NCBI GenBank assembly: GCA_902580275.1
Contig: CACHJZ010000007.1
Span: 1 to 64,000 of the forward strand
From: an uncultured Pelagibacteraceae bacterium
GTDB taxonomy: Bacteria > Pseudomonadota > Alphaproteobacteria > Pelagibacterales > Pelagibacteraceae
Length of the DNA: 64,000 nt
Direction of reading: 5' to 3'
Numbering within the stretch: the first letter of the stretch is position 1; every line of letters begins with the position of its first letter. Both the position numbers and the translations under genes were made by a program. Below are positions 1-64,000 of this stretch, piece after piece. A model generated the notes under the pieces. The model ran no database searches and had not been told where the DNA came from. It saw only the letters and a list, made by a program, of their open reading frames with translations.

Positions 1-35
1 ATAACAACTATAAGTAGAATGACGAAATATTCCAT
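1..35 (-). CDS. 5' end of a possible membrane protein (partial, runs off the window)
   Basis: Minus-strand ATG at 33-35 reads MEYFVILLIVV..., hydrophobic N-terminus, open to the window edge; same strand as the GT/phosphoesterase pair. Confidence 0.35.
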   Translation of the reverse strand, partial: MEYFVILLIVV

Positions 36-99
36 AAATTTAGATAGGTTAATTTTGCATCATTACACTTTTTAATGCAAACAAATTAAGAAAAATTAG

Positions 100-1107
100 C
101 TAACGATTTGGTGAAATATTATTAAAAAATATTTTTGCTGTTTCTTCCCATGTGAATTTTTTTGCAAATTCAAGACAATCATTTCGATCAACTTTTAAAG
201 CTTTATAAGCTGAAACTTTAAGATCATTATCTAGACAATCTATTTTGGAGCCTTCAAAAATATCTTTAGGACCTGGAACGGGATACGCAGCAACAGGCGT
301 ACCGCAATTTAAAGCCTCAGTAACTACAATTCCAAATGTATCTGTTTTACTTGGGAATACAAAAACATCAGAAGATGCAAAATATGATGCAAGTACACCA
401 TTTGTTTTTTCTCCTAAAAATATATCTCTAGGGAATTCTTCTTTTAATTTTTTTAAATCGGGTCCTTTTCCTATTATTATTTTTGTACCTTCTAAATCAC
501 ATTCTAAAAAAGCTCTTATATTTTTCTCAACAGCAACTCTTCCAACATAAATCCAAATTGGTCTTTTGTGGGGTAAATTAATTTTTTGAGGTTTTTTAAA
601 AGCTCCGTGATTTCCTCCTCTGGTCCAGGTAATCATTTTATTATTATCTATACCTATATCGATTAATTCTTTTCTCATAGATTCTGTTGTTACTAAAATT
701 CTCTCAGCCTTATTATGAAAGTTTGCTAAGAATTTTTCAGCCCATTTTGCAGGTATAATTGGAAAGTATAGTTTAAGATATTTATCAAACCTTGTATGAA
801 AACTCGTAGTAAATTTTAGATTATTTTTTAAACAATATCTTCTTGCCATAATCCCAATGGGACCTTCGGTAGCGATATGAATTGCATCAGGTTTGATTTT
901 CTTTATTAAACTACCAACTCTTGGCCATACATTTATAGATAACCTTATTTCATTATATTTAGGCATCGGAAAGGTTAAAAATAAATTTGGAGTAATATAT
1001 TCTATAGTATGACCTTGTTCTTTTAAGATATTACCTGTTTCATGCAAGGTTCTTACGACACCATTTACTTGTGGAAAATATGCATCTGTAGCAATTAAAA
1101 TTTTCAT
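100..1107 (-). CDS. GT4-family glycosyltransferase, candidate diacylglycerol glycosyltransferase (Agt-like)
   Basis: N-terminus MKILIATDAYFPQVNGVVRTLHETG and C-terminal FPSKTDTFGIVVTEALNCGTPVAAYPVPGP are typical of GT4 enzymes; adjacent to PlcP-like gene. Confidence 0.8.
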   Translation of the reverse strand: MKILIATDAYFPQVNGVVRTLHETGNILKEQGHTIEYITPNLFLTFPMPKYNEIRLSINVWPRVGSLIKKIKPDAIHIATEGPIGIMARRYCLKNNLKFTTSFHTRFDKYLKLYFPIIPAKWAEKFLANFHNKAERILVTTESMRKELIDIGIDNNKMITWTRGGNHGAFKKPQKINLPHKRPIWIYVGRVAVEKNIRAFLECDLEGTKIIIGKGPDLKKLKEEFPRDIFLGEKTNGVLASYFASSDVFVFPSKTDTFGIVVTEALNCGTPVAAYPVPGPKDIFEGSKIDCLDNDLKVSAYKALKVDRNDCLEFAKKFTWEETAKIFFNNISPNR

Positions 1108-1110
1108 TAA

Positions 1111-1923
1111 CTATGAAGCTTTTTTTAAGTCTTCAGTTTTAATAGGTTTAATTATATCTTTAGTGTCTAAATATTGTTCTCTTATTTTATCCCAATATAA
1201 TATTTCAAAACTACCATCATAATTTTCAGCTAATGCAGTACAAGATTCAACCCAGTCTCCACAATTTAAATAATTGACACCATTAAAATCTCTATCCTCA
1301 GCATGATGGATGTGACCACAAATTATTCCATCAAACTTTTTTCTTTTTGCATAATCTGAAACTGTTTTTTCATATTCACCAATATATTTGACTGCGTTTT
1401 TGACTTTATACTTTAAAAATTTTGCAAGGGACCAATATTCTTTTCCTCTCAACCTTCTAAAAAAGTTAATTATTACATTAAATTGTAACAATAAATTATA
1501 TGCTATTGATCCAATTTTAGATAACCATTTAGCATGTTTCATTACTCCATCCCAAGCATCACCATGGACAACAACATATTTTTTTCCATTATTTGTTTCA
1601 TGAATTACTCTATTTAACATATGAATATCACCAAAATGCATTGGAATAAATTTCCTTAACATCTCGTCATGATTACCCATTATGTAGAACACTTTAGTCC
1701 CATGTCTTGCTTTTCTTAAAATTTTTTGGATTACATCATTATGTTCTTGAGGCCAAAAAAAACTTTTTTGCATTGCCCAGATATCAATAATGTCTCCTAC
1801 AAGATAAAGATTTTCAGATCTTGAATTTTTAAAAAACTCTAAAATTTTATTCGCCTGACAACCTTTGGTACCTAAATGCAAATCAGAAATAAATATACTC
1901 TTATATTTTAATATATTAGGCAT
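1111..1923 (-). CDS. plcP: Calcineurin-like metallophosphoesterase of the LpxH/PlcP type
   Basis: ISDLHLGTKG, LVGDIIDIW, MGNHDE, VVHGDAWD, ICGHIHHAED metal-binding motifs; PlcP rather than LpxH favoured because LpxI is encoded at 38004-38798. Confidence 0.75.
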   Translation of the reverse strand: MPNILKYKSIFISDLHLGTKGCQANKILEFFKNSRSENLYLVGDIIDIWAMQKSFFWPQEHNDVIQKILRKARHGTKVFYIMGNHDEMLRKFIPMHFGDIHMLNRVIHETNNGKKYVVVHGDAWDGVMKHAKWLSKIGSIAYNLLLQFNVIINFFRRLRGKEYWSLAKFLKYKVKNAVKYIGEYEKTVSDYAKRKKFDGIICGHIHHAEDRDFNGVNYLNCGDWVESCTALAENYDGSFEILYWDKIREQYLDTKDIIKPIKTEDLKKAS

Positions 1924-1937
1924 TTAAAAATCTTTTT

Positions 1938-1955
1938 TTTAACACAACTGTAACA
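1938..1955 (-). promoter_or_regulatory. Putative Pho-box-like direct repeat TGTTACA-GTTG-TGTTAAA facing the metallophosphoesterase gene
   Basis: Read on the minus strand: two heptamers sharing TGTTA-A, 11-bp period; half-sites identical to those at 1985-2002. Confidence 0.5.
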
Positions 1956-1984
1956 CGAATCATGTAATTCTTATCTCATTCAAA

Positions 1985-2002
1985 TGTTACAAATTTGTTA
2001 AA
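1985..2002 (+). promoter_or_regulatory. Putative Pho-box-like direct repeat TGTTACA-AATT-TGTTAAA facing the DAGK-family gene
   Basis: Half-sites identical to the minus-strand element at 1938-1955; 11-bp period. Confidence 0.5.
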
Positions 2003-2021
2003 AATTATTTAAGAAATAATT

Positions 2022-2906
2022 ATGTTATATTGTTTAATTTATAATCTAAACTCTTCTTCAGGAAGAAAATCACAATTCATAAATAGAGTTTTATCTAAGT
2101 TAAAAGAAAATAATTCTGTAGACTACTTTGAGACAAAAACAACAAATCAAGCTAAAGAAATTTTTAGAAATTTTAATCAAAAAAAATACGATCGACTAAT
2201 AATAGCTGGTGGCGATGGATCGGTATCTTTTGCAATTAATGAACTAATTAAAAATGATTTTAACTTTAAACACGATTTTGCCATAGGTTATATACCCGCT
2301 GGTACAGCAAATTTACTTCAAGCTGAATTATCAATGAATAAAAAAGTTGATGATATAGTTAATGTATTGATTTCAAACAATTATAAAACCTCTAATCTTG
2401 TAAAAATTAACGAAAGTTATTTCTTTTTAATGGCTGGTATAGGATGGGATGCAAAAATTGTTCATTCAATTAATTCAAAAATTAAAAAGATTCTTGGTAA
2501 AATTATATTCGGCATCAAGGGTTTTCAGTATTTCTTATTTATGAATAATAAAAAATTAAATGTTACTTTTGATGGACAATTTTATCAAGCAGACTGGATA
2601 TTATCCTCAAATACCAAATATTACGCTGGCCATCATAAAATAAATAAAACAAATATTTTTGAAGATAAATTAGTTACTTATATATTTAAGGATTTGACTA
2701 GAATCAATTTATTATATTCCATATTTTTAATAATCCTTAATGGCGACTTAAGTAAAAACAAAAATGTTATTACTACTTATTCTCAAAATATCACTATTGA
2801 AGGAAATGATTTAATACCTGTTCAAATTGACGGGGATAATTTTGGTTCATATAAAAAAATTCATTTAAATCAGTCAAATAAAAAAATGAATTTTCTTGTA
2901 AAATAA
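2022..2906 (+). CDS. Diacylglycerol kinase catalytic-domain family (YegS/LCB5-like) lipid kinase
   Basis: YNLNSSSGRK, GGDGSVSFAINEL, GYIPAGTANLLQAEL motifs; 294 aa. Confidence 0.8.
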   Translation: MLYCLIYNLNSSSGRKSQFINRVLSKLKENNSVDYFETKTTNQAKEIFRNFNQKKYDRLIIAGGDGSVSFAINELIKNDFNFKHDFAIGYIPAGTANLLQAELSMNKKVDDIVNVLISNNYKTSNLVKINESYFFLMAGIGWDAKIVHSINSKIKKILGKIIFGIKGFQYFLFMNNKKLNVTFDGQFYQADWILSSNTKYYAGHHKINKTNIFEDKLVTYIFKDLTRINLLYSIFLIILNGDLSKNKNVITTYSQNITIEGNDLIPVQIDGDNFGSYKKIHLNQSNKKMNFLVK

Positions 2907-4112
2907 TTATTTTATTCTACCATAAATATCTTGGTATCTCACAATATCGGTTTCCTTTAATATTGAACCAAGTTGCGCTTCAATAATTTTAACAGGCTTT
3001 TTAAAAGGATTTTCAATTCTATGAATGGCCCCTAGTGGAATGAATGTAGCTTCATTTACTTTTTTATAAAATACCTTTTTATTTAATGTTATTTTAGGTT
3101 TTCCTTGAGTAACTAGCCAGTGTTCTGATCTATGAAAATGCTTTTGAAGACTTAAGATACCTTTAGATTTAACATACAATTCCTTTATTAAAAAATTTTT
3201 ACCATTATATAAATTTGTATAACTACCCCATGGTCTATAAAAAACATTTTTCTTTTTAAAATATTTAGATTTGTTTTTTCCATACATTTTACAGATTTCT
3301 TTCCAGCTACCTAAATCAGACCATGGAATATCCAATTTAATCGCATTTATATTTTTTGTTTTTTCTAAAATTGCATAATCAAAAGATTTTTCAATTGACT
3401 TAATGAATGATGATTTATTTAGATAATATATGTTATTTCGATATTTTGACTTATGAACTGATGCTAAACAATTTTTGTAAGTTTTTGGTTGAAACTTTTT
3501 AAAATTATTAATGATTGAGTCTTTTCTTAAAAAAAACATGCCAGAATTCCAGTATCCCTTTTTTTTAATAACTTGCTTTGCTTTTGTAGGCTTTGGTTTT
3601 TCAATAAATCTTGTAACTTTATTGATATTTCTTTTATCTTTTTTGGTTAAAAAATATCCGTATTCGCTAGATGGGTTAGTTGGTTTAATACCAAAAATAA
3701 ATACATTTTTATTATCAAGATTAGATTTATTTTTGTTTATTTCTTTATTTAATTTATTTGGATTTTCAATTAAGTGATCTGCAGTAAAATACATTAAAGG
3801 CTGACTATTTGGGATGTCTTTTATTAGTGCCGAAGTTAATATAGCTGGGGCTGTATTTTTTTTTGCCGGTTCTAAAACAATCTTAAATTTTTTTATTTTA
3901 CTTTTTTTTAAAGCCTTTTTAACTTCTTTAATATACTTAGCATTTGTGCTGATGATGGGATAATCGTAGATATTTTTTTTAATTCTCTCAAAGGTTTTGT
4001 TAATTAGTGTCCAACCGCCAAAATCGATAAATTGTTTTGCTTGATGTTTTGATCCTTTGGGCCAGAGCCTAGTACCAGCTCCACCACATAAAATTACAGG
4101 TCTTATTTTCAT
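2907..4112 (-). CDS. manC: Mannose-1-phosphate guanylyltransferase / mannose-6-phosphate isomerase
   Basis: [18 protein letters not shown] nucleotidyltransferase motif, C-terminal cupin region (FYRPWGSYTNLY...HFHRSEHWLVTQG); start moved from 4205 to the ATG at 4112 because the upstream part overlaps ilvD. Confidence 0.85.
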   Translation of the reverse strand: MKIRPVILCGGAGTRLWPKGSKHQAKQFIDFGGWTLINKTFERIKKNIYDYPIISTNAKYIKEVKKALKKSKIKKFKIVLEPAKKNTAPAILTSALIKDIPNSQPLMYFTADHLIENPNKLNKEINKNKSNLDNKNVFIFGIKPTNPSSEYGYFLTKKDKRNINKVTRFIEKPKPTKAKQVIKKKGYWNSGMFFLRKDSIINNFKKFQPKTYKNCLASVHKSKYRNNIYYLNKSSFIKSIEKSFDYAILEKTKNINAIKLDIPWSDLGSWKEICKMYGKNKSKYFKKKNVFYRPWGSYTNLYNGKNFLIKELYVKSKGILSLQKHFHRSEHWLVTQGKPKITLNKKVFYKKVNEATFIPLGAIHRIENPFKKPVKIIEAQLGSILKETDIVRYQDIYGRIK

Positions 4113-5830
4113 TAAATATCTGCGTATGTCCTGACTTCTTCTTTTGCACCTGGATGTGTAGGCGCCCCGAGATATGCTGGTCCAACAGTTTGTGCGTACT
4201 TCCAAAGTGTTCCATTACCAAAATTAATTTTCTTTGGTTTCCATTTTTTTCGTCTTTTTGCTAATTCTTTTTTAGACAAACGAACATTTATTGTTCCTTT
4301 CTTAGCATCAAGATCAATAATATCTCCATTTCTTAATAGAGCTATTGGTCCTCCAACTGATGCTTCTGGCCCAACATGTCCAATGCAAAATCCTCTTGTT
4401 GCTCCTGAAAATCTTCCATCTGTAATTAGTGCAACTTTTTCACCCTTCCCTTGACCATATATTGCTCCTGTTGTTTGAAGCATTTCTCTCATACCTGGAC
4501 CACCTTTAGGACCTTCGTATCTAATTATAATGATATCACCATCTTTATACTTTTTATTTTTAACAGCTTTATAAGCTGCTTCTTCTGTATCAAAACATCT
4601 TGCCTTACCAGTAAATTGTAATCTTTTTAAACCAGCTACTTTAACAATAGCTCCATCAGGTGCTAAATTTCCTTTTAATCCAACTACGCCGCCATCTGGA
4701 GATAATGGTTGATTATATGTCCTCATAACTTTTTGATTTTTGTTAAATTTAACGTTTTTTAAATTTTGTCTCATAGTTTTACCTGTAACAGTCATGCAAT
4801 CACCATGAATGTATCCGCCATCTAAAAGTGTTTTTAATAACATTGGAACACCACCTGCTTTCCACATATCTTTTGCTACATACTTTCCACCTGGTTTAAG
4901 ATCAGCCAGATAAGGTGTTTTTTTAAATATTCTTGCAACATCCATTAAATCAAATTTAATTCCAGCTTCATTTGCAAGTGCTGGTAAATGTAATGCAGCA
5001 TTAGTAGATCCACCTGTTGCAGCAACAATAGTGGCTGCATTTTCTAAAGATTTTTTTGTAACAATGTCTCTAGGTCTAATTTTTTTTTCTAATAAACTCA
5101 TTACTGCTTTTCCACTTTTTAAAGCGTAAGAGTCTCTTTGAGTATATGGTGCTGGAGTTCCTGCTGAATAAGGTAAAGCTAAACCAATTGCTTCTGAAAC
5201 ACATGCCATAGTATTTGCTGTAAATTGACCCCCGCAAGCACCTGCACTTGGACAAGCTTTAAGTTCTAATTTTCTTAATGCATTTGCAGACATTTTTCCT
5301 GAGGAGTATTTTCCAACACCTTCAAAAACATCAACTACAGTTACATCTTTACCATTAAATCTTCCTGGCAATATAGATCCACCATAAATAAATACACTTG
5401 GTACATTCAAACGAACCATGGCCATCATCAAACCAGGTAATGATTTATCACAACCAGCTACACCGACTAGTGCATCATAACAATGTCCTCTAACGGTTAA
5501 TTCAGTTGAATCTGCAATTACATCTCTAGATATCAATGAAGACTTCATACCCTCGTGGCCCATTGCTATACCGTCTGTTACGGTGATAGTACAAAATTCT
5601 CTTGGTGTTCCACCCGCTTGATGAACACCTTTTTTAACAGACTGAGCTTGTCTCATTAAAGCAATGTTACAAGGAGCTGCCTCGTTCCATGTTGAAACAA
5701 CACCAACAAAAGGTTTGGCAACATCTTTTTCTGTTAAATCCATTGCATAATAAAATGATCTTTGTGGTGCTTTGTCAGGACCTACAGATGTATGACGACT
5801 AGGTAATTTTTTTTTATTAAATTTTGGCAT
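4112..5830 (-). CDS. ilvD: Dihydroxy-acid dehydratase
   Basis: 572 aa; [48 protein letters not shown] motifs. Confidence 0.96.
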
Positions 5831-8448
5831 TAAAGATTTTTTATAGTTAATGATAGTTTTTTAACATCATTTTGTAAATTATTATAATTACTTTTTTCTT
5901 GATGAACAATATGTTTCGGTGCTCGTTTGACAAAATCTTTGTTACTTAATCTAGAACTTATTTTATCAATTTCTCCCTGATATTTTGCCTGTTTAGCAAT
6001 AAGATTTTGCTTTATTAAATTTAAGTCGATATTTTCTTCAAAATAAAGTTTAAATACATTCCCTTTAATTATCATAGAAGCTGAGGGGTGGCTCTTATCT
6101 TTTTCAAGAAAATTTGAAATACGTCCAAGTTTTTTTACAACTGTACTGTTTTTATTTAAAAAAGTTTTGTTTGTTTTGTCTATTTTGGCAAATGAAATAT
6201 CAATAAAAGATCCAGGACTAATACCTAATTCATTTTTAAAGGATCTAATTTCTGTAATAAAATTGATAATTTTTTCAACATCATCAAATTTTTGTTTTTT
6301 TGATTTATCAGCAATCCAATTTGAATACATAAGATAATTTTTGCTATTATTATCTAATTTGTTTTTCAGCCAAATTTCCTCTGTAATAAATGGTATAAAT
6401 GGATGAAGTAAAACCAATATTTCTTTAAATACGAAACTAGCCATTTCTTTTGTCTCTTTGATGTCTGTTTTTTTCTCTGAACTGAAGATGGTTTTGCTTA
6501 ACTCCAAATACCAATCACAATATGAATGCCATACAAATTGATATAAATTACGAGAAGCTTCATCAAATCTATAATCTTTTATATTTTTTTCGATTAATTG
6601 CTTTGTTTTGATCAATTCACTATAAATCCATCTATTTATGTTTAGTTTTGCTTTTGGTGATTTTTTAACATTTTTAAGTTCACATTTGTTGTGAATTAAA
6701 AAGTTATTTACATTCCAAAGTTTATTTAAAAAATTTCTATTACCTTTAACTCTATCTTCAGACAATTTAACGTCTCTACCCGGTGAAGCCATTGATAAAA
6801 GAGTAAAACGTAAAGCATCTGCACTGTATTTTTCTATAAGTTCCAAGGGATCAATAACATTACCTTTTGACTTAGACATTTTTTGCCCTTTTTCATCTCT
6901 AACAAGAGCATGAACATATATATCCTTAAAAGGTTCCTTATTAAGAAATTCCATTCCAAACATAATCATTCTAGCAACCCAAAAGAAAATAATATCAAAC
7001 CCCGTAACCAATACAGATGTTGGATAAAATTTTTTTAGATAATCATTTTTTTTTGGCCATCCAAGTGTAGCAAAAGCCCAAAGTCCAGATGAAAACCATG
7101 TATCAAGTACGTCAGGATCTCTTTTTAATTCAACATTTTTTTTATACTTTTTTTTTGCTATTTTTATTGCTTCATCTTCGTTAGACGCAACTATAATTTC
7201 ATTATCTGGTGTGTACCAAGCTGGGATTTGATGTCCCCACCACAGTTGACGTGAAATACACCATGGTTCAATATTATTCATCCATTGAAAATATGTCTTA
7301 GACCAGTTAGTTGGAAAAAAATTTGTTTTTTTATTTTTGACAACTTTTTTTGCTTTTACTGATAATTTTTTAGCATCTGCAAACCATTGATCAGTAAGAT
7401 AGGGTTCAATTATAGAATTTGATCTATCACCATAAGGAACTTTATTTTTTATATTTTCTTCTTTAACGAATAAGTCTCCTAAATCACTTAGAATTTTTTT
7501 TCTTGCTTCAAATCTATCTAAACCTTGATAATCAATTGGTGCATTGTTATTGATTTTTCCTTCATCAGTAAAAATATTTATAACTTCTAACTTATTTCTT
7601 TTTCCTACATCATAATCGTTAAAATCATGTGCTGGAGTAATTTTAACTGCACCAGTGCCTTGTTCTGGGTCAGCATACTCGTCAGCTATTATTTTTACTT
7701 TCCTTTTTGATATTGGTAAAATTACATTCATACCTAAATATTTCTTAAATCGCTTATCTTTGGGATGGACTGCTACCGCAGTATCTCCCAACATTGTCTC
7801 TGGCCTTGTTGTGGCAATAGTTATAAAATCTGTAGTATTTTCAATTTGATATTTAATATAATATAACTTCGAATTTACTTCTCTTTGATCGACCTCTAAG
7901 TCCGATATTGCAGTTTTTAATACAGTATCCCAATTTACAAGTTTTCTTGCTTTATAAATTAATCCATTATTATACATCTCCACAAAAACTTTAATCACAG
8001 ATTTAGATAGATTTTCGTCCATGGTAAAAGCATTTCTAGACCAATCACAAGAACATCCTAATTTTTTTAATTGGTTAATTATAATGTCACCATACTCATT
8101 TTTCCATTCCCATACTTTTTTAACAAATTCTTCTCTTCCGAGATCTTGCTTATTAATATTTTCTTTTTGAAGTTTTTTTTCTACAAGCGCTTGTGTAGCT
8201 ATCCCTGCATGATCGGTTCCAGGTTGCCATAAAGTCTCAAAATTATTCATTCTATGAAATCTGGTCAACATATCCTGAATTGTGTTATTTAAAGCATGCC
8301 CCATATGCAGACTTCCAGTCACATTTGGGGGTGGTATTACAATTGAAAATTTTTTTTTGTTTTTTTTCGGTTTAAATAAACCTTTCTTTTCCCAATAGGT
8401 GTAAATTCTGTTTTCTACCTGTGTATGAATATATTTATCAGAGCTCAT
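5830..8448 (-). CDS. valS: Valine--tRNA ligase
   Basis: 872 aa; [15 protein letters not shown] (HIGH), [12 protein letters not shown] (KMSKS), class I aaRS. Confidence 0.97.
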
Positions 8449-8564
8449 ATAACGATTTATAGTTTATAATTTAATAAACGTAATTAACAATAATCAAATT
8501 AACATTGAATTTGATGGACTATTTAATATAAGCAATTAATAATAAATTTTATTTAGTACAAAAT

Positions 8565-8638
8565 GGTAACGTGGCGGAATGGTTACGCAGAGGATTGCAA
8601 ATCCTTGTATCCCGGTTCGATTCCGGGCGTTACCTCCA
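8565..8638 (+). tRNA. tRNA-Cys (anticodon GCA), CCA encoded
   Basis: GGTAACG...CGTTACC acceptor stem, anticodon loop TTGCAAA, GGTTCGATTCC T arm, encoded CCA. Confidence 0.95.
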
Positions 8639-8688
8639 AAAAAAGAGTTGTTTTAACTTAAAAAAAAAGTAAATTTTGATTTTTATAT

Positions 8689-8764
8689 TCCTCGGTAGCT
8701 CAGTTGGTAGAGCAGTTGACTGTTAATCAATTGGTCGCAGGTTCGAGTCCTGCCCGAGGAGCCA
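8689..8764 (+). tRNA. tRNA-Asn (anticodon GTT), CCA encoded
   Basis: TCCTCGG...CCGAGGA acceptor stem, anticodon loop CTGTTAA, GGTTCGAGTCC T arm, encoded CCA. Confidence 0.96.
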
Positions 8765-8768
8765 AAAA

Positions 8769-9140
8769 TTAACCTGTTTTTGAAACTCCAACCTGTGCAA
8801 CTTGCAAGTTCTTACTAAACTTGAGTTTTTGATCTTGGGTTAATTCAGAATAAAGTTTTAAAAGAAAGTTATAGTTAACATTCATATGATTTTCTTTAAT
8901 CTTTTCTGCGTTAATAGCATATTCTGAAAAATCCTCGAAAAAATAGTTTATTGGAACTTTAAGATAATTTGATAATTGAAGTAATCTTATTGAACTTACT
9001 CCGTTTGTTCCCTTTTCGTATTTTTGTATTTGTTGAAATGTAACGTTGATTGCTTTTGCTACTTTAGTTTGAGTTAAGCCAAGTGCTAATCTTCTTAGCT
9101 TAAGCTTATTGCCTAAGTGTTTATTAAAATTTTCTTCCAT
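8769..9140 (-). CDS. XRE/Cro-family helix-turn-helix transcriptional regulator
   Basis: LGNKLKLRRLALGLTQTKVAKAINVTFQQIQKYEKGTNGVSSIRLLQLSNYLKV HTH_3 pattern. Confidence 0.85.
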   Translation of the reverse strand: MEENFNKHLGNKLKLRRLALGLTQTKVAKAINVTFQQIQKYEKGTNGVSSIRLLQLSNYLKVPINYFFEDFSEYAINAEKIKENHMNVNYNFLLKLYSELTQDQKLKFSKNLQVAQVGVSKTG

Positions 9141-9184
9141 TAAGACCCCTCTTAAAAAGAAAGATTGAACTCTATCCTGAAGGT

Positions 9185-9237
9185 TTATGCAAGCCCTAAA
9201 ATTTTTTTTTTTTAGCGTATTTATTGGCTTGACATAA
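9185..9237. promoter_or_regulatory. Inverted repeat (TTATGCAAGCC ... GGCTTGACATAA) upstream of the XRE regulator
   Basis: 11-bp arms with a single one-base bulge, 30-nt spacer, directly upstream of the HTH gene. Confidence 0.35.
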
Positions 9238-9290
9238 GGTTAAAAAGCCTAAATCGCTTTTACAAAATAAAGTAAACTAATTTAGACTAA

Positions 9291-10025
9291 TTATAAAATT
9301 TGGCTTAAAAATAGCTTAGTTCTGTCACTTTTTGGATTTGCAAAAAATTCTTTGGTCTCAGCTTTTTCTACAATCATACCTTCATCCATAAATATTACTT
9401 CATCAGCTACTTCTTTTGCAAAACCCATTTCATGTGTAACAACTATCATAGTCATTCCACCTTTTGCAAGATTTACCATTGCATCTAACACTTCTTTAAT
9501 CATTTCTGGGTCTAATGCAGATGTAGGTTCATCAAAAAGCATTATTTTGGGTTGCATACATAAGGCACGTGCAATGGCAGACCTTTGTTGTTGACCACCA
9601 GATAATTGACCCGGAAACTTATTTGCTTGATCGGCAATTTGAACTTGTTCTAATTGCTTCATTGCTAATTCTTGAGCTTCTTTTTTTGGCATTTTTTTTA
9701 CCCAAATAGGTGCAAGGGTACAGTTATCTAAAATGGATAAATGCGGAAACAAATTAAATTGTTGAAATACCATACCAACTTCAGCTCTCACTTGTTCAAT
9801 ATTTTTTGTATTTTCAGAAAGTTCAGTACCATCAACAACTATAGTTCCTTTTTGATGCTCTTCTAATCTATTTATACATCTAATTAAAGTTGACTTACCA
9901 GATCCGGAAGGACCACAAACAACAATTTTTTGTTTAGCTGAAACATCAAGATTTATGTCTTTTAAAACCTGAAAATCTCCAAACCATTTATTTACATTTT
10001 CAATTTTAATTATTGGTTCAGACAT
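9291..10025 (-). CDS. aapP: Polar amino-acid ABC transporter ATP-binding protein
   Basis: [19 protein letters not shown] Walker [16 protein letters not shown] signature, [13 protein letters not shown] Walker B. Confidence 0.9.
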
Positions 10026-10026
10026 T

Positions 10027-11298
10027 TTATCTTTCCGTTTTATATTTTGCTTCTAAGTTATAACTATATTTGCTCATAGCATAGCAAATTATCCAGAAAA
10101 TTATAGCAGCAAATATATATCCTTCCATTGCAAATCCTAACCATTTTGGATTTGTTTTTGCTAAAGCTAACATTCCAGCCAATTCTGCTAATCCAACTAC
10201 AAAAATCAAAGGTGTATCTTTAACAAGTGCTAAGAATGTATTACAAATTCCTGGTATTACTAATTTTAAAGCTTGAGGTAAAATTACGAATATGTGCATC
10301 TTCCAATATCCCATACCCAAGGATTTTGCAGCATCATACTGACCTCTTGGTAGTGCTTGCAGACCTCCTCTTATAACCTCAGCACAATAAGCTCCTTCAA
10401 AAAGTGTAATAGCTATAATCACTCTTACAAGTTTATCCATGAAGAAATCTTCTGGTAAAAACATAGGAAACATTACAGATGACATAAATAATACTGTAAT
10501 AAGGGGAACGCCTCTCCAAAACTCAATATAACCAATTGATATATATCTTATCATTGGAAGACTTGATCGCCTACCTAAGGCTAAAACCATACCTAAAGGG
10601 AAACAGAAAATTAAACAGAAAAAAGAAACAATAAATGTTAAAGATAAACCTCCCCACGCACCTGTTTCGACCCAAACTAAACCGAATGCACCACCAGAGA
10701 TTAGATAATATATAACTAAAAATGCAATTATTGGATAAATAATTACATAATATAGGGCTAAATATTTTTTTAAATTATCTCTTAAGAAAAAGCCAAAAAA
10801 TCCTAAAGCAATAACAAGAATGAATGCTAGATTTATCCTCCAATGTAAATCATTTGGGTACATACCATACATAAAACGTCTGAACCAAACTTTAACATAA
10901 GTCCAACAAGCGCCAGTCCCCGTACAGGCTTCTTTAGTATCTCCAGAAATATTTGCATCAAATATCATCCAGCTTAAAGATGGAGGAGTTGCTTTAATAA
11001 TCGCAAAAATAATAAGAAGTGTTAATATTGCATTAAAATTATTAGTATTAATATTTTTATTAACAATATCTAAACTTTTAATTCCAGAATATTCGGTTCT
11101 AATGAAATTCAATCCTACAAAACCAAGAATTAAAGGAAGAAAGATACTTAATATTCCAGGTAAAAAAGATGTAACATTTATTTTTAAAAATGCATTTATT
11201 GCTACGTCTAATATACTTATAGAAAATAAGAAAAGACCTAAATATAGAAAATAATAAAAATTTTGCTTATTTGATTTTAAAAAATTTAAACTATTCAT
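10027..11298 (-). CDS. aapM: Amino-acid ABC transporter permease (AapM-like)
   Basis: Multi-TM protein with EAA-type motif ([38 protein letters not shown]); operon position. Confidence 0.88.
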
Positions 11299-12449
11299 TA
11301 TTTTTCCTTAATTTCTATTTTTTTGTTATACCAATTCATTATTGCTGCAATTGCTAAGCTTATAGATAAATAAGTAAGCATTGTTATAGATACTATTTCA
11401 ATTGCCTTTCCAGTCTGCATTAATGCTGTACCAGCAAAAACCAATACCAAATCAGGATATGCTATTGCTGCTGCTAAGGATGAATTTTTTGTTAAATTAA
11501 GATATTGATTAGTAGTTGGTGGAATTATAATTCTTAAAGCTTGTGGCATAACTACTAATTTTAATATTTGATTAGGTGTTAAACCTACGGATGCAGCAGC
11601 TTCTTTTTGACCTTTTCCAATACCTTGGATACCAGCTCTAACACACTCAGCAACAAATGTAGATGTGTATAATGATAAAGCTAAAACTAAAGCAATTAGC
11701 TCCGGTGGTAAACCAATACCTCCATCAAACACGTAAGAAGTTTTTGATAATTGTTTTAAGACAGGAATTCCAAAATCTAACGATACACCTCCTATAAAAA
11801 ACGTTAAAGCGGGAAGTACGAATATTAATCCCAAGGAAATAAAAAAAACTGGGATTTGTTTTCCCTCATTCTCCTGAAGTTTTTTTGCATAAGTTGAAAT
11901 TATAATAATAGAAATTATAACTGCTAAAATCGAATATAAGAAAATGTCTAAATTTGTCCAAATAAAAGACGGGATATAATATCCCTTTATAGTCATGTAA
12001 GTAACGCCAAACCATGGTCCGGCTTTTTCCGGAACAGGAAGTGCTCTTAATGCTGCGTAATACCAAAAGAAGATTTGAAGTAATAATGGAATATTTCTAA
12101 AAAATTCAACATACCAAGCTGCAGAATTTCTAATTAGATAATTTGAAGATAATCTTGCTACTCCAAATATTACACCCAAAATTGTACAAAAAATTATGCT
12201 TATAAAAGATACTAGTAATGTATTAAGTAATCCGACAAGATACGCTCTTGCATATGAATGTGAGCCGCTATACTCAATAAGAGAAAACTGAACATCAAAA
12301 GAAGATTCTTGTGTTAAAAAACCAAAACCAAAATCTATACCCCTATTATCCATATTGATTTGAGCATTAAAAGTAAAAAAACCAAATATGCCTAAAACAA
12401 AAAGAACAGTTATGATTTGTGGTAGAATTTTTTTGATTTTGTTGTTCAT
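11298..12449 (-). CDS. aapQ: Amino-acid ABC transporter permease (AapQ-like)
   Basis: Multi-TM, AECVRAGIQGIGKGQKEAAASVGLTPNQILKLVVMPQA; operon position. Confidence 0.88.
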   Translation of the reverse strand: MNNKIKKILPQIITVLFVLGIFGFFTFNAQINMDNRGIDFGFGFLTQESSFDVQFSLIEYSGSHSYARAYLVGLLNTLLVSFISIIFCTILGVIFGVARLSSNYLIRNSAAWYVEFFRNIPLLLQIFFWYYAALRALPVPEKAGPWFGVTYMTIKGYYIPSFIWTNLDIFLYSILAVIISIIIISTYAKKLQENEGKQIPVFFISLGLIFVLPALTFFIGGVSLDFGIPVLKQLSKTSYVFDGGIGLPPELIALVLALSLYTSTFVAECVRAGIQGIGKGQKEAAASVGLTPNQILKLVVMPQALRIIIPPTTNQYLNLTKNSSLAAAIAYPDLVLVFAGTALMQTGKAIEIVSITMLTYLSISLAIAAIMNWYNKKIEIKEK

Positions 12450-12466
12450 TTGACCGCGAATATAAA

Positions 12467-12496
12467 AAAAAGGGCTAGAAAAATCTAGCCCTTTTT
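12467..12496 (-). terminator. Hairpin between aapJ and aapQ (possible partial terminator / 3' stabiliser)
   Basis: AAAAAGGGCTAG-aaaaat-CTAGCCCTTTTT: perfect 12-bp arms, 6-nt loop; T-run follows on the minus strand. Confidence 0.8.
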
Positions 12497-12515
12497 AAAG
12501 TATTTAAATCAAGAA

Positions 12516-13553
12516 TTATCTTGCTGGTGGTACGTATAAAATTCCACCTTTAGTCCAAAGTTGATTTGGACCTCTGTCAGGTAAGATACCTGGGTCAGCT
12601 ATATTTCTTTTATAGCTTTCGCCGTAGTTTCCTACTTGTTTAATAATTCTTAAACTCCAGTCATTATCTAGACCAAAAGCTGCTCCTAATTCACCTTCAG
12701 CACCTACAAGTCTTTTAATTGCAGGGTTGTCTGATGTTTTCATAGAATCAGCATTTGAAGAAGTAATTCCATACTCTTCAGCTTCGATCATAGTATTTAA
12801 TGACCAACGAACAATGTCTTCCCAAACAGCATCACCTTGTCTTACAACTGGTCCTAAAGGCTCTTTAGAAATAGTCTCAGGTAACACAATGTGTTCATCT
12901 GGGTTTTTCATTTTTGTTCTTTGAGCTGCTAATCCAGATTTATCTGTCGTATAAGTATCACATCTACCTGCATCATAAGCAGCAACAACTTCGTCAGCTT
13001 TTTCAAAAGCTACCGGCTCATACGAAATTCCTCTTGAATTAAAGAAGTCTCTCATATTTAGCTCTGTTGTAGTACCAATGTTAGTACAAGCAGAAATACC
13101 ATTTTTAAATTGGTTTACTGATGTTATACCAGAATTTTTTCTTACCATGAAACCTTGTCCATCGTAGAAGTTAACTCCAACAAATGTAAGACCAATATCA
13201 GCATCTCTAGAAAGTGTCCAAGTAGTATTTCTTGATAAGATATCAATCTCACCAGAAGTGAGAGCTGTAAATCTTTCTTTAGCACTTAATGGAGTGAACT
13301 TAACTTTGTTCGCATCTCCAAGTACTGCAGCAGCAACGGCTCTACATACATCAACGTCAACACCAGTCCAATTTCCAGACGCATCAGCATTTGAAAATCC
13401 TGGAAGACCTTGAGAAACACCACATCTTACGAAACCTTTCTTTTGTGTGTTCTTAAGAGTTTTTGATTTCTTTGCCATAGCTTCTGTTGAAAATGCAAAT
13501 AGCACAGCCACCATAGCCATAAAAGAAGTCAATTTTTTCATAACTTTAAACAT
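12516..13553 (-). CDS. aapJ: Amino-acid ABC transporter periplasmic substrate-binding protein (AapJ-like)
   Basis: Signal peptide (MKKLTSFMAMVAVLFAFSTEAMA), SBP family 3 motifs (GFSNADASGNWTGVDVDVCRAVAAAVLGD); operon position. Confidence 0.92.
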   Translation of the reverse strand: MFKVMKKLTSFMAMVAVLFAFSTEAMAKKSKTLKNTQKKGFVRCGVSQGLPGFSNADASGNWTGVDVDVCRAVAAAVLGDANKVKFTPLSAKERFTALTSGEIDILSRNTTWTLSRDADIGLTFVGVNFYDGQGFMVRKNSGITSVNQFKNGISACTNIGTTTELNMRDFFNSRGISYEPVAFEKADEVVAAYDAGRCDTYTTDKSGLAAQRTKMKNPDEHIVLPETISKEPLGPVVRQGDAVWEDIVRWSLNTMIEAEEYGITSSNADSMKTSDNPAIKRLVGAEGELGAAFGLDNDWSLRIIKQVGNYGESYKRNIADPGILPDRGPNQLWTKGGILYVPPAR

Positions 13554-13577
13554 ATATTCTTCCTCTTGTTTTTAAGT

Positions 13578-13640
13578 TTATTTGTTAACAAATAATTCAA
13601 AATTACTTTTGAATATAATTTAGTAAAGCATGAACTAAAT
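13578..13640. promoter_or_regulatory. Consecutive inverted repeats in the upstream/leader region of aapJ
   Basis: TTATTTGTTAACAAATAA (18-bp perfect palindrome, 13578-13595); ATTCAAAA-ttac-TTTTGAAT (13595-13614); ATTTAGT-N9-ACTAAAT (13618-13640). Confidence 0.5.
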
Positions 13641-13726
13641 CTACCATCAATAATAAAATTATATTTATTTTAACGTTTTTTTAATAATTTTTATCAAAAA
13701 AAGGCCCAATTTGATAAATCGCATGC

Positions 13727-14860
13727 TTACATTTGTGTGATTATCGCGTTTAATTTTTTGAAATGTCTAAAATTAGTATATTTCATAGAATTTTTCTTTG
13801 CAAAAACCTTTTTTTTAAAATCATCTTCATAATTTTCTAATTCATGTAATAATGATCCTTTTTTATTTGTCTCAAATAGTATACCTGCATCACCATTCAT
13901 AAGAAACTCCTTTGGTCCATTGGAGCAATTTGACGACACTATGGATAAATTACATGTAGCTGCCTCTATTATAACAAAACCTGGATCTTCCCATAAAGAG
14001 GATAAAATAAATAACGATGCATTTTTCATATACGCGTAAACGTTATTAGAAAATCCAATTAAGAAAATTCTATTATTTAAGTTATTTTTATTTATTAAAT
14101 TTTGTAACTCGTCTCTTTTTTCACCTTCACCAACTATATATAAATCAAAGTTGTGGTTCTTTTTAAAAAATTTTGAGGTTTCATTTATTAAATATTTAAA
14201 ATTTTTTTGTTTGGTTAACCTTCCAACACTTAAAAAAAACTTCCTATCAGTTTTTTTTTCAATTTTTTGATTTTTTAGTTTTGAAATTTTATTAATATTG
14301 ATTATTGCATCAGGAAGAAAAAGAATTTTTTCGTTATCTAGAAATTGTTTATTTTTTAAATTAATTACTAATTCATTCGAAGGACATGTGATTTTGAAAA
14401 TTTTTTTTGTAGTAATTTTCCAAAAAAATTTTCTAACAGGATTTAATTTTGGGAAGCCTGAGATTCTAAGTATTAATTTTGTTTTTGATCTAAAAAAATA
14501 ATTTATTAAAAGTGGTAATGATGTAATTAAATGTATTATTAAATAGTCAGGTTTATATTTTAACAAAAGTTTTATTAATGGAATAAAAGATATGATAAAT
14601 ATTAAAATATATGAAAATCTACTCTGTATGTAGCCTTTTTTTGGTAGAAGAGAAAAATAGCTAAAATTGAGTTTTATCAAATTTAAATTATTTGCTTTAA
14701 TCTCATTCTCATAACTATCCCATTCACCACAAACATTAATTAAACTTACATCAACACTATCTTTGCTAAATTTCATTAAAGCAGTTGCAGAATTTAAAGT
14801 TGATTTTACGGTTCCAACGTTAGATAAAAATGGCGACCAATATAATATTTTTTTTTTCAT
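13727..14860 (-). CDS. GT4-family glycosyltransferase
   Basis: FFLSVGRLTKQKNFKYLI, LYIVGEGEKRDELQNLI, LSSLWEDPGFVIIEAATCN motifs. Confidence 0.82.
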   Translation of the reverse strand: MKKKILYWSPFLSNVGTVKSTLNSATALMKFSKDSVDVSLINVCGEWDSYENEIKANNLNLIKLNFSYFSLLPKKGYIQSRFSYILIFIISFIPLIKLLLKYKPDYLIIHLITSLPLLINYFFRSKTKLILRISGFPKLNPVRKFFWKITTKKIFKITCPSNELVINLKNKQFLDNEKILFLPDAIININKISKLKNQKIEKKTDRKFFLSVGRLTKQKNFKYLINETSKFFKKNHNFDLYIVGEGEKRDELQNLINKNNLNNRIFLIGFSNNVYAYMKNASLFILSSLWEDPGFVIIEAATCNLSIVSSNCSNGPKEFLMNGDAGILFETNKKGSLLHELENYEDDFKKKVFAKKNSMKYTNFRHFKKLNAIITQM

Positions 14861-14868
14861 TAAAAATA

Positions 14869-14945
14869 TGGCGCGCCCTGAAGGATTCGAACCTCCGACC
14901 CACGGTTTAGAAAACCGTTGCTCTATCCAGCTGAGCTAAGGGCGC
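14869..14945 (-). tRNA. tRNA-Arg (anticodon TCT), CCA encoded
   Basis: Minus strand GCGCCCT...AGGGCGC acceptor stem, anticodon loop TTTCTAA, GGTTCGAATCC T arm, GCCA 3' end. Confidence 0.95.
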
Positions 14946-14971
14946 AAATATAATGTAGTTATATAAGTAAA

Positions 14972-16378
14972 CTAATTTTTAAAAAAGAATTTTTTAAATA
15001 AAATTAAAAATGATAGTAATTCAACTCTACCGATAATCATAAAAATTATTATAAGATATTTTGTTAAACCGCTCATTTGGTCAAAATATATACCTGATAA
15101 TTCAGTCATATGAGAATTTACAGTATTCATTAATGTTAGTATCGAAAGTTTAAAAGAATTTTCAAAAGACAAGCCTGATACGGATATGAAAGAGGACAAA
15201 ATTATTAATGATACTATAAATATTAAAATAGATAGGAAGTATTTATAAAAATCAGATTTTTCCATGATTTTTTCTGAAAATAATAATTTATTAATATACA
15301 CATTTTTAGGTTTTGCATTAGATATAATTTCGTTAATAGAAAACTTAAATAGTGAAACTAATTTTAAAAATCTTAAACCTGAACTCGTTGAAAAAAATGA
15401 CCCTCCAATTATTATTAATATTAAAAATAAAAACGATAGATAATCTGGTGATGATCTTAAAGATACACCAATATTTGATACACTACTAGTAATGGATAAT
15501 AAAATTATCGAAAAATTAATATCTTTGTTCACAAATAAAAAAAAACAAAAAATGATAACCATAAGATACGCAATAAGATAAATATCCTCTTGGATAAATT
15601 TTATACCTTTCTTTTTGTATATTAATAAATTGTATAAAAAAAATAGACTTAAAAAAGATACTAACATTAGTAATGAAAAAATAATTATTTTTGTTTGACT
15701 GTTAAGAATTATTTCCAAATTATTTACTGGTAAAAAACCACCTGATGAAATTAGAGACATTGACAAGTTTAAAGAGATATATGACCGAAAATCAAATATA
15801 TTAAGAATAATAAAGATAATAATAGTCAGAAATGAATAAAAAATGAATATTTTTAGAGATTGTTTAAAAATTTCTGCTGAATTAAAAGCAAGAAAATTAG
15901 TCAAAGTTTTTTTCAAATTATCATCAAAAATATCGATTAAAAGAATTATTGAAAATAAAAAATATAAACCACCCAACCATTGTGATGATGATCGCCATAA
16001 TATTAAGCTTTCATCTAAATGCTTAATGTTATCAAAAATAGTAAAACCTGTTGATGTAAAACCAGATACTGATTCAAAATAGGCATTTAAAAATGTTATA
16101 TTATATATGCTTAAATAGTAAGGAAGAGCTAAAAAAATAGGTAAAAGTATATATCCAAGAATGACAGAAAATATTTTAGTAAAAATGCTTACTTTAAGTA
16201 AATTTTTTTTTACAAAAAAAAAACTAAATAAAGGCAAAAAAGATATTATTAACGTATAAAAATAACTATCTACATTTAAATATAAATCAAAATAGTATGA
16301 ATACAGGATATTTAAAAAACATAAAATACATATTAAGATATTAAAAAATCTAAGGTAATAAATACTAAAATTGATCAT
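14972..16378 (-). CDS. trkH: Trk-type potassium uptake membrane protein TrkH
   Basis: Multi-TM; SVSGFTSTGFTIFDN selectivity-filter-like loop; adjacent to trkA. Confidence 0.85.
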   Translation of the reverse strand: MINFSIYYLRFFNILICILCFLNILYSYYFDLYLNVDSYFYTLIISFLPLFSFFFVKKNLLKVSIFTKIFSVILGYILLPIFLALPYYLSIYNITFLNAYFESVSGFTSTGFTIFDNIKHLDESLILWRSSSQWLGGLYFLFSIILLIDIFDDNLKKTLTNFLAFNSAEIFKQSLKIFIFYSFLTIIIFIILNIFDFRSYISLNLSMSLISSGGFLPVNNLEIILNSQTKIIIFSLLMLVSFLSLFFLYNLLIYKKKGIKFIQEDIYLIAYLMVIIFCFFLFVNKDINFSIILLSITSSVSNIGVSLRSSPDYLSFLFLILIIIGGSFFSTSSGLRFLKLVSLFKFSINEIISNAKPKNVYINKLLFSEKIMEKSDFYKYFLSILIFIVSLIILSSFISVSGLSFENSFKLSILTLMNTVNSHMTELSGIYFDQMSGLTKYLIIIFMIIGRVELLSFLILFKKFFFKN

Positions 16379-17751
16379 TAAATTGAGCTAATACGGAACA
16401 TATTTTCAACAACGGCAATCTGATCATTTTTTGCGAGAAAAACAACTTTATCGTCTTTCTGAAAAGTGAAATTTGAACGTGGAATAATTATATCTTTTCC
16501 TCTTAAAATTGCGCCAATTCTAATTTCGTCGGGCAAGTTTGCATTTTTTAATTCTTTATTAATTAATTCAGAAGTTTCTATAATTTCTGCTTCTATAACC
16601 TCATACTCTCCATTTAAAATGCTATATGCCGTTTCTATACTACCTTTATGAACATGCTTTAATATACTTGATACCGTACTCATTCTAGGATCAATTAAAT
16701 CATCAATTTTTAACGATGACTGTAGCAAAGAATAATTTGATTTATTTGTTAAGGCTATTGTTTTTTTATTTTTAGAAAATTTTTCCACCAATACACTAAT
16801 CATTAAGTTATCCTCATCATCATTTGTTAAAGCCATTACAGTCTCTATTTCGTCTAAATTTGCTTCTGCTAAAACATCTTCATCTAAGGCATCACCATTT
16901 ATTATTATTGAATTATTTAGCTCATTCGCAATAAATTCAGCGCGATCTTTATTTTTCTCAATAATTTTGATCCTGGCTGATTCAAAAGTTTCCTCAATAT
17001 TTTTTGCAAGATTAAATCCTATGTTTCCACCTCCAATAATCAAAATTTTACTAGAAATTTTTTCATTATGTCCAAATGCAATTAGAGTCTTTGCCATTTG
17101 TGATGAATTAATAATTACATATGCTTTGTCATTTTTTTGCATTACATCACCCTTTTTTAGAATTATAAATTTTTCCTTTCTAATCACTCCTAATATATTT
17201 GCTTCTAAATCAGGAAATTTTTTTGTTAATTCGTTTAATTTAATATTTTTAATAGGACAATCATCATTTATTAGTATTTCTAATAATCTAATTTTGTTTT
17301 CTGCAAAAGGAATATTATCAAGTGCACCTGGAGCCTCTAATTTTCTTTGTAAAGATTTTGCAATTTCCAATTCAGGAGAAATAATTACGTCTATAGGAAG
17401 ATTTTCTTTATTATAGAGCTTAGCAAATTTAGGCTCTAAATAATTTTGAGATCTTATTCTTGCAATTTTTTTTGGAATTTTAAATGTTGTGTATGCAATT
17501 TGACATATCAACATGTTTATCTCATCATTTCTTGTAACTGCTATAATCATATCCGCATCTTCTCCATTTGCTTTTTCGAGAATTGAAGGGTATGTAGCCT
17601 TTCCAACTATCGCATTAACATCTAAAGAATCTTTTATCTTTTGAATATCTTCGCTAGATTGATCAACAACAGTTATAGAATGATTTTGCTCACTTAATAG
17701 TTTTGCTATAGTAAAACCAACCCTCCCTGCCCCACAAATTATTATGTTCAT
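16378..17751 (-). CDS. trkA: Trk system potassium uptake protein TrkA
   Basis: Two RCK/TrkA-N domains (MNIIICGAGRVGFTIAKLL; ILIIGGGNIGFNLAKNI). Confidence 0.93.
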   Translation of the reverse strand: MNIIICGAGRVGFTIAKLLSEQNHSITVVDQSSEDIQKIKDSLDVNAIVGKATYPSILEKANGEDADMIIAVTRNDEINMLICQIAYTTFKIPKKIARIRSQNYLEPKFAKLYNKENLPIDVIISPELEIAKSLQRKLEAPGALDNIPFAENKIRLLEILINDDCPIKNIKLNELTKKFPDLEANILGVIRKEKFIILKKGDVMQKNDKAYVIINSSQMAKTLIAFGHNEKISSKILIIGGGNIGFNLAKNIEETFESARIKIIEKNKDRAEFIANELNNSIIINGDALDEDVLAEANLDEIETVMALTNDDEDNLMISVLVEKFSKNKKTIALTNKSNYSLLQSSLKIDDLIDPRMSTVSSILKHVHKGSIETAYSILNGEYEVIEAEIIETSELINKELKNANLPDEIRIGAILRGKDIIIPRSNFTFQKDDKVVFLAKNDQIAVVENMFRISSI

Positions 17752-19106
17752 TAGTTAAGATCTTTGATGTTTAGGCCTTTAAGTTTTCTGTGTAAAGCAG
17801 ATCTTTCCATTCCTATAAATTTAGCCATTTTTGAAATATTTCCTCCAAATTTCTTCAATTGAGAAGATAAATATTCTTTTTCAAAATTTTCTCTGGCTTC
17901 TTTCAATGGTTTTGACAGAGATTTTTCGTCAGATATTTCGCTGGGTTCACTGATTTTCAAAGACTCTTTAATAATACTAAATATTTTTTCTGGACTATCT
18001 GGTGATAAAATTGCAATTCTTTCAATTAGATTTCTTAGCTCTCTTACATTTCCAGGCCAAGAATAATCAATCAGATTATGGTTATTTGGATCAATTATAA
18101 ATTTTTTTAAATTATAGTTTTCAGCAATCTTATCTGAAAAATATTTTATTAATAAAGGTATGTCTTGAATTCTTTTATTTAAGGGATCAATATTTATTTG
18201 AAATACATTTAATCTATGAAATAAATCTTCTCGAAAATTACCATTTGCTATTTCCATATTAATATCTCTTGCAGTTGAGCATATAATTCTTACGTCAACT
18301 TTTATATCGTGATTTCCATTAATTCTTTTAAATTTTTGATCTGTTAAAACTCTTAAAATTTTAGATTGAGTTTCTAAAGGTATTTCTGAAATTTCATCAA
18401 TTAAAAGTATACCTCCTGATGATTTTTCTAAAGCACCATATGAAATTGAACCATCTTCTTTTTCTTCACCAAATAACTCTTGTTCGTATTTTTTTACATC
18501 TAATAATGCACCATTTAGAATGATAAAAGGTTTATTTTTTCTATTTGATATTTTATGAATTTTACGTGCTATTAATTCTTTGCCTGATCCGGTTGGACCA
18601 CAAATAAAAACCCTGGACTCGGTAGTTGATACTTTTTGTATTTGTTCATTGATTTTATTTATATTGTTACTTGAACCAATTAGATCAAATGAATGAAAAA
18701 GTTTTGTCTCTAAATATTTATTTTGCTTCAATAAATTAAAGTTTTCTGATGCTCTCTTTATAAAATTCATTAATCTTTCTTTATCAAATGGTTTTTGTAT
18801 AAATTCGAAAGCTCCTGATTTTAGTGATTTAACAGCCATTTCTATATTAGCATGTCCAGAGATAATGATTACTGGTATATCTTTGTTTTTTTGTTTGATA
18901 TGATTAAGTAACTCAATTCCATCGTTGTCACCTTTATCTAATTTCACATCTATAATAGCTACTTCAGGCAATTTTTTATCAATTTCTTTTAATGCCTGAT
19001 TGTAATTTGCGGCAACCCTAGTTTTATAACCAGCATCAGAAATAAGGTCATTTAAAATATTTCTTATATCAGGGTTATCATCAATTATTAAAATTTCTGT
19101 AGACAT
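17751..19106 (-). CDS. ntrX: NtrX-type response regulator (receiver + AAA+ + Fis HTH)
   Basis: Receiver domain, GPTGSGKELIARKIH Walker A, C-terminal NISKMAKFIGMERSALHRKL HTH; GAFTGA motif not present. Confidence 0.88.
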   Translation of the reverse strand: MSTEILIIDDNPDIRNILNDLISDAGYKTRVAANYNQALKEIDKKLPEVAIIDVKLDKGDNDGIELLNHIKQKNKDIPVIIISGHANIEMAVKSLKSGAFEFIQKPFDKERLMNFIKRASENFNLLKQNKYLETKLFHSFDLIGSSNNINKINEQIQKVSTTESRVFICGPTGSGKELIARKIHKISNRKNKPFIILNGALLDVKKYEQELFGEEKEDGSISYGALEKSSGGILLIDEISEIPLETQSKILRVLTDQKFKRINGNHDIKVDVRIICSTARDINMEIANGNFREDLFHRLNVFQINIDPLNKRIQDIPLLIKYFSDKIAENYNLKKFIIDPNNHNLIDYSWPGNVRELRNLIERIAILSPDSPEKIFSIIKESLKISEPSEISDEKSLSKPLKEARENFEKEYLSSQLKKFGGNISKMAKFIGMERSALHRKLKGLNIKDLN

Positions 19107-19107
19107 T

Positions 19108-20883
19108 TTATACGGGTAAATCTATTTTGATTGTGGCTCCAATTTTATTCTCAACAAGCTTTAAAGTTCCATTATGGTCATTAATTATTTTATTCACTAT
19201 AGGAAGGCCTAAACCCGTGCCATTACTCTTTGTTGTGAAATATGGTTTAAGCAAATCATCCAAATTTTTACTACTAAATCCTAGGCCGTTATCGTTAATA
19301 ATGATCTGTATATAATCATCTTTTTTTAAAATTTCTATATTAATTTTCTTTGTAAAATCAGGGTTTTTTAAAAATTTCTCTTTTAAACTTTCAATGGAGT
19401 TTTTAAAAAGATTTGTAAAGATTCTATTAAATTGCTCTGAGTCACAATTAATATTTAATGGTTCTTTGAAATACTTGAAACTTATATTTACTGATTTATC
19501 AATTTCATTCATCAGAATTATATTTTCTTTTATTAATTTCACAATATTATGTTTTTTTAAAATTGGTTTCGGCATTCTAGCGAAATCAGAAAATTCATTT
19601 ATTAAATTTTCTATTTGTTTGATTTGTTTGTTAATAATTTTTAAATTTTCATTGAAATTGAATTTATCTTTCTCATTCATTAAATTTGAAAACTTTGAAT
19701 TAAATCTGTCAATAATTAATTGTATGGGTGTTAGAGGATTTTTAATCTCGTGGGCTAATTTTCTAGCAACATTTTCCCATGCCTCATGTCGCTCAGTAAG
19801 AAGTAATTTATCTTGTTGAGTTTTTAAACGATCAATCATCAAGTTGAAATTTTTATTTAATGATTCAAGTTCTTTATCTGTTTTTATCTCAGGAACTTTA
19901 GTATCTAAATTTCCTCTACCTATACTCATTGATGCGTTTACTAAATTATTAATCGATCTAAAAAAACGTGAGGAAAACCTTATCGCTATTGAAACACTTA
20001 GAAATAGCATTAAAGAAACAACTATTAAATAAATTAGTATAAAGGAAATTTGTATACCTGTTCTTTTATCCTCAACTGTATAATAAAAATTGAGTGCTTC
20101 TTGAGACTCTGTCAAATATTTCGAAATATCTTCTTCTAAATATTTAACTACATAGATATAAGTTTTTTTATAATTAGGTAGCTTAAGTAATGCAGCAGAT
20201 TTATTCTCAAATGCATTTATAATTTTAAGAGGCCTATCATCTTTAATTACTAATTCGAATGCTTTCTGTTCTGGTGCTATAAATTTCTTCATATCATTTA
20301 AGGTTGACATTATAATTTTTTTTTGATCAGTAATTATATGTATTTCATCTACGTTACGTAAAATTTTTTGGTTTATTAAGAATTTTTTGAAATCAAGTGG
20401 ATCACTTTGATAAAAATTTCCACTTTTATTTATATCGAAAGCTATCATCACAATATCGCTCTCTATCTTATTTCTTACATCTTGAACATAATTTTTAGCT
20501 AACTCGTAAGAGTTATTGACGGCAGTTGTTATTTTTTTATCAAAATATTTCTCTAGTGCGAAAGAAAACAAAAAGAGAGAAAAAATTGATATTAGTATTG
20601 ATGGTATTAAGGTGAATAGTGCAAAAAAAGTGATATATTTTTTATTTGATTTTGAGCCTTTTACATCGATTTCGTTTTTAATCGATTTTTTTATTTCAAG
20701 AAAAACAAAAACAAAAAAGAATAATAGTAATACTATGTTTACGAGTAATAAATATTGTAAATTGACCTCATTTAATTCAATAAAACTTTTATCAATGAAT
20801 GTTAAAAATGTGATAAAACCAACAAATAATGTGATAAGGAAGATTAAAATAATAAAAATATTTTTTTTGATAAATTCAAGCAT
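19108..20883 (-). CDS. ntrY: NtrY-type sensor histidine kinase
   Basis: TM segments, HAMP, ARKLAHEIKNPLTPIQL H-box, NGTGLGLPIV G-box; paired with NtrX. Confidence 0.9.
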   Translation of the reverse strand: MLEFIKKNIFIILIFLITLFVGFITFLTFIDKSFIELNEVNLQYLLLVNIVLLLFFFVFVFLEIKKSIKNEIDVKGSKSNKKYITFFALFTLIPSILISIFSLFLFSFALEKYFDKKITTAVNNSYELAKNYVQDVRNKIESDIVMIAFDINKSGNFYQSDPLDFKKFLINQKILRNVDEIHIITDQKKIIMSTLNDMKKFIAPEQKAFELVIKDDRPLKIINAFENKSAALLKLPNYKKTYIYVVKYLEEDISKYLTESQEALNFYYTVEDKRTGIQISFILIYLIVVSLMLFLSVSIAIRFSSRFFRSINNLVNASMSIGRGNLDTKVPEIKTDKELESLNKNFNLMIDRLKTQQDKLLLTERHEAWENVARKLAHEIKNPLTPIQLIIDRFNSKFSNLMNEKDKFNFNENLKIINKQIKQIENLINEFSDFARMPKPILKKHNIVKLIKENIILMNEIDKSVNISFKYFKEPLNINCDSEQFNRIFTNLFKNSIESLKEKFLKNPDFTKKINIEILKKDDYIQIIINDNGLGFSSKNLDDLLKPYFTTKSNGTGLGLPIVNKIINDHNGTLKLVENKIGATIKIDLPV

Positions 20884-20917
20884 TGTGTAATAATTTCATT
20901 ATCTTATATATATCGAC

Positions 20918-22027
20918 ATGAGCAATTGTTTTATAATACTAGCCGCAGGACAAAGCAAAAGATTTAAATCAATTAATCTAAAGCAATATACATATTACAG
21001 AAGTAAACCTGTATTTGAGCATTCATTAGATAAAATCTTAGAATGTAAACTCTTCAAATACATAATTTTAGTAACCAATAAAAAATCATTTATTAAAAAG
21101 AAATATTTATCAAAAATTAAGGTTTTAAAAGGTGGAAAAGAAAGGAGCGATTCTTCTTTAATCGCCATTAAATATGCTAAGAGGTTTAAAGTCAGAAATA
21201 TCTTAATCCATGATGCAGCAAGACCAAATTTTTCACTTAAATTAGTTAAAAATGTATTATTTAGTTTGAAAAAAAATAAAGCTGTGGTGCCATACATTAA
21301 TTCTACAGATGCAATTAAATACAATTTTAAAAAATCACTATTTAACTTAAGAAAAGAAAATATTTATTTAGCACAAACTCCCCAAGGTTTTAGGTTCAAA
21401 GATATATATGAATTAGCAAAAAAAAATAAAAACAAGATTCAGGATGAATCTAGCCTATTCATTAATAATAACTATAGAGTTAAATTTATTAAAGGTGAAA
21501 TAGAGAATACTAAAATTACATATAAGAGAGATTTAAAATATATATCAACGTTTTATGGAATTGGTTTTGATGTCCACAGACTTGTCAAAGGAAGAAAACT
21601 TTATTTAGGTGGATTAGATATTAAATCATCATTAGGCACACTGGGACATTCTGATGGGGATCCTGTTTTACATGCCATAACAGATGCAATTCTTGGAGCC
21701 TGCAAAAAGGGTGATATTGGTCAGAAATTTTCAAATAAAAATTCTAAGTATAAAAATATAAGATCAACAATATTATTAAGTAGAGTAATTAAAGAAGTGG
21801 AAGAAAATAGTTTTTATATAAATAATCTGGATATTAACATAATAACTCAAACACCTAAAATTTCAAAATATAAACATAAAATTGTTAAATCAATTTCAGA
21901 TATTTGTGGAATACCGAAAAATAAAATAAATATAAAAGGTAAGACGACAGAAAAACTGGGATTAATAGGGAAGGAAAAAGCTATTGCTTGTGAAGTAATT
22001 ACTTCAATTTCAAAATATGATTTATAA
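20918..22027 (+). CDS. ispDF: Bifunctional IspD/IspF (MEP isoprenoid pathway)
   Basis: N-terminal CMP transferase (LAAGQSKRFKS) fused to IspF (GIGFDVHRLVKGRKLYLGG, LGHSDGDPVLHAITDAILGA). Confidence 0.95.
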   Translation: MSNCFIILAAGQSKRFKSINLKQYTYYRSKPVFEHSLDKILECKLFKYIILVTNKKSFIKKKYLSKIKVLKGGKERSDSSLIAIKYAKRFKVRNILIHDAARPNFSLKLVKNVLFSLKKNKAVVPYINSTDAIKYNFKKSLFNLRKENIYLAQTPQGFRFKDIYELAKKNKNKIQDESSLFINNNYRVKFIKGEIENTKITYKRDLKYISTFYGIGFDVHRLVKGRKLYLGGLDIKSSLGTLGHSDGDPVLHAITDAILGACKKGDIGQKFSNKNSKYKNIRSTILLSRVIKEVEENSFYINNLDINIITQTPKISKYKHKIVKSISDICGIPKNKINIKGKTTEKLGLIGKEKAIACEVITSISKYDL

Positions 22028-22511
22028 ATTTAATTCTTTATTCGTAACATTATTTGGTATTGGCAGAATAAGCAAAATTCCAGGAAGTATTGCATCTTTA
22101 GTAACTATTATTTTTTTATTTTTTATATTTCAAATTCTAGATTTAGCCCCTGATCTAGTTTTAATTTGTTTGATTGTAATATTTTTTGTTTCACTTTATT
22201 CCATAAATCAGTTTATTAAAAATAAAGAAAACAAAGATCCAAAAGAAATTGTAATAGATGAATTTATTGGTCAATCAATACCAATATGTTTATATGAAAT
22301 AGCCCACGAGAGTTCAAAAGAAACTAACGAAGTATTAACATTTTATTTTATAATGTTTATTCTATTTAGAATTTTTGACATTACGAAACCTTACCCCGTT
22401 AGTTATTATGATAAAAATTTTAAAAATAGTTTTGGTGTAGTTATGGATGACGTTTGTGCTGGGTTATATGTTGTGGCAGTTATGGTATTATATATGGTTT
22501 TCAGCTCATGA
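22017..22511 (+). CDS. pgpA: Phosphatidylglycerophosphatase A
   Basis: GIGRISKIPGSIAS, IVIDEFIGQ, FRIFDITKPYPVSYYD, VMDDVCAGLYV motifs. Confidence 0.9.
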   Translation: MIYKFNSLFVTLFGIGRISKIPGSIASLVTIIFLFFIFQILDLAPDLVLICLIVIFFVSLYSINQFIKNKENKDPKEIVIDEFIGQSIPICLYEIAHESSKETNEVLTFYFIMFILFRIFDITKPYPVSYYDKNFKNSFGVVMDDVCAGLYVVAVMVLYMVFSS

Positions 22512-22981
22512 AAAAAATTTCTAACAAAGTAGTAAAAATACTTAGGGCGAAAAAATTAAAAATTTCTTTTGCAGAGTCATGCACAGGTGGTTTATTAGCT
22601 AGTTCGATTACTTCGATTGGTGGATCTTCTAAAATTTTTACTTTAGGAATGGTTACTTACTCAAATCAATCAAAAATAAATATTTTAAAAGTTCCAAAAA
22701 AAATTATAGCTAAATATGGCGCTGTTAGCTACGAGACATGTTTGGAAATGGTAAAGAATTTGAGTAAAATTAGTCGAACAAATTTATCAATTTCTATAAC
22801 AGGAATAGCTGGACCCAAAGGTGGAACTAAAGAAAAACCAGTCGGACTTGTTTATATTGGGTTAAAGAAAGGAAATAAAATTGTCGTAAAGAAATATTTA
22901 TTTAAACACAAAAATCGAAATTCAATTCAAAAAGCTACAGTTATAAAAGCTTTAAACCTTATTTTAAGTATTTTTAAATAG
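22508..22981 (+). CDS. CinA C-terminal-domain protein (nicotinamide-nucleotide amidase, PncC-like)
   Basis: FAESCTGGLLASSITSIGGSSKIF, SITGIAGPKGGTKEKPVGLVYIG; start set at ATG 22508 (MKKISNK...). Confidence 0.9.
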   Translation: MKKISNKVVKILRAKKLKISFAESCTGGLLASSITSIGGSSKIFTLGMVTYSNQSKINILKVPKKIIAKYGAVSYETCLEMVKNLSKISRTNLSISITGIAGPKGGTKEKPVGLVYIGLKKGNKIVVKKYLFKHKNRNSIQKATVIKALNLILSIFK

Positions 22982-23413
22982 TTCCTCAGCTCTTTTTTGA
23001 AAGGCATCTGCAATCTTATTAAGACCATATGTAAAAGACTTAGTCATTAATATATTTAAAAATTTATTTTTTAGCTCAAAATCTACATCAAAGGATACTT
23101 CAGTCATGTTACCTTTTTGATTAAAATACCACCTATTTTCTAAATATTTTAATGGACCATCAATATTAGTAACGTAAATTGTGTCTTCTTTTTTATTAAA
23201 TCTCACATCGCTTTTATATGTGTCTTTAAAAATTCCCTTTCCAATAGTCAAATCTGCAATAATATATATATCCTCCCCTTTATCGTTACGCTCATAAACT
23301 TTTGAGTTAATACAATAAGGTATGAAATGGGGATACTTGTCTATATCTAAAACTAAATCAATTAAATTTTTTTTTTCAATTTGAATTAATCGTTTGACCG
23401 ATGCTTGGGGCAT
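22964..23413 (-). CDS. RatA/Coq10 START-like ubiquinone-binding protein
   Basis: Polyketide cyclase/START-like fold pattern ([15 protein letters not shown]...); neighbour of lipA as in other alphaproteobacteria. Confidence 0.82.
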
Positions 23414-24329
23414 TTGTTTTTAAACGTTGGGTTTTTAGTTTTCTAAAATCTTCATCTGCATGATAAGAGGATCTTGTTAATGGCGTTGAAGATACTAGTA
23501 AAAATCCTTTTGATTTTGCAATTTCCCCAAATTCTTTAAATTCATTAGGATGATAATATTTTTCGAGTGGATGATGTTTTGAGGAAGGTTGTAAATATTG
23601 ACCAATTGTTAAAAAATCAACTTTGGCAGATATTAAATCATCCATAACTTGTACGACTTCATCCTTTTTTTCACCTAGACCAATCATTATTCCAGATTTA
23701 GTAAATATATTTTTATTTATTTCTTTAGATTTTTTTAAAAGATCTAGAGATGCAAAGTATCTAGCTCCTGGTCTAACCTTTCTATAAAGGCTAGGCACTG
23801 TTTCAATATTATGATTAAATACATCTGGATTAGCCTCAATAACTTTTTTATAGGAATCACCTTTTCTAAGAAAATCTGGAGTTAGTACCTCTACTGATGT
23901 GTTTGGGTTTAATTTTTTTGTAGCTAAAATTACCTCATAAAAATGATTTGATCCACCATCGGGTAAATCATCTCTATCAACGGATGTAATTACTACATGG
24001 TTAAGATCTAATTTTTTTACTGCATTTGATATTTTGTATGGTTCAAATGGATCGAGCGGCTGTGGTTTTCCAGTGCTAACATCACAAAAAGCACAAGCTC
24101 GAGTACAAGTGTCTCCCATTATCATAAAAGTTGCGTGCCTTTTGCTCCAACATTCAGTTATATTTGGACAATTCGCTTCCTGACAAACTGTAACTAATTT
24201 ACTTTTATTAATTAAACTTTTAGTAATAAAAAATTCTTTACTATTAATTATTTTAGATTTAATCCAATGAGGTTTCCTCTTTATTGGATTAACTGGTTTA
24301 TTTACTTTTTCTGGGTGTCTAATTTTCAT
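23376..24329 (-). CDS. lipA: Lipoyl synthase
   Basis: [13 protein letters not shown] and [10 protein letters not shown] radical-SAM/Fe-S motifs. Confidence 0.96.
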
Positions 24330-24627
24330 TATCTGTAACTATATAAGTCGTTTCCCCCTTTTTACCAAGCATCAATTTGTCCCTTATAAGCATATCGATG
24401 TAATCATAATCAAGCCTCTCATTTAAAAGAGTATTTTTTAATTCAATATTTTTTATCTTTTCAAGCGTTTCTTTTTCTTGGATTTTTAGATTTTCTAAAA
24501 CTTCCTTTTTTTCAAAATATGCAAATAGACCTCTTTGACCCCCAAAAAGATTTATTAAAATGTATACAAATAAAATAGTTAAAATAATAATTTTTAGATT
24601 TTCTTTGATTTTTAATAAAACACTCAC
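24319..24627 (-). CDS. ftsB: FtsB/DivIC-like septum formation initiator
   Basis: 102 aa, one TM followed by coiled coil, immediately downstream of eno. Confidence 0.75.
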
Positions 24628-25877
24628 AAATAATTCATCCTTGCATTAGACCCCAAATCTTCCTCAATTCTTATTAATTGATTATATTTTGAAACTCTTT
24701 CAGATCTTGACAACGAACCAGTTTTTATTTGATTTGAATTAGTACCTACCGCAAGGTCTGCAATGAAAGTATCTTCGCTGTCTCCTGATCTGTGTGAAAT
24801 GACGGTCTTATATCCAATATTATTTGCAAATCTAATAACATCTAATGTTTCAGAAACTGTCCCAATTTGATTAAGTTTAATCAGAATTGAATTGGAAGAC
24901 TCGTATAAAAAACCTTTTTTAAGTCTCTCCAAATTGGTTACATATAAGTCATCACCAACAATTTGTATTTTTTTTGTAGCTTTATTGAATCTACTCCATG
25001 CCAACCAATCGTTTTCAAAAAAAGGGTCTTCTATAGACTTAATTTTAAACTTTTTAATTAATTTGATATACTTATTAATTGTTTGCTCTACATTTAGGTA
25101 TTTTTTTGAATGAATTGAATATTTCTTGTTTTTATATAATTCATTAGCAGCAACATCTAGGCAAATTGATATTTGCTTACCATTTTTAAAGCCAGCTTTT
25201 TCAATTGATTTTACTATTAGTCGTAATGCCTCTTCATTGCTTGATATCATTGGAGCAAATCCACCTTCGTCACCAACAGAAATTGACATTCCTCTATCTG
25301 AAATAATTTTTTTTAAACACTGTATTACTAAAAAACACATTCTCACAGCCTCTGAAAAATTTTTTGCGCCATCTGGACGGATCATAAATTCTTGTATTCT
25401 TAATTTATTATTTGCATGTGCACCCCCATTAATTATATTCATCATTGGAAAAGGTAGTTTGAAGTTTTTTTTAATTATAAAGTTTTTATAAAGTGGAATT
25501 TTTTTAATTTTTGATGAGAGTTTTTTTACAGCCATTGATACAGCTAAAATTGCATTTGCCCCAATTTTTGTTTTATGTTTAGTGCCATCTAAATTAATTA
25601 AAATTGAATCGATAAGTTCTTGATTATGAACATTTTTATTTAATAATTTTTTTGATATTTTTGAATTAATGTATTTGACAGGGCCAAAAACACTCTTTCC
25701 AAAATATTTTTTATTTTTTTTGTCTCTTTTCTCATGCGCCTCATAAGAACCTGTTGATGCACCCGATGGACAAATTGCGCTTGAACTTTTTTCATTGCTG
25801 AAAACTTCTGCTTCGATGGTTGGGTTTCCTCTACTATCAAATACCTGTCTTGCTATAACTCTGGTAATTTTACTCAT
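24624..25877 (-). CDS. eno: Enolase
   Basis: [43 protein letters not shown]. Confidence 0.97.
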
Positions 25878-26701
25878 TTAATTTTTACAAGCTTATCTAT
25901 TTCATATAATTGATTTAATAATTGTTCTAATTTATTAATTGGTAACATATTTGGCCCATCCGAAGGTGCATTATCTGGATCTTGATGCGTTTCGATAAAA
26001 ACGCCTGCAACACCAACTGCTACAGCAGCTCTAGCTAAATATTCCACAAATTCTCTTTGACCACCACTTTTATCACCCATCCCACCAGGTTGTTGAACAG
26101 AATGAGTAGCATCAAATATTACAGGATATCCAAGTTTAGACATTATTGGTAATGATCTCATATCTGATACTAGAGTATTGTAACCAAAGCTTGCTCCTCT
26201 CTCAGTAACCAAAATATTATTATTTCCAGATTCAGAAATTTTTTTTGTCACATTTGCCATATCCCATGGTGCTAAAAATTGACCTTTTTTAACATTGATT
26301 ATTTTTTTTGTTTTTGCAGCAGCAATTAATAAGTCAGTTTGTCTACAAAGAAATGCTGGAATCTGCAAAATATCTACATGATTTGATACAGCCAAGCATT
26401 GCTCCTCGTTATGAATATCCGTTAAAACAGGAACTTTTAATTCTTTTTTAATTTTATCAAAAACTGGTAAAGACTTTTCTAATCCAGCACCTCTTTTACC
26501 TTTTAAACTTGTTCGATTGGCTTTATCAAACGACGTTTTGTAAATAAAACCAATACTAAATTTATCTGCTATTTCTTTTATTTTTCCAGCCATATCTAGT
26601 GCATGTTGTTCGGATTCCAATTGGCATGGACCCGCAATTAAAGTGAATGTATCTTTATTTGAGATTTTTACTCCATTACAATTAATTATTTTATTTTCCA
26701 T
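25874..26701 (-). CDS. kdsA: 3-deoxy-8-phosphooctulonate (KDO-8-P) synthase
   Basis: [34 protein letters not shown]. Confidence 0.95.
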
Positions 26702-28314
26702 TATTTTGATTTAGCAGCCTTAATAAAGGAAGAGAATAAAGGATGAGGGTTTAAAGGTCTAGATTTAAATTCTGGATGAAACTGAACACCGATAAACCAT
26801 GGGTGATTCTTTAATTCGATTATTTCAGGTAAATTATTGTTTGGCGACATTCCAGAAAAAATCATACCATTGGACTCAAACTTACTTTGCAAATGTTTAT
26901 TAACCTCATATCTATGCCTGTGTCTTTCTTTAATATTAGTTGAATTGTATATTTTTTTTACTAGGGAATTATGTCTTAATTTTGCTTCATAAAGACCTAG
27001 TCTCATAGTACCACCTAATTCTTTATTAGTACCTTTAATTATTTTCCCTTCTTTATCCCATTCATTCATCAGACCAATAACCGGAAAGCATTTTTTATCT
27101 AACTCAGATGATCCTGCATGCTTAATATTCAGTTTATTTCTGGCAAATTCAATAACAGCCATTTGCATACCAAAACATATTCCAAAGAAAGGAATTTTAT
27201 TTCTTCTAGCAAAATTAATTGCTGCTATTTTCCCCTCTGTACCCCTTTTTCCAAAACCACCTGGTATTAGAATACCTGAAACATTTTTAAGTAATTTCTT
27301 AACATCTTGTTTCTTTAAATTATCAGACTCAATTCTTAGTAGATTTACTTTTACTTTATTAAAAATTCCACCATGAATTAAAGCCTCATCTAAGGATTTA
27401 TAAGCATCTTTTAAATTAACATATTTTCCAATAATCGCTATATTCACTTTCTTTTTTGAATTTAGAACTGTATTAGTTATTCTTTTCCACGGTGTTAAAT
27501 TTGCATTTTTTTTTGGCTTAATATTGAAATATTTTAAAACTTGTTTATTTAACTTTTCTTTATGAAAACTTATAGGTGCTTCATAAATTGTTCTTACATC
27601 AACTGTTTCAATAACGTTATCTATTGGTACATTACAAAATAAAGATATTTTTTTTCTTTGGTCTATCGGAATTGATTTTTGAGACCTGCATATTACTATA
27701 TCTGGCTGAATACCTAAACTTCTAAGCTCCTTAACCGAATGTTGTGTTGGTTTGGTTTTAATTTCATCAGATGATTTTAAAAAAGGAACAAGTGTCAGAT
27801 GTATAAATAGACTTCTTTTTTTTCCCACATCATTTGCAAATTGTCTTATTGCTTCGACAAAAGGTAAACTCTCAATATCCCCTACGGTTCCACCTATTTC
27901 ACAAATTACAAAATCTTCATTAGTTATATCGCCTTTTATAAATTCTTTAATTCTATCAGTTACATGAGGAATTACTTGTACAGTTTTACCTAGGTACTTG
28001 CCGGTTCTTTCTTTTTTAATTATGTCGCTGTATATTTTTCCTGTAGTTATGTTGTCTGTTTTTTTTGCAGAAATATTTGAGAACCTTTCGTAATGGCCTA
28101 AATCTAAATCTGTCTCGGCACCATCGTCAGTAACAAAAACTTCACCATGTTGAAATGGGCTCATTGTACCAGGATCCACATTTAAGTAAGGATCCATTTT
28201 TCTAAGTCTTACCTTATAGCCTTGAGATTTGAGGAGATATGCAAGTGATGCTGATGATAATCCTTTTCCTAAAGATGATACCACGCCGCCAGTAACGAAT
28301 ATATATCGCGCCAT
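26701..28314 (-). CDS. pyrG: CTP synthase
   Basis: [22 protein letters not shown]-terminal glutamine amidotransferase (FFGICFGMQ). Confidence 0.97.
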
Positions 28315-28354
28315 GGAATTATGTTATAGCGAATTATTTTTGAAATGAAAATAC

Positions 28355-28657
28355 TTAATTGTTATTTTCAGGAATTTTTGGGACTTCTTCTGAATTTTCC
28401 TCTATTTTATCAATGATAGAGGTTTCTGTTTCCAATTCCCCTCTTGATATAATTGTCAATGAAAGACTACAAATAATAAATAAAGTGGCAATTATTGCTG
28501 TCGCTTTAGTAAAAAAATCACCCGCTGTTCTAGATAACATATAGCTTTCTTGGGAAACACCAATTCCTAGTGCTCCTCCTTCAGATTTTTGCAATAAAAC
28601 TATTATTACTAATAGTACGGCTAGAACTATATTTATTACTAATAGAATATTTTCCAT
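28355..28657 (-). CDS. secG: Preprotein translocase subunit SecG
   Basis: 100 aa, two TM; IVLLQKSEGGALGIG motif. Confidence 0.85.
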   Translation of the reverse strand: MENILLVINIVLAVLLVIIVLLQKSEGGALGIGVSQESYMLSRTAGDFFTKATAIIATLFIICSLSLTIISRGELETETSIIDKIEENSEEVPKIPENNN

Positions 28658-28662
28658 GGGAA

Positions 28663-29418
28663 TTAATTAAACGTTTTTTTTATTATATCAATAAGTTTAT
28701 CACTATTTTGAGATGCACCGCCTATTAAAAATCCGTCCAGATTCGTTATTTTTTTTAGTATTGAAATATTCTTTGGACTTACAGATCCACCATATAAAAC
28801 TTTTGGATTTTTAAATTTCATTTTATTACTTAAAAATAATTTTAAGTAGTTAGTTGTATTTTCTAAATCCTCTATTTTGGGGATAACACCAGAACCTATA
28901 GACCAAACAGGTTCGTACGCAATTAAGATATTTTTTTTATTTTTAACTTTTTTAAGACCTCTAATGATCTGACTCAATAATATTTTTTTAGTTAATCTTC
29001 TCTTTTTTTGTATTGATGTTTCACCGATACAAAAAATTACTTTTAATTTACATTTAAGAGCTGAAATTATTTTTTTGTTAATAATATTATCTTTTTCACC
29101 TTTTGCTCTTTTTTCAGAATGTCCTAATATGACGTATTCACATTTTAAAGATTTAATCATCTTCGCATTTATAGATCCAGTAGGAGGGCCATATTTTGAC
29201 GTAAAGCTACAGTTTTGTGCTCCAGTCATAATACTTGTATTTTTTAATTTTTGTATAAATGGATGTATCAATGTGAAGGGAGGACAATAAATAATTTTTA
29301 AATTTTTTGTTTTTTTATTTTTTTTCTTGAAATTTATAACTTTATTCAATGAATTAACGCTATTTAAATGGCCAAACATTTTCCAATTTGCTACAAAATA
29401 TCTTAATTTATTTGTCAT
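28663..29418 (-). CDS. tpiA: Triosephosphate isomerase
   Basis: VANWKMFG, ILGHSEKR, YEPVWSIGSG, LYGGSVSPKN, LIGGAS. Confidence 0.95.
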   Translation of the reverse strand: MTNKLRYFVANWKMFGHLNSVNSLNKVINFKKKNKKTKNLKIIYCPPFTLIHPFIQKLKNTSIMTGAQNCSFTSKYGPPTGSINAKMIKSLKCEYVILGHSEKRAKGEKDNIINKKIISALKCKLKVIFCIGETSIQKKRRLTKKILLSQIIRGLKKVKNKKNILIAYEPVWSIGSGVIPKIEDLENTTNYLKLFLSNKMKFKNPKVLYGGSVSPKNISILKKITNLDGFLIGGASQNSDKLIDIIKKTFN

Positions 29419-29475
29419 ATTTAATTATTTAATCTATAGGTTTGTCGTTTATAGTTCAATAATTTAAAAAAAACG

Positions 29476-30903
29476 ATGTTAAATAGTATTAGAAATTTTT
29501 CAAAAACGATAACTGCAAAAATATTCTTATTTATAGTTGCAGTGCCTTTTGTCTTTTGGGGTATGGGTGATGTATTTACGAGTGGAAATACAAATTCTTT
29601 AGCAAAAGTAAATAATGAAAATATATCAACAGAGGATTTTATTGATCATATAAATGAATTAAATATTAATCAAAACTTAATAAAGGATAGATTAGAAGAC
29701 AATATTTTGGAGGAAGTTCTAAGCAAATTAATATCAAATAAGTTAATTGAACTTGAAATAAAAGAAGCAAATTTAGTTATATCTGACAAAATTCTAGCAG
29801 AAAAAATAAAAACAAACTCGAATTTTTTAGATGAAAATTTAAATTTTTCTCGAACAAAATATGAAAAATTTTTACTTTCGAACAATCTTACAGCAAGTCG
29901 GTTTGAGAAAAATTTTAAAGAAAATGAATTTCAGGAAGAACTATTTAATTATTTAGGTGGAGGAATTAAATCACCTAATTTTTTAATAAATAATTCCTAT
30001 GAAGACGAAACTAAAAAAATTAACATAGAATTTATTAATCTTGAAAACATTTATTCAAAAAAAGAAAATATCAATAATGATGATGTTAAAAATTATATTA
30101 ATAAAAATAAAGAAAAACTTAAAAAGGATTACATAGATTTTTCTTATTCAAAAGTAACTCCAAAAGATTTGATAGGTCTAGACGAATATAATGATGAATT
30201 TTTTACAAAAATAGATGAAATCGAAAGTAAATTATTAAATAATGTAAGTTTTAAAGATACAATTCAAACATATGATTTGAAAAGTATATCAAAAAAAAAC
30301 TTTATTCCACAATCTGATAAAGAAACAATTGAAACTAAAATTTATAATCTTAGAAACAATGAAAAGTCTGGTGTTATTGACGAAACCGATTTTTTTGTAA
30401 TTTATGAAATTACAAAAATTGAAAATAAAATTCCAAACATAGATGATAGTAATTTTGTAAACCAAGTCAAACAATTTATATTTAATAAGAATAAATTTGA
30501 ATTTAATAAAAAAATCTTAAAAAAAATTAATGATAATAATTTTTTTAATAGTGATTTTAATAAATTAGTCTCAGGCAAAAACAAAATTGAGAAAACGTTA
30601 ATTAAATCAAAGAACGATGTAGAAAAATTTAGCTCAGAATCATTAGAAGTCATTTACTCTCTTCCAATTAAAAGCTTCGCATTAGTTGCTGACAATGAAA
30701 AAAATATTTATTTAGTAAAAATTCTAAATCATAAAATAGATAAAATCCTTGAAAATAATGAACTTAAAAATATTTATTATATTGAAGCAAATAATTTAAT
30801 AAAAGATAAAATATTTCAAACTTATGATGTTTATTTAAATTCTAAATATACAATCAAAATAAATGAAAAAACTCTTGAAAGAGTAAAAAACTATTTTAGA
30901 TAA
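29476..30903 (+). CDS. PpiD/SurA-N-like periplasmic chaperone, short
   Basis: N-terminal TM plus SurA_N-like region (MLNSIRNFSKTITAKIFLFIVAVPFVFWGMGDVF); upstream of trpE as for PpiD in alphaproteobacteria. Confidence 0.7.
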   Translation: MLNSIRNFSKTITAKIFLFIVAVPFVFWGMGDVFTSGNTNSLAKVNNENISTEDFIDHINELNINQNLIKDRLEDNILEEVLSKLISNKLIELEIKEANLVISDKILAEKIKTNSNFLDENLNFSRTKYEKFLLSNNLTASRFEKNFKENEFQEELFNYLGGGIKSPNFLINNSYEDETKKINIEFINLENIYSKKENINNDDVKNYINKNKEKLKKDYIDFSYSKVTPKDLIGLDEYNDEFFTKIDEIESKLLNNVSFKDTIQTYDLKSISKKNFIPQSDKETIETKIYNLRNNEKSGVIDETDFFVIYEITKIENKIPNIDDSNFVNQVKQFIFNKNKFEFNKKILKKINDNNFFNSDFNKLVSGKNKIEKTLIKSKNDVEKFSSESLEVIYSLPIKSFALVADNEKNIYLVKILNHKIDKILENNELKNIYYIEANNLIKDKIFQTYDVYLNSKYTIKINEKTLERVKNYFR

Positions 30904-32357
30904 TGTTAAACAGAAGCTATAAACAATTTAAGTTTCTACATCAAAATAAAATAAATCAAATTTTATATTTAGAAAAAAAATTAAATGATAATAATCAAAT
31001 ATTAAATCTTATTGATAATTTTTTAAATGAAAAAAATAGTTTTATATTTGAGTCAGTTGAAAAAGGTGCAAAAGGAAGATATACAATTTTTGGGAAAAAA
31101 CCTGATAAAATTTGGGAATTTAATAACGATAAATCTTTTAGAATTCAGAATAAAAAAAAAATTCCTATAAAAGGTAAACCAAAGAATATTATTGAAGATA
31201 TATTAGAAAATTTTAAATTTAAAACTCCGACAAAACTTCCTCCAATTTGCTCATTAATATCTGGATATTTTTCATACGATACAATCAGATACGTAGAAAA
31301 AATCCCAAATAACTGTAAAGATGATTTAAAAATGCCCGATGTAAGACTTCTAAGGCCAACAGTTTTAATAATACACGATAATCTAAAAAAGAAAATTTTT
31401 TACATAGTTAATGTGTTCAAAGACCAAAGTATCCAAAATTATAAAGAAAAGTACGACGATATTAAAAACCAAATTAACTTTATGATTCACCAATCTAAAT
31501 TAAGTTTTAACATCCCTTATAGATCCAAAAATAAGAAAAAAATAAAAGTAAATTCAAATACCACTAAATCTCAATATTTAAATATGGTAAAAAAGGCTAA
31601 AAAATTTATTGAGATTGGAGATATTTTTCAAGTTGTACTGAGTCAGAGATTTGAGGCAAAACTTACAAAAAAGCCTATAGATATTTACAAAAAACTTAGG
31701 ATATCAAATCCTTCACCTTTTATGTTTTTTTTTAACTTTAATGACTTTCAAATTATAGGTGCTAGCCCCGAAATTTTAGTTAGATTACGTAAAAACATAA
31801 TTACTATTAGACCAATTGCTGGGACACGCCCTAGAGGAAAAACAAAAAAACAAGATAATTTTTATAAAAAAGATCTTCTTAAAGATAAAAAAGAACTTGC
31901 TGAACATTTGATGTTGCTAGATTTAGGAAGAAATGATGTTGGTAAAGTAGCCAAAATTAATAGTGTGAAAGTAACAGAAAAATTTTTAATAGAAAAATAT
32001 TCACATGTTATGCATATTGTTTCAAATGTTGAAGGAAAACATAATAAAAGTCTCTCTAGATTAAATTCAATGTTAGCTGGATTTCCAGCTGGAACGGTTT
32101 CTGGTGCTCCAAAGATTAGAGCAATGGAAATAATTGATGAGTTAGAAAAATCAAAAAGAAAAGTATATGCAGGTGGTATTGGGTATTTTTCTTCAAATGG
32201 TGATTTTGATACTTGCATAGCTTTAAGAACAGCAGTCACAAAAAATAATAAATTTTATGTTCAGGCCGGTGCGGGAATAGTTGCTGACAGTAAACCAAAT
32301 AATGAATATGAAGAAACGGTTAATAAAGCAAAAGCATTAATTGGTGCATTAAAATAA
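30903..32357 (+). CDS. trpE: Anthranilate synthase component I
   Basis: Chorismate-binding motifs (PIAGTRPRG, GRNDVGKVA, AGFPAGTVSGAPKIRAMEII). Confidence 0.95.
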   Translation: MLNRSYKQFKFLHQNKINQILYLEKKLNDNNQILNLIDNFLNEKNSFIFESVEKGAKGRYTIFGKKPDKIWEFNNDKSFRIQNKKKIPIKGKPKNIIEDILENFKFKTPTKLPPICSLISGYFSYDTIRYVEKIPNNCKDDLKMPDVRLLRPTVLIIHDNLKKKIFYIVNVFKDQSIQNYKEKYDDIKNQINFMIHQSKLSFNIPYRSKNKKKIKVNSNTTKSQYLNMVKKAKKFIEIGDIFQVVLSQRFEAKLTKKPIDIYKKLRISNPSPFMFFFNFNDFQIIGASPEILVRLRKNIITIRPIAGTRPRGKTKKQDNFYKKDLLKDKKELAEHLMLLDLGRNDVGKVAKINSVKVTEKFLIEKYSHVMHIVSNVEGKHNKSLSRLNSMLAGFPAGTVSGAPKIRAMEIIDELEKSKRKVYAGGIGYFSSNGDFDTCIALRTAVTKNNKFYVQAGAGIVADSKPNNEYEETVNKAKALIGALK

Positions 32358-32929
32358 TGAAGATAATATTAATTGATAATTATGATAGCTTTACATTTAA
32401 CTTATTTCACTATTTATCATCTTTGAAAATTAATGTTGATGTAGTTAGAAATGATAAGATTAATGCAAATCAAATACTTAAAAAAAAATATAACTCTATA
32501 GTTATTTCGCCTGGTCCTGGTAATCCAAATCAAGCTGGAAATTGTATTAACATAGTTAAATCTCTTTATAAGAAAATTCCAATTTTTGGAGTATGTTTGG
32601 GTCATCAGATAATTGGTCAAGTATTTGGATCAAGGATAATTCAAGCAAAAAAGCTTATGCATGGAAAAACTAGTGAGATATTATCAAATAGAACAGGAGT
32701 TTTAAAAAATCTACCTAGAAAATTTGAAGCTACTAGATATCATAGTTTAATAATTGACAAAAAAACATTATCGAAAGATCTTTTAATAACCGCTGAAACT
32801 AAAGATGGGCTTATAATGGGTATTAAACATAAAGAATATAATGTGCATGGTGTACAATTTCATCCAGAAAGTATTAAAACTAAATTAGGAATTAAGATTT
32901 TAAAAAATTTTGTTAATTTTAAAAAATGA
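32357..32929 (+). CDS. trpG: Anthranilate synthase component II (glutamine amidotransferase)
   Basis: IDNYDSFTFNL, SPGPGNP, GVCLGHQ, GVQFHPES. Confidence 0.95.
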   Translation: MKIILIDNYDSFTFNLFHYLSSLKINVDVVRNDKINANQILKKKYNSIVISPGPGNPNQAGNCINIVKSLYKKIPIFGVCLGHQIIGQVFGSRIIQAKKLMHGKTSEILSNRTGVLKNLPRKFEATRYHSLIIDKKTLSKDLLITAETKDGLIMGIKHKEYNVHGVQFHPESIKTKLGIKILKNFVNFKK

Positions 32930-33921
32930 TGAAAAATTATATTGAAAAAATCAAAAAAAAACAGAGCTTGACATTTGAGGAAAGCAAGTCTGCTTTTGAA
33001 GTTTTAATGGAAGGCAAAGCTGAAGAAAATGAAATTTTTGATTTTTTAACCGGATTATCATCAAAGGGTGAGACATCTGAAGAAATTGCAGGTGGTGTTT
33101 CCGTATTAAGAAATAAATCTAAAAGAGTAAATGTAGAAAATTGCATAGATACTTGTGGCACAGGTGGTGATGGGAAAAATACTCTTAATATTTCAACAGC
33201 CTCAGCAATACTGCTAGCAAGTTTAAATGTAAAAGTAGCAAAACATGGAAATAAAGCAGTTTCATCTAAATGTGGATCAGGCGATGTATTGGAAGCTTTA
33301 AATATCAATATAAATCTTGAACCGAATAATGTTGAACAGCAAATAAATAAAAATAATTTTGGTTTTATGTTTGCGCCTAATTATCATAGTGCAATGAGAT
33401 TTGTGGGGCCAACAAGAAAAAAAATCGGAAAAAGAACAATATTTAATATGATTGGCCCATTGAGTAGCCCTGCATTAGTAAATAGACAGGTTGTGGGAGT
33501 TTTTGATAAAAAATTATTAAATATTTTTGCAAATGCTTTACTTAATCTAAAATTAAAGTTTGCTTGGATTGTTAATAGCGAGGATGGTTTAGATGAAATC
33601 TCACCATATGCAAAAACAAATATAGTCCAACTAAAGGATGGTAAAATTTCAGAAATTGTAATAGATCCTAATGATTTAAATGTAAATGCAGATAATTTCA
33701 AAAATCTTATTGGTCAGAATTCAAAATTTAACTCTGAAAAAATTATAGAAATATTTAAAGGCAAAGATAACGATTTCTCAAAAGCAGTATGTTTAAATGC
33801 AGCTGCTGGATTAATAGTTTCAGAAAAATATGAAGATTATGAAAAAGCTTACAACGCTGCTAGAGATTTTATCAAATCAGGTTCTGTACATGATCATTTA
33901 ACTAAAATACAAAATGGCTAA
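32926..33921 (+). CDS. trpD: Anthranilate phosphoribosyltransferase
   Basis: DTCGTGGDGKNTLNISTA, KHGNKAVSSKCGSGDVLEAL. Confidence 0.95.
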   Translation: MMKNYIEKIKKKQSLTFEESKSAFEVLMEGKAEENEIFDFLTGLSSKGETSEEIAGGVSVLRNKSKRVNVENCIDTCGTGGDGKNTLNISTASAILLASLNVKVAKHGNKAVSSKCGSGDVLEALNININLEPNNVEQQINKNNFGFMFAPNYHSAMRFVGPTRKKIGKRTIFNMIGPLSSPALVNRQVVGVFDKKLLNIFANALLNLKLKFAWIVNSEDGLDEISPYAKTNIVQLKDGKISEIVIDPNDLNVNADNFKNLIGQNSKFNSEKIIEIFKGKDNDFSKAVCLNAAAGLIVSEKYEDYEKAYNAARDFIKSGSVHDHLTKIQNG

Positions 33922-34705
33922 AAACATTCTTGAAAAAATAATTAAAAGAAAAATTGTTAATATAGAGAAATTAAAAAAAACTCTAGATCAAAATAATTTA
34001 AAAGATCTGATAGAAAAAAATACATCTTTTGTGGACTTTAAAAAAAAAATTAACCAGAATATTAAAAATAATAAAATTTCAATAATTGCTGAAATTAAAA
34101 AAGCAAGTCCTTCAGCTGGTGTTATTATTGAGGATTACAATCCTTTAGAAATAGCAAATATATATGATAAGAATAATGCAACATGTTTATCTGTCTTAAC
34201 TGAAGAAGAATTTTTTTTAGGCAAATTAGATCATATTAGTCAGATTAAACAAAAAATTAAACTGCCAATTCTTTGTAAGGATTTTTTTGTTGATAAATTT
34301 CAAATCCCTCTTGCTAAAAGTTATGGAGCAGATGCTGTATTAATTATTTTAGCTGGTGTAAAAGAAAATCTGGCTGAAGAATTATATAATGAGGCCCTCA
34401 AATACAAAATGTCAATCATCGTCGAGGTTCACACAGTAGATGAGGCCAAAAAAGCATTAAAATTTAAAGATGCTCTAATAGGTATTAACAACAGAAATCT
34501 TAAAACTCTTGAAACAAACATTAATACAACTTATGATATTCATAATGTTTTGATAAATCATAAAGGACCACTTATTTCTGAAAGTGGTATTAAAAGTAAA
34601 GAAGAGCTATTAGATTTAAAAAGCAAAACTTCAATTCAAACTTTTTTAATTGGTGAATCACTCTTAAAAAATTTGGAAGATAACTCAATTTTTTCAGTTC
34701 TTTAG
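33914..34705 (+). CDS. trpC: Indole-3-glycerol-phosphate synthase
   Basis: IAEIKKASPSAGVI, LCKDFFVDKFQI, IGINNRNL, SESGIKS. Confidence 0.95.
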   Translation: MAKNILEKIIKRKIVNIEKLKKTLDQNNLKDLIEKNTSFVDFKKKINQNIKNNKISIIAEIKKASPSAGVIIEDYNPLEIANIYDKNNATCLSVLTEEEFFLGKLDHISQIKQKIKLPILCKDFFVDKFQIPLAKSYGADAVLIILAGVKENLAEELYNEALKYKMSIIVEVHTVDEAKKALKFKDALIGINNRNLKTLETNINTTYDIHNVLINHKGPLISESGIKSKEELLDLKSKTSIQTFLIGESLLKNLEDNSIFSVL

Positions 34706-34754
34706 TCAAATAACTCTTTGTTTTCGTGGTTTTTTTACTATTGTTTAATTATAA

Positions 34755-34769
34755 GAACTTTTATAGAAC
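34755..34769. promoter_or_regulatory. LexA (SOS) box, GAAC-N7-GAAC (reverse complement GTTC-N7-GTTC)
   Basis: Exact match to the alphaproteobacterial LexA direct repeat, upstream of lexA. Confidence 0.75.
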
Positions 34770-34776
34770 ATTGTTT

Positions 34777-34791
34777 GTACGATATTTGTTC
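34777..34791. promoter_or_regulatory. Second, one-mismatch LexA box, GTAC-N7-GTTC
   Basis: One mismatch to GTTC-N7-GTTC, ends 2 nt before the lexA ATG. Confidence 0.45.
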
Positions 34792-34793
34792 TT

Positions 34794-35471
34794 ATGCTAA
34801 CTAAAAAACAAAAAAACTTATTACTTTTTATCAACAAGAAGTTGAGATCATCTGGAATTTCGCCGTCTTATGAGGAAATGAAGCAATCGTTAAATTTGAA
34901 GTCTAAATCGGGAATACATAGATTAATTAGCGCCTTAGAAGAAAGAGGCTTTATAAAAAGGCTTGCTCACAAAGCAAGAGCTTTAGAAGTTGTTAAATTG
35001 CCTGAAACTGCATCTGCAAATGATATTTATAATAGCTTTTCACCAAGTGTAATAAAAGGTGGATTAGATGAAACAGCAGACAAGACAAATGGCACAGAAA
35101 TCCCAGTTTTAGGTAAAATTGCTGCTGGAACCCCAGTCGAGGCAATTCAAAATGAAGTTGCCAGAATTCCATTACCAGAAAATATAGAGAAAAAAGGCGA
35201 ATATTTTGGATTGAAAGTTCAAGGAGATTCTATGATTGAGGCAGGAATTAATGATGGCGATACAGTTGTTATAAAAAAAACAGAAACAGCAGATAACGGA
35301 AAAATCGTAGTTGCTCTAATTGATGACCATGAAGCAATGCTTAAGAGAATAAGAAGAAAAGGCAAAACTATAGCTTTGGAAAGCGCAAATAGAAATTACG
35401 AGACTAAAATATTTGGTCCTGATAGAGTAAAAGTTCAGGGTGTGCTTGTATCTTTATATAGAAGTTTCTAA
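34794..35471 (+). CDS. lexA: LexA repressor
   Basis: N-terminal wHTH (MLTKKQKNLLLFINKKL), Ala-Gly cleavage region (GKIAAGTPVEA), GDSMIEAGINDGD Ser, KRI Lys catalytic region. Confidence 0.95.
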   Translation: MLTKKQKNLLLFINKKLRSSGISPSYEEMKQSLNLKSKSGIHRLISALEERGFIKRLAHKARALEVVKLPETASANDIYNSFSPSVIKGGLDETADKTNGTEIPVLGKIAAGTPVEAIQNEVARIPLPENIEKKGEYFGLKVQGDSMIEAGINDGDTVVIKKTETADNGKIVVALIDDHEAMLKRIRRKGKTIALESANRNYETKIFGPDRVKVQGVLVSLYRSF

Positions 35472-35493
35472 ATAAATAGTCTAAAAATCTTAA

Positions 35494-36891
35494 ATGTCAA
35501 AAGTAGCAACAAGATTTGCTCCATCTCCTACTGGTCCATTGCATATTGGAGGGGTCAGGACCGCCTTATTTAATTGGTTATATTCCAAAAATCAAAATGG
35601 TAAATTCTACTTAAGAGTAGAAGATACAGACAAAGAAAGATCTAAAGAAGAATATAAAGATCAAATAAAACAATCGCTTAAATGGATTGGCATAAATTAT
35701 GATGGGGAAGAATATATTCAATCAGAGAAAATGGAATATCATATTAAAATTGCAAATGAGCTTCTTAAAAATGGTCATGCATATAAATGTTATTGTTCAA
35801 GCGAAGAAATTGAGGAACAGAAAAAAAGAGCAAGACAAAAAAAAGTTCCTTATATTTATGATAGAAAATGGAGAGATAAAAAAGAATCTGATGCTCCAGA
35901 GGATATCAAGCCTGTTATAAGATTTAAAAGTAAGATTGATGGGACTTCAGTATTGAAAGATTTAGTTCAAGGTGATGTTGAAATTGAAAATAATACAATT
36001 GAGGATTTTATAATTTTAAGAAACGATGGAACTCCTACATATAATTTATCAGCATCTGTAGATGATCACCAAATGAATATGACACACATTATTAGAGGTG
36101 ATGACCATAAAATTAACACCTTCAAACAAATACAAATTTATCAAGCTTTGAAATGGGAGCTGCCCTCATTTGCTCACATACCATTGATACATACAATAGA
36201 TGGAAAGAAACTATCAAAACGAGATCAGGCTTCTACGTTAAATGATTACTCCAAGATTGGCATTATGCCTGATGCTCTTAGAAATTATCTTTTAAGATTA
36301 GGTTGGTCTTACAAAGATAAAGAAATATTTACATTAGACGAAAGTATAAAATTATTTAATTTAGAGGGTATCGGAAAATCTCCGTCTAAACTTGATATGA
36401 GTAGAATCTTGTCGATGAACGAGCACTATATCAAGAATATTGATGAGAATGATTTGTTCATTCAATTAATTGAATATTGCAAATTATATAAAAGTGAAAT
36501 TAAGCCTGATAAGAAAGAAAAGATCAGAAAATCACTAACTTTCCTGAAGAATAAAGCAAAAACTTTAGAAGATATATTTAATAATGGTCAATATATTATT
36601 AAAGATGAGGTTAATTTTAACAAGGATGATGACAAATTAATTGACGATAAAGCAAGAAAAGTAATTTCTGATTTTTATTCCCAATTTGAAAAAATAGATC
36701 AGCCTTCTCGAGAGATTTTAGAACCAATAATAAATGAGCTTATAAAATCCCATGACACAAATTTTAAGGGAGTAGGACAACCGTTAAGGATTGCTCTAAC
36801 TGGATCGAAGTTTGGACCTGGTATATATGATATTATTTTATCTTTAGGGAAAGAAGAAGTTCAAAAAAGATTAAGAGCTAAGATAGCTTGA
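35494..36891 (+). CDS. gltX: Glutamate--tRNA ligase
   Basis: FAPSPTGPLHIGGVRTALFNWL, KKLSKRDQAS. Confidence 0.95.
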   Translation: MSKVATRFAPSPTGPLHIGGVRTALFNWLYSKNQNGKFYLRVEDTDKERSKEEYKDQIKQSLKWIGINYDGEEYIQSEKMEYHIKIANELLKNGHAYKCYCSSEEIEEQKKRARQKKVPYIYDRKWRDKKESDAPEDIKPVIRFKSKIDGTSVLKDLVQGDVEIENNTIEDFIILRNDGTPTYNLSASVDDHQMNMTHIIRGDDHKINTFKQIQIYQALKWELPSFAHIPLIHTIDGKKLSKRDQASTLNDYSKIGIMPDALRNYLLRLGWSYKDKEIFTLDESIKLFNLEGIGKSPSKLDMSRILSMNEHYIKNIDENDLFIQLIEYCKLYKSEIKPDKKEKIRKSLTFLKNKAKTLEDIFNNGQYIIKDEVNFNKDDDKLIDDKARKVISDFYSQFEKIDQPSREILEPIINELIKSHDTNFKGVGQPLRIALTGSKFGPGIYDIILSLGKEEVQKRLRAKIA

Positions 36892-38007
36892 AACTACTGC
36901 TGAGGCTTCTAAAGATGATGATGTTTTAGATTTAATTTCATTTAACGTATTATTTACATCAAGGATTTGTTTTTTCATTACCTCTGGATTTTTTAAAAAA
37001 TATGCCACAGATCTAAAAATTTCTTTTGAATTACATTTTTTTTGAATTAATTCTGGAATTATCTCTTTTTGGTTAATTATATTAATTATATTTGCAAATT
37101 TTGTTTTTACCAAGGATTTTACAATCAAAAAATTAATAAAATTCATTTTATAAATTATAATAGATGGAACTTTTGCATTACAGATTTCAAGAGAAACGGT
37201 TCCAGATTTAGCCACTGCAAATACTGAGATTGATAGTATTTGTGATTTTATATTTTCTTCTGATATTACTTCAATATTATTAAAGTTTGTTTTTTTAATT
37301 TCATCTCTTATTAAATCTTTGTTTTGATCAGTTGCATGAAAAACAAAATTATATTCGGTAAAATTTTCATTCATCAATTTAATAAAATCTATTAAAATTG
37401 GTAAAAGAATATTTGTTTCAGAGGTTCGGCTTCCTGCAAATAAAGATATAATTTTTTTATTATCATCCATTATATTTGATAAACTTGTTTTAACATTTTC
37501 TTTATTTTCAAGTAAAGGATGACCAACGAAAGTGTTATTTATATTTTCTTTATCAAAGTAATTTTTTTCAAAATTGAATAATAATAAAACATGGTCTAAA
37601 AACTTTTTAAAATTTTTAACTCTTCCCTCTCTCCATACCCATACTTGTGGTGCAACATAATGTATTGTTTTAATATTAGGATTTATGCTTTTTACTTTTT
37701 CAGCAACCCTAAGAGTAAAATCTGGACTATCTACACTAAATAGAATATCAGGGTTAAATTCAATTATTTTTTTTACAGTTTCATTTATTTTGTTTCTGAT
37801 TTGAAATAAATTTAAGACAACACTCGTAAATCCAATATAGGTTATCTCTTTAAGATCATATATTGATTTGATCCCAAGTTTATTTAAGTGAGAACCTCCA
37901 ACACTTAAATATTCTATGTTTGAATGATTTTGTTGAAGATTAGCAACTACAGTAGATGCTAATTTATCTCCTGACGGTTCACCAGTTAATATAAAGATTT
38001 TTTTCAT
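36871..38007 (-). CDS. lpxB: Lipid-A-disaccharide synthase
   Basis: FILTGEPSGDKLAS, VAPQVWVWREGRVKN, FVGHPLLE. Confidence 0.93.
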   Translation of the reverse strand: MKKIFILTGEPSGDKLASTVVANLQQNHSNIEYLSVGGSHLNKLGIKSIYDLKEITYIGFTSVVLNLFQIRNKINETVKKIIEFNPDILFSVDSPDFTLRVAEKVKSINPNIKTIHYVAPQVWVWREGRVKNFKKFLDHVLLLFNFEKNYFDKENINNTFVGHPLLENKENVKTSLSNIMDDNKKIISLFAGSRTSETNILLPILIDFIKLMNENFTEYNFVFHATDQNKDLIRDEIKKTNFNNIEVISEENIKSQILSISVFAVAKSGTVSLEICNAKVPSIIIYKMNFINFLIVKSLVKTKFANIINIINQKEIIPELIQKKCNSKEIFRSVAYFLKNPEVMKKQILDVNNTLNEIKSKTSSSLEASAVVSSYLSS

Positions 38008-38798
38008 TTCACTGAGATAAACATATTATTTTTATTAGCAAAGCTAATACATTTATTTTTGTCTAAGAATATATGTTGTTTGCTTTTTACAACAATACCT
38101 TTTAATCCGGCTGCCTTACTTTGTTTAAAAGTTTTCAAACCAATGGTAGGTAAATCAACTCTTAAGTCTTGTTTTTTTTTTGGAAACTTAACTAGCACAC
38201 CATCATTTCGAAATTTTTTATTTTTACTTTTTTCGAGTAATTTTTTTGTTCCACCTTTTCCTTCTATAAAGACTATTTTTTTATTTCTCACTACTACACC
38301 TTGGCTATAATTGTAATGTTTTAAACTATTTAGCGTTTTAATGGCCTTCTTAATGTCTAATTGATCTTTATTATTGGGTCTAATATTTGAATAATTACCC
38401 TTTTTAAAGGTTAGCTCTGGATTAAATTTAAGTGAATTTTCAGTTTTTATCTTATTTTGAGCTAGTATTTTTATGATTTCTCTCAAAATTGCGGCATCCC
38501 CGAGCTTCGATGCTTTAATAATTCTTGGAATATAATAAATTCCTTTAATATCTAACTTTAACTTAGAAAAGTTTGGCTTGTTAACTCTGCCTGCAAATAA
38601 GACTTTTTTGCAATTATTTTCATTAAGAATTTTAATTATTTTTCCAAATTGACCTATGGATACTGAATAAGATCTACTGTCTTTTTTAAATTTCTTTGAT
38701 TTTGATAAATCTATTATTAAATAATTTATTTTTCTTTTCTTGATTGTTTTAAGTATTTTTTTTGGAAAATCCGTATCGCCAAAAATTAGTCCTATCAT
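38004..38798 (-). CDS. lpxI: UDP-2,3-diacylglucosamine pyrophosphatase LpxI
   Basis: LpxI (DUF1009) pattern; between lpxA and lpxB. Confidence 0.9.
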   Translation of the reverse strand: MIGLIFGDTDFPKKILKTIKKRKINYLIIDLSKSKKFKKDSRSYSVSIGQFGKIIKILNENNCKKVLFAGRVNKPNFSKLKLDIKGIYYIPRIIKASKLGDAAILREIIKILAQNKIKTENSLKFNPELTFKKGNYSNIRPNNKDQLDIKKAIKTLNSLKHYNYSQGVVVRNKKIVFIEGKGGTKKLLEKSKNKKFRNDGVLVKFPKKKQDLRVDLPTIGLKTFKQSKAAGLKGIVVKSKQHIFLDKNKCISFANKNNMFISVK

Positions 38799-38799
38799 C

Positions 38800-39576
38800 T
38801 TATGAAAATGGTGTGCAAATAGATCTTTTTTTATCCTTAATAATAAATTCTATTACCTCTTTTACTAATGGATTTTCGTGAAATGAGCCATTTAATTTAC
38901 TTATATTCTCATTGACTTTTTTGGTAGCAAAAATCTCCTTATACGCCTCGCTTAAACCTAAAATATCTTTATTTTCAAATTTTGCTCTTCTCAACCCTAT
39001 TAAATTTAAACCTTGTAATGAATTTCTGTTTCCTGTTGATAGTCCATAAGGAATAACATCGTGTAGAACTCCTGTCATTCCTCCAATCATTGCCATTTTA
39101 CCAATTCTTGTAAATTGTTGAACAGCAGAATTTCCACCTATAACTACATTATCTTCAATAATAGCATGACCTCCTAAAGGTACATTATTTGCTATAATTA
39201 CATTATTACCGACCTGGCAGTCATGAGCTATGTGAGATGAAATCATAAATAAACAATTATTTCCAATTATAGTTTTACCTCCACCACCAATTGTTCCAGG
39301 ATTTATAGTAACATATTCTCTTATTTTATTATTATCCCCGATAACTAAGCTTGTTTCTTCACCATTATATTTTAAGTCTTGCGGATCATTTATTGAAACA
39401 AATGGATAAATCTTGTTCCATTTTCCAATTTTAATATTTCCAGTAATGCTAACATGCGATTGAATTTCTGTATTCTCCCCGATTTCTACATTGGGACCTA
39501 TGACGGTATATGGGCCAATTTTAACACCCTCATGAATTCTTGCATCTTTATTGATTATGGCTGTTTTATCAATCAT
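38800..39576 (-). CDS. lpxA: UDP-N-acetylglucosamine acyltransferase
   Basis: Left-handed beta-helix hexapeptide repeats, IREYVTINPGT, AHDCQVGN. Confidence 0.95.
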   Translation of the reverse strand: MIDKTAIINKDARIHEGVKIGPYTVIGPNVEIGENTEIQSHVSITGNIKIGKWNKIYPFVSINDPQDLKYNGEETSLVIGDNNKIREYVTINPGTIGGGGKTIIGNNCLFMISSHIAHDCQVGNNVIIANNVPLGGHAIIEDNVVIGGNSAVQQFTRIGKMAMIGGMTGVLHDVIPYGLSTGNRNSLQGLNLIGLRRAKFENKDILGLSEAYKEIFATKKVNENISKLNGSFHENPLVKEVIEFIIKDKKRSICTPFS

Positions 39577-40550
39577 TTGTTTTCTCTTATAAAATTTTTT
39601 AAATCTTTCGCTGGATAACCCATTACTTTAGAATTATCAGGAATATTCCTTATAACACCGCTACCACCACCTATTTGTACATTGTTACCAATCTTAAGAT
39701 GACCTGAAATACCTGCCTGACCTCCGATCATAACATTATTTCCTAAAGTAGAACTTCCAGCAAAACCCACTTGTCCTGCAATAATACAATTCTCACCTAT
39801 TTTTACATTGTGAGCTATATGTATTTGATTATCTAAATATGTATTTTTTCCTATGATTGTGTTTGAAAGAGAACCTCTATCAATTGTAGATCCACAACCG
39901 ATTTCTACATTATCCTCAATTATTACAATACCTATTTGGGGATACCTTATATTTGAGACTTTGTTTGGAAAAAAACCAAATCCTTTTTTTCCAATCACGC
40001 AACCATCTAAAATATGAACGTTGTTTTTAATTAATGAATTTCTGATAATTACATTTGATCCAATTGAACAGTTATCACCTATTTTCACATTTTTTTCTAT
40101 GATTGAATTGTGGCCAATTAAACAGTTTTTACCAATTTTTACGTTCTCACCAATAAGAACATTTCTTCCTGATTTAACTTTATTTTTTAATTCTGTTTCA
40201 TTTATATCTCTAACGGTGTTATCATATTCGTCAATTATAGAATCTGGATAAAAAATTTTTGTTATTTTAGCAGTATCTAATAAAACGTTTTCCGAAATTA
40301 TAGCCTTACAGTTTTTTGGTAAAAATGATTTAAAATTTTCTGTTGTTAAACAGTAAGAAGCTTTAGTTTTTCTTGCAAGATCTGAATATTTTTTTGAGTG
40401 AAAAAAAGTTATTTCATTTTTTTGTGACGAATTAATATCTTTAATATCAGTGATTAAATCATTGGATAAATTGATGTTATTCAAATTAATTGTCTTAAGC
40501 AAAAAATTTATATTATGAGGACCTGTTTTTTTAAAAAAAGGATTGACCAT
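39573..40550 (-). CDS. lpxD: UDP-3-O-acylglucosamine N-acyltransferase
   Basis: Hexapeptide repeats, DNQIHIAHNVKIGENCIIAGQVGFAGS. Confidence 0.94.
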   Translation of the reverse strand: MVNPFFKKTGPHNINFLLKTINLNNINLSNDLITDIKDINSSQKNEITFFHSKKYSDLARKTKASYCLTTENFKSFLPKNCKAIISENVLLDTAKITKIFYPDSIIDEYDNTVRDINETELKNKVKSGRNVLIGENVKIGKNCLIGHNSIIEKNVKIGDNCSIGSNVIIRNSLIKNNVHILDGCVIGKKGFGFFPNKVSNIRYPQIGIVIIEDNVEIGCGSTIDRGSLSNTIIGKNTYLDNQIHIAHNVKIGENCIIAGQVGFAGSSTLGNNVMIGGQAGISGHLKIGNNVQIGGGSGVIRNIPDNSKVMGYPAKDLKNFIRENK

Positions 40551-40604
40551 TAATTAGTTTAATATCAAAACATATTTTAAATAGTTATCAAGATTTATTG
40601 CTAA

Positions 40605-41063
40605 TTATTTCCTATCAACAATAGTAGCAGACCACTGAGCATCAGCCATTTTTTTTCCATCTACAAATGCTTCCCCTTTATATTTCCATACTCTCCCATG
40701 TGATCTGATTGCCTCTATTTGTAACTCAAGTCTACAATCAGGAATAACTGGATTTCTAAATCTCGCTTTTTCAACACTCATTAAAAAAACTAATTTATTT
40801 TCATAAGTAGATTTATCAATACCATGTGCTGTTAGAGCAGCTGCTGCTTGACCAAAAGCTTCAACTATTAAAACACCTGGCATCACAGGTTGACCTGGAA
40901 AATGACCTTGCACATAGAAGCTATTTTTTTTAACGTTTACAATTGCTTTTGCTGATTTCAATTTTTCAATATTTTGCAACTCATCAATAAGTAACATTGG
41001 TTCTCTATGTGGTAAAAGATCAATGATTTCTTTTTTTGATAGTTTAAGTGCCATATTAATCAA
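40605..41063 (-). CDS. fabZ: 3-hydroxyacyl-ACP dehydratase
   Basis: LLPHREPMLLID, GHFPGQPVMPGVLIVEA. Confidence 0.95.
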   Translation of the reverse strand: MINMALKLSKKEIIDLLPHREPMLLIDELQNIEKLKSAKAIVNVKKNSFYVQGHFPGQPVMPGVLIVEAFGQAAAALTAHGIDKSTYENKLVFLMSVEKARFRNPVIPDCRLELQIEAIRSHGRVWKYKGEAFVDGKKMADAQWSATIVDRK

Positions 41064-41580
41064 ATTTTATTTTTTTAATTTTTTCATCAACAATTTTAAG
41101 AATATCATCAGTAATATCTAATTCTTTTTTACCCATAATAATATTTTTTTTTTGCACAATTATAGCGATATTATTTTTCGCCGCGTAATCTCCTAATATT
41201 GGTTTAATCTTTTGTGAAAACTCTGCGCTGGCTTGAACTCTTTTCTTTGTACTTTCTTGAATAACATTTTGTCTTTTAGCTCTGTATTCAGAAATTTCTT
41301 TTTTTAAATTTTCAAGTTTTGATTTAAACTCATTTTCACTTAACACGTTTTTTTTTGAAATAAGATCTTGCTCCTGTTTTATTAAATCATCCTCAATATT
41401 TTTAAATTTATTTATATTTTTTTCATTTGATTTCGCAATTTTATTCATTATTTGTTTACCAGCTTTTGAAGCTTTCATTATTTTTTCCATATTAATATAA
41501 ACTATTTGTTCTGCATTTATTTTTTCAGAAATAAAAATAAATAATAAAGAAATTATTATTATTAATTTATATGATTTCAT
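41056..41580 (-). CDS. OmpH/Skp-family periplasmic chaperone
   Basis: Signal peptide, IVYINMEKIMKASKAGKQ, coiled coil; between bamA and fabZ. Confidence 0.85.
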   Translation of the reverse strand: MKSYKLIIIISLLFIFISEKINAEQIVYINMEKIMKASKAGKQIMNKIAKSNEKNINKFKNIEDDLIKQEQDLISKKNVLSENEFKSKLENLKKEISEYRAKRQNVIQESTKKRVQASAEFSQKIKPILGDYAAKNNIAIIVQKKNIIMGKKELDITDDILKIVDEKIKKIKFD

Positions 41581-43808
41581 TAGAAGGTTGTGCCGATATT
41601 AAATCTTACAGTTTCAGTTCTATCAGTGTCAGCTTTAGATATTGGCTGAGCGATTGAAAAATTTAATGGTCCAATGATAGTAAACCAATCAACACTAAGA
41701 CCAACTGATGACCTTAAACTAGAATTATCAAGAGTACTGTCGTAATCAACGCCCCATACATTTGCAGCATCAAAAAATAATTGAAAATCCACCGTCTCCA
41801 AATTTGCACCAAATTCTGGGAGAGTTGTAGATGCGTTAAGCACCGCTGTATAATTTCCACCAATATAATCTCCAGAGTCCTTAGGGCCTATTTTACCTGA
41901 TTCAAATCCTCTGAGTTTTTTTGATGGTATGTACAATCTTTTTGAAATTCTAACATCGTCATCACCAATAGAATTTATCGCAGATCCTTGTACGGATAAT
42001 CTTGTTATCATGTCTGATATCTGATTGAATGTTGTAAATTCATAACTATTATAAAACGCTGAGTCTTCTGATACAATTGGAATTGACTGGCTAAACCTAC
42101 TCCTATAACCTGATGAGGTTTGAAATCTCTGGTTTCTTTTATCCAAGTCTAAAAAGTATGAAAAAGAAGTATCAAAATATTCTCCTTCTTGTTTTTTTAA
42201 ATTAGCAGTTGCAGATTGATTTGTGTCTAACTTTTCGTAAAATGCTCTAATTTTTGGTGAAAATATAACATCATCATATTGTTCCCATGCTGAACCAATA
42301 GCAAAACCTGTTTTCCCTGTCTCATAACCATAATCCGTTAATCTATCAGTTACACTACTTTCTATGGAAGCAATAAGCGTTTTGTCTGAATAATTCCAAT
42401 TTGGGTTTACAATTGAAAAAGCACCTTTAATTGTCTCGTCATTTATTCTTAAATTTGTGTCTAATGAAATATTCTTTCCAATAAAATTATTTTCTTTTAC
42501 ACCAAAACCAATAGTACTACCTTGTGTACCAGCTCCAGCTGAGGCAAATATTTCACCTGTAGGTTTTTCTGTAATAGTAATATTTAGTGCTTTTTTATCT
42601 TTATCCTCTGAAACAAGTTCATACTCAACATTTCCAAAAATATTTAAAGCTTTTAGATTATTTATAGATTTTATAAGAAGTAATTCATTAAAAGGGTCTC
42701 CTTCATCTACCTCCAGATTATCTCTTATTACTTTTTCCTCTGTAATATTATTGCCAAAAACATTTACTTTTGTAAGATATCTTTTTTCAAATTCTTTAAT
42801 AATAAAAGTTAATTCTAATTCATTATTATTGATAATTTTTTCATTAAAGGAGGCATTTATAAATTCATAATCATTTCTATAAGTAAGCTTATCAACCTCT
42901 TTTGCAATCTTATTTAATTTATTTAAAGAATATATGTTACCTTCTAATTTTTTAAGTTTTTCTTTAATTTTGACAAAGTCATTTTCATTATAATCTTCTG
43001 GTAATACTAAAGAGCTTTTTTTAATTATGAACTTTGGACCAGCATTAATATTATACTGCAATTTAAAATAATTATTTTCTGTTAATTCCACATTACTGTC
43101 GTTAATTAAAACTTGATAATGTCCTTTATTAAGATAATAATTTTTTAAAAGTCTTTTGTCTAGTTTGATATTTTCAGGATTTATAAATTTTCTATTGGTT
43201 ATAAATTTCCAGAATCTATTCTCTTCACTTATAATTATGTTTCTAAGTAATCTATCTTTGTAATATTTGTCACCTGTAAATTCTATTGTTTTAATGAAAG
43301 CTTTTTCACCTAAATCAACTTCAAAAACTAAATTTACAGTATTATTTGAATTATTAATAACCTTGTCTGTTACATTAGAAAAATAATATCCTGAATTTTT
43401 TAAAATTTTTTGTATTCTTTCAACATCAGCCTTTACAAAATTCTCTACAAAAGGATTTTTATCTTTTAATAATAATTGTTTTTTTAAAATATCAACTAAC
43501 TCAGTTTTTTTAATACCTTCAATTTTAATTTCTTGAATTATTTTATTTTCATTAACATTGATTGTTAGGACACCGTCAGCTAGATTTAAAGATAAATCAG
43601 AAAAAAAGTTAGTTTCATATAAATCTTTTATAATTTGATTTAAATCATTTGGGTTATAGTCTTTTCCTAATTCTATATTCGAAAAAACTAATATTGTTTC
43701 TTTAGTAATTCTATTATTATTTTTAATTTCAACTTTATTAATTATTTCTGAGTAACATTTTGATGCTAAAAAAAAAGTAATTAAAATAATATTTAAAAAT
43801 TTATACAT
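41580..43808 (-). CDS. bamA: Outer membrane assembly factor BamA
   Basis: POTRA repeats followed by an Omp85 barrel; SKRLYIPSKKLRGFESGKIGP. Confidence 0.94.
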   Translation of the reverse strand: MYKFLNIILITFFLASKCYSEIINKVEIKNNNRITKETILVFSNIELGKDYNPNDLNQIIKDLYETNFFSDLSLNLADGVLTINVNENKIIQEIKIEGIKKTELVDILKKQLLLKDKNPFVENFVKADVERIQKILKNSGYYFSNVTDKVINNSNNTVNLVFEVDLGEKAFIKTIEFTGDKYYKDRLLRNIIISEENRFWKFITNRKFINPENIKLDKRLLKNYYLNKGHYQVLINDSNVELTENNYFKLQYNINAGPKFIIKKSSLVLPEDYNENDFVKIKEKLKKLEGNIYSLNKLNKIAKEVDKLTYRNDYEFINASFNEKIINNNELELTFIIKEFEKRYLTKVNVFGNNITEEKVIRDNLEVDEGDPFNELLLIKSINNLKALNIFGNVEYELVSEDKDKKALNITITEKPTGEIFASAGAGTQGSTIGFGVKENNFIGKNISLDTNLRINDETIKGAFSIVNPNWNYSDKTLIASIESSVTDRLTDYGYETGKTGFAIGSAWEQYDDVIFSPKIRAFYEKLDTNQSATANLKKQEGEYFDTSFSYFLDLDKRNQRFQTSSGYRSRFSQSIPIVSEDSAFYNSYEFTTFNQISDMITRLSVQGSAINSIGDDDVRISKRLYIPSKKLRGFESGKIGPKDSGDYIGGNYTAVLNASTTLPEFGANLETVDFQLFFDAANVWGVDYDSTLDNSSLRSSVGLSVDWFTIIGPLNFSIAQPISKADTDRTETVRFNIGTTF

Positions 43809-44976
43809 TGTCGTAGGATCTTACACATAAAGATCGTGTTTTCAATCTTACATATCTATTTAATTGTATAATTTGGGCTAAATTAGTAGGTTTTTTTGAT
43901 GCTAGTTTTTTAAATTCGTTTAATTTTAATATAGTAATAAGTTTCTCTGAAATACCCAAAAAACTAATTTTATTATTTAAGAAAAGTTCTACCAATTCAT
44001 CATTGGCGCTTACTAAAACAGTTTCTAAAAGACTATTATTGTTATATGAAAATAATTTAATTACCTTTAACGAAGGAAATTGTTTATCACTTATAGGTTT
44101 AAAGTTTAAGTTATTTAATTTTTTAATATTAAGCTCATGTGAAAAAATAGATTTGGTTTGATTCAGGAATAAAGAATTAAATATTGGAATTTTCATATCG
44201 GTATCATGAATTAAAATTTTAGTTAAACCATTTTTAAATTTGACTATCGCATGAACATAAGAATCTGGATGTGAAAGAATTTTAATCTTTCTTATATTTA
44301 TATTAAATATTTTTTTTGCCTCAATAATTTCAAATACTTTATTTACCATCGTGGCTGAATCTACAGAAATTTTTTTTCCCATATTCCATTTTGGATGTTT
44401 AATTGCATGTTTCGGTTTTATACTTTTCAAAATTTTCTTATTTGTATTTAAAAAAGGTCCTCCAGAGGCTGTTATGAAAATTTCATCAATTTGATTAAAT
44501 TTATTATTACATAAAGACCATATTGAAAAATGCTCTGAGTCTATTGGAATAAATTTTGTCTTATTTTTTTTGAGCTCATAATTGATTAAATTCCAGCCAC
44601 AAATAATTGACTCTTTGTTAGCAATTGCAATTAATTTTGTAAATTTTATTATCTCTATTGTAGGTTGTAATCCTTCAAAACCGCTGATTGAACTCATTAC
44701 ATAATCTATCTTTTTTCGAAAAATTTTTTTAAAGCAATCATAATTATTAAAAATTTTGATTTTTTTTTCCTTTTTTTTTAAATATTCAAATTTTTTTTTA
44801 TTTGTAATAATTATATATTTTGGTCTAAAAACTTTTACTTGCTTTAATATTTCAACAATATTCTCATTAGTGGAAAGCAAAAAGACATTAAATTGTTTTT
44901 TATTTTTTTTTATAATTTCAAGCGTTTGTTTACCAATTGAGCCTGTAGATCCAAGAATTGCAATATTTCTTTTCAT
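43801..44976 (-). CDS. dxr: 1-deoxy-D-xylulose 5-phosphate reductoisomerase
   Basis: NIAILGSTGSIGKQTLEII, ANKESIICGW, PIDSEHFSIW, ITASGGPF. Confidence 0.95.
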   Translation of the reverse strand: MKRNIAILGSTGSIGKQTLEIIKKNKKQFNVFLLSTNENIVEILKQVKVFRPKYIIITNKKKFEYLKKKEKKIKIFNNYDCFKKIFRKKIDYVMSSISGFEGLQPTIEIIKFTKLIAIANKESIICGWNLINYELKKNKTKFIPIDSEHFSIWSLCNNKFNQIDEIFITASGGPFLNTNKKILKSIKPKHAIKHPKWNMGKKISVDSATMVNKVFEIIEAKKIFNINIRKIKILSHPDSYVHAIVKFKNGLTKILIHDTDMKIPIFNSLFLNQTKSIFSHELNIKKLNNLNFKPISDKQFPSLKVIKLFSYNNNSLLETVLVSANDELVELFLNNKISFLGISEKLITILKLNEFKKLASKKPTNLAQIIQLNRYVRLKTRSLCVRSYDNV

Positions 44977-45644
44977 AAATGTAAAATTTTTAAAATTAAA
45001 TAAGATGATGGATATGCAAAAATCATTCCATCTATTCTATCAAGTAATCCACCATGGCCAGGAATAATTTTTCCAGTATTTTTAATTTTATTTTTTCTTT
45101 TAAAATAAGAAATAATAATGTCTCCTAATTGACTTATTGTTGAAATAATTATTATAAATAAAAAAATAAAAATATTAATTTTTTGATCTGATAAATTAAA
45201 AATTATTGAAGTTTTTTGAGTAAAATTTGAATAGTTTAAAAATACAAACACAAAAATTGTTGAACAAAAATATCCACCTAAAGCACCAGCATATGTTTTT
45301 TTTGGACTTATTTTAGTCAATTTTGGTCCCCTAAATAACTTTCCAAATATATATCCCCCAATATCTGTTGAAACACATATCAACAAAATTAAAATAAAGT
45401 ATAGGTAATCTCCATTGAGCTGATTTCTTAAACAGTATACTGTATAAAAAGATAGGATTAAAAAGAAAATACCAGATATTTTATATATATTTTTTTTTGA
45501 TAACTGAAGCCATTCATAAGCCGATATAATAAATAAAATTAAAATAAAAAAATTAAAATAGTGTGATCCATTTATTATAAAAAAAAATGATAAAGGAACA
45601 AGTACTAATGTGCTTAGCAATCTTTTAAAAAATTCTTCACTCAT
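44973..45644 (-). CDS. cdsA: Phosphatidate cytidylyltransferase
   Basis: C-terminal SQLGDIIISYFKRKNKIKNTGKIIPGHGGLLDRIDGMIFA signature. Confidence 0.94.
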   Translation of the reverse strand: MSEEFFKRLLSTLVLVPLSFFFIINGSHYFNFFILILFIISAYEWLQLSKKNIYKISGIFFLILSFYTVYCLRNQLNGDYLYFILILLICVSTDIGGYIFGKLFRGPKLTKISPKKTYAGALGGYFCSTIFVFVFLNYSNFTQKTSIIFNLSDQKINIFIFLFIIIISTISQLGDIIISYFKRKNKIKNTGKIIPGHGGLLDRIDGMIFAYPSSYLILKILHL

Positions 45645-46318
45645 TAAATTTTTCCAAAGTTCCTTTTTATTTTTTTGAATTTATTTAATATTTTATTATA
45701 ATCTTTCTCATTAAAGTCTGGCCATAATTTTTTTTCAAAATAAATTTCTGAATAAGCTAATTGCCACAATAAAAAATTACTCAATCTTTTGGTATTACCA
45801 GTTCTAATAAGCATATCTGGGTCTGGTATATTTTTTGTCAACAAATATTTATTCATGTTTTTTAAATTTATTTTATCATTATTTTTACAAAGATTTTTAA
45901 AGGCATTTACTATTTCAAATTTAGAGCCATAATTTAAAGCTAAGTTAATTTGTAATTTTTTGTTTTTAAACGTCTTTTTTTCAGATAATTCGAGTAGTTT
46001 GTTTAATTTTTTTGAAAATTTTTTAAAGCCAATTATTTTTAATCTTATATTTTGTTTATTTAAATCATCAATTTTACTTTTCAAAAAAACTTCTAATAAA
46101 TCGAATAAATAATTAATTTCTTTTTTAGGTCTTTTCCAATTTTCTGTTGAAAAAGCATATAATGTTAAATATTTAATTTTATTTTTAATTGTTTCTTTGA
46201 TAATCTTCTCGACAGTCTTTAAACCTTCTTTGTGTCCTGCATTACGTGAATTCTTATGTTTTAACCCCCATCTGCCATTACCATCCATTATAATGGCTAC
46301 GTGATTAATTGGGTTCAT
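45644..46318 (-). CDS. uppS: Undecaprenyl diphosphate synthase
   Basis: HVAIIMDGNGRWG, YAFSTENWKRP, PDPDMLIRTGNTKRLSNFLLWQLAYSE. Confidence 0.95.
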   Translation of the reverse strand: MNPINHVAIIMDGNGRWGLKHKNSRNAGHKEGLKTVEKIIKETIKNKIKYLTLYAFSTENWKRPKKEINYLFDLLEVFLKSKIDDLNKQNIRLKIIGFKKFSKKLNKLLELSEKKTFKNKKLQINLALNYGSKFEIVNAFKNLCKNNDKINLKNMNKYLLTKNIPDPDMLIRTGNTKRLSNFLLWQLAYSEIYFEKKLWPDFNEKDYNKILNKFKKIKRNFGKI

Positions 46319-46866
46319 ATCGTCATTATTTCTTTTTCTTTTGAAACAACTTTTTCATCTATAATTTTAATATGTTTGTCTGTAAAATTTTGGACTTCTT
46401 TCTCAAATTTTTTTTCATCGTCCTCTGATATTTCTTTACTTTTTAATAAATTTTTTAATTGATCATTTGCTTCTCTTCTAATATTTCTTATTGAAATCTT
46501 ACATTTCTCTCCCATAGTTTTAATCATCTTTTTCATTTCATTTCTTCTCTCTTCACTTAGATCTGGAATTGGCAGTCGAATTAATTGTCCATCTATCATA
46601 GGGTTGAGGCCTAGCTCGGATTTTTTAATGGAAGAATCAATTAAAGGAACATTATTTAAATCCCAAACTTGGATATTTATCGTTCTTGGCTCAGGTGTTG
46701 AGATTGTTCCTAGTTGATTTATTGGCATTTTTTGCCCGTAGACATCTACTTTAACTAGATCAAGCATATTTGAATTTGCTCTCCCTGTGCGTAAAGTATT
46801 GAGCTCTGTATTAAAAACCTCAATTGTTTTATTCATTTTTTGATTGAAACTTTCAATTTTAAACAT
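46315..46866 (-). CDS. frr: Ribosome recycling factor
   Basis: LRTGRANSNMLD, IRNIRREANDQLK. Confidence 0.95.
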   Translation of the reverse strand: MFKIESFNQKMNKTIEVFNTELNTLRTGRANSNMLDLVKVDVYGQKMPINQLGTISTPEPRTINIQVWDLNNVPLIDSSIKKSELGLNPMIDGQLIRLPIPDLSEERRNEMKKMIKTMGEKCKISIRNIRREANDQLKNLLKSKEISEDDEKKFEKEVQNFTDKHIKIIDEKVVSKEKEIMTI

Positions 46867-47718
46867 TTACTCTCCAATTTTTAATCTAAAAAAATTGATT
46901 ATTTTTAAATCAACTATATTTAATTCTTTGATAATATCTTTCACTTTTTTTTTGGGGTCTATAACCCAAGCTTGATTTAGTAAACTATTTTCTTCTTTAA
47001 ATTTATTTAATTTGCCGGCGCTTATTTTTTTTATGATCTCCTCTGGCTTTCCTGAGTTTTTTAATTCTTCATTTATTAATAATTCTTCTTTTTGTATTAT
47101 TTCTTTGTCTATATCCTCTAAATTGATTGCTAATGGGTTTGAGGCAGCGACATGCATTGCTAATTGTTTTCCAAAAGTCTTCACTTTATCATTATTCTCT
47201 TTTGAACTTAAAGATACAACAACTCCTAATTTTGATAAATTATCCTTAATAACTGAATGTAAATAGCTAAAATTCAAATTACTGTCATTTTTTAGAGTTT
47301 TAGATCTTCCTAAGGTTATTTTTTCACCAATTTTGGCGATTATTGCTATTAGATTTTCATCTACTGTTTGGTTGTTTTTCATTTTAGTTCTTTTTATCAA
47401 TTCGATATCAGATTTGCATTTGTAATTAATCTCACTTAATTCTTGAGCAAATTTAATAAAATCATTATTTTTAGCAACAAAGTCGGTTTCACAATTTAAT
47501 TCAATAATTGACGTCGAACTTTCATTTCCAGATAAAGCAATAACACCTTCTTTAGCTTCTCTTGACATTTTTTTTGATGCTTTAGAAATTCCCTTTACTC
47601 TCAAAATTTCAGACGCTTTTTCAATATTACCAGCTGCCTCTTCTAAAGCTGCACCACAATCCTTGAAACCAGCACCTGTACTTTGTCTAAGTTGTTTAAT
47701 TTTATTTAAATCATTCAT
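46867..47718 (-). CDS. tsf: Elongation factor Ts
   Basis: [44 protein letters not shown]. Confidence 0.95.
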
Positions 47719-47740
47719 GTGTAATTATTTTAAAATAAGA

Positions 47741-48484
47741 TTAATTTACAGAGCTCTTTTCGTTCTTTTTGTCTTTCGCATTTTCAGATGTATCAGAGGC
47801 CTCTTTTTGAGCATTATCTATAGTTTGTTTAATAAGATTACAATATAGATCTATTGATCTTCTTGCATCGTCATTTCCAGGAACAGGAAAATCAATGCCA
47901 TCTGGATTAGAATTAGTATCTAATATAGCTATAATTGGAATATTTAATTTAATTGCTTCTTTAATTGCTAATGATTCATAATTTGTATCAATTATAAAGA
48001 CTAGATCAGGTATTTTTTTCATCTTACTTATACCACCTAAGGATCTTTGCAATTTATCTCTCTGTATACTCATTTTTAAAAGTTCTTTTTTTGTAAATCC
48101 TCGATTTTCTGAAATTAAATCAAGATTGATTTTTTCTAATTTTTTAATTGAATTTGATATAGTTCCCCAATTTGTTAACATTCCTCCAAGCCATCTATAA
48201 TTTACATAATACTGATTAGTATCTTTGGCTAAATCACTTATAGCTTCTGATGCCTGTTTTTTAGTAGAAATAAATAAAATTTTACCATTATTTTTAATTG
48301 TCTGAAATATTTTTTCCATAGCTGAATTAATAAGTTCAAGCGTTTGGGTTAAGTCAATGATATGTATTGAGTCTCGTTTTCCAAAAATATATTTTTTCAT
48401 TTTGGGATTCCATCTCAAAGTTTTATGTCCAAGATGTACTCCGGCTTCCAATAATTGCTGTATTGTAACAGTAGGTATTTTCAT
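47741..48484 (-). CDS. rpsB: 30S ribosomal protein S2
   Basis: LLEAGVHLGHKTLRWNPKMKKYIFGKR, RWLGGMLTNW. Confidence 0.97.
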   Translation of the reverse strand: MKIPTVTIQQLLEAGVHLGHKTLRWNPKMKKYIFGKRDSIHIIDLTQTLELINSAMEKIFQTIKNNGKILFISTKKQASEAISDLAKDTNQYYVNYRWLGGMLTNWGTISNSIKKLEKINLDLISENRGFTKKELLKMSIQRDKLQRSLGGISKMKKIPDLVFIIDTNYESLAIKEAIKLNIPIIAILDTNSNPDGIDFPVPGNDDARRSIDLYCNLIKQTIDNAQKEASDTSENAKDKKNEKSSVN

Positions 48485-48491
48485 AATTTTT

Positions 48492-48553
48492 TCCGGTTAA
48501 TCCACCATAACTATTTCCACTTAAGGACCGGAGGCATTTAACCATTAGTTATG
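48492..48553 (-). ncRNA. Candidate structured rpsB leader with crossing stems (possible pseudoknot)
   Basis: TAGTTATG/CATAACTA (8 bp) and TTAACC/GGTTAA (6 bp) cross; TCCGG/CCGGA alternative covers the GGA Shine-Dalgarno-like site. Confidence 0.5.
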
Positions 48554-48556
48554 TGC

Positions 48557-48578
48557 GTATTTACGAGATGGTATTTAC
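48557..48578. repeat. Two GTATTTAC direct repeats, 14-bp period, upstream of the rpsB leader
   Basis: GTATTTAC-GAGATG-GTATTTAC read directly. Confidence 0.4.
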
Positions 48579-48608
48579 ATCTTAATAGAAATATAAACAA
48601 GCATTTTT

Positions 48609-51600
48609 TTACGATATATTTGTATTAATACCCTGATTTTTAAGCAAATTTAGGTGGTTTCTGTCAAAATATCTTTTATTTTTTAAATTAAAAACAAGTT
48701 CTTTATTATCTGATACCACTTTTATTTTAATGTTAGTATTTCCTGGTTTAAATAAAATTTCATCAATTTTTTTCAAAGAATCATCATTTTCTACTGAAAT
48801 AATTACATTTCTTATAGGTTTATTTACAAGACTTTTAAGAGGTGAAACTTTTTTAACATTAAATTTTTTAATTCTATTAACACTATCAATGGTATTTTTA
48901 TTTAATGTTAGTATTAATGAGTTACCTTCTTTTAAAAATTCTCTATTGCTTTCAAGCAAGTCTGAAAATAAAAATTGTTCAAAAACTGATTGGCGGTCAC
49001 TAAATTTTATAATTGCGTAAGATTGGCCTTTTTGGGTCTTTTTTTCTTGTATCTTAAGTATTGTTGCGGCTACGCTCGCTTCATTTTTATTTATATCGTT
49101 ATAAAATTCACTAAAGTTTGTAATTTCATAATTATCTAAAATTTCTGAATACTCGTTCAATGGATGATCAGAAATAAAAAAACCTAGTGAGTCAAATTCT
49201 TTTGATAGTTTTTCATCAAATTTCCAGTCCTCTATTTTTTTATTAATATAATCTTGCTCTTCTTCTAGTTGGAATAAACCGATTTGATTTGTTATTTTAT
49301 TTTCGTACGAATTTTTGGATCTTATTATTAGTGATGGTATCGTGTCATTTACAGCTTTTCTATTGGAATTTAAACTATCAAACGCACCTGCTTTAACTAG
49401 CCCTTCTAATTGAAGTTTATTAATGTCCTTAGGGTTAATCCTATTTATAAATTCGTTTATAGATTTAAAATTCCCTCCTCTTTCTCTCTCTTTAACTATA
49501 TTAGAAACAGCCTCAAAGCCTACATTCTTAATTGCACCTAGTGCGTAATAGAAAATATTATTTTTTGATTTAAAATCAGGATAGCATTTATTTATATCTG
49601 GTCTTTGAATTTTAATATTCAGTCTCTTTAATTCTTCATAGAATTCACTTAATTTGTTATGGTTTGAAATATCCATAGTCATAGATGCTGAAAAGAATTC
49701 CTTTTGATAATAAGTTTTCAAATATGCTGTTTGATAAGCTATAATAGCATAGGCAGCAGCGTGGCTTTTGTTGAATCCGTACTCAGCAAAAGGTTCTATT
49801 TTTAAGAATATGCTTGCAGCAGTTTCTTTATTTATGCCATTTTTTACAGCACCATCTATAAATCTTATTTTCTGCTTTTCTAGTTCTTGTCTTTTTTTTT
49901 TACCCATTGCTCTTCTTAAAATATCAGCTTCACCAGCAGTAAAACCTGACAATTTTTGAGCAATTTGCATAACTTGTTCTTGATAAATTATTACTCCGTA
50001 TGTTGGTTTAAGTATATCTTCTAAAAGTGGATGTAAGTAATCTGGATCTTTTCTTCCGTGTTTGCAATCATTATATGTTGGAATATTTGCCATTGGGCCT
50101 GGTCTGTAAAGTGCTACTAAAGCAATAATATCCTCTAAGTGATTTGGTTTCATTTGAATTAGAGCTTCTTTCATTCCAGAGCTTTCCAGTTGAAATAACC
50201 CAACAGTGTGACCCTTAGATAATAAATCAAAAACTTTTTGATCATTGTAATTAATTTTTTTTATGTCAAACTTTTGGTTAGTTTCTTTGATAGTTTTGCA
50301 TGTATTATTTATGACCGTAAGTGTCTTTAGTCCTAAAAAATCAAATTTTATTAAGCCGGCATTTTCAGCTGAATACATATCAAATTGTGTTGAGGGAAGA
50401 AGAAGGTTCGATGAATGGTCTTTATAAAGTGGAACTGTATCAGTTAATTTTTTATCAGCTATTACAACACCCGCAGCATGAGTTGCAAAGTTTCTATTTA
50501 ATCCTTCTAATTTTAAAGATAATTCAATCATTTTCTTAACTCTCGTATCATCTTTAATCAATTTTTGAAGCCTAGGCTCATTGTTAATGCATTCAGTCAA
50601 GCTTTGTGGTCTTGATGGATCAAACGGGATCATTTTTGAAATACCATCTACAAAACCATAAGAAAAACCTAACACTCTTCCAACATCCCTTATTACCATT
50701 CTAGCTTTTAATTTTCCAAAAGTTATTATGTGAGCTACGCTATCTCTATATTTATTGTTTAAATAATCAAAAACTAAATCTCTTTTTTCTTCACAAAAGT
50801 CTATATCGAAGTCAGGCATTGAAATTCTATCAGGATTTAAAAATCTTTCAAAAATTAAATTAAATTTAATTGGATCAATATCCGTTATTTCTAAACACCA
50901 TGCTACAAGAGAGCCAGCACCTGATCCTCTTCCTGGTCCTACTGGTATATTTTTGCTTTTTGCCCATTTGATATAATCTGAAACTATTAGAAAATAGCTT
51001 GAATATTTCATTTTAATTATGATACTTAATTCGTGATCAAGACGTTCTAAATATTTTTGATAATTATCGTTATTTTTAATATCTTTTTCATTACAATTAA
51101 ATGTTTCTAAAAATTTTTTATTTAGTCCTTTTTTAGATTCATCAAACAAAATATTGTCTGGGTCTAAACCTCTATCTGATCCGATATTAGGGAGAACGGG
51201 GTTAGATGCCTGTGGTCTAAAATTTATTTTATAGACTAAATTGAAATTATTCTCTAAAGCTTCAGGTATATCGGAGAATAATTTATTTAACTCATTGTCA
51301 CTTTTTAAGTAGTGTTGGTCTGAAAGTTTTTTTCTATTTACATCATTGATATTTGTTTTACTACCTATGCACATTAAAGCATCATGCGCTTCATACATAT
51401 CTTTATTAATATAGAACACCTCCTGTGTTGCAATGATAGGGATCTGTAATTTATGAGACAGGTCAAGATTTAAATTTTCAAGATTTTTTTCATTTAGATC
51501 ATTATGTCTTTGTATTTCTATATAAAAGTCATTTCCAAATTTTTTTTTCAAATTGTTATAGAGGTTTTTGATCTCTAAAATTTTATCTTTTTCGAATAAT

Positions 51601-52016
51601 TTACCTACCAAATCATTCACACAACCAGACAAAACAATTATATCCTCTGCATAATTTAACAAATCTTCTATCTTGCAGTGTGGTTCTTCTAAATTATTAT
51701 TCTCTAAAAATGATTTTGATGAAAGTCTAATTATAGACTTATATCCATTTTCTGATTTTGCAATTAATGGAATTTTTCCAATAATGTCATTAAATTTAAA
51801 ATTAACTTGTGTACCTAGTATTGGCTGAGTACCACTTTTAGATATATTTTCAGAAAATTCTAAAGCTCCACAAAGATTAAATGAGTCAGACAAACCTAAG
51901 GCTTTAACTTTTTTTTTTTTACAAAATTCTGATAATTCCTCTATTTTTAGAGCTCCTTCACAAATTGAATATTGAGAATGAACTTTTATGTGATTGAATT
52001 TATTAAAGCTTTCCAT
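48609..52016 (-). CDS. dnaE: DNA polymerase III subunit alpha
   Basis: PHP domain start ([17 protein letters not shown]), [36 protein letters not shown]; start trimmed to the ATG at 52016. Confidence 0.95.
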   Translation of the reverse strand: [1135 protein letters not shown]

Positions 52017-52686
52017 TAATGGACTTAATATTACCATCAATCATTTCAATTTTACAATCTGACATTTCAGCAAATTCTCTATTGTGAGTTGCAAAAATTA
52101 TTAATCTATTTTTATTTCTTAAATTTAACAAAGTTTTAAATACACTTTTCGCATTTTTTAAATCAAGATTTCCAGTTGGTTCATCTGCAAGAATTATTTT
52201 TGGTCTATTAATGATTGCACGAGCTATAGCTACTCTTTGATTCTCACCTCCTGATAATTCTGTTGGAAAATGATTTATTCTCTTTGAAAGACCTAAGTTT
52301 GATAATACTTTTTTTGCATTTAAATCTGCTATTTTAGGATTATTGTTTAAAGCAAGTTCGGCTAAACTTACATTTTCTAACGCTGTAAAATCATTTAATA
52401 AGTTGTAATTTTGATAAATTATCCCAATCGAAGCAGATCTATATAAATCATTTATGTCTTGTTTCTCATAGTTAATAATTTTATTTTCTATTGAAATTGA
52501 TCCAGAAGTTGGCTTATCTATTAAAGATATTAAATTTAATAAAGTAGATTTTCCAGATCCCGATGGACCAATTATTGAGTATATACGACCTATTCTAAAA
52601 TTAAGATTTATATTTTTCAAAGCTCTAATTTTATTTTTTTTAAAAAAAAACTTTGATACTTTTTTCAAAGAAATAAAATTACTCAT
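52003..52686 (-). CDS. lolD: Lipoprotein-releasing ABC transporter ATP-binding protein
   Basis: [42 protein letters not shown]; coupled to lolC/E. Confidence 0.9.
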   Translation of the reverse strand: MSNFISLKKVSKFFFKKNKIRALKNINLNFRIGRIYSIIGPSGSGKSTLLNLISLIDKPTSGSISIENKIINYEKQDINDLYRSASIGIIYQNYNLLNDFTALENVSLAELALNNNPKIADLNAKKVLSNLGLSKRINHFPTELSGGENQRVAIARAIINRPKIILADEPTGNLDLKNAKSVFKTLLNLRNKNRLIIFATHNREFAEMSDCKIEMIDGNIKSINGKL

Positions 52687-53899
52687 ATTTAAGCGATTTA
52701 ATTGGATCTAATTTAGATGCTTTAATTGCTGGAAATATTGAGACTACAATAGTTGCAGTAACTGAACATATTGAAATCAAAATTATAGAGTTTACATCTA
52801 TTTCAGATGGCATTTTACTTAAAAAATAAATTTCCTCAGGAAATAAAGATATATTGAAAATTTTACTCAAAAAAGAACGAATATTTTCAACGTATATAGA
52901 AAAGGTAACACCAATTAAAACTCCAAATAATGTTGCAGTCAAACCTATATAAAAACCTACAAGAAAAAAAATCTTTGTAATTGACTTATTTAATACACCA
53001 ATAGATTTTAGAACGGCAATTTCTTTTGTTTTATTTTTTACCAAAATAGTTAATCCAGAAATTATATTAAAAGTGGCTACAATTATTATTAATGAGAGAA
53101 TTATAAACATTACATTTCTCTCAACTTTAAGAGCTGAAAATAAAGGTTTATTTAGGTCAGCCCATGTATAAATTAGATTATTAGGAAATTTTCTCTCGAA
53201 AAATTTTTTTGCATTGTTAATTTTAATTGGATTTTTTAGAAAAATTTCCAAATTTCTTTTATCTTGATCCAAATTAAGCAAGTTCTCTAAATTATCGATA
53301 CCCATAAAGGCTATATTTCTGTCAAAATCAACTAATCCACTTTCGAAAAAACCTGAAATTTCAAATATTTCCTGCTTAGGCAGGTTACCTATAATTGTAT
53401 CTTCTCCTTTTGGAGACATTATCAAAATTTTATCACCAACTTTTAATCCTAAATCAAAACTTAATTCTTTACCTATAATTATATTTTTTTCATTATCTAG
53501 TTTAATATTGGATAATTTATTTTTAAATATAGGTAAATTTTTAATTTCTGTTGACTTGTATCCTCTTATAGAAAGACCTTTTGTAAAGTTTTCTTTTATT
53601 AAAACTACTTCACCTGAATTAGTTTCAAGATAAATATCCAATAAAGCATCTATTTCTTTTCCGAAAATATCATTTGTTACCTTTCCAAAGGAATGAATTA
53701 TAACGTGAGAATTAAAACCTACTATTTTATTTATAAGTTCAGACCTAAATCCATTCATTACAGACATTACTATTATCAAAACAGCAACACCAATTGATAT
53801 TCCAATAAAAGAAAATGTTGATATAACATTCAAAAAACCATCTTTTTTTCTGGTTCTTAAGTATCTTAAAGCTATTTTGTTCTCTAATTTTGAAATCAA
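52679..53899 (-). CDS. lolC: Lipoprotein-releasing ABC transporter permease LolC/E family
   Basis: [42 protein letters not shown]. Confidence 0.9.
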
Positions 53900-55224
53900 T
53901 TTTTTTTACTTTGATTTATAAATTTAATTATTTGATCCATGCTTAAAATTTTTGGATCATCACCAATATTAATAAATTCAAGATTATCACCTTCTGTTTT
54001 ATTACCTATTATAATTTGAGATGGTATACCTATTAAATTAAATTTCTTTAATTTTGATGAAAAATTTTCATCTGTGTCGTCAATAATAAAATCAATATTA
54101 TTATCTTTTAACTTTTTAGATATATTGATAGCTTTATCTAGATTTCCTTTATCATTTTTATTAAAAAATGGAATAATAACACAATCATATGGTGAGACTG
54201 ATTGTGGCCATTTCATTATTTCTTTTTTTTCATCATATTTAGCCTCAATAATTGCGCCTACCAACCTCGATACACCTACTCCGTAAGAGCCCATTTTAAC
54301 AAATTCTTTTTTTCCATTATGATCAACACTTGAATTCATTGGTTTGGAATATTTATCTCCAAAGTAAAAAATATGACCTACCTCTATACCTTTTGTTTTA
54401 AGTCTAAATTCCTCAGGAACCTTATTATTAAATTCTTTTTCATTGAATTTTTCGTCTGTTACAGAGTAAAATTTTTCAAATTCTTTTCTCAAATTTTCTA
54501 AAGAATTTTTTTCGATTTTTGTTTGTTCACTATTTACATTAAATATTCTTTTATCAGTATAAATTTTACTTTCACCAGTATCAGCTAAAATAATAAATTC
54601 ATGTGAAAGATTTCCACCTATTGGTCCTGTATCTGCTGCCATAGGTATTGCGGACAAATTTAATCTTTTAAATGTTTTTAAATAAGAAAGAAAAAATTTA
54701 TTATATGAGAATAATGCCTCATTGTCATTTAAATCAAAAGAATATGCATCTTTCATATAAAATTCTCTACATCTCATAATTCCAAATCTTGGTCTTAATT
54801 CATCTCTAAACTTCCATTGTATGTGATAGAGAAGTTGAGGAAGTGACTTATAGGATTTTATACTTGATCTGAAAATATCTGTTATTAATTCCTCATTCGT
54901 AGGTCCATAAAGCATATCTCTTTCTTGTCTATCTTTAATTCTTAACATTTCTTCACCATAATCTTTATATCTACCACTTTCTTTCCAAATTTCAGCGGAT
55001 TGTATTGTTGGCATTAAAATTTCTTGAACGCCAATCTTATCTTGTTCCTCTCTAACTATCTGTTCAATTTTTTTCATAACTTTAAAACCTAAAGGTAACC
55101 ATGAGTAAATACCAGCTGATGATTGTTTGATCATTCCTGTTCTAAGCATTAATTGGTGGGATTTTATTTTTGCTTCTGCAGGATTGTTTTTCAATATTGG
55201 GATAAAAGATTTTGAAAAGAACAT
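53896..55224 (-). CDS. proS: Proline--tRNA ligase (short alphaproteobacterial form)
   Basis: Class II aaRS motifs; [28 protein letters not shown]; 442 aa. Confidence 0.94.
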
Positions 55225-55258
55225 AAATTTATTTAATTCTTTAAATTTAAATAATCAA

Positions 55259-56917
55259 TTAAATTCTTACTAAATTTACGTTGGTTATTGGCTTTTTTCC
55301 AGTTTTTTCTTTTGAATATTTTTTACAAACTACTTTGATAGTATCCACTATATTATTTTCCTGTTTTTCATTATTTAATGAAAAAGTTCTAGCTGTTTTA
55401 TCAATTTCTTCTTCAAGTCCAAATTTAAATTCATCACTTTCTATAACTGGTAATCCAACAAAAGTTAGTATTGGTCTGTCATGAAGGTTTCCCTTAGAAT
55501 TAATTAAAATTGTTACATCCAGAAAACCATTAGATGATAAATTTTTTCTTTCTTTTATTGATTTAGCATCTTCATCGACGCTTATACTTCCATCTACAAA
55601 AAGTTTACCTGATGGGGCCCTATCATAAATTTCAGGTTTAATTCCAGGGTATAATTTTACTATGTCGCCATTTTCAACTAATACTGTTTCAGGGACCTGC
55701 ATTTCTTTTGCAAAATTTATATGCTCTATCATGTGGCGATGCTCTCCGTGTACTGGTATTATACAATTTGGTTTTATCCAATTGTACATTTCTTTTAAAT
55801 CTTCTCTGTTCGGATGTCCCGAAACATGAACGAATTCATTTTCTTCGGAAATCACTTCGAGGCCTTCTTTAACCAATTTATTATGAAGCTTGTATAGTTT
55901 CTTTTCATTTCCAGGTATTATTTTTGATGAAAATATAACTGCATCACCCTTTTCAATTAATACATCTGGGTGCATAAATTTGGCAATTCTCATCATTGCT
56001 CCTAGGGGTTCACCCTGGCTGCCGGTACATAGGTAAATTATTTTTTCACGTGGTAAATTTTTAGCCTCCCTTGGGTCAATTGGTTCAATTACATCTTTTA
56101 AGTAACCACATTTTCTAGCTGCTTTAAAGATTCTATGCATTGATCTTCCAACTAAAGAAATATTTCTACCAGTTTGTTTCGCACAATAAAAAATTGTCTC
56201 CATTCTTGCCACGTTTGAAGCAAATGAAGTCACTATCACTCTTTTTTTTAATCTACTCATTATGTTAATTAAACTTTTTCTTACATCTCCTTCTGAGCCT
56301 GATTTTCCTTCACTAAAAACATTTGTTGAATCACATATCATTGCTAAAACTCCATCCTGACCAATCTCTTTTAATCTTTTTGAGTTAATATCTCCTCCAA
56401 TGAGAGGATTAGGATCAACTTTCCAGTCACCAGTATGAAGTATATTACCAGCTGGTGTTTGAATTCTTAATCCATTTGGTTCTAATATTGAATGTGTAAG
56501 TGTAATAAATTCAATTTTAAACGGTATTAGCTCCAAAGTGCTATTTAACTGAACGATATTTATAAATGGAGTGATATCTATTTTTTTTTCTTTAAATTTC
56601 TCCGTAATTAAAACAGCTGTAAAAGGAGTGGCATAAATTTTACAATTAAGTTTAGGCCAAATATGTGCTATTGCTCCTATATGATCTTCATGTGCGTGTG
56701 TTAAAACTATGCCTAGTAAATCATCTTTCTTATCTACGATAAAACCTGGATCAGGATATATCAAATCTATACCAGGAACCGTATCATCAGCAAATGTGAC
56801 GCCAATATCCACTATAATCCATTTTTGTTCACCAGGTTTTCCATAAGCAAAAAGATTCATATTCATTCCAATTTCGCCAGATCCACCAAGGGGACAAAAT
56901 AATAATTCATCTTTCAT
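55259..56917 (-). CDS. rnj: Ribonuclease J
   Basis: LTHAHEDHIGAI metallo-beta-lactamase motif, beta-CASP region, VSGHPNREDLKEM, PVHGEHRHM. Confidence 0.93.
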   Translation of the reverse strand: MKDELLFCPLGGSGEIGMNMNLFAYGKPGEQKWIIVDIGVTFADDTVPGIDLIYPDPGFIVDKKDDLLGIVLTHAHEDHIGAIAHIWPKLNCKIYATPFTAVLITEKFKEKKIDITPFINIVQLNSTLELIPFKIEFITLTHSILEPNGLRIQTPAGNILHTGDWKVDPNPLIGGDINSKRLKEIGQDGVLAMICDSTNVFSEGKSGSEGDVRKSLINIMSRLKKRVIVTSFASNVARMETIFYCAKQTGRNISLVGRSMHRIFKAARKCGYLKDVIEPIDPREAKNLPREKIIYLCTGSQGEPLGAMMRIAKFMHPDVLIEKGDAVIFSSKIIPGNEKKLYKLHNKLVKEGLEVISEENEFVHVSGHPNREDLKEMYNWIKPNCIIPVHGEHRHMIEHINFAKEMQVPETVLVENGDIVKLYPGIKPEIYDRAPSGKLFVDGSISVDEDAKSIKERKNLSSNGFLDVTILINSKGNLHDRPILTFVGLPVIESDEFKFGLEEEIDKTARTFSLNNEKQENNIVDTIKVVCKKYSKEKTGKKPITNVNLVRI

Positions 56918-57684
56918 TAACTATTTTTAATCACTTTAATTAGACCATCTATTGTTAGATCTTTTAGTATAATGGGTTTATTTTTTTTTAATTTTTTAAA
57001 CATATGAGCCAAACCACCTGTAAAAATAAGTTTGAAGGGCTTTTTTGTTTGTTTTTTAATCATTAATATAATGTTGTCAATTAGACCTAAATAACCCCAA
57101 TAAAAACCTGATTTAACTGCTTGATTTGTATTTGTACCAACAACTTTTGAAACTTTAGATAAATTTATTAGTGGTATTAATGAAGCTTTTTTAATTAAAG
57201 TGCTTAGAGATAAGGATATACCTGGAGCAATAACTCCACCATAATATGTATTTTTTATAATTACATCAAATGTAGTGGCTGTGCCAAAATCTACAACTAT
57301 ATAATTATTTTTATTATCAATTACACTAATAGCATTTGCTATTCTATCAGATCCTACTTGAGATCTATTTACTTTAAGTTTTACTAATTTTGAAAATTTT
57401 TTATTTTTTAATTCACTACATGAAGCGCCATACTTTTTTTTGAAAAAATTTGATAATTGTCTGTATACAGGGGGAACAACACTACTGAATAAACCAAGTT
57501 TTATGTTTTTATTTTTTAAAATTTTCAAATTTTTATTCATATAAGCATTTGATATTAGTCTAGTTTTTAAAAATATTTTTCTTTTTTTATCAAATTTATG
57601 ATTTAATAGGAAAATTTTTGTATCTGTATTTCCTATATCTCCGACAATGTATATATTATTTGAACTGATTAATTTTTTTTTCAT
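56917..57684 (-). CDS. coaX: Type III pantothenate kinase
   Basis: VGDIGNTDTKIFLL, GSDRIANAISV, VVDFGTATTFDVI; start trimmed to the ATG at 57684. Confidence 0.9.
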   Translation of the reverse strand: MKKKLISSNNIYIVGDIGNTDTKIFLLNHKFDKKRKIFLKTRLISNAYMNKNLKILKNKNIKLGLFSSVVPPVYRQLSNFFKKKYGASCSELKNKKFSKLVKLKVNRSQVGSDRIANAISVIDNKNNYIVVDFGTATTFDVIIKNTYYGGVIAPGISLSLSTLIKKASLIPLINLSKVSKVVGTNTNQAVKSGFYWGYLGLIDNIILMIKKQTKKPFKLIFTGGLAHMFKKLKKNKPIILKDLTIDGLIKVIKNS

Positions 57685-58180
57685 AAGAAATACACAGTAA
57701 TTTAAAAATCTGTAACTTTGTAACATTTTTTTTTGTAAAAAAATTAATGAAATTAGTTGGATATTTTTTAATTTTTGGGCTTTTATTTACGTTTATTCCA
57801 ATTCCTACAACTAAAAATTTTTTTTTCTTTTTAAAAACAGTTTCTTGTAAAATTCCACTTATTTTTTGTTGTTTTATTAATATATCATTAGGTTTTTTTA
57901 TAACTACTTTATAGTTAGTAAATTTTTGTAAGCATTTTTGTACGATCATACAGTTAATTTTTGTAATTTTGTTCAAGCTTATTTGATTGCCAATTTTAAA
58001 AAAAACTGACATGAATAGATTTCCTTTGAATGAAATCCATTTGTTGCCTCTTTGTCCTTTACCCTTAGTCTGAAATTCCGCTAAAATAACTCCTTTTTCA
58101 CCTCCTTTTTTTATGTGCATAAGAGCTTTGTTGTTTGTGCTTTTAATTTTTTTATAATAAAATTTTTTAAGTCTCATCAA
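57656..58180 (-). CDS. birA: Biotin--[acetyl-CoA-carboxylase] ligase
   Basis: AEFQTKGKGQRGNKWISFKGNLFMSVFF, KKPNDILIKQQKISGILQE. Confidence 0.88.
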   Translation of the reverse strand: MMRLKKFYYKKIKSTNNKALMHIKKGGEKGVILAEFQTKGKGQRGNKWISFKGNLFMSVFFKIGNQISLNKITKINCMIVQKCLQKFTNYKVVIKKPNDILIKQQKISGILQETVFKKKKKFLVVGIGINVNKSPKIKKYPTNFINFFTKKNVTKLQIFKLLCISYEKKINQFK

Positions 58181-59595
58181 ACCAAATTAATTTTTGATAC
58201 GAAATCAATAAGGCTATTGGGATAAATAAAATAAATTAAAATTAAAATTGTTGTAATAATCAAAGATAATTTTAATCCGATATTGTGGTTTGTATCGTAT
58301 TTCTCAACTTCATTATCAAAATATATTACTTTAATAATTCTTAAATAATAAAATGCGGCAACAACTGTTGCCAATAAACCTACAATTGCTAAGAAAAACA
58401 TAGATTGCTCAATTACAGCCATAAAAACATAAAATTTTGCAAAAAATCCAGCTAAAGGTGGTATTCCAGCTAATGAAAAAAGTACTATCAATAAAGAAAA
58501 TGATAATAGTGGATGATTTTTTGATAATCCAGATAAGTCATCTATACTTTCATAATATTTATCGTCACGTTTTAACATAAAAATACAACTGAAAAATGCT
58601 AGATTCATTACTAAATATATTGAAATATAAGATACTGAACTTTGTATACCTTCATTCGTGCCAGTTGTTAAACCAGCTAATGCATAACCCATATGACTTA
58701 TAGAACTATATGCAATCAGTCTCTTTAGGTTTTTTTGTCCAATAGCTGCCACAGCACCAAAAAGCATAGAGGCAATTGATAAAAAAATAATTATTGTTTG
58801 CCATTGATCAATCAAATTAACGAATGGGGTATATAAAAATCTTATAAATACTGTTAGTGCAGCAATTTTTGGCAAAATTGCAAAAAATAATGTAACTGAT
58901 GTTGGGGACCCTTGATATACGTCTGGAGCCCACATATGAAATGGAACAGCAGAAATTTTGAATGCTAAACCAACTAAAATAAATACCATTCCAAATATTA
59001 TGCCTTGTGTTGACTCGTCATAATTAAATGAAATTTGAGAAAAATTAGTTGATGAGGAAAACCCATAAACTAAAGAACAACCATACAAAAGCAAACCTGA
59101 TGATAAAGCACTAAGAACGAAATATTTTAAACCTGACTCAGATGAAAGTACATTATCTCTATTAAAAGATGCTAATACATATAAAGCAAGAGATTGTAAT
59201 TCAAGTCCTATATAAAATACTATTAGATCATTAGAACTAACCATTACCATCATGCCAAGGATGGAGCTGAGGATTAAAATTGGATATTCAATATTATATA
59301 TTTTTATTGATTTTATATACTGTGACGAGGTTAATAAAACAAACAAGGTTGAAATGACAATTAATATTTTAACAAAACTTGATAAATAATCAATTTTATA
59401 ACTTTTATTAAATACTAACAATTCATCATTAGATGGAACGTTCAATATCAGGGGAATTGATATTATTAATATTAATAAACTTAAACTATAAACAATGGAT
59501 GTGCCATTTTTTTTAAAAACTCCTAAAAGTAATAAAAACATTAAACTTAGAGATATGAATATTTCTGGTATTACGTAATAAATGTCTGTGATCAT
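58177..59595 (-). CDS. nuoN: NADH-quinone oxidoreductase subunit N
   Basis: Proton-translocating TM family, KFYVFMAVIEQSMFFLAIVG; operon position. Confidence 0.94.
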   Translation of the reverse strand: MITDIYYVIPEIFISLSLMFLLLLGVFKKNGTSIVYSLSLLILIISIPLILNVPSNDELLVFNKSYKIDYLSSFVKILIVISTLFVLLTSSQYIKSIKIYNIEYPILILSSILGMMVMVSSNDLIVFYIGLELQSLALYVLASFNRDNVLSSESGLKYFVLSALSSGLLLYGCSLVYGFSSSTNFSQISFNYDESTQGIIFGMVFILVGLAFKISAVPFHMWAPDVYQGSPTSVTLFFAILPKIAALTVFIRFLYTPFVNLIDQWQTIIIFLSIASMLFGAVAAIGQKNLKRLIAYSSISHMGYALAGLTTGTNEGIQSSVSYISIYLVMNLAFFSCIFMLKRDDKYYESIDDLSGLSKNHPLLSFSLLIVLFSLAGIPPLAGFFAKFYVFMAVIEQSMFFLAIVGLLATVVAAFYYLRIIKVIYFDNEVEKYDTNHNIGLKLSLIITTILILIYFIYPNSLIDFVSKINLV

Positions 59596-61088
59596 TTGTT
59601 GTTTGCAGTATATATTTCTAAATTTGCATTATAATTATTTATTAAATCGCTTACTGATACCTCTATAGTATTAATTAGAGGTTCAGGGTAAAATCCAAAA
59701 TACAAACTTGGCATTGCTAGAGCTGTTAAAATAATTATTTCTGATTTGTTTAAATCTACTAAATTTTTTAAATCCTTATTAATTAGTTCACCAAAAACAA
59801 CTCTCTTATATAACCAGAGCATATATGCTGCACCAAGTATAACTCCTAAACTTGCAATTACAGCAACTAAAAAATTATCTTTAAAAGCACCCATAAGTAT
59901 CAAAAATTCACCAATAAAACCTGTCGTACCTGGTAAACCAAGAGCTCCCAAAGTAAAAATCATTAAAACTATTGAATATTTAGGCATAACCTCCACTATA
60001 CCGCCGTATCTTTTAATCTCTCTTGTGTGCATTCTTTCGTAAATAACACCTACACATAAAAATAGTGCGGCAGAAATTATTCCATGACTGATCATTTGAA
60101 AAATACTTCCTTCCAATCCCTGTTGTGTCATAGTAAAAATTCCAAGCGTAACAAAACCCATATGTGCAACTGATGAGTACGCTATTAATTTTTTCATATC
60201 TTCCTGCATAAGTGCAACTAATGATGTGTAAATAATTGCGATAAGACTCAATACATAAACAAATGAGACAAAATACTCTGAGCCAATTGGAAAAAGGCCT
60301 ATAGAAAATCTTATAAATCCATATCCAGCCATTTTTAGAAGGATAGCTGCTAAAAGTACAGAACCAGCAGTTGGTGCTTCAACATGTGCATCTGGAAGCC
60401 ATGTATGAACTGGCCACATTGGTGTTTTAACAGCAAATGAACTAAAAAATGCTAACCATAGAATTTTTTGATATTTAGCATCAATACCGATTTCATAAAG
60501 TTTTTCCACATCTGTAGTCCCAGATATCCAATAAATGTATATTATTGCAACAAGCATTAAAACTGAACCAAGGAGCGTATATAAAAAAAATTTAAAAGCT
60601 GAATAAACTCTTCGTTCACCACCCCAAATACCAATTATCAAAAACATAGGTATCAAACCACCCTCGAAGAATAAATAAAAAATAACTAGATCTAAAGAAC
60701 AGAAAACACCGATCATAAGACTTTCCATTATTAATATTGCAACAAGAAAATCTTTTAATCGATTTTTAATAGTGCTATTTACTGACAGTATACATAAGGG
60801 AGTAATAAAAGTTGTGAGAACTACAAATAAAATTGATATTCCATCAATACCCACTTTGTAATTTATGAAGCCATAGATCCATTCTCTGTTTTCAACGAAT
60901 TGAAAAGACGAATTTGAGTTGTCGAATTTATACCAAAGATAAATTGATAAAATGAAATTAATTAAGCTTATAAAAATAGATATATATTTATGACTATTAT
61001 ATTTTTCTGTTGATTTTGTAAAAAGAATAAATAGAGCACCAACTGTAGGAACACATATTAATAAACTTAAAATCGGTATATTCATCAT
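59592..61088 (-). CDS. nuoM: NADH-quinone oxidoreductase subunit M
   Basis: KTPMWPVHTWLPDAHVEAPTAGSVLLAAILLKMAGYG. Confidence 0.96.
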   Translation of the reverse strand: MMNIPILSLLICVPTVGALFILFTKSTEKYNSHKYISIFISLINFILSIYLWYKFDNSNSSFQFVENREWIYGFINYKVGIDGISILFVVLTTFITPLCILSVNSTIKNRLKDFLVAILIMESLMIGVFCSLDLVIFYLFFEGGLIPMFLIIGIWGGERRVYSAFKFFLYTLLGSVLMLVAIIYIYWISGTTDVEKLYEIGIDAKYQKILWLAFFSSFAVKTPMWPVHTWLPDAHVEAPTAGSVLLAAILLKMAGYGFIRFSIGLFPIGSEYFVSFVYVLSLIAIIYTSLVALMQEDMKKLIAYSSVAHMGFVTLGIFTMTQQGLEGSIFQMISHGIISAALFLCVGVIYERMHTREIKRYGGIVEVMPKYSIVLMIFTLGALGLPGTTGFIGEFLILMGAFKDNFLVAVIASLGVILGAAYMLWLYKRVVFGELINKDLKNLVDLNKSEIIILTALAMPSLYFGFYPEPLINTIEVSVSDLINNYNANLEIYTANNK

Positions 61089-62998
61089 TTAATTATTAAA
61101 TAGGTTAGTAAAGCAGAAAAGCCGACTAGCATTATGAATGCATATTGATATATATATCCAGATTGAAACTTTACTGCTTTATTAGAAAGTATCTTAATTA
61201 TACTAGATATGCCGTCAGGACCAAATCTGTCAATTACAAGACCATCTATTTTTTTCCAAAAATAAAGACCAATTTTTTTAAAACTTTTTACAAATAAAAA
61301 TTCGTAAATTTCATCAAAGTACCATTTATTTTTTAAAAAATTATAAAAAGGTCGATTGCTATCTACTATCACAGGTAGTAAATCTTTTCTTTTAACAAAA
61401 AAATAATAAGCAATAGGTATTGAAAGAGTAACTAAAGTAGGTGTTAAAAATATAAACCATTTCGGTGGGTGTTCAACACTCAAAGGTTCTAGAAAAAAAA
61501 TTGATTCATTCCAGAATTGTTGACTTTTTTCAAAATCTATAAATAAATCTTTAAAAAAATAACCTGCGAAAATTGAGCCAATAGCTAAAATAATGAGAGG
61601 AATTGTCATTACCATGGGTGACTCATGAACTTTATCAATCTTTATTGACTGACTATTAAAGTCTCCATGAAAAGTTTTAAATATTAATCGCCAGGAGTAT
61701 ATGGATGTCAACAAAGCAGTAAATATTCCTATTGATGCTGCGTAATATCCAAGTGAACTATTTTTTAAGTAGGCAAACTCAATTATTGCATCTTTAGAAT
61801 AAAATCCAGACAATAATGGAAAGCCAGTCAAAGCAAGCGTGCCAATTATCATTAAAGCATAAGTAGCTGGAAGCTTATTTCTCACTCCTCCCATATTATT
61901 TATATTTTGTTCTTCATTGAAAGCATGAATTACTGATCCTGCGCCTAAAAAAAGTAACGCTTTAAAAAATGCATGTGTAAATAAATGGAACATAGCAACA
62001 TTATAGGCACCTACTCCACTAGCAAAAAACATATACCCGAGTTGGCTACATGTTGAATAAGCAATAATTTTTTTTATATCATCCTGAACTAGAGCAACAC
62101 TACCTGCAAATATAGCTGTTGTCATACCAATGATTGTAACAATTGATAAAGCAAACTCAGAATATTCATATATTGGAGAACACCTAACAACCAAAAATAC
62201 ACCAGCTGTAACCATGGTAGCGGCATGAATTAATGCAGATACTGGAGTGGGTCCTTCCATTGCATCAGGAAGCCAAGTATGTAGAAAAAATTGAGCTGAC
62301 TTGCCCATTGCACCAATAAATAAAAGGATACAGACAAGATCTATACTATTAACTTTTATACCAAGAAAATTTAATTCATCATTAATAAATAAACTAATTT
62401 GCTGAAAAACTTCTTCATAATTTACCGTTCCAAATAAATAGAAGATTAAAAAAATTCCTAATGCAAAACCAAAATCTCCAACTCTATTTACTAAAAAAGC
62501 TTTCATGGCTGCAGAATTTGCAGAGTTTTTTTTAAACCAAAATCCAATTAAGAAATACGAACAAAGACCTACACCTTCCCAGCCAAAGAATAATTGTAAA
62601 AAATTATCAGAGGTCACAAGAGTTAACATTGCAAAAGTAAATAATGACAAATAAGCCATAAATCTTGGTTTGTGCGGATCATGAGACATGTATCCGATGG
62701 AATAGATGTGTACCAATGATGAAATTGAATTTACAACTACTAACATTACAGCTGATAGTGCATCTATTTTGATAGACCAATTCACTTGGAGGCTTCCAGA
62801 GTTTATCCATTTCGCGATAAGTAAATTATTTTCATATCCATTAATAATTACTTCGTAGAAAATAATTATTGATAGAATTGCACTTATAGTTGTGAATAAA
62901 CAAGTGGTATAATTACAAATTTTTTCTCCTATAAATTTGCTAAAAAAACCAGATAATATTGCAGCCGTTAATGGTAAAAACAAAATGAAATATTCCAT
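61085..62998 (-). CDS. nuoL: NADH-quinone oxidoreductase subunit L
   Basis: WEGVGLCSYFLIGFW, HTWLPDAMEGPTPVSALIHAATMVTAGVFLV. Confidence 0.97.
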   Translation of the reverse strand: MEYFILFLPLTAAILSGFFSKFIGEKICNYTTCLFTTISAILSIIIFYEVIINGYENNLLIAKWINSGSLQVNWSIKIDALSAVMLVVVNSISSLVHIYSIGYMSHDPHKPRFMAYLSLFTFAMLTLVTSDNFLQLFFGWEGVGLCSYFLIGFWFKKNSANSAAMKAFLVNRVGDFGFALGIFLIFYLFGTVNYEEVFQQISLFINDELNFLGIKVNSIDLVCILLFIGAMGKSAQFFLHTWLPDAMEGPTPVSALIHAATMVTAGVFLVVRCSPIYEYSEFALSIVTIIGMTTAIFAGSVALVQDDIKKIIAYSTCSQLGYMFFASGVGAYNVAMFHLFTHAFFKALLFLGAGSVIHAFNEEQNINNMGGVRNKLPATYALMIIGTLALTGFPLLSGFYSKDAIIEFAYLKNSSLGYYAASIGIFTALLTSIYSWRLIFKTFHGDFNSQSIKIDKVHESPMVMTIPLIILAIGSIFAGYFFKDLFIDFEKSQQFWNESIFFLEPLSVEHPPKWFIFLTPTLVTLSIPIAYYFFVKRKDLLPVIVDSNRPFYNFLKNKWYFDEIYEFLFVKSFKKIGLYFWKKIDGLVIDRFGPDGISSIIKILSNKAVKFQSGYIYQYAFIMLVGFSALLTYLIIK

Positions 62999-62999
62999 T

Positions 63000-63311
63000 T
63001 TAACCTTTCAATTTTTCTATTTCCTCTACTCGAATTGTTCCAGAGTTTCTGTAATAAACAACAATGATTGCAAGACCTATTGCTGCTTCTGCTGCTGCAA
63101 CTGTTAGAATAAATAAAGTGAAAATCTGTCCGCTGATATCATTCATATATATAGAAAATGATACTAGATTAATGTTTACGGCTAGAAGGATTAATTCGAT
63201 ACTCATTAAAATTACAATAACATTTTTTCTATTAAGAAATATTCCTACAATTCCAATAAGAAAAATTATTGCACCTAGTGTTAGGTAATGACCAATTCCA
63301 ATTTCAATCAT
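63000..63311 (-). CDS. nuoK: NADH-quinone oxidoreductase subunit K
   Basis: 103 aa; [32 protein letters not shown]. Confidence 0.96.
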
Positions 63312-63927
63312 CTATTTTAACTCCTTGGTGTGATTTTACATTGACAAGTGAGACACCATCAATTCTCTCTCGAGATAATTGTTTAAAATAACTTTGCCTT
63401 TTCAAACCTTCTCTTTTTCTAAATGTAAGAACAATTGCACCAATCATAGCAACAAGTAATACCATTCCTGATAGTTGAAAGAGATGTATATAATCTGTAT
63501 ACAAAACATTTCCAATAGAATGGGTATTAGTAATATCCGAAAAGATAATTTTATTGGATAACTCAGGTTTATATTTCCAGCCACCAATTACGATGATTAC
63601 CTCAAAAAATATTATTATACTTACTAAAAGACCAATTGGTATATGGGCAGAGTCAGTTGAAGATTTAAACCAAGTATTTTTTTGTTTAGCTACATTTAGC
63701 ATCATTACTACAAATAAAAATAAAACTGCGACTGCACCAACGTATACGATAAGCATAATCATCCCTAAAAATTCAGCACCTATCATTATAAATAAGCTTG
63801 AAATACTAATGAAATCTAAAATTAAAAAGAAAACTGAATGTACGGTGTTCTTTGAAACGGTAACCATAATTGCAGATATAACTGCAATAAATGAAAAAAA
63901 ATAAAAAAAAAAGGCGTGAGCTATCAT
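63304..63927 (-). CDS. nuoJ: NADH-quinone oxidoreductase subunit J
   Basis: [28 protein letters not shown]. Confidence 0.95.
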
Positions 63928-63930
63928 TAA

Positions 63931-64000
63931 TTACCTGTAAGGATTATCTGCCTTAATGTTTGCAGCCAAAACATTTTCCCATCTATCTCCGTTTTCGAGT
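63931..64000 (-). CDS. nuoI: NADH-quinone oxidoreductase subunit I, 3' end only (partial)
   Basis: Minus-strand translation ends ...LENGDRWENVLAANIKADNPYR*, typical NuoI C-terminus; operon position. Confidence 0.85.
   Translation of the reverse strand, partial: LENGDRWENVLAANIKADNPYR

Follow-up and report, generated by a model that had tools for sequence, protein, structure and literature searches.

The window analysed here, a stretch of 64,000 nucleotides of DNA, begins at the edge of the SAR11 phosphate-starvation island. We consider it likely that the genes at this edge form a Pho-regulated lipid-renovation module in which a plcP-agt gene pair probably swaps membrane phospholipids for sugar lipids, and in which the product of a divergently transcribed diacylglycerol (DAG) kinase gene would recycle surplus DAG. 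Phosphate-linked lipid renovation by plcP-agt is already known; what has been least recognised is that the kinase may belong to it as a recycling partner under Pho control. Few cells in the ocean are as abundant as SAR11 bacteria, and the use of sugar lipids in place of phospholipids would lower their need for phosphorus.

From the observations described below, we infer the following course of events. At low phosphate, PhoR-PhoB, whose genes are placed just off the window, would activate the promoter region between plcP and the kinase gene. PlcP would cleave phospholipids, releasing DAG and the head group with its phosphate, and Agt would add glucose or glucuronate to DAG, giving rise to phosphorus-free glycolipids. 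Surplus DAG would be converted to phosphatidate by the DgkB-like kinase, which would avert DAG toxicity and let the membrane revert to phospholipids. The analysis anchors the locus in the phosphate island, revises what its fourth gene is, predicts which SAR11 bacteria make glycolipids without ornithine lipids, and names DAG recycling as a missing step, assigned to a gene that the authors describing the HIMB59 island listed without a direct phosphorus function (PMC10734472).

Layout of the locus and its phosphate island

The first base of the window is also the first base of contig C7 in genome G000 (1.18 Mb, 95% complete). The three clustered open reading frames given in the initial annotation were all found at their positions, and the families proposed there agree with the domains detected, i.e., Glyco_transf_4/Glycos_transf_1, Metallophos, and DAGK_cat with a weak YegS_C. 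The features are:

1-35, minus strand: 5' end of phoR (phosphate-sensing histidine kinase), 11 codons (MEYFVILLIVV...), remainder past the contig end
100-1107, minus strand: agt (GTcp orthologue), GT4 diacylglycerol glycosyltransferase, 335 aa
1111-1923, minus strand: plcP, PlcP-clade (phospholipase C) metallophosphoesterase, 270 aa
1937-1955, plus strand: Pho-box-like site TTTTAACACAACTGTAACA, toward the DAG kinase gene, 24.4 bits
1985-2003, minus strand: Pho-box-like site TTTTAACAAATTTGTAACA, toward plcP-agt, 23.9 bits
2022-2906, plus strand: DAG kinase, DgkB/YegS type, divergent from plcP, 294 aa

Both plcP and agt read leftward on the minus strand and are spaced by 3 bp, and a gap of 98 bp separates plcP from the divergent, rightward-reading kinase gene. 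A scan of named genomes with PlcP gave uncultured Pelagibacteraceae single-cell genomes at 94-100% identity, which places the window in SAR11.

The partial hydrophobic reading frame at 1-35 had been suspected to be a fourth lipid gene. This candidate was rejected. In the near-identical genome G026, which encodes an identical PlcP, the frame continues as a gene for a histidine kinase of 381 aa (L033), followed by pstS at the contig end. The full-length protein of a close relative (L034) carries HisKA and HATPase_c domains and scores 279 bits against the PhoR model TIGR02966, i.e., below its cut-off of 334; the response regulator of the relatives passes the PhoB cut-off. A histidine kinase gene with a start nearly matching that of the frame at 1-35 follows agt in G026 and about 18 further genomes of the genus. 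Because the histidine kinase of the relatives matches this start as well as the PhoR model and is encoded in an island with PhoB, the frame is assigned as the beginning of phoR. In the relatives, the gene order after agt is phoR-c11-pstSCAB-phoU-phoB up to the limit of the fetched stretches, and some add sixA, ppk and ppx. The c11 gene, which in SAR11 relatives resides between phoR and pstS and thus left of window position 1 (12712-13320 in L034), encodes a protein of about 202 aa that is conserved and looks secreted, and for which neither a Pfam nor an NCBIfam match was found.

A comparable gene set has been described for versions C-E of the flexible phosphate island of HIMB59 (PMC10734472), which share with the window island DGK, 'LpxH', 'RfaG', PhoR-PhoB, pst, ppk, ppx and sixA. 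The remaining genes differ from those of the window island, and the versions vary. Judging from this gene set, which we likened by gene names, the HIMB59 'LpxH' and 'RfaG' are probably mislabelled plcP and agt.

Predicted Pho boxes between the divergent genes

A 19-bp Pho-box matrix was trained on pstS promoters of relatives (ten distinct sites); the window contributed none. When both strands of the 64 kb were scanned, the two best matches proved to be the two boxes in the gap between plcP and the kinase gene, and the next site, outside the gap, reached 14.9 bits. The best score of 24.4 bits was attained by no site in 400 kb of simulated sequence. The link to the Pho system claimed in the initial annotation is thus backed by the two top-ranking predicted boxes and by the phoR-pst-phoB flank in relatives. 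On these grounds the locus probably belongs to the Pho regulon, and induction by phosphate starvation is predicted.

The box facing plcP scores 14.9-26.9 bits in most SAR11 relatives and is weak (4.9-7.9 bits) in one subclade. The box facing the kinase gene is kept at the same distance in the subclade of the window and missing from more distant SAR11 bacteria, HTCC7211 among them. The facing boxes lie 29 bp from each other, so the two promoters probably overlap, and either may exclude the other. A sigma-70 promoter scan of the 98-bp gap gave no match, a result that speaks neither for nor against a promoter there. In the gaps between kinase gene and plcP outside SAR11, the classical Pho consensus gave sites in only two of eight cases, at p ~0.01-0.02.

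Comparison with HTCC7211 and ornithine lipids

We regard genome G445 as that of HTCC7211 or of a strain nearly identical to it. The lengths of its pstS, pstC and pstB genes fit the published HTCC7211 table (PMC3030594; end minus start), that of pstA fits from an internal start, and its glycosyltransferase is 334 aa long and carries 15 of 15 residues, in line with what has been published for HTCC7211 GTcp. The order of genes (L152) is valS-ilvD-manC, DAG kinase gene (reverse), plcP-agt, olsA and olsB (reverse), phoR, c11, pstSCAB, phoU and phoB. The suspected correspondence with the HTCC7211 locus is borne out as orthology of all three genes, which also keep their order, with pairwise identities of 79% for plcP (PB7211_983), 82% for agt (PB7211_960) and 60% for the kinase. 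Likewise shared are the flanks valS-ilvD-manC and phoR-pst-phoB. Unlike the window with its two boxes, HTCC7211 has only the Pho box facing plcP, and, also unlike the window, it has agt and phoR separated by olsB and olsA. The matches of these reverse genes, to OlsB models and to the acyltransferase half of OlsF, remain under the curated cut-offs. In the window, as in G026, phoR follows agt directly, with no ornithine-lipid genes between them. Since no OlsB-family gene (PF13444) was found in the 95%-complete window genome, the organism is predicted to form glycolipids but no ornithine lipids; the family is present in one of 121 genomes. In an independent study, genes for a DAG kinase, a metallophosphoesterase and a glycosyltransferase of group 1 are listed as present in HTCC7211 alone of the SAR11 genomes available at the time, and as enriched in water from the Sargasso and Mediterranean seas (PMC3686209).

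A DgkB-type kinase associated with plcP

The gene at 2022-2906 has the sequence, the predicted fold and the catalytic residues of a DgkB-type DAG kinase, in agreement with the family proposed initially. The protein matches DAGK_cat (E 7.6e-24, 84 bits) and weakly YegS_C and contains the motifs GGDG and GTxN as well as Asp270 at the DgkB catalytic position. Its residues D65, D215 and D270 align with D68, D216 and D271 of DgkB, and DgkB E273 is replaced by Asp; these four DgkB residues (roles and numbering) we take to be the catalytic Asp and the Mg-site acids. In the AlphaFold model (pLDDT 92), the best PDB matches by E-value are the DgkB structures 2qvl/2qv7 (E 1.8e-23). E-values for sphingosine kinase are weaker, whereas its query TM-scores (0.77-0.84) are similar to or higher than those for DgkB (0.74-0.78), so the fold does not fix the substrate. 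A gene for DgkA was not found in the 95%-complete window genome.

What such an enzyme might do is illustrated by Gram-positive bacteria, in which the soluble DgkB returns DAG to phosphatidate and is no longer needed once lipoteichoic acid synthesis is blocked (PMC10865820). The likeness to our proposal consists in a soluble DAG kinase combined with a pathway that releases DAG from phospholipid. In the Gram-positive case, the DAG arises from lipoteichoic acid assembly and there is no role in phosphate starvation, which makes this an analogy only. In HTCC7211, homologues of phosphatidate phosphatase are reportedly absent, which makes PlcP the likely source of DAG (PMC4796936).

Across 399 genomes of the genus, plcP and the kinase gene were each found in 130 and both in 128, with two genomes having plcP only and two the kinase only, counts that are non-independent due to relatedness and physical linkage, so that a Fisher value for them serves as description only. 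Three of these four exceptions lie at contig ends (plcP-only G036 and G343, kinase-only G069). In the fourth, G435 (L155, G435:C2:135000-150000), a liv-type ABC transporter set replaces the plcP-agt-phoR-pst island beside the kinase gene and both boxes are intact, which points to a boundary of recombination close to the 98-bp gap. The co-occurrence could reflect mere linkage in one island. Outside SAR11, a divergent DAG kinase gene within ~200 bp was detected at 8 of 55 plcP loci, in Rhodospirillales-like and other Alphaproteobacteria. No DAG kinase accompanies plcP-agt in the related family f2, so the kinase is not obligatory.

These data bear on an alternative that we regard as rather unlikely, namely that plcP-agt acts as proposed and the kinase is an unrelated neighbour in this flexible island or acts on another substrate, be it PG as proposed for YegS, ceramide or another lipid. 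It draws on the TM-scores of sphingosine kinase, which match or exceed those of DgkB, on f2 and other lineages that do without the kinase, on G435, which keeps the kinase without plcP, and on the HIMB59 authors, who saw no direct phosphorus function in the kinase (PMC10734472). It is at odds with the restriction of the kinase to plcP genomes with just two exceptions, with the recurrence of the divergent arrangement in other Alphaproteobacteria, with the Pho box toward the kinase gene in the window subclade and with the conserved DgkB catalytic residues. We judge DAG recycling to be the best reading of the kinase, roughly twice as likely as other substrates or a bystander role. Re-phosphorylation of DAG, as the module would entail, seems at odds with saving phosphate. 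We see an even chance that the kinase is, more specifically, a dedicated third enzyme of PlcP-Agt lipid renovation in Alphaproteobacteria, serving as a Pho-controlled safety valve that turns PlcP-made DAG into phosphatidate, and that in the window subclade the two facing boxes switch it together with plcP-agt, where the promoters may compete for polymerase and so set the split between sugar lipids and phospholipids.

Assignment of the phosphoesterase to PlcP

Where the initial annotation had left a choice between LpxH and PlcP, family scores and phylogeny resolve the gene at 1111-1923 as encoding PlcP and not LpxH, with a predicted phospholipase C activity on PG/PE. The protein contains the motifs SDLHLG, GD, GNHD, HGD and GHIHH, and D14, H16, D44, N84, H85, D86, H120, H204 and H206 are invariant among seven SAR11 homologues. 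The metal motifs are complete, with GNHD in the window protein versus GNRD in solved LpxH. Against the two LpxH models it scores 43.4 bits (cut-off 190.35) and 55.2 bits (cut-off 134). A true LpxH (>220 bits) is encoded in 9 of 12 genomes of other PlcP-bearing bacteria, seven of which also show a separate PlcP-like match at ~33-50 bits. In the tree, a 100/100 split divides PlcP from LpxH, the window protein falls among the PlcPs, and paralogues from single genomes land on opposite sides; assayed PlcPs of named strains are outside the rows of this tree, HTCC7211 being compared by pairwise identity only, and branching within the LpxH group is unreliable because its rows are partial and long-branched. 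The outcome that would have spoken for LpxH, clustering with the true enzymes, thus did not occur.

It is very improbable that the pair is lipopolysaccharide machinery, with LpxH as the phosphoesterase and a glycosyltransferase for core or O-chain sugars, as the LpxH/RfaG annotation of the related HIMB59 island (PMC10734472) would have it: the top NCBIfam and PDB sequence matches of the phosphoesterase are indeed LpxH, but its scores fall far under the LpxH cut-offs, no protein above cut-off occurs in any of 121 relatives, genomes with both genes carry a separate LpxH, the tree divides the two families, and the pair stands in a Pho setting. This reading was rejected on family scores, single-genome paralogues and the tree. 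The orthologous plcP of HTCC7211 rescues a Phaeobacter plcP mutant (PMC4796936). As in the window, agt directly follows plcP in the PlcP-Agt type 2 neighbourhoods of marine bacteria, and Pho boxes are reported in such clusters (PMC4796936); the relevant main-text section of that paper makes no mention of a divergent DAG kinase such as the window has.

Glycosyltransferase and sugar donors

The GT4 glycosyltransferase predicted initially at 100-1107 holds up as Agt, a close relative of the assayed HTCC7211 GTcp, and glycosylation of DAG is predicted from its sequence. It has the GT4 domains and the motifs GRVAxEKN and FPSxTDTFG, and all 15 residues named for GTcp (PMC8231724) are identical in position, comprising catalytic His104/Asp256, the donor site, the DAG site and a dimer residue. 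When expressed in E. coli, HTCC7211 agt gives rise to MGDG and GADG (PMC4796936). In the window genome, a galU-like gene and a gene of the UDP-glucose dehydrogenase type (ugd) overlap by 4 bp (L158 1498-3608, G000:C2). This pair is a likely source of UDP-glucose and UDP-glucuronate, and both donors are therefore plausible.

One SAR11 subclade (L045, L046 and L047) has Ala in place of Gly259 in the glycosyltransferase, and the Pho box of its plcP is weak too. The alanine mutant of Gly259 in GTcp is almost inactive, and the glycosyltransferase of this subclade may differ in activity.

Follow-up and report, generated by a model that had tools for sequence, protein, structure and literature searches.

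SAR11 bacteria are among the most abundant marine bacteria, and the exchange of phospholipids for sugar lipids is one of their main responses to phosphate shortage. In the window, by which we mean the whole analyzed stretch of 64 kb from an 18-contig, 1.18-Mb genome of SAR11 (Pelagibacterales), a gene set and a lipid-kinase gene that could take part in such an exchange diverge from a short intergenic region containing two boxes with the same half-sites. The locus raises the question of which regulator these boxes belong to and which of the two arms each of them controls. The relevant features are the following:

1–36, minus strand: start of phoR (third gene in the plcP arm), truncated at the contig end; aligns to phoR of a relative (L158)
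100–1107, minus strand: agt-type GT4 glycosyltransferase gene, 335 aa (PF13439/PF00534)
1111–1923, minus strand: plcP-type metallophosphoesterase gene, 270 aa (PF00149)
1924–2021: intergenic control region, 98 bp, with the plcP arm (minus strand) to the left and the DAGK arm (plus strand) to the right
1938–2002: predicted double Pho promoter module, 65 bp
1938–1955, plus strand: predicted DAGK-directed Pho box, TTTAACA-CAAC-TGTAACA
1985–2002, minus strand: predicted plcP-directed Pho box, TTTAACA-AATT-TGTAACA
2022–2906, plus strand: DAGK/YegS-type lipid kinase gene, 294 aa (PF00781)

An earlier note on this DNA had read the same two boxes in the other direction, as TGTTACAGTTGTGTTAAA on the minus strand (1955–1938) and TGTTACAAATTTGTTAAA on the plus strand (1985–2002); the letters of the window, read directly, match both sequences exactly, and the extent of the 98-bp region is confirmed.

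Gene Content of the Cassette

The assignment of the flanking genes relies on domain matches and gene order. The plcP product has LpxH-like NCBIfam matches below the cut-off, the agt product matches the alpha-monoglucosyldiacylglycerol synthase model, also below the cut-off, and the DAGK product matches TIGR00147 just under the cut-off. The plcP and agt genes are 3 bp apart, and the presence of a metallophosphoesterase and a GT4 glycosyltransferase in one operon identifies them as a plcP-agt cluster, a gene order known in SAR11 strain HTCC7211 (PMC4796936). The HTCC7211 PlcP makes diacylglycerol from phospholipid and the HTCC7211 Agt makes sugar lipids from diacylglycerol (PMC4796936, PMC8231724); by analogy with these orthologues, the window proteins would be a phospholipase C and a glycolipid synthase. 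In 72 of the 74 relatives with enough sequence, phoR comes after agt and so occupies third place in the plcP arm, which makes feedback on the arm's own sensor probable. A second contig of the same genome (C12) starts inside phoR and runs to pstS-pstC-pstA; judged from the near-identical relative G026, a gap of ~200 bp separates it from the contig of the window (C7). Two minor observations concern neighboring genes. The mannose-1-phosphate guanylyltransferase ORF on the minus strand at 2907–4205 of the window is listed from a TTG codon, and the ATG used by its relatives gives a protein of 401 aa. On contig C12 (L031, 1007–1615), a 202-aa protein with an apparent signal peptide and no NCBIfam match is encoded between phoR and pstS.

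Genomic Distribution and Conservation of the Boxes

We searched the genome for the pattern TGTTACA-N4-TGTTAAA, as the earlier note had proposed, and found exactly three matches, two in the control region and one at the pstS promoter, which is not the distribution of a randomly scattered motif; the same pattern read backwards, used as a control, had no exact match. An order-3 Markov simulation yielded one match per 6 Mb, or ~0.2 per genome, a rough estimate resting on a single match. A search for further regulon members by way of C-P lyase found PhnJ neither in this genome nor in any of 36 others from its genus, and the short phnJ loci of the other family contained no box. Across 61 SAR11 genomes, TTTAACA-N4-TGTAACA had 15 exact matches, distributed among pstS (6), plcP/DAGK (6), and phoR or phoR remnants (3). 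An 18-bp matrix built from pstS promoters of other SAR11 lineages only, with the clade of the window left out, ranked the boxes at 1938–1955 and 1985–2002 first and second, respectively, among all positions of the window; the third-ranking position (14559) falls within a glycosyltransferase ORF.

Only the near-exact form of the motif is informative, because with two to three mismatches it shows no excess over background, and degenerate scans are thus unusable alone. The degenerate pattern TKTAAYA-N4-TKTAAYA, for instance, had six matches genome-wide, including four at the pst and plcP promoters, and its reversed control also had six. Three matches to the promoter pattern on viral contigs had no evident link to the system and were taken as chance.

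Nearly all main-clade orthologues have both boxes (80 plcP loci fetched, two of which were ended by contig ends), so that the alignment of orthologous promoters bore out the expectation of conservation. Among 46 distinct rows, the box columns are 0.97–0.98 identical to the window, compared with 0.74 at plcP fourfold sites, the two row sets differing slightly; 16 of 18 columns are invariant in the box at 1938–1955 and 14 of 18 in that at 1985–2002. All 102 modules compared have the same inner spacing of 29 bp between the boxes. In G018, with a DAGK 77% identical to that of the window, both boxes are kept, with substitutions that the K and Y positions of the pstS consensus permit. In the most diverged orthologue, G016 (DAGK 60% identical), the DAGK-directed box has been lost, and the plcP-directed box, at 63 nt from plcP, stands only 2 nt before the DAGK ATG. 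That the boxes arose by chance or from an AT-rich background, a reading to which the unexceptional frequency of the mismatched motif lends itself, has a negligible probability in view of the exact-match enrichment, the conservation and the pstS/phoR context; chance origin is ruled out by the genome-wide exact counts together with the conservation relative to fourfold sites.

PhoB as the Likely Regulator

Both window boxes consist of two 7-bp direct repeats separated by a 4-bp spacer, with the 11-bp period of a Pho box. The half-sites retain TGT-x-A-[CT], with A rather than C as the fourth base in most sites, and the lineage consensus of the half-site is TKTAAYA with an 11-bp period; TGTCATA is present in the pstS promoter of one relative (L129). 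The pstS gene of the same genome is preceded by three half-sites, TTTAACA-N4-TGTAACA-N4-TGTAATA, the exact match lying 80 bp before the gene, and in other SAR11 lineages TKTAAYN arrays with an 11-bp period occur before pstS. The same motif thus precedes core Pho genes, namely, pstS in this genome and in relatives, phoR in relatives, and pstC in some relatives. The PhoB proteins of SAR11 relatives pass the cut-off of TIGR02154 (PhoB equivalog), and their recognition helix, RTVDVHIRRLR, is that of E. coli PhoB (1GXP structure), so that a cognate PhoB with a matching DNA-reading helix is encoded in the relatives. No phoB was found in the assembly of the window (G000), probably due to a contig break, given that the pst contig (C12) ends inside pstA.

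The direct-repeat mode of binding is common to OmpR-family proteins, and two full-length non-PhoB regulators of this family are present, so that the boxes could in principle be bound by an OmpR- or ChvI-like protein. We regard this as highly improbable: exact matches are confined to pst, phoR and plcP, pstS or PhoB is found in eight of the nine genomes that carry exact boxes, the ninth (G019) containing only a decaying remnant of the phoR promoter, and CenR has been reported absent from Pelagibacterales (PMC9275681). Within the genus, the pstS genes of plcP-type and plcP-less genomes share only about 66% identity, which suggests replacement of the whole island. Overall, the assignment of the boxes as PhoB-type Pho boxes, rather than chance occurrences, is well supported by sequence comparison, in agreement with the earlier proposal that both arms carry a lineage-specific PhoB-type site: the exact motif is unscattered, precedes pstS and is kept in orthologous promoters.

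Orientation of the Boxes

The earlier note had each element pointing at its own gene. The direction so claimed hinges on the assumed reading, because TGTTACA/TGTAACA is nearly its own reverse complement, and polarity has to be judged from the asymmetric positions and from homology. All nine unidirectional exact sites (six at pstS, three at phoR or phoR remnants), which share descent and are not independent, read TTTAACA-N4-TGTAACA toward the gene. With the 18-bp matrix, the box at 1938–1955 scores 15.3 bits inward and 5.7 bits outward, and that at 1985–2002 scores 14.1 and 10.2 bits, respectively; the pstS site of the same genome scores 18.1 forward and 4.0 in reverse. Since the unidirectional pstS and phoR sites read toward their genes in this form, the boxes of the window appear to face each other, each serving the far gene, that is, plcP for the box at 1985–2002 (minus strand) and DAGK for the box at 1938–1955 (plus strand). 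The homology of the plcP half to the phoR promoter, described below, favors the same inward orientation over the original one.

The outward alternative, under which each box would serve the adjacent gene and the transcripts would be leaderless or the start codons would lie further downstream, is compatible with the near-palindromic half-sites, and some SAR11 Pho sites that read toward their gene do end close to the ATG (20 nt at phoR and about 22–24 nt at pstC). A short distance alone can therefore not exclude an outward DAGK site, and we dropped the distance to the ATG as a sole argument against this reading. It is nevertheless very improbable given the low outward matrix scores and because a plcP −10 element at the usual 9-bp gap would then sit over the plcP ATG. 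Furthermore, the distance from the plcP-directed box to plcP is steady among orthologues (61, 62 and 63 nt) while that to DAGK shifts from 19 to 2 nt, and the ATG positions are conserved in orthologues. The inward orientation puts the boxes 61 nt from the plcP ATG and 66 nt from the DAGK ATG, with room for a −10 element and a leader, which removes the concern that the transcripts lack leaders or the ATGs are wrong; revision of the plcP and DAGK start codons is unnecessary.

Promoter Elements and Relationship to the phoR Promoter

Three further elements can be placed between the boxes:

1956–1963, minus strand: ATGATTCG, an invariant octamer where plcP transcription is predicted to start
1965–1970, plus strand: inferred position of the DAGK −10, TAATTC, with the geometry set by analogy with the plcP half
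1970–1975, minus strand: predicted plcP promoter −10, GATAAG, 9 bp from the box, as in the phoR promoter

At plcP and phoR, the box would replace the −35 element and is followed, after a 9-bp gap, by GATAAG or GATAAT, in keeping with a −10 element about 10 bp downstream; the ATAA of the plcP −10 is invariant among 34 distinct modules. On the DAGK arm there is no convincing match: the TA of TAATTC is invariant, and its agreement with TATAAT is poor (only about 2/6).

The plcP half, consisting of the box, TTTGAATGA and GATAAG, matches the phoR promoter of plcP-less relatives at 31 of 33 bases; in this comparison, made with the phoR remnant kept in G029, the box agrees at 17 of 18 positions and the gap and −10 together at 14 of 15. 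The composite pattern box-N9-RATAA has 59 matches in 300 genomes, with none for the reversed control; the 30 inspected matches comprised 25 at plcP, 3 at phoR, 1 at a phoR remnant and 1 elsewhere. G029 still carries the former phoR promoter, with truncated initial phoR codons, on the far side of its DAGK gene, which suggests that the cassette entered beside the phoR promoter. These comparisons indicate that the plcP half derives from the phoR promoter and that the plcP module occupies the site of a former phoR promoter.

At L157 (5546–5690), L160 (8343–8400) and L170, too, pieces of the phoR promoter and of the initial phoR codons survive where phoR was displaced or lost, and they mark the junction of phosphate-island exchange. 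In plcP-less SAR11 (L159 11960–11998, L173, L181, L184), phoR starts 20 nt past the Pho box and 5 nt past GATAAT, so close that the phoR mRNA is probably leaderless there; a similarly close box, about 22–24 nt from the ATG, precedes pstC in L161 and L159. The octamer ATGATTCG opens a 15-codon ORF (MIRVTVVL...) that overlaps the plcP start and ends just inside plcP, and this ORF is possibly a leaderless leader peptide, the second half of which varies freely. In G037, which belongs to the other family of the SAR11 order, inverted TGTCATA copies precede plcP (L163, 18900–19100), with no crossed module.

Proposed Mechanism

Taken together, the locus is probably a crossed double Pho promoter of the SAR11 membrane-lipid-remodelling cassette, in which each box would serve the far gene. 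This reading is based on the identity to the pstS/phoR promoter sites, conservation, polarity, the fixed 29-bp geometry and the phoR-promoter origin of the plcP half; PhoB binding, the transcription start sites, activation rather than repression of the DAGK arm, and the enzyme activities are inferred. Phosphorylated PhoB binds direct-repeat boxes and aids RNA polymerase at a −10 element just downstream (PMC3348028, PMC10294691). Each box would accordingly be a pair of PhoB half-sites standing in for a −35 element. PhoB~P on 1985–2002 would recruit RNA polymerase to the −10 at ~1970–1975 on the minus strand and switch on plcP-agt-phoR, with a transcript starting near 1963, and PhoB on 1938–1955 would act on the plus strand toward the lipid kinase, by symmetry through a −10 at 1965–1970 and a start near 1977. 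At low phosphate, PlcP would remove the phospholipid head group, Agt would add sugar to the resulting diacylglycerol, and DAGK, as its PF00781 domain suggests, would return surplus diacylglycerol to phosphatidic acid, with PhoR from the plcP operon feeding the response forward. The weakest link of the model is the poor DAGK −10, TAATTC; the loss of the DAGK-directed box from G016 also speaks against it.

The 29-bp inner distance corresponds to two box-to-−10 units that meet at ~1970, so that the open complexes would overlap; given that each transcript would also first have to cross the box of the other arm, the two arms may compete. The same overlap, along with the weak DAGK −10, is compatible with a different division of labor, in which the plcP-directed box activates plcP whereas the second box, or else PhoB at either site, acts chiefly to repress the opposite gene as a roadblock or by exclusion, leaving DAGK uninduced or lowered under phosphate starvation. 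PhoB activates or represses according to position (PMC10294691), and in S. meliloti a pho box just before the orfA-pit start accompanies low-phosphate repression (PMC3131613). We consider such a mode of action unlikely, although a serious candidate, because the second box shares the form of activating sites and is equally conserved, and there is no roadblock at E. coli intragenic PhoB sites (PMC10294691). A more speculative elaboration of the crossed double promoter, which we put forward with considerable doubt, is a see-saw: the shared melting region would let only one arm fire at a time, each departing polymerase would have to cross the PhoB site of the other arm, and a single regulator would balance the flow of diacylglycerol between sugar lipid and recycling to phosphatidate, an arrangement that insertion of the lipid cassette behind the phoR promoter would have created.

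Relationship to Known Systems

The boxes share with the classical Pho box (two CTGTCAT repeats with a 4-nt spacer, as in E. coli phoA and pstS and in S. meliloti) the 7-bp repeats, the 11-bp period, the TGT-x-A core, the replacement of the −35 element and a cognate PhoB with the same recognition helix. They differ in the fourth base, which in SAR11 is usually A (TGTAAY, not TGTCAT), in the first half-site, which is often TTTAACA, and in that the two window boxes face each other, with their predicted −10 elements meeting between them. Putative Pho boxes have been described at plcP clusters of marine bacteria, and these clusters were proposed to be controlled by PhoB (Sebastian et al., PMC4796936). 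These clusters, that of SAR11 HTCC7211 included, have plcP-agt in common with the window, whereas the main text of that paper gives neither the sequence of a SAR11 site nor its polarity and mentions no divergent DAGK arm or derivation from a phoR promoter. Our literature searches of open-access papers retrieved no SAR11 Pho-box sequence and no such double module. The crossed module and its phoR origin thus look new, whereas Pho boxes near plcP had already been proposed (PMC4796936).

A SAR11 Pho box of defined polarity would make the Pho regulon readable directly in many uncultured SAR11 genomes; the predicted module also places the lipid kinase in one circuit with plcP-agt and points to a route by which a lipid cassette could have come onto the promoter of the sensor kinase itself. 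Phosphate genomic islands of HIMB59, which represents a neighboring order, are described in the relevant part of one report as variable islands that contain pst, phoR-phoB, LpxH/PlcP-like, glycosyltransferase and diacylglycerol kinase genes (PMC10734472). The gene content and order described there differ from those of the window, that part of the report includes no promoter analysis (PMC10734472), and in the window, the plcP module appears to lie on a former phoR promoter.
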